DNA of 33,066 bases from Candidatus Eiseniibacteriota bacterium (GTDB taxonomy: Bacteria > Eisenbacteria > RBG-16-71-46 > CAIMUX01 > WJJG01): positions 1 to 33,066 of the forward strand of contig JAGMBO010000007.1 in NCBI GenBank assembly GCA_023129715.1, read 5' to 3'. Position 1 is the stretch's first letter. Each line of letters opens with the position of its first letter. The notes under the pieces were generated by a model. That model saw only the letters and a program-made list of their open reading frames with translations. It had not been told where the DNA came from and made no database searches. Positions 1-33,066 of this stretch are shown here, one piece after another. Position numbers and translations under genes: made by a program.

Positions 1-115
1 AGCTCACGTGGGCGCGCGGCCACAAGCCCCCCGTGCGAAGCGGACGGCCGTGAGGAAGGTCGCGCTTCGTTCAAGGATCCGTTGTCTATCCCTTGCTCCC
101 CTTCCGTTCACCAGT

Positions 116-1057
116 CTACCCGCCCATAGGGCGGCCCAATTCGTAATCCCGATAGCGACGCGTATCGGCGGCGCCGCAAGCGTAGGCTTCGTGCCAGCCC
201 TCCGGCACGGTCATCTTCTCATACAACTCCTCGCGTCGAGCCTCGAGGAGGCAACGGGGACGCTTCATGAAATCCGCGGCACAGATAACCCTGTGGCTCG
301 TCTGGGACGACAGCTGGCTCAGCCAGGAGAGCCCCTCTTCGCAGCGCAGCAGATGATGGTCGAGGATCAGGGTATCCACGTGCCGGGCTAGGTGCCGCGC
401 GTTCCCCCAGGCCATCTCCCGCCGCCTTGACGAAAGCAATGGATGATAGAGGGGTGGACCAGCAACCAACAGGATGTCCGGCCGCCAGTCCAGTATCAAC
501 TGAACGGCCTCGCCATCGATGAGTTGAATGTCCGAGCCGTGCACGAAAACGGTGTCCTCGTCCTCGATCCGGGTCATCATCACCATCCCAAGCTTGCCGT
601 GGCGCTCTCCGTGCGGCATCGGCGGGGAAAAGACCAGCGGCCCGTCCTCCTGCCCATCCGCGTTGGGAAGTTCCCTCTCCAATACCTCCCCCAGAGCCTC
701 CCTCCGACGCACCATGTTCTGGGAGAGTCCTTCAGGTCCCTTGGCCCAGAATCGAATCCTCCGACATAAGGGGGCCACCCGTTGCGCACTGAGCTGATAG
801 GGGTTCGCGTCCGGCAAAGGGACATGATCCCCATGAAAGTGACTCATCACAACATCCGTAGCATCCTCCAGCTCTGCCAGGATCCGTCGGCGTACCCCCT
901 CCCCGACTGCCACCTGCGCCGGGTGGGGAAGGAGCCCGTGCCGGTGGTAGCCCAATGCCAGTCCGGGATCGATTACGATCTTGCGGCCGTCCACGTGCAC
1001 CACACAGGAGAGACCGCGTACCCCCAGTGATTCCGCTCCCAAGATCTCAATATGCAT
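116..1057 (-). CDS. Metallo-beta-lactamase-fold hydrolase (UPF0282-like)
   Basis: Predicted cytoplasmic metal-dependent hydrolase of 313 residues. The metal signature SHFHGDH is at residues 72-78 (His73, His75, Asp77, His78), preceded by the usual strand ending in VIDPG (28-32). Later metal-ligand candidates are FVHGSD and LILDHH near the C-terminal third. There is no signal peptide. The overall look (short N-terminal strand pair, HFHGDH followed by a long insertion, then a late DHH) resembles the UPF0282 group of MBL proteins, known mostly from archaea; the substrate is unknown. I chose the internal ATG at 1057 because MHIEILGAES begins the first beta strand; an upstream ATG at 1099 would add 14 unstructured residues. 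It stands alone, divergent from the next gene. The family is confident, the subfamily less so. Confidence 0.8.
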   Translation of the reverse strand: MHIEILGAESLGVRGLSCVVHVDGRKIVIDPGLALGYHRHGLLPHPAQVAVGEGVRRRILAELEDATDVVMSHFHGDHVPLPDANPYQLSAQRVAPLCRRIRFWAKGPEGLSQNMVRRREALGEVLERELPNADGQEDGPLVFSPPMPHGERHGKLGMVMMTRIEDEDTVFVHGSDIQLIDGEAVQLILDWRPDILLVAGPPLYHPLLSSRRREMAWGNARHLARHVDTLILDHHLLRCEEGLSWLSQLSSQTSHRVICAADFMKRPRCLLEARREELYEKMTVPEGWHEAYACGAADTRRYRDYELGRPMGG

Positions 1058-1550
1058 CTCATTCCCAGACGATCTAGAACGCCCTACGTTTTCCGGCACG
1101 TCTTCTCACCAGCGCGTACCGGCACCGCAAACCAAATCCCCTTGGGGATGAGGGGACATATGTACTTCTCACTATGAAACGCACCAGGCATTGCAGCCCT
1201 ATCGAGGTCAAGGTCTTATCTGCCACCGGATGTCCGATTGCTCGCAGATTCGAGATCCACGTACCGTCTGGCATTATAGATTCCATGACCAGACGTTGCA
1301 TCCCCGAATGGAATGAACAGGGTCTCCTCCCCGGCATCCCTCTTGTACCTGGAGCACACGCGCTTCTCGACGACGCGCCTGAGTCCAGGCGCGTCCAACC
1401 CTCACTCCGGTCGCGGGTCCGGCAGTGAAGCTCGCAGCGTAAGCCACGCTGAATCACCGAGGAAGCGGATCGTGCTAGGCGGATCCTCCCTTCTTCACCT
1501 ATGCTTGGGGCATCCCTCCCAGCCATGGCCGCGTTACCAGGAGGATCAGG
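1058..1550. other. Divergent intergenic region with hairpins
   Basis: This 493 bp gap separates two divergent genes. I find no convincing coding frame, tRNA or known riboswitch. It holds a perfect inverted repeat (1372-1395), a smaller stem around 1437-1453 (CAGCGT/ACGCTG) and the short palindrome ATCCCCTTGGGGAT at 1136-1149. On the minus strand a TATAAT at 1278-1273 could be a -10 for the hydrolase gene, but no good -35 lies at the right distance. Confidence 0.5.
1372..1395 (+). other. Perfect 10-bp hairpin in leader of the 1551 gene
   Basis: GACGCGCCTG (1372-1381), loop AGTC, CAGGCGCGTC (1386-1395). The stem is perfect, but no T-tract follows on either strand, so a Rho-independent terminator is unlikely. 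A protein-binding site or a structured 5' leader element are the alternatives. Confidence 0.45.
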
Positions 1551-2531
1551 ATGGATGAGCAGGCCTTCCGGCAGTTCCTCGCCGAACGCAAGTACACGCC
1601 CGAGCAGACCAAGGCCGCCATCGCGGCGGTTGTCGAGTTCGAGGACTGGCTGGTTGCGCGCGGCACCGACTTCGCCACCGCGCCGGTCGATGAGCTGAAG
1701 GCCTACCTGGCCGAGCTGGTCCGCGACGGCCGCAATACCCGCGAGCGGTTGCTTGACCTCGCCCGCTACTGCTGGGTCGCCAAGCGCAGCGATTTCTACA
1801 TCCATTTCACCAAGCTCTTCGGCGGGCTATCAATCTTCCCCTCGATCGCCCAGCGCCTGGAAGAGCTGGCCGGAGCGGAGGTCAAGGAGGCGGTGTTCCA
1901 AGGCATCGAGCAACCACCCCTCGGCTCTCCGCCCGAGGCCTATCCCCCACTCACGGCACTGCTGATGGAACGGATGCAGAAGCATCTCTCGCCCGAGCAG
2001 TGCCGCCGGGTTCTGGCCTTCAACCACCATGGCATCCCCGTCGAGAGCTTCGAGAAGCACAAGGCGTGGTTCGCCGAGCTGCAGAGCCTCGAGGCGTTTC
2101 TGAAGAAGGTCCACGAGGAAGCGGTCGCCGAGCTGGAGGAGTATGCCCGTGAGGACAAGATCTGGTACGAGCAGGAAATCACGCCCGAGATCATTGAACT
2201 CGTACGGGGCAATCGGGAGATCCTCTCAGCCGTGCGCAAGGGCGACCGGCTCTACATCACCAAGATCCCTTATGCCGGGAAGGAATACCTCGCGGAGAAG
2301 GACCCGGTGCTGAAGCGCTACTACGCCTGCCACTGCCCCCTTGCGCGCGAGGCGATCCTGACCGACGACGTCGATGTTCCCCACGAGTGGTGCAACTGCA
2401 GCGCCGGGTTCGCAAAGCACATGCTGGAGACGGTGCTGGAAACGACCCTCGAGGCCGAGGTGCTCGAATCGGCCCTGCGAGGTGACGTACGCTGCCGCTT
2501 CGCGATCAAGATCTCACCCGAGGCAGGGTGA
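1551..2531 (+). CDS. Conserved protein of unknown function with Cys-rich C-terminal motif
   Basis: A soluble 326-residue protein with no signal peptide or membrane segment. The C-terminal third carries a compact conserved-looking block: CHCPLAREAIL, then WCNCSAGF, then EVLESALRGD and CRFAI. The paired CxC motifs and final Cys suggest a metal site or redox/thiol chemistry; this block resembles the DUF6144-type proteins I recall, but I cannot confirm that. The N-terminal ~90 residues (FLAERKYTPEQT...FEDWLVARG...LKAYLAEL) are helical and look like the SAM-like core-binding domain of tyrosine recombinases, although no recombinase catalytic domain follows. The start is clear: AGGAGGATCAGG immediately precedes the ATG. 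The gene is monocistronic, with a ~490 bp leader region containing hairpins. Function not assigned. Confidence 0.8.
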   Translation: MDEQAFRQFLAERKYTPEQTKAAIAAVVEFEDWLVARGTDFATAPVDELKAYLAELVRDGRNTRERLLDLARYCWVAKRSDFYIHFTKLFGGLSIFPSIAQRLEELAGAEVKEAVFQGIEQPPLGSPPEAYPPLTALLMERMQKHLSPEQCRRVLAFNHHGIPVESFEKHKAWFAELQSLEAFLKKVHEEAVAELEEYAREDKIWYEQEITPEIIELVRGNREILSAVRKGDRLYITKIPYAGKEYLAEKDPVLKRYYACHCPLAREAILTDDVDVPHEWCNCSAGFAKHMLETVLETTLEAEVLESALRGDVRCRFAIKISPEAG

Positions 2532-2592
2532 TCGGCGAGCGGGGATTGCTCATAGGAACGGCTACCCAGTCCAACCAGCCGGGCTGAAAGAC

Positions 2593-2853
2593 CTAGACAC
2601 CGGATGTGTCTGCAGTACCTACAGCACCCGCATCAGTCGCCGCCGTGGGGGATCGTGTCCGGATAAGTTCCCTCGCACTCCCCGGCTTCAACCGGACGCT
2701 TCCCGGTCCGCTGCGAACGTAGAAGTCGCCCTCCGGTTCCTCCTCAAGGCCCTTCCACTTCAGGAAGACCGGCTCCGGGCTGTGCTGACAGTTCACCAGA
2801 CAGACGGTCTTGCCCTGGACAATCTGCGTCTTCGGGTCGTTGACGACGTACAC
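2593..2853 (-). pseudogene. Truncated Schlafen/AlbA_2-type C-terminal fragment
   Basis: An 86-codon frame that opens directly after, and in the same frame as, the stop of the DUF4230-like gene. The core (KTVCLVNCQHSPEPVFLKWKG, then GDFYVRSGPGSVRL, then ARELIRTR) resembles the segment that closes AlbA_2/Schlafen-type putative nucleic-acid-binding proteins, where a V-x-V-x-x-S-x-x-PVFLK strand is followed by FYVR-G-ST-x-L and a helix. The N-terminal AlbA_2 domain is missing, and the last ~17 residues (A/T/G-rich) look like read-out into non-coding sequence. The first possible start is GTG. Most likely a decayed remnant; a translated small protein is possible. Confidence 0.45.
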
Positions 2854-2862
2854 GCTCCAACC

Positions 2863-3561
2863 TCAACTCGCCTCGCGCTTCAGGTACCCGATATCGAGAT
2901 CCAGCCCCCCCCCCTTCTGGAAAACGAAGCGAACCTCCTCGGCGCCGAAGGCGCGGCTGATCGACTCCAGCGTTGCCTTGGCCGAGTTCTCGACCTCGGA
3001 TTCGAGATTGCCGATCAGTTGGCGCGCCTGCTCCTCGGCGTGCGATTTAGCGGCGGCCACCAGCCGGTTGCGATTCTCCTCCGAGAATCCCCCCGCAAGG
3101 AACCCGCGCAGCAGATCGGGCAGCAGCCATGGCAGGAAGCGTGACTGCTGCTCGTCATAGAAGCGGATGTCCCGGATATGCGCCTCGTGATGGCAGGGGG
3201 GCATTTGGATGGAGAAGCGGTCGCGTCCCTCTTCGATGATCTCGAACTCAGGGCGCCGGAGGTCGTAGCGGAAGTCGATCCCGAATTCGAAGATCATCGC
3301 CATCTTGCGCTGTGAAAGCACCCAGCTCAGGTACCGGCGGCCGAAATCGCCCCAAGAATGATCCGTCTCGGTGACGATCTCCTTGGTAATCACCTTGAAG
3401 ACCGAGAGCTGCCCGATCGCGCGCATCTGCTGGATGTTCGAGTGAATCGAAACCTGTGAGGCCGGCCGCCTGCGGAACTGCCGGGTGATCACCACTACCC
3501 CGACGATGATCGCCACCACGAGCAGCAGGATCAGTAAGAGGACGCCAAAGAGATCGCTCAT
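2863..3561 (-). CDS. DUF4230-like membrane-anchored protein
   Basis: A 232-residue protein with one N-terminal transmembrane helix (residues 4-25, very rich in Leu/Val/Ile), followed by RRRP and a soluble domain of ~200 residues. The region KMAMIFEFGIDFRYDLRR...FSIQMPPC fits the DUF4230 pattern of a beta-rich domain with a hydrophobic strand, a G-x-D and an amphipathic I-x-x-P strand. The C-terminal half is helical (EENRNRLVAAAKSHAEEQAR...) and could oligomerise. The start at 3561 is chosen because GGGAGG lies 6 nt upstream of ATG and the TM helix follows; an upstream start would add 24 residues. Function unknown; an anchored extracytoplasmic or cytoplasmic scaffold is plausible. Confidence 0.65.
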   Translation of the reverse strand: MSDLFGVLLLILLLVVAIIVGVVVITRQFRRRPASQVSIHSNIQQMRAIGQLSVFKVITKEIVTETDHSWGDFGRRYLSWVLSQRKMAMIFEFGIDFRYDLRRPEFEIIEEGRDRFSIQMPPCHHEAHIRDIRFYDEQQSRFLPWLLPDLLRGFLAGGFSEENRNRLVAAAKSHAEEQARQLIGNLESEVENSAKATLESISRAFGAEEVRFVFQKGGGLDLDIGYLKREAS

Positions 3562-3704
3562 TGTGCCTCCCAATCTCGTCAACCGGGCGCCGGTGTCTCC
3601 TAGTGCCGTGGTGCCGCAGAGAGCATCGCCCACGCGGCGTTCGGGGAATCAGCGGATTTGCACCCAGCCCTCCGATTGCCGAACGGTGAGGGTGGGGCGC
3701 GCGA

Positions 3705-4301
3705 TCATGTCGCGTCGTCTCCACCCTCTTGTTGAGTGTTCCTCTGGTGTTTCTCAAGATACTCGGCTGCGTTGCGCAGTCGCCGAGGGTTGTCATCTAA
3801 GAGACCAACTGCAACATTGCAGGCAGTGCAGAAAAGGCCGCGAACGCGGCCGGTCTTATGGTCGTGGTCAACGGCAAGACGAATAGGCTGCCCGTGACGC
3901 CTCCGGGCTTCCTTTCGGCCACAAATAGCACAGCCACCACCCTGTTCTGCTTCCAGTCTCCCGAACTCTTTCATCGTCATCCCGAACTTGGTCTCTATGT
4001 TTCTCTGTCTTGCCTTCCTGCGAGTACAAGCCTTGCAGACGTAGTCATAGCCAATCGCCCGACGAGAGTCTTTCGCGAATTCCCCAATTGGCTTGACCTC
4101 TCTACAGAGAGTACACCTCCTTTCTGTGACGTGAAGAACCCTGCGCCCGGAGGAGCGACGAGCGATTCCATTCTCCTGGAAGGCCCGTGAAACCGTCATA
4201 GGGGATACTCCGTGTCGCTTCGCGATGTCACGCAGGGTGCTTCCAGCTTCGTATTCCAAAGCCATCGCCCGTATTCGCTGATGCGTCAGTTTCTTTGGCA
4301 T
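3705..4301 (-). CDS. Recombination endonuclease VII-family nuclease with N-terminal HTH
   Basis: A 198-residue nuclease with three segments. Residues ~5-50 form a helix-turn-helix (YEAGSTLRDIAKRHGVSPMTVSRAF). A zinc ribbon follows (CTLCREVKPIGEFAKDSR...CKAC). The C-terminal domain has the endonuclease VII signature: CAICGRKEA, then VDHDHKTGRVRGLFCTACN, then LLDDNPRRLRNAAEYLEKH. The His-Asp-His core is the catalytic beta-beta-alpha metal site, with four structural Cys around it. Family members are phage Holliday-junction resolvases or stand-alone homing-type nucleases. The DNA is visibly less GC-rich than its neighbours and no other phage gene is nearby, so recent arrival is likely. A start three codons upstream (4310) is also possible. 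Confidence 0.88.
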   Translation of the reverse strand: MPKKLTHQRIRAMALEYEAGSTLRDIAKRHGVSPMTVSRAFQENGIARRSSGRRVLHVTERRCTLCREVKPIGEFAKDSRRAIGYDYVCKACTRRKARQRNIETKFGMTMKEFGRLEAEQGGGCAICGRKEARRRHGQPIRLAVDHDHKTGRVRGLFCTACNVAVGLLDDNPRRLRNAAEYLEKHQRNTQQEGGDDAT

Positions 4302-4419
4302 GGTCCACACCCAACGTAGGGGCTGAGCTGCAAGCGCATCCGGTCCAGTAGGGCCGGTTTGCGCCCGGATTGCGCAAGCAAGCCGCGTGACAACAGCCCT
4401 TGTCAGCTTCAGCGTCGAG

Positions 4420-4635
4420 CTAGGCCTCGGCTATCAGCCCCGCCAAACGAATAACCTCCTGTGACCACGAGGCAGCGACGTGCTTGTGGTCCGGGTTGGA
4501 ACAGAACGACGCGACACGGGCCAAGTTGGCCGCCAATCCGCCAAGGCGCAGCCCAATGCCGTCACGCATGAACCGGTCGCGTAGGGCAGCCTGGCGGATC
4601 ATGCCGCCTCCGATGATCCTTGAATACTCAATCAC
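4420..4635 (-). CDS. Small protein of unknown function
   Basis: A 71-residue frame starting at GTG. The composition is protein-like: EYSRIIGGGMIRQAALRDRF, then LRLGGLAANLARVASFC, then a helical C-terminus. It looks like an all-helical soluble protein; I do not recognise the family. It lies between the endonuclease and the ABC operon, on the same strand as both. The Shine-Dalgarno match is weak (AGCAGG directly abutting the GTG). It could be a fragment of a longer protein. Confidence 0.4.
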   Translation of the reverse strand: MIEYSRIIGGGMIRQAALRDRFMRDGIGLRLGGLAANLARVASFCSNPDHKHVAASWSQEVIRLAGLIAEA

Positions 4636-4747
4636 CCTGCTTCGTTGGGAATGTGAGCTCCATGGTCGATTCCGAAGTGCTCCGCAAAAGGGCCCTCAGT
4701 GCACAAAGTGCCTTCGAGGAATGGTACCAAGGACTTCGCCTCGCCCG

Positions 4748-5911
4748 CTAGTCACTGAACCGCAGCAGCCGCGCCCCGATCCCGAAGAAAACCGCCGCAT
4801 ACCCCAGCAGGATCAGGCAGGGCACGACCACAGCCCCGATCCCCGCACCGAAGGAGATGATCGCATGAAATCCGTCCATCGCCCAGGCCGCGGGAGAGAT
4901 GTGTCCCATCGTGCGCATCCATTGCGGCACGACCTCCAGCGGCCACCAGCACCCCCCGATGGCCCCCAGGAAGAGCGCCACGACCAACGTCGTTGCGGTC
5001 ACCTGTTCCGGCCGCCGCAGGATCGCGCCCCAGAAGAGCGCCATCGACGACGCCGCCAGACCGAAGCAGACGATGACGAGTAGCAGCCCGGGCAGGCTAT
5101 TGCCCAGGTAGGCGCCCAGCAGGAAGCGCCCCGCGAGCAGCAGAATGCCGGCCTGCGCGAGACCGATGGCAAGTGCGCCGAGAATCTTCCCCCCCAGGAT
5201 CGTGACCCGGTGCAGGGGCTGGCTGGCGATCCGAGCGAGGATCCCCTCCTGCTTCTCGGTCGCCAGGAAAACCGCGCCATAGATCGTCGTGTTGATCAGC
5301 ATGAAGAGCGCGATCGTCGCCGGGAGACTTTGGCGCATCCCCGAGGGGACCGGCCGCCCGCGACCGGCCGTCTCGGAGGCCACCTGGATCAAGCGGGGTC
5401 GGGCGGCGATCTCCGCGAAACGCTGTTGGAAGCCCGGGTCGGTCGGGCTGGCCCAGGTCTTTCCAGCAGGGTTCGCTTCGGTCAGGGAGAACAGCGTGCT
5501 GAAGCTCGCCCGCTGGATGTGCATCTCGGCGGTCACGGAGGCTTCAGAGCTGGCATCGGGATCGACGTAGAAGAAGACCGGCGTCGACTGCGCATGCATC
5601 AGGCTGTCCTGGAATCCGGGCGGAACAGTCACACTGCGGCGAATGCGCCCAAGCGAATCGCGTTCAGCCGGCCCCACACGCTGGATCGAGAAGCCCTCGT
5701 GACCGAGCGCTTCGGCAAAGGCCTCCGAAAGATAAGTCTGATCCTCATCGATCACCGTCAAGCTGACCTTGCCGCCGCCGGAGCCGCCGCCCATCTGCCC
5801 GAAGAGAAAGATGAACCCGACCGGCATGATGATCATCCAGAAGAGGGTCGGCCGGTCCTTGATCGTCTGGCGTAGGTCGTTGAGCGCCAGTAGGAGGGCT
5901 CCACGCAGCAT
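4748..5911 (-). CDS. ABC-2 type transporter permease (second permease)
   Basis: Inner-membrane permease of 387 residues in the ABC-2/NatB-like class. It has an N-terminal TM helix (FWMIIMPVGFIFLFG, ~24-38), a long extracytoplasmic domain (~40-205) and a C-terminal block of five or six TM helices containing the family hallmark ATEKQEGILARIASQPL, which lies in the coupling region between TM helices. It is the last gene of the operon: ATG at 5911, 18 bp after the preceding stop, with AAGGA a few bases upstream. Together with the 5930 permease and the ATPase it should form a heterodimeric exporter. The substrate is unknown; antibiotics, ions and lipid-linked compounds are all carried by this class. 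Confidence 0.9.
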   Translation of the reverse strand: MLRGALLLALNDLRQTIKDRPTLFWMIIMPVGFIFLFGQMGGGSGGGKVSLTVIDEDQTYLSEAFAEALGHEGFSIQRVGPAERDSLGRIRRSVTVPPGFQDSLMHAQSTPVFFYVDPDASSEASVTAEMHIQRASFSTLFSLTEANPAGKTWASPTDPGFQQRFAEIAARPRLIQVASETAGRGRPVPSGMRQSLPATIALFMLINTTIYGAVFLATEKQEGILARIASQPLHRVTILGGKILGALAIGLAQAGILLLAGRFLLGAYLGNSLPGLLLVIVCFGLAASSMALFWGAILRRPEQVTATTLVVALFLGAIGGCWWPLEVVPQWMRTMGHISPAAWAMDGFHAIISFGAGIGAVVVPCLILLGYAAVFFGIGARLLRFSD

Positions 5912-5929
5912 CGTGATTTCCTTCTTCCC

Positions 5930-7324
5930 CTAGTCCCCGCGGGCCAGTTGACCGCGCAGCAAGGCGCCCCCGAGCAGTACACTGACGAGACCGACCGCGA
6001 GAAAGACGACCAGCGGCCGGGCGATCTCCGCAACGCCCGCCCCCGAGAAGAGCAACGCCTGGAATCCCTCGATCGCCCAGTAGTTCAGGCTGATCACCGC
6101 CAGGCGCTGGACGAACTCGGGCATCGCCTCGAGTGGAATGAACGATCCCCCGAGGAAGGCCATCAGCATCATCACGATCGATGCCAGCGTTGCGCCGCGC
6201 TGTTCGCTGCGGGCGAAACTGTAGAGCAGGTTGACAAAGCCAGTCAGCGCCAGCAGGAAGAGCACGCAGAGCAGCAGGAAGGCGATCGGATTGGCGCGCG
6301 CACCGAGAAACAGCGCGCCGATGAGCGCCATCAGGAGGGCGACGATCAAGCCGACACCCATCGTGGCCAGCATCTTGCCAACGACGACCTTCTGTGGCTG
6401 CAACGGGGCGGCCAGCTGCCGCGCGAGCGTGCCGCGCCGGCGCTCGCGGAAGACGTCGGCGGTGAGTCCCACCGCGAGTACGAAGAGGGCGAAGGTCGCC
6501 ATCCCCGGGAGGACGTACTTGAAGATGCTCAGAAACCGGGCATCGTCGTCGGCAGACGCTGCGGCGGGTTCCGCTGGGCTTGTGGTGTCGGAGAGCACCG
6601 GCACGCCGGGCGCGTCCGCCCTCTCCAAACGGATCGCGGGAGGCAGCAGGTAGTCGCGCGCCCCGCGCAGCGCATGGTTCACCGCCACGGCAATCTCGGC
6701 GACACGCTCATCCGCAGCCCAGTCGGCCGGAGCCGGCACAACGGGCCTCTCGGAGATCTGACCGGCAGCACCGCCAAGAGTCCCGGCGCCCGGGACAGCC
6801 CCCGCACCACCATCTGCGGACCCCTCCTCGGTCAGCCCACGAATCCGTTCGATCGGCCCGGAAAGCACACTCGCCGCGCCTTCGAGGAAGAGAGCCAAGA
6901 ACTCGGCCGTCTCCTCGACGGCGATCGGCCCGATCGCCTCGGCCGGATTGCGGATCACCCGCAGCTCGGTCGGGCGGCGATCTAGCACCGCATCGGTGAA
7001 TCCGGCCGGGATGACGATCGCACCGGCGACGCGATTGTGCTCGATCAGCTGCATCGCCTCTTCGTGAGTGGTCTCGGTCACCTCGAGGAACTGGGCCGCC
7101 CGTTCCTGGCCGAAGGCCCCGCGGACGAGCCCGGCCACAAAGCCCCGGTCCTCATCGACCAGCGCAACCTTGAAGCGGGGCATCCGCCCCTCCCCGCCGG
7201 TTCCGAAGGCCAGCGCGATCAGGGCGGAGAAAACGAAGGGAAAGGCGAGGAAGACGAGGGAGGCGAGGGGGGAGCGCCAGCGTCGCAGGAGATCCTTGCG
7301 CATGATCAACCAAATGATCCGCAT
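5930..7324 (-). CDS. ABC-2 type transporter permease (first permease)
   Basis: Inner-membrane permease of 464 residues. TM1 is at ~19-41, followed by an unusually long extracytoplasmic domain to ~275 that includes a Gly/Ala-rich low-complexity stretch (~165-195), then about five or six TM helices. The ABC-2 hallmark FRERRRGTLARQLAAPLQP sits just after TM2, and SGGSFIPLE-like FLGGSFIPLEAMP lies in the re-entrant region near the end. The start codon ATG at 7324 shares its A with the stop of the last of three mini-ORFs that follow the ATPase gene, so translation is probably coupled. It pairs with the 4748 permease, which has the same plan but a shorter ectodomain. Confidence 0.92.
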   Translation of the reverse strand: MRIIWLIMRKDLLRRWRSPLASLVFLAFPFVFSALIALAFGTGGEGRMPRFKVALVDEDRGFVAGLVRGAFGQERAAQFLEVTETTHEEAMQLIEHNRVAGAIVIPAGFTDAVLDRRPTELRVIRNPAEAIGPIAVEETAEFLALFLEGAASVLSGPIERIRGLTEEGSADGGAGAVPGAGTLGGAAGQISERPVVPAPADWAADERVAEIAVAVNHALRGARDYLLPPAIRLERADAPGVPVLSDTTSPAEPAAASADDDARFLSIFKYVLPGMATFALFVLAVGLTADVFRERRRGTLARQLAAPLQPQKVVVGKMLATMGVGLIVALLMALIGALFLGARANPIAFLLLCVLFLLALTGFVNLLYSFARSEQRGATLASIVMMLMAFLGGSFIPLEAMPEFVQRLAVISLNYWAIEGFQALLFSGAGVAEIARPLVVFLAVGLVSVLLGGALLRGQLARGD

Positions 7325-7411
7325 CAGTCCCTCAACTCGCGGATAGCCCGCATCAATCCCTCAACTCGCAGATGGCCCGCATCAGTTCCTCAACTCGCAG
7401 ACGATCCGCAT
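7324..7411 (-). repeat. 29-bp tandem repeat forming three stop-start-coupled mini-ORFs
   Basis: Three full 29-bp units fill the gap between ATPase stop and permease start. Read on the minus strand each unit is ATG + eight codons + TGA: 7411-7382 encodes MRIVCELRN, 7382-7353 encodes MRAICELRD and 7353-7324 encodes MRAIRELRD. Each stop shares its A with the next start (TGATG). The unit is the junction itself: the ATPase ends in RELRD-stop and the permease begins MRI. Every unit also carries GAGG(G/A)A about 4 nt before the next ATG, a usable ribosome-binding site. 29 is not a multiple of 3, so every unit changes frame. Confidence 0.9.
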
Positions 7412-8340
7412 CAGTCCCGCAGCTCCCGGCCGGTCAGTTTAAGGAAGACACCCTGCAGGTTCGGCTGCTGGATGGAGATGTCATCGACGGCGAGTCCCTT
7501 CCTTAGGATCCGGCCCAAGACACCCGTGACCTCCCCCTGGCCCTTGCCGACATCGAGGACCGCCTGGCCCTCTTCCAAACTGACGACGCGCACGTGCTCA
7601 TCCTCTGCGACGATCGATTGCAGTTCGCCAGGCTCGAATCTCCCCTTCAACGTCAGGATCTCCCCCTCGCCGACCATGCGCTTCAACTCGGTCAGGGAGC
7701 CTTCCGCGAGGATGCGTCCGTGATCCATGATGCCGATCCGGTCGCAGAGCTCCTGCGCCTCCTCGAGGTAGTGGGTCGTGTAGAGCACGATCGTGCCCGC
7801 CCGGACAACCTCGCGGACGACATCGAGGATGTTGAGCCGCGCCTGGATGTCGATGCCGACGGTCGGTTCATCGAGAAGCAGGAGCTTCGGCTCATGGATC
7901 ATGCCGATCGCGAGGTTGAGACGCCGCTTCATCCCGCCCGAGTACTTGCGCACCGCATCACCGGCGCGTTCGGTCAGCCCGACTGCCTCCAGAACCGCCG
8001 TGGTGCGATCCCGCAAGGCGCCTCCCGTCAGCCCCGCGAGACCGCCCCAGAAGTGGAGGTTCTCACGGGCGCTCAAGTCGCCGTAGAGGGCTGTCTCCTG
8101 GGGCACGACCCCCAGACGCCGCTTGAAGGCGATCGGGTCGCTCTCCAGCGCCACGCCGTCGAGCTCGATCGTGCCGCGATCGGGACGCAGCAGTCCGCAA
8201 ACGCAGGAGATCGTCGTCGTCTTGCCCGCCCCATTGGGACCGAGCAGTCCGTAGATCTCGCCGGGCTTGACTTGGAAACCGATCTCATCGACCGCCTTGA
8301 GCGATCCGAAGGAACGCGAGAGGGACTCAACGACCAGCAT
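7411..8340 (-). CDS. ABC transporter ATP-binding protein (ABC-2 / drug-export class)
   Basis: Cytoplasmic ATPase of 309 residues energising the two downstream permeases. It has Walker A GPNGAGKTTT (~residues 37-46), Q-loop VPQE, signature YSGGMKRRL, Walker B LLLLDEPTVGID and the switch His in YTTHYLEEAQ. The ~80-residue C-terminal extension (ILTLKGRF...AVLDVGKGQGEVTGVL) is the accessory domain typical of DrrA/NatA/CcmA-like export ATPases. I start at ATG 8340 (MLVVESLSRSFG) because it begins the first NBD strand and follows GAGGG by 6 nt; an upstream start at 8424 would add 28 unrelated residues. First gene of the operon. Confidence 0.95.
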   Translation of the reverse strand: MLVVESLSRSFGSLKAVDEIGFQVKPGEIYGLLGPNGAGKTTTISCVCGLLRPDRGTIELDGVALESDPIAFKRRLGVVPQETALYGDLSARENLHFWGGLAGLTGGALRDRTTAVLEAVGLTERAGDAVRKYSGGMKRRLNLAIGMIHEPKLLLLDEPTVGIDIQARLNILDVVREVVRAGTIVLYTTHYLEEAQELCDRIGIMDHGRILAEGSLTELKRMVGEGEILTLKGRFEPGELQSIVAEDEHVRVVSLEEGQAVLDVGKGQGEVTGVLGRILRKGLAVDDISIQQPNLQGVFLKLTGRELRD

Positions 8341-8404
8341 GGCGGCCCTCGCAGCTCGGGTGACGGAACGGGGGCAGCGGCCAGGAATCAGGCGCGCCGC
8401 GCCA

Positions 8405-8460
8405 GAGTCGGGCGATCCTGGCACCCCACCAAGAATCGGGCGATCCTAGCACCCCACGAT
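8405..8460. repeat. 28-bp tandem repeat, two copies
   Basis: Unit 1 (8405-8432) and unit 2 (8433-8460) match at 24 of 28 positions around the core TCGGGCGATCCT-GCACCCCAC. On the minus strand, the reading direction of the ATPase gene, unit 2 gives GTGCTAGGAT, which is weakly -10-like. The repeat ends 65 bp upstream of the ATPase start. Confidence 0.8.
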
Positions 8461-8510
8461 GAGGGGGAACAACCGCCTCCCCGCGCGGTGCCCCCGCCGG
8501 GCACGGTGGG

Positions 8511-8560
8511 CGCAACATCGTGCGATGCATACCATCTCACAGGCGCAACCTGGTGCGATG
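8511..8560. promoter_or_regulatory. Candidate paired operator upstream of the ABC operon
   Basis: CGCAACATCGTGCGATG (8511-8527) recurs as CGCAACCTGGTGCGATG (8544-8560), 15 of 17 identical at 33 bp spacing, about three helical turns. The first copy contains the inverted repeat CATCG-TG-CGATG (8516-8527). This is what a two-site repressor or activator would need, but the short tandem duplications common in this window could also produce it. Confidence 0.35.
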
Positions 8561-8742
8561 TGCGCCAACCGCATCGAACGACCAGGACGGCGTGCCCGGG
8601 CCGGGCGAAACTACCCGGCCCCACCGCTGACCGGGGAAGGCGGATAGCGCGTGCGCCGAGCATGGCATGCTATCTCTTTTGCCGGACGAGAGTTAGCCCA
8701 GGACAATCATCTCGATGGCGATCCCCGGACTCGGGGTCATTC

Positions 8743-8771
8743 TTGACACCCCAAGATGCGCTACCTATCAT
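8743..8771 (+). promoter_or_regulatory. Sigma70-type promoter for the 8932 gene
   Basis: TTGACA (8743-8748, full consensus), 17 bp spacer, TATCAT (8766-8771, 5 of 6). Transcription would begin near 8778, giving a leader of ~155 nt before the ATG at 8932. It is the best promoter match in the window. Confidence 0.72.
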
Positions 8772-8931
8772 CCCGCGAGTGTTTTGTCGCAAGCACTCTT
8801 TCCCGCGCTCCGGACCGGATTGAGGAATACCGAGATCTCGGGAGCTGTCTTGCCGATTGTGGGTTCAGGGTAGAGGCTGGAGCACGCGCGGGAGTCCGGG
8901 TGCAACCGGTTTGCCGGTGTGGAGAGATGGC

Positions 8932-10878
8932 ATGACAGCTCGCAGCATCAGGCGGCGCCTCCTGGCCGTCCTCTTCTCGGGACTCGCCCTGGGAGCGCTC
9001 GGACTGCTCGAGCCCCTAACGCGGTTCTGGGATTACTTCCACATCCTCGGCCTCTCCTGGCCCCACCTGCTGCTGCTCTACCTGGGCGGCGGACTGGCCA
9101 TCGCGATCGTCGCCGGGATCCTGGTCTCGCTCGGCTATGCGGGACGCGCGGGCCACTGGCTGCCGATCTCGATCGCGGCCCGCTATGCGACCGCAACCGC
9201 CTGCTTGGCGGGAGCGCTCGCCCTGACGCCCCTGATCCGGCGCGAGCTGGCCAGCTTCCTCCTGCCGGCGCCGTCAGGGCTGATTCTCGCCTTCCTCCTC
9301 CTGATCGGCGCGCTGATCACGATCAAGGTCACCCCGCGGCTCATCTGCCCGGTGGTGCGCTCGCTGATCGGCATGCGCAGCGGGCAGATCGTTCCGCTGC
9401 GGTTGGCGCTCGTCTTGATCGTTATCGGTTCCTTGATCCCGATTACGATCCTCAAGGAACAGGCCAGCCGCTTCCATCAGAACGGACGCCCCCCCCGGAC
9501 GGGCCTGGCGACGCGTCCGAGCGACCATCCGGTCCAGAACATCCTCTTGATCACGATCGATGCGCTGCGCGCCGATCACCTCGGGCTCCACGGCTATTCA
9601 CGAGCCACATCGCCGACGCTCGATGCCTTCGGCCGCGGGGCGATCGTCTTCGACCGCTGCTTCGCCCAAGGCAATTCAACCGAGCTCAGCTTCGGATCGC
9701 TCTTCACCTCGCTCTATCCCTCGACGCACTCCGTACGCCGGCACCGAAACCGGGCCAGCCCGCTCGTGCCCGAGATCGAGACGCTCGCCGAGAACTTGCG
9801 CGACGCCGGCCTGCAGACAGTCGGCATGATGAGCAATCCCTTCATCAAGCGGGAATGGGGTCTCGCCCAGGGATTCGATCGGATCGACGAGTTCCACTAC
9901 GGATACCTCGATCTCTTGCCGATCCGCGCGTTCAAGAAGCTGCCCAACTACCGGCGCCCCGATCGGATCCCCTTGACCGACGTCCCCCGCGCGGGCGTCG
10001 TCATCGACCAAGCCATCGACCAGCTCGGTGAGCTCCAAACGGAGCCCTTCTTCCTCCTCGTCCACTTGATGGATGTCCATCATCCCTACATCCCGCCGCA
10101 GCCCTACCAGACGATGTTCAACTCCCCGGGTGCGTCGCAGGCGGCCCCCAATCATCTGTGGAAGCGCAGCTGGCCGATCTTCAAGATGCTGCCCTCCGAA
10201 GAGCAGATCCTCCCGCAGGCCGATCTACGCCGGGTCGTCGATCTCTACGATGGTGCGATCCGCTACGTCGACCATGAGATCGGGCGCCTGCTCACCGAAG
10301 TCGATCGGCTCGGCCTCGAGGAAAACACGCTGGTGATCATCACGAGCGACCATGGCGATGAGTTCCTCGACCATGGCGACATCTTCCACAAGAGCCCCTT
10401 CCTCTATGACGAGCTGACGCACGTTCCCCTGATGATCCGCTATCCGGGCATTGCCGGGGGCCGCCGCGAGGGCACCATCGTGCGCCACATCGATATCCTC
10501 CCCACCCTGCTCGCGCTCTTCCAGCTTCCCACCCTGGAGGCGGCGTGTGGTCAGAACATTCTTCCGTTGCTCGGACTTCCCGGGGAGCATGCTCCGGTCT
10601 CCGCCTACAGCCAGTCGTACACCTTCATCAGTGTCCGCACGGCGACGCACAAGCTGATGGCCGACCTGGTCAACGACGCAAGCTATTGCTTCGATCTGAT
10701 CGCCGACCCGGGCGAGAACAACAATCAGTACGGCCAAGAAGCCGCCTGCGACTCACTCGAGGGTGCCTTGCTCGAGTTCCTCAAGAAGACGAGCGTCTCC
10801 CCGGCAGGCCAGACGCAGCATGATCTGGATCCGCGAACCCGGGAGACGCTGCGCTCGCTTGGCTACATCGACATGTAG
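8932..10878 (+). CDS. Membrane-anchored alkaline-phosphatase/sulfatase-fold enzyme
   Basis: A 648-residue protein with about five N-terminal TM helices (first ~170 residues) and then a periplasmic catalytic domain. Metal-site motifs are LLITIDALRADHLG (Asp210 region), IITSDHGDEFLDHG (~470) and the late ELTHVPLMI. The nucleophile loop reads NSTELSFGSLFTSLYPSTH: aligned with the usual TLPSHASLLTGLYP, Thr250 occupies the nucleophile site, and there is no Cys or CxPxR for formylglycine. A classical sulfatase is therefore unlikely; phosphoglycerol or phosphoethanolamine transferase-like activity on a surface glycan or lipid fits better. I start at ATG 8932, which GGAG precedes by 9 nt. It converges on the flippase gene. 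Confidence 0.85.
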   Translation: MTARSIRRRLLAVLFSGLALGALGLLEPLTRFWDYFHILGLSWPHLLLLYLGGGLAIAIVAGILVSLGYAGRAGHWLPISIAARYATATACLAGALALTPLIRRELASFLLPAPSGLILAFLLLIGALITIKVTPRLICPVVRSLIGMRSGQIVPLRLALVLIVIGSLIPITILKEQASRFHQNGRPPRTGLATRPSDHPVQNILLITIDALRADHLGLHGYSRATSPTLDAFGRGAIVFDRCFAQGNSTELSFGSLFTSLYPSTHSVRRHRNRASPLVPEIETLAENLRDAGLQTVGMMSNPFIKREWGLAQGFDRIDEFHYGYLDLLPIRAFKKLPNYRRPDRIPLTDVPRAGVVIDQAIDQLGELQTEPFFLLVHLMDVHHPYIPPQPYQTMFNSPGASQAAPNHLWKRSWPIFKMLPSEEQILPQADLRRVVDLYDGAIRYVDHEIGRLLTEVDRLGLEENTLVIITSDHGDEFLDHGDIFHKSPFLYDELTHVPLMIRYPGIAGGRREGTIVRHIDILPTLLALFQLPTLEAACGQNILPLLGLPGEHAPVSAYSQSYTFISVRTATHKLMADLVNDASYCFDLIADPGENNNQYGQEAACDSLEGALLEFLKKTSVSPAGQTQHDLDPRTRETLRSLGYIDM

Positions 10879-10927
10879 ACCGCATCTCCGCTCAGCTACA
10901 TCGACATGTAGACCACACCTCGCCCGA
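10862..10927 (+). repeat. 33-bp tandem duplication of a gene end including its stop codon
   Basis: The last codons and stop of the phosphatase-fold gene (GCTACATCGACATGTAGACC, starting 10862) recur 33 bp later (10895). The period is a multiple of three, so readthrough of the first TAG would give TASPLSYIDM and a second in-frame TAG. The first 20 bp of each unit are identical; the rest has diverged. Confidence 0.85.
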
Positions 10928-10963
10928 GAAAGCACCTGGACAAGCGGGACACAACCCGACCGC

Positions 10964-12544
10964 CTAATTGCTCCGGGAACCGCGCCCCTCATCCTCAGCG
11001 CCGAGGATTCTCACGATCCACGCCTTCCATGGCAGGTTGGACTTCAGCAACAGGCCGCGTTCCTCCGGACCGAAGACACGCATCACCCGCAGGAGCAGGA
11101 ACTGAACGAGCGTCGCGCCGATCAGGACGGCCAGCAACGGCACGAGATGATTGAGGTGCGTGCGCACCAGCCAGAGGGGCAGCACGATCGCCGAGGCGAG
11201 CAGGATGCGCCCCAGGTCACGCCAGGGAATCCGCAGTCCCGGGAGCAGACGACGGCTGACGACGAACTGCAGGACCGCGCTCACCACCAGCGCGACCATC
11301 ACCGCCCACGCCCCACCCCAAATGCCGTACCGCGGGATCAGCAGGAAATCGAGGGCCACATTGACGGCCGCCCCCACCCCAGTGATCCAGGCGTTGGTCA
11401 TCGCGCGCTCCTTGACGTAGAGCGCCATGCGCAGGGGGGTGGCGAAGAACCCGACCAGGAAAAGGACGAAGAAGAACTGGCAGAGGGTCGCGCCGGGCGC
11501 CATCCCCTCGCCATACATGACCAGGTAGACCTGTCCCCCCAGAATACCCCCGGTCAATGCGGCAGGGACAACCAGAATGTAGAGGAGCCGGAAGTAGAGC
11601 CGGGTCCCGCGCAGCAAGTCCTCGCGGCGCACGGTATGCGCCTCGGAGAGGGTCGCCAGAATCACCGGCCAAATCGCCAGCGGCACGAACTCGAGGACCA
11701 TCTGGGCGAGATTGTAGGCGGCGTTGTAGAAGCCGGCGGCGACCGGCCCATCGAAGTGTCCGATGAAGAGCGTCTCGGACGAGCGCCACAGGACTTGGTT
11801 GATCAGCGTCCCAAGCGCGATCGGCAGGGCGAAGCGCAGATGCCGCCGGGCGGGCAGGCCTCTGCCCCGCGGCACACCGATCCAAGGGAGCAGGCGGCGG
11901 AGCCCCGGAGCGAGCAGCAGAATGCCGAACATGAAGCCGCCCGCGACCACATAGAGCACCCCGGGCACCGTTGCGCCGCTCCGGATCAGCAGCACGAGCA
12001 ATCCGACCAGGGCCGCCTTCGCCGCCACCGAGGCGATCGCCAGCCGGCGCATGTGGCGCATCGCGGTGTAGACGCTGCTCAAGTAAGTCCAGAACGTTTC
12101 GAAGAGCAGCAGCGCAGTGCCCAGGGGAAGGATCGTGCGCAGGTCGGCGTTGAGCAGGGTGCTCAACCAGCCGCGCAGCAGGATGACGATTCCCAGCACG
12201 ACGATCCAGCCGCCGAGCTGCAGCACCAAGCCGCGGAGCAGGATCTGCCGGGCGCCGCGCGCATCGCGCTTCACGCGCATCTCGGGCAAGAACTGCAGCA
12301 CCGCCTGCGCAAATCCCAGGCCGATCCCCAGCGCGAGGAAGTGAGCGATGTTCAGATAGATGCTGTAGACGCCGTAGGCGTGCTCGCCCAAGCCGCGGAT
12401 GATCAGGACGTTCGAGGCGATCGCCAGCAGGGAAACCAGGATCTTGGCGATCAGACTCCAGGCCAGAGCGCCGGCGACCTCCTGCGAGGCGTTTGAGATG
12501 GGCAATCCCGGCGCAGCGCCGCCGGGTCGATCCCCGGAGCCCAT
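10964..12544 (-). CDS. Polysaccharide/lipid flippase (Wzx/MOP superfamily)
   Basis: A 526-residue polytopic inner-membrane protein with about 12-14 TM helices. The N-terminus has the MOP-type start ALAWSLIAKILVSLLAIASNVLIIRGLGEHAYGVYSIYL, as in Wzx and RfbX-type oligosaccharide exporters, where the first helices are followed by LG...YG-x-Y. The C-terminal part keeps the KERAMTNAWITGVGAAVNVALDFLLIPRYGIWGGAWA pattern of these flippases. It should move a lipid-linked oligosaccharide across the inner membrane. The start ATG is 1 nt after the stop of the upstream gene (TGAGATG), with GGAGG inside that gene's end, so the two are translationally coupled. An ATG 18 codons upstream is less likely. Confidence 0.9.
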   Translation of the reverse strand: MGSGDRPGGAAPGLPISNASQEVAGALAWSLIAKILVSLLAIASNVLIIRGLGEHAYGVYSIYLNIAHFLALGIGLGFAQAVLQFLPEMRVKRDARGARQILLRGLVLQLGGWIVVLGIVILLRGWLSTLLNADLRTILPLGTALLLFETFWTYLSSVYTAMRHMRRLAIASVAAKAALVGLLVLLIRSGATVPGVLYVVAGGFMFGILLLAPGLRRLLPWIGVPRGRGLPARRHLRFALPIALGTLINQVLWRSSETLFIGHFDGPVAAGFYNAAYNLAQMVLEFVPLAIWPVILATLSEAHTVRREDLLRGTRLYFRLLYILVVPAALTGGILGGQVYLVMYGEGMAPGATLCQFFFVLFLVGFFATPLRMALYVKERAMTNAWITGVGAAVNVALDFLLIPRYGIWGGAWAVMVALVVSAVLQFVVSRRLLPGLRIPWRDLGRILLASAIVLPLWLVRTHLNHLVPLLAVLIGATLVQFLLLRVMRVFGPEERGLLLKSNLPWKAWIVRILGAEDEGRGSRSN

Positions 12545-12545
12545 C

Positions 12546-15404
12546 TCAGTAGACCTCCACGGCGCCGACCGCCATCCCCTGGAAGGCATCCTGATCACTC
12601 AGGTAGTGGCTCAGCGGCAGATTGGGCAGAAAGCTCGCCTCCCCCCAGCGCACACGGAGCACATACTCCCCGGGCGCGCAATTGGGATGGATCGGCACCT
12701 TCACGTGATCAACGACATGGCGATCGCGCGGCCAATGCTCGACACCAAGACTGCCGCCCAGCGGTTCGATCGACCGCCGGAGACGGTAGAACACGTCTTT
12801 GCGCACCTGCTGCCAGAGACGATGCAGCTTGCTGAACTGCGGCGTCCAGAGCAGTCCACGAGGCGCCGGGGTATCGAGTCGCAGATGGCTGATGACCGGG
12901 AACTGCGCCGGGTCGCCCACCCGCCGCCAGTAGAGGGTGACGCCGAGGCTCTCGCCCCGAGCGACCCAGTTCGTGTCGAAGGCCGCTGCTACCAGCGTGA
13001 TCCCCGCGACCGTATCCGGCAGCACCGGGCGCGCATCGTCGGGAAGACGCCGCATGAACAGGTCTCGGGTCAGCTGCGAGGTGTTGCGATGGGGCGGCAG
13101 CTGCTCGCCCGAGCGCACGATGCCCGAGAGCGGATCGAGGTTCTCCTTGCGCACCGCGAACAGTGCCCCGCGGCCCGCCACTTCCCAGACCGGCTCGAAC
13201 AGCGCCGGGTCGGCGGCCAGGGCGGCGATCTGCCGCCGGGCGCGGGCGGGACCGACGTGGCAGAAGAACTGATCGACCGCTCGCCCGAAGGTGGCATTGA
13301 CGAGGACATAGTCGACACCGAAGCGGCGGCAGATGCGCGCCTTCTCGCCGGTGCCGAGGTAGGGACTCAGGACGTCGCGCACACCAGCCAGCCGCTCGAT
13401 GGCGAGCGAGTCGGCGGGGCTCGCGTGTTGGTGCAGCACCGCCACGCTGTAGTGGCGAGTCATCGCGGGAATCGTGTAGCCGGTAATGGGATCGGTCAGG
13501 ACGACCGCCGACTCGGGAGCTTCCGCATCCAGCCGCTCCAGGAGATCCTCCCAGACAAACATCGAACGGGCCTCGGCCCGATCGAGATGCGCACGGGAGT
13601 AGGAGGCGGCGAATCCTTCCAGCCGCGGAAAGAGCAACAACACCATCAGGCCGTAGAAGAACACGGCGGTTAGTACGCGCCGCGCGGAGTTCAGTTCGAG
13701 GAGATTCTCCCCCATCCAGCGCGCGACATAGGCAAGCACGACGAGGAAGGGGATCAGGATCGCGAAGCGGGCGATGAGATAGCCCAGAAGCGGCTCGAGC
13801 AGCGGGACGACGAGTGGATTGAGCAGGATCAGCAGCGGCGCCAGGCTGAGCGCGGCCAGGTAGACGACCCCATCGCTCTCATCCAACCGCCGCCAGAGCA
13901 GCAGCGAGAGCAGCACACCACCGAAACCGACGGCGCCGAGGAAGGGAGCCCACTCGATGGGATTGATGATGTAGAGGCGCTCGCTCAGGTAGAGCAGACC
14001 TTGTGAATGCGTGTGCAACGGATTGAGTGCTTGCGCGGCGAAGAAGTAGCGCCAGGCAATCATCGGCAGGCATCCGCCGAGCGCCGCCAGCAGGACCAGC
14101 CCGCCGCGCCGGGGGCGGGGATCACGCCAGCGGCGAAGGAGCAGCAGGGCAACCCAAAAGACGCCAAGGGTGAAGAGGATATTGACCGCCGCGAAGAGAT
14201 GGGTCGCCGTGGCGGCGAACGCGCTGGCCGCCACCAGCCAGAGCATCGGCCGACGCCCATCGCCCGAAACGAAGCGCAGCCCGAGGGCAAGCACACCCCA
14301 GACCAGCACGACCCCCATGTGGCTGCCGTAGGCGAGCTGGGGCAGCAACCCCGAGCGCGCTTGTCCGAAACAGACCATTGCCAGGAAGGTCGCCAGCAGG
14401 GCGGTGCCCTCGCTGCGGAGGATCCTGCGGGCCATGGTGTGAAAAACGATCAGCGCGAAGATCGTCAGAATGCCGGGCAGCACGCGCAGGAGGGCGATCG
14501 GATCGACCTGCGCGAGTTGGGCGATCGCCGCCAGGGCGACGTGGAAGAAACCCTTGCGCGGGTCGACCGACGCCCCGTCCCCACCGACATGGAACATCGT
14601 GCGCGGCAGGATCCGATCGGTATCGACCATCTCGCGCAGGCAGGCCACGTGCGAGGGCACGTCGGTGTCGTAGCCGAAGCTGCTCCCGGCATAGAAGGCC
14701 AGCACGCCGGCGAAGAGCAGGAGGCTGCCCAAGGCGAGCAGCGTCGCCCACTGTGGCGCCAGCGGGCGATCGATCTTCTGCTCCTCGCCCAACCGGTAGG
14801 CCTGCCGCAGGATCTCGCGTTCGATCCGACCGCGCGGGCTGCGAGGATCCTCCGGCGTGACCGGAACCGGCAGAGGAATCTCCTCCGGCGCCGGCGCGGC
14901 AGGGAGTTCCTCATCTCCACTCCCCCCCTCCGGCACCTCGGCGGACCCCTCCGCAGCGCGCCGACGGTAGCGTCGCCCCTGGAGCCAGAGCAACACGGCC
15001 CCCACAAAGAGCATTGCCCCGATCCCCCAGACGACCGCGCTCAACCGCCCAGGGAAAGGAGGCGGTGCCTCGGGGGGCGCGACAGGACCGAGCGCGACAT
15101 CGCCACCGAAAAACCAGGCCACGATGCCGAGCAGGGAGGTAAGGGCGATCCCGAGCAGGAAGGCGCGCGTGACACGCGCCACGAGGCCAACATTGGAGAA
15201 GGGGACGATCAGACGCTGAAGCAGCCAGCCGGGCAGGAGAATCAGACACAGGAATCCCGCCCCCGCGCGAACCGCAACGGGCAGCATCGGTGCAGCCCAG
15301 TGCAGCAGGGGAAGCAGCAGCGGGCTCAAGAGCCAGAGAATCGACTGCAGCCCCAGCGCCCGCACCGGCGGCCGCACCGGGGAGGAGCTTTCCGACGCGT
15401 GCAT
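12546..15404 (-). CDS. Large polytopic membrane protein, GT-C glycosyltransferase-like
   Basis: A 952-residue protein with roughly 13-15 TM helices. After TM helices near 20-115 there is a charged linker (~145-210), then a TM followed by YAGSSFGYDTDVPSHVACLREM, an acidic first-periplasmic-loop motif in the position where GT-C enzymes such as PMT, ArnT and STT3 hold their catalytic Asp. More helices run to ~590. The soluble C-terminal ~360 residues include a segment like the lipid-carrier-dependent GT periplasmic domain (VVLTDPITGYTIPAMTRHYS) and a final beta-sandwich ending GEYVLRVRW. It probably transfers sugar from a lipid carrier. It shares an operon with the flippase. No strong Shine-Dalgarno sequence was seen, so the start is uncertain. 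Confidence 0.72.
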   Translation of the reverse strand: MHASESSSPVRPPVRALGLQSILWLLSPLLLPLLHWAAPMLPVAVRAGAGFLCLILLPGWLLQRLIVPFSNVGLVARVTRAFLLGIALTSLLGIVAWFFGGDVALGPVAPPEAPPPFPGRLSAVVWGIGAMLFVGAVLLWLQGRRYRRRAAEGSAEVPEGGSGDEELPAAPAPEEIPLPVPVTPEDPRSPRGRIEREILRQAYRLGEEQKIDRPLAPQWATLLALGSLLLFAGVLAFYAGSSFGYDTDVPSHVACLREMVDTDRILPRTMFHVGGDGASVDPRKGFFHVALAAIAQLAQVDPIALLRVLPGILTIFALIVFHTMARRILRSEGTALLATFLAMVCFGQARSGLLPQLAYGSHMGVVLVWGVLALGLRFVSGDGRRPMLWLVAASAFAATATHLFAAVNILFTLGVFWVALLLLRRWRDPRPRRGGLVLLAALGGCLPMIAWRYFFAAQALNPLHTHSQGLLYLSERLYIINPIEWAPFLGAVGFGGVLLSLLLWRRLDESDGVVYLAALSLAPLLILLNPLVVPLLEPLLGYLIARFAILIPFLVVLAYVARWMGENLLELNSARRVLTAVFFYGLMVLLLFPRLEGFAASYSRAHLDRAEARSMFVWEDLLERLDAEAPESAVVLTDPITGYTIPAMTRHYSVAVLHQHASPADSLAIERLAGVRDVLSPYLGTGEKARICRRFGVDYVLVNATFGRAVDQFFCHVGPARARRQIAALAADPALFEPVWEVAGRGALFAVRKENLDPLSGIVRSGEQLPPHRNTSQLTRDLFMRRLPDDARPVLPDTVAGITLVAAAFDTNWVARGESLGVTLYWRRVGDPAQFPVISHLRLDTPAPRGLLWTPQFSKLHRLWQQVRKDVFYRLRRSIEPLGGSLGVEHWPRDRHVVDHVKVPIHPNCAPGEYVLRVRWGEASFLPNLPLSHYLSDQDAFQGMAVGAVEVY

Positions 15405-15439
15405 GCCGGGCAGTCTATCGGACCCCGCCGAGGGCTTCT

Positions 15440-15500
15440 AGTCCCTTGCGCGCAGCGGCCGGCCCCACGCGGGAAGCCGGCCACCGTCACGGAAGGGACT
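15440..15500 (-). terminator. Nested hairpin between M14 peptidase and membrane-protein genes
   Basis: The outer arms AGTCCCTT (15440-15447) and AAGGGACT (15493-15500) enclose inner arms GGCCGGC (15457-15463) and GCCGGCC (15476-15482). It begins 29 bp after the M14 stop in the direction of transcription. No U-run follows, so it may be a processing or attenuation structure rather than a simple intrinsic terminator. Confidence 0.45.
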
Positions 15501-15529
15501 TCTGCCTGCACCCCTCGCGGGGCACCTCC

Positions 15530-18268
15530 TTATCGGACGATCAAAACCCTGCCCTGCTGCTGCTCGGCGCCCTGGCCGATGCGGTAGAGATACACCCCAC
15601 CCGCCACCGGGCGGCCTCCCTGATCGCGCCCATCCCAGGTGAGCGTATGCACGCCCGCGGGAAGCTGGGCGCTCAGCGCGCGGACGCAGCGGCCTTGGAG
15701 ATCGAAGATCTCTCCGCGCACGCGCCCCCCCGTGCCGAGCTGCAGGCGCAGTCCCGTGGCCCCGGGCGCCGGATTGGGCGTTGCGCCGAGCAGGCGCAGG
15801 CCGCGTGCCCAGGCCCCCTCGGCGATCCCCTGGGCCCCCTCCTCGACGGTGAAGGCCGCCGGCGGCATGCAGGGGCCGCATTCGCTCCCGTCGCTGGCAT
15901 GCGCGCGCCAGTGGTAGGTGCCGTCATCAAGTGCCACGGTCACCGTCCATTCAGTCGTTCCTTCGCCCTCGGGAATCGAGCTCGCCTCCAGCACCAGACT
16001 CGTCAGCAAGGCATCGTCATAGACGCGGAAGCCATAGACGAGCGCATCGCCGGGGTCGGGATCGCCGGCATTCTGTACCGAGAGCGTCGGCAAGGCGGTC
16101 ATCACCGTGCCGCCGTCGGGAGGCCCGGCCAGCGCCGGCGCACCCGGGGCCTGATTGCCGCCCGCGCTGCCGCGGATCTCGAGATCGTCGACATACCACC
16201 CCTCGGCGGCCACACCGCTGTCGGAGCCGAAGCGGAAACGGAACTGAAGTGAGCCATTGACCGCATCGAGAATCACCTGCTCTTCGCGCCACGCGAGGTA
16301 TCCCGAGTAGAGATCGGTGCCCTCCGGGAAGGGCCCCGCCCCGCGGGCGATGTGCGTGTAACCCGGCCCCGGGAATATCTGCGTCCAGGCGCCGCCCTCG
16401 ACCGAGATCTCGACCAACCCGCCATCGTAGGCCTGCCCGGGCCAAGAACCGCTCTCCTCGGCATCGATCCAATGCCAGAAGGTCAGCGTGGCCGCGGCGC
16501 CCGCGGTGACCGCCGGGGTCACCAAGGCTCCGTCGCTGTAATGGGCATAGTCGCCGCTGCCGGTGTTACCGAACTTCCAGCTCGTACCGCCACCGGAGGT
16601 ATGATTGCGTGACGTGCTCTGGTGCCACTGGTCGTAGAAGCCCGCCGTGACGACCTCGTGGGTCCAGTCCCCCGCGCCTGACTCCATGTCGTCGGCAAAG
16701 AGCACCGGGGGTTCTCCAACGATCCACTCCAGCGGATAGGCAACTTCGATGCCGGCCGCCGTCACCAGGCAACTCGCCTGCAGACGGTGTCCCTGCGGGC
16801 AGTCGGCGGCAACGGTGAACGAGAAGGGATCACCCGCATTGTCGCCATCCGCTCCGGCCGCGAGGGTTCCCAGCGTGGCGGTCGCCTGATGGAGCTGCAG
16901 GTAGGGATCGTCGCTCGACAACACGACCTGGGCATTCTCGGCCGCGCCGATGACACCGTCGTTGTGCAGGGTGACGACGAGATCAAGGGTCTCGCCCGGA
17001 TCGGGCTCGCCATCGCCATCGCCGCCCGAAAGCACGGCGTCGGTGAGCGTCAAGTAGGCGCCGGCCACGTTCATCAGGTAGAGGTTCTTGGGGATGTTCT
17101 CGGCGACCAGACCCGGGACTTCCGCATCGGCGGGCCAGAAGCCACTGCCGTCAACCTCCGTCGTGAAGCTGAACATGCCATGCTCGGCGTAGGTCCAGTC
17201 GAATGTGCCGCCCGAGACGGTGTAGAGGATCTCGCCGGGCTGCCCGATGCTGTAGCCACAGAAAGCCTGCATCGCCGTGGCCGTCGTGCGGAAGGTCGCA
17301 TCGTCAGGCGTGTGCGCGGTCGTGTAGCCCCAAGGGAAGAGCACCATCCCTCCGTAGCTGTGATAGCTGTCATGGGTGACGAACTCCCGCTCGTTACACA
17401 GGTTCATGATCGCCTGCACGCAGGGCTCGGAGCCCGGCGTAGGGCCGTGATAGACGTCGCTGCAGGGGTCGCTGCTCGAACCCGTGCCACCCCACTCGTA
17501 GGGATAGTTGCGGTTCGGGTCGACCCCCATGCAACTCGTCCCCTCATTGTCACGGCGGTTCTTGCGCCACATCCCGCCGCCGCCGGGATAGTTCTGCTCG
17601 TTGTAGAGATAGCCGTCGACATTGACGACCGGGACGAAGTAGGTCTCGCGCTGATCGACAAGGAAGGTCGCCTCGGGATCGGTTCCATAGTTCTCGCAGA
17701 GATGGCGGATCGTTTCGATCAAGACATTGACCGTGATCGGCTCGCGGGCATGGTGCAGCGCATCGAAGAACACCTCGGGCTCGTCTTCGTCGATGTCGGG
17801 ATTGTCCGAGACCTTCATCGCCCAGATCGTACTGCCTTCATGGGTCGTCCCGATGGAGAACTTCGCCGTCGTGATCGCGGGATACTGGGCATGGAGCTGA
17901 TCGAGCAGGTCGACCGCCTCGCTGTAGGAATAGAGGTCGCCGAGGTTGCGGTACCCCTCGCGCTGGGCGGCATAGTGGGCCTCCATGTCGGCAATCTGGA
18001 CTTCGACCACGAACCCGAGGGCCTCGAGGCGCTCCACCTGCTCCGGCGTACTGACCAGGATGATCTCCTTGCCGGGCGTCACGCGCATCGGATCGAGATC
18101 CCCGATGCTGCGCAGCTCCTCGAGTTGGAACTGCAGGGGCCAGTCGAGACGCACCTGCATCTTCGGCCCCTCCCCCGTGTAGGCCAGGGCCCCGGGGGTG
18201 CCGAGCAAGACGATCAACAGGGCGCAGAATGAACCGACCAGGCAAGCCTCGTGACGCAGGAAGCTCAT
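15530..18268 (-). CDS. Secreted M14 zinc carboxypeptidase with C-terminal FlgD-like sorting domain
   Basis: A 912-residue secreted metallopeptidase. A signal peptide (~1-29, cleaved near ALA-Y) is followed by an ~80-residue propeptide-like region and the M14 domain. Zinc ligands are His173 and Glu176 (HHAREP) and His303 (YHSYGG); Asn252-Arg253 (DPNRN) bind the substrate carboxylate; Glu371 (FTTEVDG) is the general base. After ~400 come a beta-sandwich (DPGETLDLVVTLHN), a jelly-roll/MAM-like domain (DDMESGAGDWTH ... GWYVDDLEI), an Ig/Fn3-like domain (DGTYHWRAHASDG) and a final FlgD-like Ig domain (LPAGVHTLTWDGRDQGGRPVAGGVYLYRI). Such tails often direct type IX-like surface export. AAGGAG lies 9 nt before the ATG. 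It likely digests proteins outside the cell. Confidence 0.93.
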   Translation of the reverse strand: MSFLRHEACLVGSFCALLIVLLGTPGALAYTGEGPKMQVRLDWPLQFQLEELRSIGDLDPMRVTPGKEIILVSTPEQVERLEALGFVVEVQIADMEAHYAAQREGYRNLGDLYSYSEAVDLLDQLHAQYPAITTAKFSIGTTHEGSTIWAMKVSDNPDIDEDEPEVFFDALHHAREPITVNVLIETIRHLCENYGTDPEATFLVDQRETYFVPVVNVDGYLYNEQNYPGGGGMWRKNRRDNEGTSCMGVDPNRNYPYEWGGTGSSSDPCSDVYHGPTPGSEPCVQAIMNLCNEREFVTHDSYHSYGGMVLFPWGYTTAHTPDDATFRTTATAMQAFCGYSIGQPGEILYTVSGGTFDWTYAEHGMFSFTTEVDGSGFWPADAEVPGLVAENIPKNLYLMNVAGAYLTLTDAVLSGGDGDGEPDPGETLDLVVTLHNDGVIGAAENAQVVLSSDDPYLQLHQATATLGTLAAGADGDNAGDPFSFTVAADCPQGHRLQASCLVTAAGIEVAYPLEWIVGEPPVLFADDMESGAGDWTHEVVTAGFYDQWHQSTSRNHTSGGGTSWKFGNTGSGDYAHYSDGALVTPAVTAGAAATLTFWHWIDAEESGSWPGQAYDGGLVEISVEGGAWTQIFPGPGYTHIARGAGPFPEGTDLYSGYLAWREEQVILDAVNGSLQFRFRFGSDSGVAAEGWYVDDLEIRGSAGGNQAPGAPALAGPPDGGTVMTALPTLSVQNAGDPDPGDALVYGFRVYDDALLTSLVLEASSIPEGEGTTEWTVTVALDDGTYHWRAHASDGSECGPCMPPAAFTVEEGAQGIAEGAWARGLRLLGATPNPAPGATGLRLQLGTGGRVRGEIFDLQGRCVRALSAQLPAGVHTLTWDGRDQGGRPVAGGVYLYRIGQGAEQQQGRVLIVR

Positions 18269-18480
18269 GGATGCCTCTCCTTGATGGGTGCCGCAAAGGG
18301 TGCCGATTCTCTAGCTGGCGCGCTTCCCTCGGTGCGTGTCTTTCCCTGGCTGAAGACCCGGATCCCTATGGGTGCCGCCCGGGGCGCGCCACCGGTCCTT
18401 CAAATGCCGCGCTTCCCTCTGCAGGCACCTCTCATTGCCCGCAGACCTGGATCTCTGTGCGGAAGAGCGCTATCTACTAC

Positions 18481-18489
18481 ATTCTACCA
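18481..18489 (-). promoter_or_regulatory. Candidate extended -10 for the 15530 peptidase gene
   Basis: On the minus strand this reads TGG-TAGAAT, an extended -10 (TGn plus 5 of 6). The same TGG-TAnAAT core occurs ahead of the other M14 gene at 23755-23747. The leader would be ~205 nt. No convincing -35 is present. Confidence 0.35.
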
Positions 18490-18513
18490 CATTTCGGCCG
18501 CCACTGTGGGGCG

Positions 18514-18542
18514 TTGACGCTGGGCGGCCGGTCTCGTAAGGT
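18514..18542 (+). promoter_or_regulatory. Weak promoter candidate for fabG
   Basis: TTGACG (18514-18519), 17 bp, TAAGGT (18537-18542). The -35 is good and the -10 poor (3 of 6). It would give a leader of ~115 nt. Confidence 0.3.
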
Positions 18543-18661
18543 CTTGCCGGTTTCGCCCAGGCGCCACCGGGGAACGCCCTCCCGGTGCGCGCCACCGGTG
18601 AGGCGGCCCGCGCCCGGGACGGCGCGGGCGGAGGGCGAGCTGCCGGCAGGCGGGAGGGAGT

Positions 18662-19426
18662 ATGACCGAGGCATCTGCACAGCAGAATCTGGCAGGCAAG
18701 GTGGCCCTGGTGACCGGCGCGGCCCGGGGCATCGGACGGGCGATCGCCCTCGCCCTCGCCCGCCGGGGCGCCGATCTGGTGATCAGCGACATCGATGAAG
18801 ACGGCGCCAAGCAGACCGCCGCGGCGATCAGCGAGTTGGGCCGTCGCTCCCTGGCGGTGCGCTGCGATGTCTCCCGCCGCGATGAGGTCGAGGCGCTGGT
18901 CAACGAAACGGTCACCCAGCTCGGCAGCCTCGATATTCTGATCAACAATGCCGGGATCACCCGCGACACTCTGCTCGTGCGCATGACCGAGGAGCAGTGG
19001 GACCTGGTGCTCGACATCAATCTCAAGGGCACGTTCTTCGGTTGCCAGGCCGCGGCCAAGCGGATGATGAAGGCGCGGGCGGGCAAGATCATCAATCTCG
19101 CCTCGATCACCGGGCTGATCGGCAACGTCGGACAGGCCAACTACTCGGCGTCGAAGGCCGGCGTCATCGCGCTGACTCGCACGGTGGCCAAGGAACTAGC
19201 CGCGCGCAACATCCAGGTCAATGCGATTGCACCCGGCTTCATCGAAACCGAGATGACGCGCGAGGTCTCCGAGAAGGCTCGCGCGGCGTTCTTGGAGAAC
19301 ATCCCACTGAAGCGCGCCGGCAAGCCCGAAGATGTCGCCCAGCTCGTCTGTTTCCTGGCGTCCGCTGATGCCGACTACATCACCGGCCAATGCATCACGA
19401 TCGACGGGGGGCTGACGATCAACTGA
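18662..19426 (+). CDS. fabG: 3-oxoacyl-[acyl-carrier-protein] reductase
   Basis: A cytoplasmic NADPH-dependent short-chain dehydrogenase of 254 residues that would reduce 3-oxoacyl-ACP in fatty-acid elongation. The Rossmann glycine motif TGAARGIG is at 18-25, NNAG at 95-98, and the catalytic tetrad is Asn120, Ser148, Tyr161 and Lys165 (YSASK). The family end ADYITGQCITIDGGLTIN is intact. Length and motifs match FabG throughout, including NIPLKRAGKPEDVAQLVCFL before the C-terminal loop. GGGAGG lies 5-6 nt before the ATG. It is not in a fab cluster here, so a related SDR role (for example acetoacetyl-CoA reductase) cannot be excluded. Confidence 0.9.
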   Translation: MTEASAQQNLAGKVALVTGAARGIGRAIALALARRGADLVISDIDEDGAKQTAAAISELGRRSLAVRCDVSRRDEVEALVNETVTQLGSLDILINNAGITRDTLLVRMTEEQWDLVLDINLKGTFFGCQAAAKRMMKARAGKIINLASITGLIGNVGQANYSASKAGVIALTRTVAKELAARNIQVNAIAPGFIETEMTREVSEKARAAFLENIPLKRAGKPEDVAQLVCFLASADADYITGQCITIDGGLTIN

Positions 19427-19547
19427 TCGCTTGTCGGGAAGGACGGCTTCTGACGTCTGCCCGAGGCGACCGCGTTCGGCCCGAGGGGTGAGGCGCTGTC
19501 GCTCGGCGGGTCACGGAGCCCGGCACGAGGAGTGAGGGGCAGAGCGG

Positions 19548-20846
19548 GTGGCGACGGCAAACGCTTTCGACGATCCTGCCTTCGCGCGGGCCGACGAGCG
19601 GATCGAGACGGCCCGTGAGACCGCCCTCGAGCTGCTCGAGGAGCTCGTCCGGATTCCGAGCGTCAACCCTCCCGGCGATCACTACCTGGAGTGTGCCCTG
19701 CTGCTGGCGGAGCGGCTGCGCGAGCTGGATTTCGAGCCGCACACGATCGAGGTGCCGGCCCACGAACTCGAGCGCCTCGGCCTACCCGGCGACCGGCCGC
19801 GCCCCTCGGTGATCGCGGCGCTGGAGCCCGACAAGCCGGGCGAGGAGCCGCTCCCGACCCTGCACTTCCATGGCCACTACGATGTCGTTCCCGCCCATGC
19901 GCCGAGCCTCTTCGAGCTCTCCGTCCAAGACGACCTTGCCTATGGTCGGGGAACCGCCGACATGAAGGGCGGGTTGGTCGCCATGCTCTTGGCCTGCTCT
20001 GCGCTGCGCCCGCTGCGCAACCGGCTGCGCGGACGCGTGCTGCTTTCCCTGGTTCCCGACGAAGAGACCGGCGGTGATGCCGGCACCGCGCACCTCTTTC
20101 GCACCGGCGTTCTCGCTGATGGCGGACTCGGCATGCTGATGCCCGAGCCGACCGGAACGAGCGTCTGGAATGGGAATCGCGGCGCCTTCTCCCTGCTGCT
20201 GACGGTGAGAGGCAAGAGCGCCCACGTTGCCGTCCAGCATCAGGGGCGCAATGCGTTCGAGGGCCTGCTGGAACTGGGCGGCATGTTGGAGGAGCTGAAG
20301 CAGGAGATCGAGGCGCGCACGTTCAGCACGCCCACGCCCGGACTGGAGGGACCGCCTTCGATTCTTCTACTCGGAGGAGTCTGTCGCGGCGGCGTCAACT
20401 TCAACCTGGTGCCCAGCGAGGCCCAGTTCTCGATCGACCGCCGCTTCCACCCCGATGAGTCCTCCGCGACCGTTGTCCGAGAGCTGGAGGGGATCTTCCG
20501 CCGCTTCCGCCGCCGCGGCTGGAAGCTCGATGTCGAGTGGCTCCAGCGCGGAGACGCCTCACTGACACCGGCCCAGAGCCCATTCGGGCGCGAGCTGGCC
20601 ACGGTGATCGACTCGGTCACCGGCCGTGAAACCCCCTTCAGCCTCTGCCCCGGCATCCTCGAGACGCGCTATTTCCTGCATCACGGCATTCCCGCGGTCG
20701 CCTATGGGCCCGGGGAGCTGGAGCACAGCCATCAGCCCGATGAGCATGTCAGCATCACGCGCATTCTCGAGGTCGCCCGCATCTATGCGCGAATGGCCTG
20801 GCGGATGGTGGGACCGGACGCAGGAGAGCACACGGAAGATGAGTGA
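19548..20846 (+). CDS. M20-family metallohydrolase (ArgE/DapE/succinyl-diaminopimelate desuccinylase-like)
   Basis: A cytoplasmic dizinc amidohydrolase of 432 residues that cleaves an acyl or peptide amide bond. Zinc ligands and catalytic residues are visible: HGHYD (His110, Asp112), GRGTADMKGG (bridging Asp138) and PDEETGG (Glu172 base, Glu173 ligand). The dimerisation lid begins around NRGAFSLLLTVRGKSAHVA and ends with RRFHPDE. The last His ligand is in LEHSHQPDEHV near 395. The gene starts at GTG with a purine-rich GAGGGGCAGAG upstream. It lies ~120 bp after fabG on the same strand and may be co-transcribed. The exact substrate (N-acetylornithine, succinyl-DAP, dipeptide) is not settled by sequence alone. 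Confidence 0.88.
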   Translation: MATANAFDDPAFARADERIETARETALELLEELVRIPSVNPPGDHYLECALLLAERLRELDFEPHTIEVPAHELERLGLPGDRPRPSVIAALEPDKPGEEPLPTLHFHGHYDVVPAHAPSLFELSVQDDLAYGRGTADMKGGLVAMLLACSALRPLRNRLRGRVLLSLVPDEETGGDAGTAHLFRTGVLADGGLGMLMPEPTGTSVWNGNRGAFSLLLTVRGKSAHVAVQHQGRNAFEGLLELGGMLEELKQEIEARTFSTPTPGLEGPPSILLLGGVCRGGVNFNLVPSEAQFSIDRRFHPDESSATVVRELEGIFRRFRRRGWKLDVEWLQRGDASLTPAQSPFGRELATVIDSVTGRETPFSLCPGILETRYFLHHGIPAVAYGPGELEHSHQPDEHVSITRILEVARIYARMAWRMVGPDAGEHTEDE

Positions 20847-20960
20847 GAAGCTCGAGCGGCCTAACCCCCAAGCAAGGGCGGCCACTCGCGGCGGACACTC
20901 CGCCCGGCCGGAACGCATGTGCTGAGGATCGACCGCCGCGTGAAAGCGGGCGGCATGGCA

Positions 20961-21001
20961 ACGGGCGAAAGGCATCAAGAAGTCCAATACCTCTCGCCCG
21001 T
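20961..21001. terminator. Hairpin between convergent genes
   Basis: ACGGGCGAAAGG (20961-20972) pairs with CCTCTCGCCCGT (20990-21001), 12 bp with one mismatch and a 17-nt loop. It sits in the short gap between the M20 gene (+) and the second M14 gene (-), where a two-way terminator is expected, but there is no T-run on either side. Confidence 0.45.
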
Positions 21002-21034
21002 CGCGAGGTGAATGACGGCCAGTTTACAGGAATG

Positions 21035-23647
21035 TCAACGCACAACAACGATCTGCCGTACCGCATCGTTGTGCGCCGAGACCGCCTTCAGGAAATAGAC
21101 ACCCGGCGAGACCGCGCGTCCGGCGCCGTCGCGACCGTCCCAGGCGAGACGGTGGGCGCCGGCGGTCAACGGTCCGTCCTGCAACGAACGCACCTGCCGG
21201 CCGGCCGCATCGTAGAGCGCCAACCGGACCGGGCTCGTCTCGGGCAGCAGCAGGTCGAAATGCACCGCCCCTTGTGTCGGTGTCGGCAATGGGCGGCTCA
21301 GGCTAAGCACCCGGATCGCCGGTTCCTCGGGCGCGCTCTGCGTGCCGCCGACGATTAGATAGTGCAGCGTGTTCTCGAGCAGGTCCTTGGCCACCGTGGC
21401 CGAGGTCAATGCGTTGTAGTCGAAGGCGTAGTAGGCGATCTGTCCGATGCCGCGACCGGCCGGCTCATAGAGGATCACGCCCCCGTCGTTGGGGTAGCTG
21501 TTGGTCGCGTAGATCAACGTCGCATCGCCGAGCGGGGTTACCGCGTCTTGATCACCGAAGTAGTCGTTTGTGACCGCGACCGTTGCCGGCAGCGCCTTCG
21601 GGGAGTTGATCATCGGATGCCCGCTCTGGGCCGGATTCATCCCCATGTCACCCGGGAAGTCGCTGTGGTAGGTGCCGACGTGGAGAACGTTCGTCGCGAA
21701 GCTGGAATACCCCGGGTTGATCAGCGCGTCATAGCCGATCTCACCGCTCTCGATGAGCAGCTTGCCCCCCGCCGCGACATAGCTCTCCAGCGCCGCCAGG
21801 TTGGTCGAGGGATTCTCCAGCGGGTTCTTGTACGATCCCGCACTCCAGACGAGGACATCGTAGTCGGGCCAGTTGACCGGATCGGTATCCCAATTTGTCT
21901 TCTCGGTAACCAGGTATTCGAGCGCGGTGAGATCCGCGCTCAAGTTCGTCGTCGCGTTGTTGTCCTTCACCAGCAGGACCGTCGCCTGGATCGTCGGCAG
22001 CGCGAAGTCGATCGTCTCCGGGCCGCTGATCGTGCGCGTCTCGGTCACCGGCGCATGGCCGTCGGCTGAAGCGGTGAAGTCGAACTCACCGCCCGGCACG
22101 TCGATGGCATAGAAGCCGCTCATCGGGTCACTCGCCGTCGTATCGAAGAGCTCGCCGGTGTCATGGTCATAGACGCTGACGAGTGCTTCCAGCGGATCGC
22201 CGCTGCCATCCTCGGTCACCGTTCCCGAGACCGTGTTCCAGGAAGCATCGCGCTGGAGTTGAACGTCGAGCATCGTCGTCGTCCCGTCGACAACAACCAC
22301 ACCATTCTCGGTGTAAGTCTGGTAGCCATCGGCGCTGAACTGCAACGTGTAGGTTCCGGGCAGCAGCATCCGGTGATAGAAGCCGAACTCGCGCTCGCCC
22401 CAGATGTCCTTGCCGATCTCGGTGACACTGATCGTCGCCTTGACCGGGTTGTCGTTGACCGCATCGGTAACGAAGCCCTCCACACCGATCCGCGCCTGGG
22501 CCATGTACCAGAGCATCGCATCCCGATTGTCGTCCCACAGGCCGGCGAGGACTGAGGAGGAGGGCCACTTGGTATTGCTGATCTCGAGGGTGACATGCAT
22601 CTCGTTGCGCCAGTGATAGGACCAGTCCTGCATGCCGCCGTAGATCACATACCACTCCCAGCCGATGACGACCCCATTGGGGAAGGAGGAGCTGTTCCAC
22701 ATCGGCGGATTGCGGTAGGAGTAGCCGAGCGAGATCTCCTCGAACAGATCGTCATCCGGCGTGTACTGACCATACATGCTGTCCCAGGGGTAGTTAGCCA
22801 CGAGCGCCCCGGTGTGGTAGTTGGCGCCAAGGATGAAGTTGTGATCATAGACGAAGTTCATCATGTGCTGGACTTCGATGGGTCGGCCGGATGGGTCGTC
22901 TGGATCAACCACTCTAGGGAACTCCCGATTGAGATCGTGGCCGTCGGCGTTGTACCGCGTGCCGTGCTCATTGCCGTCGGGATTGTGCAGCGGGCAGATG
23001 TAGATCTCGAGATCATCGACCAAGGCGGTCAGATCGGGATCGATGCCGTAGTTCTCGGTCAGGAGGCGGATGAGATAGATGCACATCTCGGTTCCCGGCG
23101 GCTCATCGCCGTGCATCGTGGCGGTATACTTGAACTCCGGCTCCGCTTCGTCGGTCTCGACATTGTCGGAAATCTTGAGCATCCAGAGCTGGCGTCCCTC
23201 GACCGAGGCGCCGATCGAGAAGAGCTCGGTGATCTCCGGGTAGTCGTTGGCGATCTGGGTGAGCTCGCTCCTCACCGCCGCGTAGTCGTGATAGTCCTCG
23301 CGCGTCGGATCCGCCTTGGCCGCCGCCCAGGCCCGCCGCGCCTGGTTCGGGATCGCCCGCACCGCATACCCTGCCGCGGAGAGCTGGGCATGCTGCGCAT
23401 CGTCGATATAGGCGGTGATCAGGCGACCGCGCACGTCGTCGATATCCAGCTCCCAGTCGCCGGCAAAGAGCGCCTGCTTGGCGAAGGGGGTCGCCGCCTC
23501 GATCTCGACCGGATAGCGGCCGGTAAAGGGGCACCGGTCGATCTCGGCCGGCAGGTTCTCCGCCGCCGCCAGAGCGGGCATCAGAGCGAGAAGAAGCGTG
23601 CCCAGCCAGAGGATGTGCCTTCGATTGCCTGACGTGATGAAATGCAT
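21035..23647 (-). CDS. Secreted M14 zinc carboxypeptidase with regulatory, GATase-like and FlgD-like domains
   Basis: An 870-residue secreted metallopeptidase. The signal peptide is at ~1-29 (LWLGTLLLALMPALAAAE). M14 zinc ligands are His179 and Glu182 (MHGDEPPG) and His278 (ANYHTG); Asn240-Arg241 (DLNREFP) bind the C-terminus and Glu355 (VTLEIS) is the base. Two carboxypeptidase-regulatory-like beta domains follow (~390-470, RIGVEGFVTDAVNDNP; ~475-560, TVSGTVTEDGSGDP). Then comes a ~210-residue class I GATase/ThuA-like Rossmann module (DYDVLVWSAGS ... GGKLLIESGE), and last a FlgD-like Ig tail (AGAHRLAWDGRDGAGRAVSPGVYFLKA). The start at 23647 is set by GGGAGG 8 nt upstream. Compared with the 15530 peptidase, only the catalytic domain and tail are shared. 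Confidence 0.92.
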   Translation of the reverse strand: MHFITSGNRRHILWLGTLLLALMPALAAAENLPAEIDRCPFTGRYPVEIEAATPFAKQALFAGDWELDIDDVRGRLITAYIDDAQHAQLSAAGYAVRAIPNQARRAWAAAKADPTREDYHDYAAVRSELTQIANDYPEITELFSIGASVEGRQLWMLKISDNVETDEAEPEFKYTATMHGDEPPGTEMCIYLIRLLTENYGIDPDLTALVDDLEIYICPLHNPDGNEHGTRYNADGHDLNREFPRVVDPDDPSGRPIEVQHMMNFVYDHNFILGANYHTGALVANYPWDSMYGQYTPDDDLFEEISLGYSYRNPPMWNSSSFPNGVVIGWEWYVIYGGMQDWSYHWRNEMHVTLEISNTKWPSSSVLAGLWDDNRDAMLWYMAQARIGVEGFVTDAVNDNPVKATISVTEIGKDIWGEREFGFYHRMLLPGTYTLQFSADGYQTYTENGVVVVDGTTTMLDVQLQRDASWNTVSGTVTEDGSGDPLEALVSVYDHDTGELFDTTASDPMSGFYAIDVPGGEFDFTASADGHAPVTETRTISGPETIDFALPTIQATVLLVKDNNATTNLSADLTALEYLVTEKTNWDTDPVNWPDYDVLVWSAGSYKNPLENPSTNLAALESYVAAGGKLLIESGEIGYDALINPGYSSFATNVLHVGTYHSDFPGDMGMNPAQSGHPMINSPKALPATVAVTNDYFGDQDAVTPLGDATLIYATNSYPNDGGVILYEPAGRGIGQIAYYAFDYNALTSATVAKDLLENTLHYLIVGGTQSAPEEPAIRVLSLSRPLPTPTQGAVHFDLLLPETSPVRLALYDAAGRQVRSLQDGPLTAGAHRLAWDGRDGAGRAVSPGVYFLKAVSAHNDAVRQIVVVR

Positions 23648-23746
23648 CTCGCTGCCTCCCAGGCCCTGCAAATCCATTCCTTAGGTCGCCCATGCGGCCC
23701 CCGCCGATCCGCCGGTCGGGGCACTTCTCCACCTATACTCCATATA

Positions 23747-23755
23747 ATTGTACCA
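23747..23755 (-). promoter_or_regulatory. Candidate extended -10 for the 21035 peptidase gene
   Basis: The minus strand reads TGG-TACAAT (TGn plus 5 of 6) in an AT-rich island within GC-rich DNA, ~95 nt before the ATG. It resembles the element ahead of the other M14 gene. The plus strand of the same island also contains a TATAAT (23743-23748) without a matching -35. Confidence 0.4.
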
Positions 23756-23813
23756 CTTCCGGCGAGCGGGCGGCTAGGCAATGGCCCCGGGGCGGGGCAG
23801 GAACGCGGATTTC

Positions 23814-23842
23814 TTGACGCCGTTACGCCGCCCGGGTAGAGT
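23814..23842 (+). promoter_or_regulatory. Promoter of the Fur-family gene
   Basis: TTGACG (23814-23819), 17 bp spacer, TAGAGT (23837-23842). Transcription would start near 23849, inside the adjacent palindrome. Confidence 0.5.
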
Positions 23843-23845
23843 CGC

Positions 23846-23858
23846 GCCAATATTTGGC
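23846..23858. promoter_or_regulatory. Palindromic operator candidate at the fur-like promoter
   Basis: GCCAA-TAT-TTGGC has perfect 5-bp arms and an AT-rich centre. It lies just after the -10 and over the predicted transcription start of the Fur-family gene, the usual place for an autorepressor site. Fur-family boxes are AT-rich interrupted palindromes, though this is not the classic GATAATGATAATCATTATC. Confidence 0.42.
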
Positions 23859-23910
23859 AACAATGGATCATCTGGCCTGACATGGGGTTCTCTTGCTGAA
23901 AGGGTGCGCA

Positions 23911-24378
23911 GTGCAACCAACCCAACCTGAGCACGTAACCCGTCTGCGGCGGGCCAACATCAAGGTGACCCGGATCCGGATTGCGCTCTTGGATCTACTC
24001 GCGGCTCAAGAGCGCCATATGACGGCCGATGAGATCACTGTGGCGCTGCGCAAGGCGGGCGTGCGGGCGGACCGCGTCACCGTCTATCGCAATATCGACC
24101 GCATGATCCAGGATGGACTGCTGGTGCCGACCCTTCTTCCGGGCCGGGCACTGCACGTAGGGCTTTGTACGCGCCCCGATGCCGCGCATCATCACCATGT
24201 TGTGTGTGAGCGCTGCGGGAGGGTTGCCGAAACGGATGGATGTCCGGTTCGGGAAGTCTGGGAGCGGCTTTCCCGGGAGATCCAGGAGCAACGTGGGTTC
24301 CAGCTCACCGATCACATCACCCAATACGTCGGCATCTGTCCCGAATGCCAGCGCAAAGGGATCAAACCACGCCAGTAA
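23911..24378 (+). CDS. Fur-family metal-dependent transcriptional regulator
   Basis: A 155-residue cytoplasmic repressor. The N-terminal winged helix is complete: VTRIRIALLDLLAAQERHMTADEI, with the recognition helix region DRVTVYRNIDRM at ~54-65. The dimerisation domain has the HHHHVVCERCGR metal/structural motif (His93-96, Cys99, Cys102) and a second CxxC, Cys143/Cys146 in ICPEC, giving the four-Cys structural zinc site. The Fur, Zur or PerR subclass cannot be settled from this. I chose the GTG at 23911 because GAAAGGG lies 6 nt upstream; a TTG at 23893 would add six residues. The promoter and palindrome in front suggest autoregulation. Divergent from the secreted M14 zinc peptidase. Confidence 0.9.
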   Translation: MQPTQPEHVTRLRRANIKVTRIRIALLDLLAAQERHMTADEITVALRKAGVRADRVTVYRNIDRMIQDGLLVPTLLPGRALHVGLCTRPDAAHHHHVVCERCGRVAETDGCPVREVWERLSREIQEQRGFQLTDHITQYVGICPECQRKGIKPRQ

Positions 24379-24381
24379 TTC

Positions 24382-24412
24382 GCCTAATCCCCATCAGTCA
24401 AAGGAATTAGGC
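24382..24412 (+). terminator. Hairpin after the Fur-family gene
   Basis: GCCTAAT (24382-24388) and ATTAGGC (24406-24412) form a 7-bp stem three bases after the stop codon. No U-run follows, so termination would be weak or incomplete; the same palindrome could bind a regulator ahead of the transglycosylase gene. Confidence 0.4.
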
Positions 24413-24455
24413 CAGATCGGATCGGTTCTTGCGCCGATCCAGGGGAGCGCGTATC

Positions 24456-26480
24456 GTGCCCGCCATGAAGCATCAACTTCTATGCCTAGTTGCAGTTGCC
24501 TCTGCCCTTCTGGGCGCCGGATGCAGTCGATCGGTCAGCCTGCGCGAGTTCCCGGCCGGACTGGCCGGATCCTCCGTTGGTGAGGAGGACTGGGGTTCCT
24601 CCGCAATGACCGAGGAACACGCGCCCACCGCCGGCGACTCACTGCTCGCCGAAGACTCTGATTGGCTGCTCGACAGCCTCTCGGTGCCCATCCGCCCGCC
24701 GACGATCCTTGAAGGCCTCGGGGCGGATGTGCCCGATATCTCCGATAGCCTAGCTGCGGCGACCGAGGCCCACCTGCCCTCGATCGACCAGCTTTTCGAC
24801 TACCCCGTCGAACTCAACCGCCGGGTGTTGACCTGGATCGACGTCTATCAGGGCAAGGCGCGCAAGACCTTCGACCGCAGCCTGCGCCGCTCGGGCCGCT
24901 ATCAGGCGATGGCTCGCCGCATCTTCCGTGAAGAGGGCGTGCCGCAGGATCTCGTCTTCCTCGCCCATGTCGAGAGCGGCTTCCGGCACAACGCCCGCTC
25001 CCCGGCGCGCGCGCTCGGGCTCTGGCAGTTCATGCGCGGCACGGCGCGCATCTATGGTGTGCGCTGCGATGCCTATGTCGATGAGCGTCTCGATCCGGAG
25101 ATATCGACTCGCGCCGCCGCGCGCCACCTGCACGACCTCTACGAGGAATACGGCGACTGGTGTCTGGCTCTGGCGGCCTACAACGCCGGCTCCGGCAAGG
25201 TCAATCGGGCGATCCGCCGCAGCGGCACCCGTGACTTCTGGCGCATCGCGCGCACGCGTCATCTGCGCAACGAGACGCGCAACTTCGTCCCCGCGATCTT
25301 CGCGGTGACGATCCTGGCAAAGTCCCCGGGTGCCTACGGATTCACCGAAGAGACCGATCTCCCGCTCGCCTACGAGACGGTCGCCGTCGATTCGCCGACC
25401 GACTTGCGTGTCGTAGCGCGCTGCTCTGGGGCAACGCTGAACGAGTTGCAGCGGCTCAATCCGGCGCTGCTGCTTCTGCAGACGCCGCCGGCAGCAAACC
25501 ACTACGATGTGCGTGTGCCGGTGGGTCTCGGAGAGACGTTCGCGCGCCGCATCGCCGAGATCCCTCCCGATGAGCGCCTCGTCTATCACCGACACGTCGT
25601 TCACCGGGGAGAGACGCTCGGGCTCCTCGCGCGCCGCTACGGAACCACCGTGCGCGCGATCCAGGATGCCAACCGGATGGGCCGCCGCACGCTGATCCGC
25701 ATCAGGCAGAAGCTGCTGATCCCGAGCAGTCACTCTGATGCACCGGGGCTCTACGCCTGGAACGGCAAGGACTCGGTACGCCACATCATCGCACGTGGAG
25801 AGACGCTCTCGGAGATCGCGCGCCACTACGGTGTGCGCGTGCGTGACGTCCAGGCAGCCAATGGCATCACCAACCCGCATCGCATCCGTCTGGGGCAGTC
25901 TCTGGTGATTCCGGTGCCCGCCTCTCGGCAGGCGGAGCAGACCGCGGAGGCAGCCCCGCCGCCGCCCTCCGAGCCGGCACCTGCCGCGCGCGCGGGAGCA
26001 GCCGACCAACAAGCGGTGGCCACGGCCAGCCGGATGATCGAGCAGAACACCTCCGACAGCCTGGGACGGGTCACCTCAACGGCGCACATCGTCGAACAGG
26101 CCCGCCAGGAACTCCTTCAGACAGAAGCACTTGCCGAGGCCGAAGCGGAGGCCCGACCGCAACCCCGCCATCATCAAGTCCGCCGCGGCGACACGCTCTC
26201 GCAGATCGCCACGCGCCACGGTGTCCGACTCTCCGATCTGCGCCGCTGGAACGGTCTCGGTTCGAGCAGCCTGATCCGTCCGGGCCAAGAACTGCTGATT
26301 GCCGAACCGGGAGGCGATCTGGCCAGCGGGGAGCCGACGCACGTCCACGTGGTACGCCGCGGTGAATCGCTCTGGCTGATTGCGCAACGCTACGGCGTGC
26401 GCACACGCGATCTGGCCGACTGGAACGGGATCGGCCGTGTAGGCAGAATCTACCCGGGACAGAAGATCCGGGTCTACTAA
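24456..26480 (+). CDS. mltD: Membrane-bound lytic murein transglycosylase D-like lipoprotein
   Basis: A 674-residue cell-envelope enzyme that cleaves the glycan strands of peptidoglycan. The N-terminal lipoprotein signal is KHQLLCLVAVASALLGAGC. The SLT (GH23) domain spans ~150-290: catalytic Glu173 in HVESGF, then ALGLWQFMRGTARIYG and LALAAYNAGSGKVNRAI. Four LysM repeats follow at ~378-425, 443-490, 571-616 and 628-675, each of the form RGETL...A..YG....I...N...I..GQ.L.IP. A low-complexity A/P-rich and helical linker (~490-570) separates repeats two and three. GTG at 24456 is preferred because AGGGGAG is 8 nt upstream; ATG 24465 gives the same lipobox. E. coli MltD has two or three LysM, so this is long. 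Confidence 0.92.
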   Translation: MPAMKHQLLCLVAVASALLGAGCSRSVSLREFPAGLAGSSVGEEDWGSSAMTEEHAPTAGDSLLAEDSDWLLDSLSVPIRPPTILEGLGADVPDISDSLAAATEAHLPSIDQLFDYPVELNRRVLTWIDVYQGKARKTFDRSLRRSGRYQAMARRIFREEGVPQDLVFLAHVESGFRHNARSPARALGLWQFMRGTARIYGVRCDAYVDERLDPEISTRAAARHLHDLYEEYGDWCLALAAYNAGSGKVNRAIRRSGTRDFWRIARTRHLRNETRNFVPAIFAVTILAKSPGAYGFTEETDLPLAYETVAVDSPTDLRVVARCSGATLNELQRLNPALLLLQTPPAANHYDVRVPVGLGETFARRIAEIPPDERLVYHRHVVHRGETLGLLARRYGTTVRAIQDANRMGRRTLIRIRQKLLIPSSHSDAPGLYAWNGKDSVRHIIARGETLSEIARHYGVRVRDVQAANGITNPHRIRLGQSLVIPVPASRQAEQTAEAAPPPPSEPAPAARAGAADQQAVATASRMIEQNTSDSLGRVTSTAHIVEQARQELLQTEALAEAEAEARPQPRHHQVRRGDTLSQIATRHGVRLSDLRRWNGLGSSSLIRPGQELLIAEPGGDLASGEPTHVHVVRRGESLWLIAQRYGVRTRDLADWNGIGRVGRIYPGQKIRVY

Positions 26481-26491
26481 TCGAGGCGGCA

Positions 26492-28798
26492 ATGATCGGC
26501 CGCTCCCCTGCGCGCACGGATGCCCGCGAGAAGATCGTCGGCAGCACGCGCTACATCGCCGACTATGTGGTCCCCGGCGTGTGGCAAGGGATCACGCTGC
26601 GTTCCGCCGTCGCCGCCGGACGGATCCGCACCGTGACGGCCGATGCTCACTTCCCGCATGGCGAGGCCGTGCTGGTCACGGGCCAGGAGCTCGGCGCGAC
26701 CAACCGCGTCGCGATGGTCACCGACGAGATGCCCTTCCTGGCGACCGATGCCGTGCGCTATGCGGGGGAGCCGATCGCGCTGGTCGCCGCCCCCACTCTG
26801 CATGCCGCCCGCGCAGCGGCTCACGCGGTGCGCATCGAGATCGACCCCTGTACGCCCCTCTTCTCGCTGCAAGAGGCCGAGGAGCGCCGGCGCGCCGATC
26901 CCGCCTCGGTTCGGGTGCACGCCGAGTGCCGCATCACCCGCGGCGATGCGGCCGCAGCACTGCGTAATGCAGCGATCGTCATCGCCGGAACCTATACAAC
27001 CCAGGCGCAGGAGCAGGCCTACATCGAGCCACAGGGCGTCATCGCCTGGCCGGGGCAGCGCGGGGGCACCGTCATCGAGGGCTCGCTGCAATGTCCCTAC
27101 TACGTGCACAACGCCCTCGTCCGGCTGCTCGGCTGCGCGCCCGAGGATGTCATCGTACGCCAGAGCCCGACCGGAGGGGCCTTCGGAGGCAAGGAGGACA
27201 TTCCCAGCGTCATCGGCGGGCATGCCGCCTTGCTCGCGCGTGCGTGCGGCCACCCGGTGCGGATCGTCTACGATCGCCACGAGGATCTCCTCTTCACCCC
27301 GAAGCGCCACCCCTCGATCGTCCATCACCGCACCGGCGTCTCCGAGGATGGCCGCCTGCTCGCCATGGAGATCACGGTCGTTCTGGATGGCGGGGCCTAC
27401 ACGACCTTGAGTCCGGTGGTCCTCTCGCGGGCGGTACTGCATGCCACCGGCCCCTACGAGTGCCCTCACGTGGCGATCCATGGCGTCTGTCTCGGAACCA
27501 ACATTCCTCCGCCGGGCGCTTTCCGCGGCTTCGGCGCCCCCCAGGTCGCCTTCGCGATCGAATCCCACATTGATCGGATCGCGCACCGCTGCCACCTGCG
27601 CCCCGATGAGATCCGCCGGCGCAATATCATGCGGATCGGGTCGGTGACCGCGACGGGGCAGATCCTGCGCGAGAGCGTCTCCGCCGAGCGCGTGCTCGAC
27701 GAGGCGCTCACCGCGAGTGACTTCGTGCGCAAGTGGCAGGCGCATGGCGCCGCGGCGAGGCAGCGCCACCGCCGGGGCATCGGGCTGGCCCTGACCTGGC
27801 ACGGCGGGGGGTTCACCGGAAACGGCGAGGTCAATCTGGCGAGTGTCGCCGCGCTGAGCATCGAGGACGACGGCCGCCTGCTGATTCGCACCTCCAATGT
27901 CGAGATGGGCCAGGGGGCCCACACGGCCTTGCCGCAGATCGTCGCCGAGCGACTTGGCGTACCGCTCGAACGCATCGCCTGCGCCCAGCCCGACACCTCG
28001 CAGGTCCCCAACAGCGGCCCTACGGTCGCCTCGCGCACCGTGATGGTGGTCGGGCGGCTGATCGAGCGCTGCGCCGATCAACTCGCCGACGCCCTGGAGC
28101 AGGCGGCGGGTCCGCGCGCGCAATGGAACGATTTCGACGGCGCCCTGGATGCCTTGCGTACCGCGGGCGACCCATTGCGCTTCGAGGCGCGCTATGAGCC
28201 GCCACCAGGGATCCACTGGGATGAGCGGACCTATCGGGGCGATGCCTACGCGGTCTACTCCTACGCCTGCACCGTGGTCGAGCTGAGTACCGACACGTTG
28301 ACCGGAGAGGTCAAGGTCGAGCGGGCCATCGCCGCCTGCGACATCGGGCGGGCAATCCACCCCCAGGTGGTGGAGGGACAGATCGAGGGAGGCGTACTCC
28401 AGGGCCTCGGCATGGGTCTCCTCGAGCAGAGCACCACCCATGAGGGCCGCTTCGATCAGAACCGGTTCCAGACCTACATCATCCCCACCGCCCTCGATGC
28501 CCCGGAGATCCTGCCGATCATCGTTGAGGACCCCTATTCCAGGGGGCCTGGAGGCGCCAAGGGCCTCGGCGAGCTGCCCGTCCATGGTCCTGCCCCCGCG
28601 CTCGCCAATGCCGTGGCGCAGGCGAGCGGGCGACGGATCACCGACCTGCCGGTTACTCCCGAACGCATCGTGGCGGCGGGCGCCGGAGACCCCGCCTCAC
28701 CCATCCGAGACCTGCCATCACCCTCCCGAGACCTCCCATCGCCCTCTCGAGATCCGGCTTCACCCTCCGGGGTGGGCGACGAGAAGGAGGAGGCATGA
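26492..28798 (+). CDS. Xanthine dehydrogenase-family molybdenum hydroxylase, Moco-binding subunit
   Basis: The 768-residue large subunit of a cytoplasmic molybdenum hydroxylase of the xanthine dehydrogenase type. Moco-binding motifs are GGAFGGKED (~229), GAFRGFGAPQ (~342, with the Arg equivalent to bovine Arg880, which supports a purine-type substrate), VEMGQGAHTALPQI, and GPGGAKGLGELP with the catalytic Glu694. The N-terminal hammerhead domain begins DAREKIVGSTRYIAD. The final ~35 residues are an odd low-complexity tail made of 21-bp repeats. It lies 11 bp after the transglycosylase gene and overlaps the next gene by ATGA. Aldehyde oxidase or a purine/nicotinate hydroxylase remain alternatives. 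Confidence 0.9.
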   Translation: MIGRSPARTDAREKIVGSTRYIADYVVPGVWQGITLRSAVAAGRIRTVTADAHFPHGEAVLVTGQELGATNRVAMVTDEMPFLATDAVRYAGEPIALVAAPTLHAARAAAHAVRIEIDPCTPLFSLQEAEERRRADPASVRVHAECRITRGDAAAALRNAAIVIAGTYTTQAQEQAYIEPQGVIAWPGQRGGTVIEGSLQCPYYVHNALVRLLGCAPEDVIVRQSPTGGAFGGKEDIPSVIGGHAALLARACGHPVRIVYDRHEDLLFTPKRHPSIVHHRTGVSEDGRLLAMEITVVLDGGAYTTLSPVVLSRAVLHATGPYECPHVAIHGVCLGTNIPPPGAFRGFGAPQVAFAIESHIDRIAHRCHLRPDEIRRRNIMRIGSVTATGQILRESVSAERVLDEALTASDFVRKWQAHGAAARQRHRRGIGLALTWHGGGFTGNGEVNLASVAALSIEDDGRLLIRTSNVEMGQGAHTALPQIVAERLGVPLERIACAQPDTSQVPNSGPTVASRTVMVVGRLIERCADQLADALEQAAGPRAQWNDFDGALDALRTAGDPLRFEARYEPPPGIHWDERTYRGDAYAVYSYACTVVELSTDTLTGEVKVERAIAACDIGRAIHPQVVEGQIEGGVLQGLGMGLLEQSTTHEGRFDQNRFQTYIIPTALDAPEILPIIVEDPYSRGPGGAKGLGELPVHGPAPALANAVAQASGRRITDLPVTPERIVAAGAGDPASPIRDLPSPSRDLPSPSRDPASPSGVGDEKEEA
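28697..28759 (+). repeat. 21-bp tandem repeat encoding a heptapeptide tail
   Basis: Three 21-bp units (28697-28717, 28718-28738, 28739-28759) and a partial fourth encode SPIRDLP, SPSRDLP, SPSRDPA and SPSGV at the C-terminus of the Moco subunit. The period keeps the frame. The tail is absent from typical family members, which end shortly after the TPERI helix. Confidence 0.85.
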
Positions 28799-30363
28799 TC
28801 ACCCGGCAGTGGCAGGTCAACGGGGAGATGCGGGAGGCGACCTTCCCGGCGCTGAAGCCACTGCTGCACGTCTTGCGCGAGGAACTTGCCGCCACCGGCC
28901 CCAAGGAGGGCTGCGGCGAGGGCGAATGTGGCGCCTGCACGGTGCTGCTCAACGGCCAGCCGGTGACCTCCTGCCTGGCCGCCGCCGGCCAGGTGCGCGA
29001 TGGCAGCACGATCTGGACCGCCGAGGGATTGGCCCGGCTGCCGCTCGGAGAACGCATCGTCGATGCCTTCATGCGCCACGGCGCCGTCCAGTGCGGGATC
29101 TGTTTTCCCGGGATGCTGGCGACTACCTACGCGTTCCTGCGTGACGAACCCGCGCCGGACGATCGGAGCACGCGCGAGGCACTGAGCGGCAACCTCTGCC
29201 GCTGCACCGGCTACTCGAAGATCGTCGCGGCGATCCTCGATGTGGCGCGCGAACGCGAGCCCGCAGGATCCCGCGGACGAGTGGGCGCGCAACCGGGCCC
29301 GCCGGCCGGCGAGGACCCAACGCTGGAAACGCTGGACGCGCTTGAGACGCTGGAGACGCCACCATCGCCGGCTGCTCCCCGGGCGGCGAGCGCGCCTGCG
29401 ATCGATCCCCGGGAGCCGGCCGCCTTCTATGCGCCGCGAACCCTGGACGAGGCCCTCGCCCTGCGCGCCCGCCGGCCGGGCGCTGCCCTGCTGGCCGGCG
29501 GATCGGATCTCCTCGTCGCCTGGCAAGCCGCTGCGCGCGAGCCGTTGCTAAGGGGAGCACCGAGTCGAACCGCGCGCCCCGCAGCGGACAGGCCCGCGGA
29601 GACCGCAGCAGCAGAAGCGCCCTGCCAGCGCCCAGTGGTGATCTCCCTGAGCGACATCGATGCGCTGCGAGGGGTCGCGGAAGAGGACGGCGTGCTGCGC
29701 ATCGGGGCCTGCACATCGGCTTACGAGCTCTGCACCAATCCCAGCCTGGCCCGCGGCGCACCCGCGCTGGTCGCAGCGGCCCATGCGCTCGGCGCGCGAC
29801 CCATCCGGCATCTGGCTACCCTGGCAGGCAACCTGGTCAATGCCAGCCCGGCCGCCGATCTGGCGCCGCCGCTCCTCGTGGCGGGCGCGGGACTGCTCAT
29901 CGCCAAGGCCGGCGGGACCCGGAAAATCCCCCTGGAAGACTTCTATCGAGGCTACAAGGAAACCAATCTCGGGCCCGATGAGATCGTGACTGTGGTTCTC
30001 GTTCCCGCCCTTGTTGCCGGCGAACGCGAGGGGTTCCGCAAGCTCGGCACTCGCCGAGCGCAATCGATCGCCAAGGTCTGCGCCGCCGTGCGCGTTCGGC
30101 TCGACGCCGGGCGCATCGATGCCGTCGCGATCGCGTTGGGCAGCGTCGCCCCCACCACCGTGCGCCTACCCCGCACGGAGGAACGCCTCCGGAGCGAGCG
30201 TCCGACTGCCGCGCTGTGGGAACGAACGCGGCAATGGGTGGCCGAGGAAGTGCATCCGATCAGCGATGTGCGCAGCAACGCCGACTATCGTCGGGCAATG
30301 GCGGGCGTCCTGGTCACCGATCTGCTGGCGTCGTTGGTCTGCTCGGAGCACGGTGCGCAATAG
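28795..30363 (+). CDS. Xanthine dehydrogenase-family FeS-FAD fusion subunit
   Basis: A 522-residue electron-transfer subunit that passes electrons from Moco to FAD. The plant-type [2Fe-2S] centre uses Cys40, 45, 48 and 60 (CGEGECGAC...C); the second, in a helical domain, uses Cys99, 102, 134 and 136 (CGIC...CRC). A linker of ~45 residues with a 9-bp repeat joins the CO-dehydrogenase-type FAD domain. FAD motifs are LLAGGSDLLV (231-240) and TLAGNLVNASPAAD. An A/P/R-rich insertion of ~32 residues (~247-279) splits the strands between LVAWQ and VVISL. FeS-FAD fusion is the XdhA plan; the order with Moco subunit first is less usual. The ATG overlaps the previous stop as ATGA, so translation is coupled. 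No XdhC-type maturation gene is visible here. Confidence 0.9.
   Translation: MITRQWQVNGEMREATFPALKPLLHVLREELAATGPKEGCGEGECGACTVLLNGQPVTSCLAAAGQVRDGSTIWTAEGLARLPLGERIVDAFMRHGAVQCGICFPGMLATTYAFLRDEPAPDDRSTREALSGNLCRCTGYSKIVAAILDVAREREPAGSRGRVGAQPGPPAGEDPTLETLDALETLETPPSPAAPRAASAPAIDPREPAAFYAPRTLDEALALRARRPGAALLAGGSDLLVAWQAAAREPLLRGAPSRTARPAADRPAETAAAEAPCQRPVVISLSDIDALRGVAEEDGVLRIGACTSAYELCTNPSLARGAPALVAAAHALGARPIRHLATLAGNLVNASPAADLAPPLLVAGAGLLIAKAGGTRKIPLEDFYRGYKETNLGPDEIVTVVLVPALVAGEREGFRKLGTRRAQSIAKVCAAVRVRLDAGRIDAVAIALGSVAPTTVRLPRTEERLRSERPTAALWERTRQWVAEEVHPISDVRSNADYRRAMAGVLVTDLLASLVCSEHGAQ
29320..29355 (+). repeat. 9-bp tandem repeat in the FeS-FAD linker
   Basis: Four 9-bp units (ACGCTGGAA, ACGCTGGAC, GCGCTTGAG, ACGCTGGAG) encode TLETLDALETLE in the linker between the iron-sulfur and FAD domains. 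They are in frame and predicted helical. Confidence 0.8.
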
Positions 30364-30370
30364 GGGCGGC

Positions 30371-30399
30371 CGCGGCGCGTACTGTGAGCAGGCGCCGCG
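30371..30399 (+). other. Hairpin between the hydroxylase and GH31 genes
   Basis: CGCGGCGC (30371-30378) and GCGCCGCG (30392-30399) form a perfect 8-bp stem with a 13-nt loop, 8 bp after the FeS-FAD stop. No T-run follows. It may limit readthrough into the GH31 gene or stabilise mRNA ends. Confidence 0.4.
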
Positions 30400-30435
30400 C
30401 AGGAAGCAGCCCCCGTGGCGTTCAAGGGAGCACAC

Positions 30436-32652
30436 ATGAGAACGATGCGCTCCGTGCGTGAATCCGCCGTGACATGGTTCACCACCTGCCGGTCGCTCGC
30501 ACTCCTGCTGGCAGCCGTTCTGGCCACGGCGATACCCCCGCCGACAGCCGCAGGCGACGCCGTGGCCCGGGTCGGTGAGCGCTGCGGCGATCGAATCGCG
30601 CGCTTCCATGCCTCCGAAGATGCCCGCGCCCGCGGACTACCATCGATTGCCTTGGCAGCCCCCCTTCCCGACCTCGGCCCGGTGCCCGCCGGTTCTCCCG
30701 TGCAGCCGACGTTTTTCGAGATCGCCGGTCGGCCGGCGGTGCGCATCGACATCGAGGCGGGCACGAGCCTCTACGGCACCGGCGAGACGACCGGGCCGCT
30801 GCTGCGCAACGGCACGCAGGTGATCGCCTGGAACTACGATGCCTACGGCTATGGCCCCGGCATGCCGCACCTCTATCAATCCCATCCCTGGGTGCTGGCG
30901 GTCCGCGCCGACGGCAGCGCCTACGGCATCCTGGCCGAGACGAGCTACCGCTGCCGGATCGATCTGGCCGAGTACGTTCTCTTCGCCGCCGAGGGTCCCC
31001 CATTCTCGGTGCTCATCATCGAGCGCGACTCTCCCCAGGAAGTGATTACCACCTTGGCCGATCTGATCGGCCGCATCCCCCTCCCACCCCAATGGGCCCT
31101 CGGCTATCACCAGTGCCGCTATTCCTACTGTCCCGAGGCCCGGGTGCTCGAGATCGCTCGCGGCTTCCGCGACCGCGCCATCCCCTGCGACGTCATCTGG
31201 CTCGACATCGACTACATGGATGGCTTCCGCTCGTTCACCTTTCACCCTGAGCACTTTCCCGACCCGCGGCGGCTCACCGATCAGCTGCATGCGTGGGGAT
31301 TCAAGGTCGTGGCGATGATCGATCCCGGGATCAAGCGCGATCCCGAGTACTTCGCCTATGACTCGGGGAGCCGGGCGGATGCCTGGGTCAAGGCCGCCGG
31401 CGACCGTGACTACATCGGAACCGTCTGGCCGGGCGAGTGCGTCTTCCCCGACTTCACCAACGCGGATGCGCGCGCCTGGTGGGCCGGGCTGCACCCGAAG
31501 TTCCTGGCCAACGGCATCGATGGGGTGTGGAACGACATGAACGAGCCGGCGATCTTCAACGCCGAGGGACGCACGATGCCGCTCGACAATGTGCATCGGG
31601 CAGACAGGGAACTGGGCGGCATTGGGCCGCATGCCCGCTATCACAATGTCTACGGCATGCAGATGGTGCGCGCCACGCAGGCGGGGCTGCTCCAGGCGCG
31701 TCCCGACCGGCGGCCCTTCGTCCTGACTCGCGCCAACTTCATCGGCGGGCATCGCTATGCCGCCGCCTGGACAGGAGACAATGTCGCCGTCTGGGAGCAT
31801 CTCGAGGGCTCGATTCCGATGATCCTCAATCTGGGTCTCTCGGGTCAGCCCTTCGCCGGTGCCGACATCGGCGGCTTCTCGCGCGCCGGCACCGGGGCGC
31901 TCTTCGCCCGCTGGATGGGCATCGGAGCCCTGATGCCCTTCGCCCGGGGACACACCGAGAAGGGCAACATCGACAAGGAACCCTGGTCCTTCGGCCAGGA
32001 GATCGAGCGCACCTGCCGCCAGGCCATTCAGCGACGTTATCGCCTGATGCCCTACCTCTACACGCTCTTCCGCGAGGCGGCCGAGACGGGCGTGCCGGTC
32101 ATGCGCCCACTCTTCTTTGCCGACCCTTCCGATCCGAAGCTGCGCGCGGAAGACGATGCGTTCCTGCTCGGCGGGGATGTCCTGGTGATCGCGCGTCCAC
32201 TACCCAACAGCGACTTCTCGACCGTGCGTCCCGCAGGAATCTGGCGCCGCTTCGATCTCGGTCTCGGAGATGGGGCAAACCTCGAGCTGCCGCGGATCTT
32301 CCTGCGCGGAGGCGCAATCCTCCCCGCCGGCCCGGTGAGTGAATACGCCGGCCAGGTTCTCCTCGATCCCTTGACCTTGTACATCTGTCTTGATGAGCAT
32401 GGCCTGGCCGAGGGCCTGCTCTATGAAGATGCCGGCGAGGGATTCGACTACCGGGAAGGCGCGTTTCGCCTCGCGCGCTACCGCGCGCGGCAGGAGGGCG
32501 AAACGCTGGTCCTCACCCGAGAACGGGTCACCGGAAATTGGCCGACCGTGGACCGAGAGGTCGTGGTCCATCTGCTAACACTCCGCGGCATGGTGACGGG
32601 GCGAGGCCGCTCGGGCGCGACCCTGCGCATTCCACTCGCTGCAGCGGACTGA
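30436..32652 (+). CDS. Secreted GH31 alpha-glucosidase-family glycoside hydrolase
   Basis: A 738-residue secreted enzyme that should hydrolyse alpha-linked glucosides or xylosides. The signal peptide is at ~1-39 (SLALLLAAVLATAIPPPTAAG). An N-terminal beta-sandwich (~55-200) contains the TGETTGPL loop. The (beta/alpha)8 barrel starts at WALGYHQCRYSY. WLDIDYMDGFRSFTF and FKVVAMIDPGIK are family landmarks; the catalytic nucleophile is Asp367 in WNDMNEP and the acid/base is Asp448 in WTGDN. SGQPFAGADIGGF and RWMGIGALMPFARGH follow, then C-terminal beta domains. The start at 30436 has AAGGGAG 5 nt upstream and opens directly into the signal peptide. It lies 72 bp after the hydroxylase genes, possibly in the same transcript. 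Confidence 0.94.
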   Translation: MRTMRSVRESAVTWFTTCRSLALLLAAVLATAIPPPTAAGDAVARVGERCGDRIARFHASEDARARGLPSIALAAPLPDLGPVPAGSPVQPTFFEIAGRPAVRIDIEAGTSLYGTGETTGPLLRNGTQVIAWNYDAYGYGPGMPHLYQSHPWVLAVRADGSAYGILAETSYRCRIDLAEYVLFAAEGPPFSVLIIERDSPQEVITTLADLIGRIPLPPQWALGYHQCRYSYCPEARVLEIARGFRDRAIPCDVIWLDIDYMDGFRSFTFHPEHFPDPRRLTDQLHAWGFKVVAMIDPGIKRDPEYFAYDSGSRADAWVKAAGDRDYIGTVWPGECVFPDFTNADARAWWAGLHPKFLANGIDGVWNDMNEPAIFNAEGRTMPLDNVHRADRELGGIGPHARYHNVYGMQMVRATQAGLLQARPDRRPFVLTRANFIGGHRYAAAWTGDNVAVWEHLEGSIPMILNLGLSGQPFAGADIGGFSRAGTGALFARWMGIGALMPFARGHTEKGNIDKEPWSFGQEIERTCRQAIQRRYRLMPYLYTLFREAAETGVPVMRPLFFADPSDPKLRAEDDAFLLGGDVLVIARPLPNSDFSTVRPAGIWRRFDLGLGDGANLELPRIFLRGGAILPAGPVSEYAGQVLLDPLTLYICLDEHGLAEGLLYEDAGEGFDYREGAFRLARYRARQEGETLVLTRERVTGNWPTVDREVVVHLLTLRGMVTGRGRSGATLRIPLAAAD

Positions 32653-33066
32653 GCGCTTTCCTCCGCCGGATCGGCCCACCGTGTGGCTGCTGTGGCTGCT
32701 GGTGATACACGAAGAAGATCTCTTGGGACGCGCGGGATCCTGGAATGCGATCCATGAGGCCCACAACTTGCATGTGGCCTTAGAGCTGTTGCGATCCCGT
32801 CGTTGCGCCGATCCGTTCTTGCGCAAGAGGTCTTGCGTCGGATTGATTGCTGAGAAAGACCTCTTTACTTGCCGCCCGGGCCATGAAGCCTTTCTTTCGT
32901 AACCAGAGGAGGTCGTATGCCACGGTCCACGGGGATAAGTCCTGGTTCCTTTCCATCGGAGAGCCCACCTGCCCATCATCATTGCCTCTGCCGCTCAATC
33001 GCAATGGACAGGTCACGCGCAGCCGGAAACGGCAGGCACAACTAGTGTCGTGTCCCAGGAATAACT
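32653..33066. other. Terminal stretch without a confident gene
   Basis: The last ~410 bp are less GC-rich and have frames open on both strands, none with a recognisable domain or a good ribosome-binding site. A near-exact GTGGCTGCT repeat lies at ~32682-32700. The final bases (GTGTCGTGTCCCAGGAATAA) look reminiscent of transposon borders but no transposase is visible, so a mobile-element edge is only a guess. Confidence 0.35.

Follow-up and report, generated by a model that had tools for sequence, protein, structure and literature searches.

A 29-bp tandem array at an ABC ATPase-permease gene junction, and closed mini-cistron chains at other operon junctions of the same class

Between an ABC ATPase gene and the following ABC-2 permease gene of Candidatus Eiseniibacteriota, a TGATG stop-start overlap is repeated four times at regular distances. 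How did this arrangement arise, and could ribosomes use it as a path from one gene to the next? We analyzed the junction in the window, i.e. the whole stretch of 33,066 nucleotides containing it, and compared it with other genomes of the class. The features concerned are:

7411–8340, minus strand: ABC transporter ATPase, 309 aa from the ATG at 8340 (ORF list; the ORF is extensible to a GTG at 8424)
7382–7411, minus strand: mini-ORF 1, MRIVCELRN-stop, TGATG overlap at both ends
7353–7382, minus strand: mini-ORF 2, MRAICELRD-stop, TGATG overlap at both ends
7324–7353, minus strand: mini-ORF 3, MRAIRELRD-stop, TGATG overlap at both ends
7319–7425, minus strand: 29-bp array, 3.7 copies (TRF and unit alignment)
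5930–7324, minus strand: ABC-2 permease 1, 464 aa, start MRIIWLIM (Pfam ABC2_membrane_3, 1.8e-40)
4748–5911, minus strand: ABC-2 permease 2, the other membrane subunit, 387 aa (Pfam ABC2_membrane_3, 7.2e-39)

Structure and origin of the junction array

The minus strand of the junction reads ...CGGGAGCTGCGGGACTG ATGCGGATCGTCTGCGAGTTGAGGAACTG ATGCGGGCCATCTGCGAGTTGAGGGATTG ATGCGGGCTATCCGCGAGTTGAGGGACTG ATGCGGATCATTTGG..., and direct reading reveals a 29-bp tandem array that joins the ATPase (stop 7411) to the permease (start 7324). TGATG occurs four times, with its T at 7413, 7384, 7355 and 7326, at a step of exactly 29 nt. The ATPase C-terminus (...LTGRELRD-TGA) overlaps the ATG of mini-ORF 1 with its TGA. 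Each of the three mini-ORFs consists of ATG, eight codons and TGA, the third TGA overlapping the permease ATG at 7324. TRF assigned to the array a period of 29, 3.7 copies, 85% matches and a score of 151, the top tandem-repeat score in the window. Direct reading and TRF together bear out the original prediction of three 29-bp ATG-to-TGA units chained by TGATG, and the repeat itself is certainly real and beyond chance. An in-frame protein repeat was rejected, as the unit length of 29 is of the form 3n+2 and every unit contains a coding-strand stop. The array moves the permease start 86 nt away from the ATPase stop; the spacer between permease 1 and permease 2 is an ordinary 18 nt.

The ATPase matches Pfam ABC_tran (4.5e-33) and has a DrrA1-3_C-like C-terminus, with an NCBIfam DrrA-like match below the cut-off. 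Its identity to relatives from the family and the order is 59–73%; for permease 1, identity to family relatives is 49–53%. Two further features of the window were observed: a 28-bp tandem repeat of 1.9 copies (8404–8457) in the leader of the ATPase operon, upstream of the ATG and partly within the GTG-extended ORF, and a small ORF (3705–4310, minus strand) in which helix-turn-helix-like matches precede a Pfam domain, Recombination endonuclease VII.

According to the unit alignment, the duplicated segment comprises 17 nt from the 3' end of the ATPase gene and 12 nt from the 5' end of the permease gene. Within each unit, these correspond to the last 17 nt (14/17 matches with the real ATPase end) and the first 12 nt, respectively, which supports the proposal that a TGATG junction was expanded in place. 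Compared with the real ATPase end, unit 3 (CGC GAG TTG AGG GAC TGA) carries synonymous changes only. As judged from this alignment, one junction-spanning duplication of 17 + 12 nt would yield the whole arrangement. The noted combination of a permease N-terminus and an ATPase C-terminus in the peptides is explained in the same way, because the duplicated segment carries the ends of both genes. The three full units vary at 7 of 29 columns, and five of these seven columns alter the peptide; with 78% expected for random changes, this is as predicted in the absence of peptide constraint.

The array is absent from the same ATPase-permease junction in G001–G003, G005, G007, G008, G021, G014, G012 and two named MAGs. 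The family relatives G001–G003 have unrelated spacers of ~20–121 nt (~120 nt in G002, shorter in G003 and G001) and no TGATG at the ATPase stop, so within the family this junction lacks the TGATG conservation that the original prediction had set as its own criterion. Beyond the family, the spacing ranges from an ATGA overlap (G014) to ~50–60 nt. A blastn search of the window's own genome with the 119-nt array returned only the array itself (next E-value 0.93). A dispersed element in this genome is ruled out by that search, and a conserved regulator by the missing array in all relatives checked, which belong to other genera. The array is lineage-specific. The transporter does not need a fixed coupling, because the family relatives space both genes by ~20–121 nt with no overlap.

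In order to judge how easily a closed chain forms, all duplications of 9–69 nt across this TGATG were enumerated. A closed chain resulted in 700 of 2135 (33%), and in 700 of the 710 with a length of 3n+2 (99%). Starting from three identical units, 7–11 random substitutions leave the chain intact with a probability of 10–23%. Because a third of the duplications close and a chain survives substitutions at this rate, the closure of this single array is weak evidence and does not by itself argue for selection. Tandem arrays are also frequent in the window's genome, where 433 kb yielded 26 TRF rows with a period of 18–70 and at least ~3 copies.

Closed arrays at other junctions of the class

The pattern TGATG-N24-TGATG-N24-TGATG matched only two places in 47 genomes of the class, the window array and the etfB-etfA junction of G035 (genes assigned by Pfam), while the reversed-pattern control gave no match. 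At etfB-etfA the junction duplication encodes the mini-ORFs MSCHSSKVV and MSRIASKVI. There is no array in G039, a genus-mate of G035, and a plain TGATG in G030. In G045 and G044, which belong to genus g35, one mini-ORF runs through all the 24-bp units at this junction (40 and 64 codons, respectively) and is flanked by ATGA on either side. A closed pattern with a unit length of 26 was absent from the 47 genomes. In two further genomes the same pair of genes is joined differently. An insert in G042 (L099) is non-repetitive and still closed, with TGATG, a 12-codon mini-ORF and GTGA into etfA; in G002 (L187), a 10-bp sequence from the etfB stop, without starts, is repeated five times and ends in a strong GGAGG, and no relay is formed.

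Both matches came from a search that required closed geometry. A TRF survey without this requirement covered 2.65 Mb of class sequence, of which 1.11 Mb belong to the window's genome (4.83 Mb in total). At thiE-thiL of the window's genome (L199, ~13770–13950; G000:C165, minus strand), four copies of 44 bp contain three 15-codon mini-ORFs (MTVRGGRLGAGRVAR etc.), connected by ATGA links after an initial spacing of +4. Between an acyl-CoA synthetase gene (NDP-forming type, named from sequence) and a gene for a DUF2079 membrane protein (L207, ~15670–15860; G000:C112, minus strand), there are four copies of 43 bp, and the chain is closed via GTGA, or via ATG with 13-nt spacers. A Shine-Dalgarno-like poly-G run is present in each 43-bp unit together with a mini-ORF (e.g. 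MPRSAALAE), and the genome contains no second copy of this array. The nuoD-nuoE junction of G044 holds eight copies of 23 bp with ATGA links and mini-ORFs of the MSEAKRLT type.

All arrays found to span both a stop and a start are closed, namely those of the window, etfB-etfA (G035, G045 and G044), thiE-thiL, acyl-CoA synthetase/DUF2079 and nuoD-nuoE. Among the arrays not selected for closure the tally is 4/4, counting the etfB-etfA arrays of G045 and G044 as one event; at a chance of 1/3 each this corresponds to ~0.012, in a small sample and post hoc. Arrays that do not span a start codon (the 10-bp array of G002, L251 and L285) are uninformative on closure and were excluded, as was L289, a 7/8-bp ATGA microsatellite that closes under relaxed spacing only. 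This microsatellite (L289:8367–8490, G000:C14) encodes MNR-stop mini-ORFs and follows an apparent sigma-54-type regulator gene. Among 943 co-directional gene pairs in long stretches, a strictly overlapping mini-ORF chain was present in 7, with at least three links in 2. As these cases show, closed relays recur at coupled junctions in this class. The original prediction had proposed counting units in related genomes. Such a count gives closed relays of varying copy number at other junctions, and none at the ATPase-permease junction of the relatives checked.

Candidates from other sources were rejected. The spaced pattern matched 66 viral stretches, the array-like ones of which are not clearly located between genes; in phage L156 the frame stays open for 81 codons before and 147 codons after the array, which was judged non-coding-looking. 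Among 291 genomes of another phylum two gave matches, an intergenic repeat with in-unit stops (G333) and a pair of units with little likeness (G070).

A series of link numbers is found in g35, a genus distant from that of the window. In almost all f10 relatives, among them G043 of genus g35, nuoD, nuoE and nuoF are joined by direct start-stop overlaps, and for nuoD-nuoE the overlap is −4 in nearly all. The number of nuoD-nuoE links is eight in G044 and zero in G043; two G045 contigs, possibly from two strains given the 6% contamination of this genome, have two and one. All links are closed. At nuoE-nuoF one closed link occurs in G044 and in G045, and none elsewhere. A pattern search for the 15-base core ATGAGCGNAGCGAAG gave 26 occurrences in G044, 13 in G045 and one in G043; there were none in seven other genomes, and the reversed-pattern control had no match in the genus. 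All 17 distinct occurrences examined start a mini-ORF whose stop overlaps another start, with a length of 8–9 aa in 16 and of 16 aa in one. This 23-bp family (MS[EA]AKxLx), ATGA-linked at both ends, was observed at operon junctions of the genus; the stretches concerned are L274 and L309 (G044), L304 and L327 (G045) and L328 (G043). The family is a dispersed, genome-wide, MIRU-like mini-cistron, and it is probably of more interest than the window array.

Initiation signals and competing explanations

The starts at 7382, 7353 and 7324 are preceded by TTGAGGRAY-TG. The start of mini-ORF 1 at 7411 is preceded by CTGCGGGACTG without GAGG, so that the claim of a GAGG-type site in every unit stands for the former three only. 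The predicted pairing with the anti-Shine-Dalgarno sequence is moderate and nearly equal at the four starts (−6.2 to −6.6 kcal/mol). Permease 1 has its own Shine-Dalgarno sequence, GAGGGA-N5-ATG. Since de novo initiation is therefore possible 5 nt downstream of GAGGGA, it was overstated that a ribosome could only reach the permease through four restarts. A search for internal promoters of the sigma-70 type found no such site on the minus strand of the junction.

We propose the following course of events. An ancestral TGATG overlap of ATPase and permease was caught in a spanning 29-bp tandem duplication and amplified to four junction copies. Every copy became a closed nine-codon cistron, its stop overlapping the next start, because the unit contains TGATG and has a length of 3n+2. 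The permease was thereby displaced by 86 nt with the termination-reinitiation chain unbroken. Coupling is strongest at overlaps of −4 or −1 and drops steeply with spacing; in a systematic study, it had all but vanished at ~20 nt (PMC10666635). Because reporter work finds coupling mostly lost beyond ~20–30 nt (PMC10666635; reviewed in PMC12548453), though reports differ (PMC12548453), an unclosed insert of 86 nt should uncouple the genes. Ribosomes leaving the ATPase would be passed along the links, a fraction being lost at each one, and de novo initiation at the permease Shine-Dalgarno sequence would help. ABC-2 exporters of this architecture are expected to contain two ATPases and 1 + 1 permeases. 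A slightly lower output downstream of the ATPase would be in keeping with such a 2:1:1 complex of ATPase, permease 1 and permease 2.

We infer that ribosomes use the links and that the array is tolerated for this reason, as an expansion that leaves the stop-restart path open, with a MIRU-like way of working. This is the explanation we consider probable. It agrees with the exact geometry, the local origin, the closed arrays found without asking for closure and the nuoD-nuoE series, in which every chain is closed; the one-in-three chance of closure, the neutral peptide changes, the uncoupled relatives and the permease Shine-Dalgarno sequence count against it. Several points would fit a neutral slippage repeat, closed by a one-in-three accident, with the permease initiated de novo at GAGGGA-N5-ATG: a third of duplications across TGATG close, short tandem arrays are frequent in this genome, relatives lack the array and separate the two genes by long spacers without coupling, and the start has its own site. 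We regard this as rather unlikely, as all four junction arrays collected irrespective of closure are closed, in a small post hoc tally, and as the copy number at nuoD-nuoE changes without the chain ever being open.

Alternatively, slippage could alter the number of units and thereby set the ATPase:permease ratio, as an adaptive switch. Copy numbers do differ among related genomes at nuoD-nuoE and etfB-etfA, and variable MIRU repeats upstream of Mtb-fpg1 are associated with differences in expression (PMC2734929). The divergence of the units at 7 of 29 columns, however, argues against frequent recent slippage at this junction, and we consider such a switch very unlikely. It is highly improbable that the peptides or the RNA are themselves functional, in the manner of a leader peptide or a structural regulator. 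Short hairpins are possible within each unit and the three peptides resemble one another, but the junction RNA folds no better than shuffled sequences (z = 0.51), the array matches no Rfam family, the peptides change at the neutral rate and their content follows entirely from the two gene ends that were duplicated. In a draft genome such as this one, with 186 contigs, short arrays can be miscounted; with units diverged enough to be individually distinguishable, and an array inside one contig with intact flanking genes, the chance of an assembly artefact is close to negligible.

Taken for the class as a whole, it is possible, though we hold this only tentatively, that operon junctions with overlapping stop and start are repeatedly turned into mini-cistron relays and that selection keeps the chain closed while the number of links changes. 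This would involve relays of as many as eight links, six junctions or more, units of several lengths and one dispersed family. If true, ribosomes would go through many successive rounds of processive reinitiation, and evolution could adjust subunit ratios through the number of links. The natural arrays of one, two, three and eight links, together with linkless relatives, make serial restart and the loss per step measurable with simple reporters. Such relays would account for operons that withstand an insertion at a tightly coupled junction, and they would extend a MIRU-type mode from mycobacteria to an uncultured class.

Comparison with known systems

The recurrence across the class and the series of 0, 1, 2 and 8 links do not appear to be described in the searchable literature, outside which most subscription journals lie. 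The statement that no expanded junction had been described was nevertheless too strong, given the precedent of MIRU (PMC12548453; PMC4213456; PMC2734929). According to PMC12548453, which cites Supply 1997, these repeats are located at mycobacterial operon junctions and start codons, their ORF couples to the next gene and this coupling is thought to limit harm to expression. The copy number varies among strains (PMC4213456, PMC2734929), the unit measures ~40–100 bp (PMC2734929) and the small ORF is coupled at a spacing of −4 (PMC12548453).

At the level of a single link, the window array contains the same motif as ordinary overlapping TGATG/ATGA gene pairs (PMC6728339, PMC10666635), presumably with the same mechanism. 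Such pairs have a single overlap between two full genes, whereas here four consecutive TGATG overlaps enclose mini-cistrons. In bicistronic designs and other short coupling ORFs (PMC12548453) the short ORF may likewise serve only to bring a ribosome to the start that follows; these are synthetic or single upstream ORFs, in contrast to the serial tandem repeats found here within an operon. The g35 mini-cistrons share with the window array closed mini-ORFs in tandem at operon junctions. They differ in being ATGA-linked and a dispersed family of related sequences (MS[EA]AK...); the window array is unrelated in sequence and confined to a single locus.

The closest likeness is to MIRU (e.g. at senX3-regX3), which are also repeats at operon junctions with a small ORF that overlaps its neighbor. 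As in MIRU, the repeat lies in the same orientation between co-directional operon genes, here the ATPase and the permease on the minus strand. MIRU are also found as tandem copies whose number varies between strains; here such variation was seen at other junctions of genus g35 only. The differences concern the remaining characteristics. MIRU form a dispersed mycobacterial family of 40–100 bp with a −4 overlap, whereas the window array is a local repeat of unrelated sequence with a 29-bp unit, mini-ORFs coupled in geometry at −1 (TGATG) and no dispersed related copy detected by blastn in its own genome. In our comparison, the window array thus resembles MIRU in its geometry and its presumed working but arose locally, and it is not itself a MIRU.
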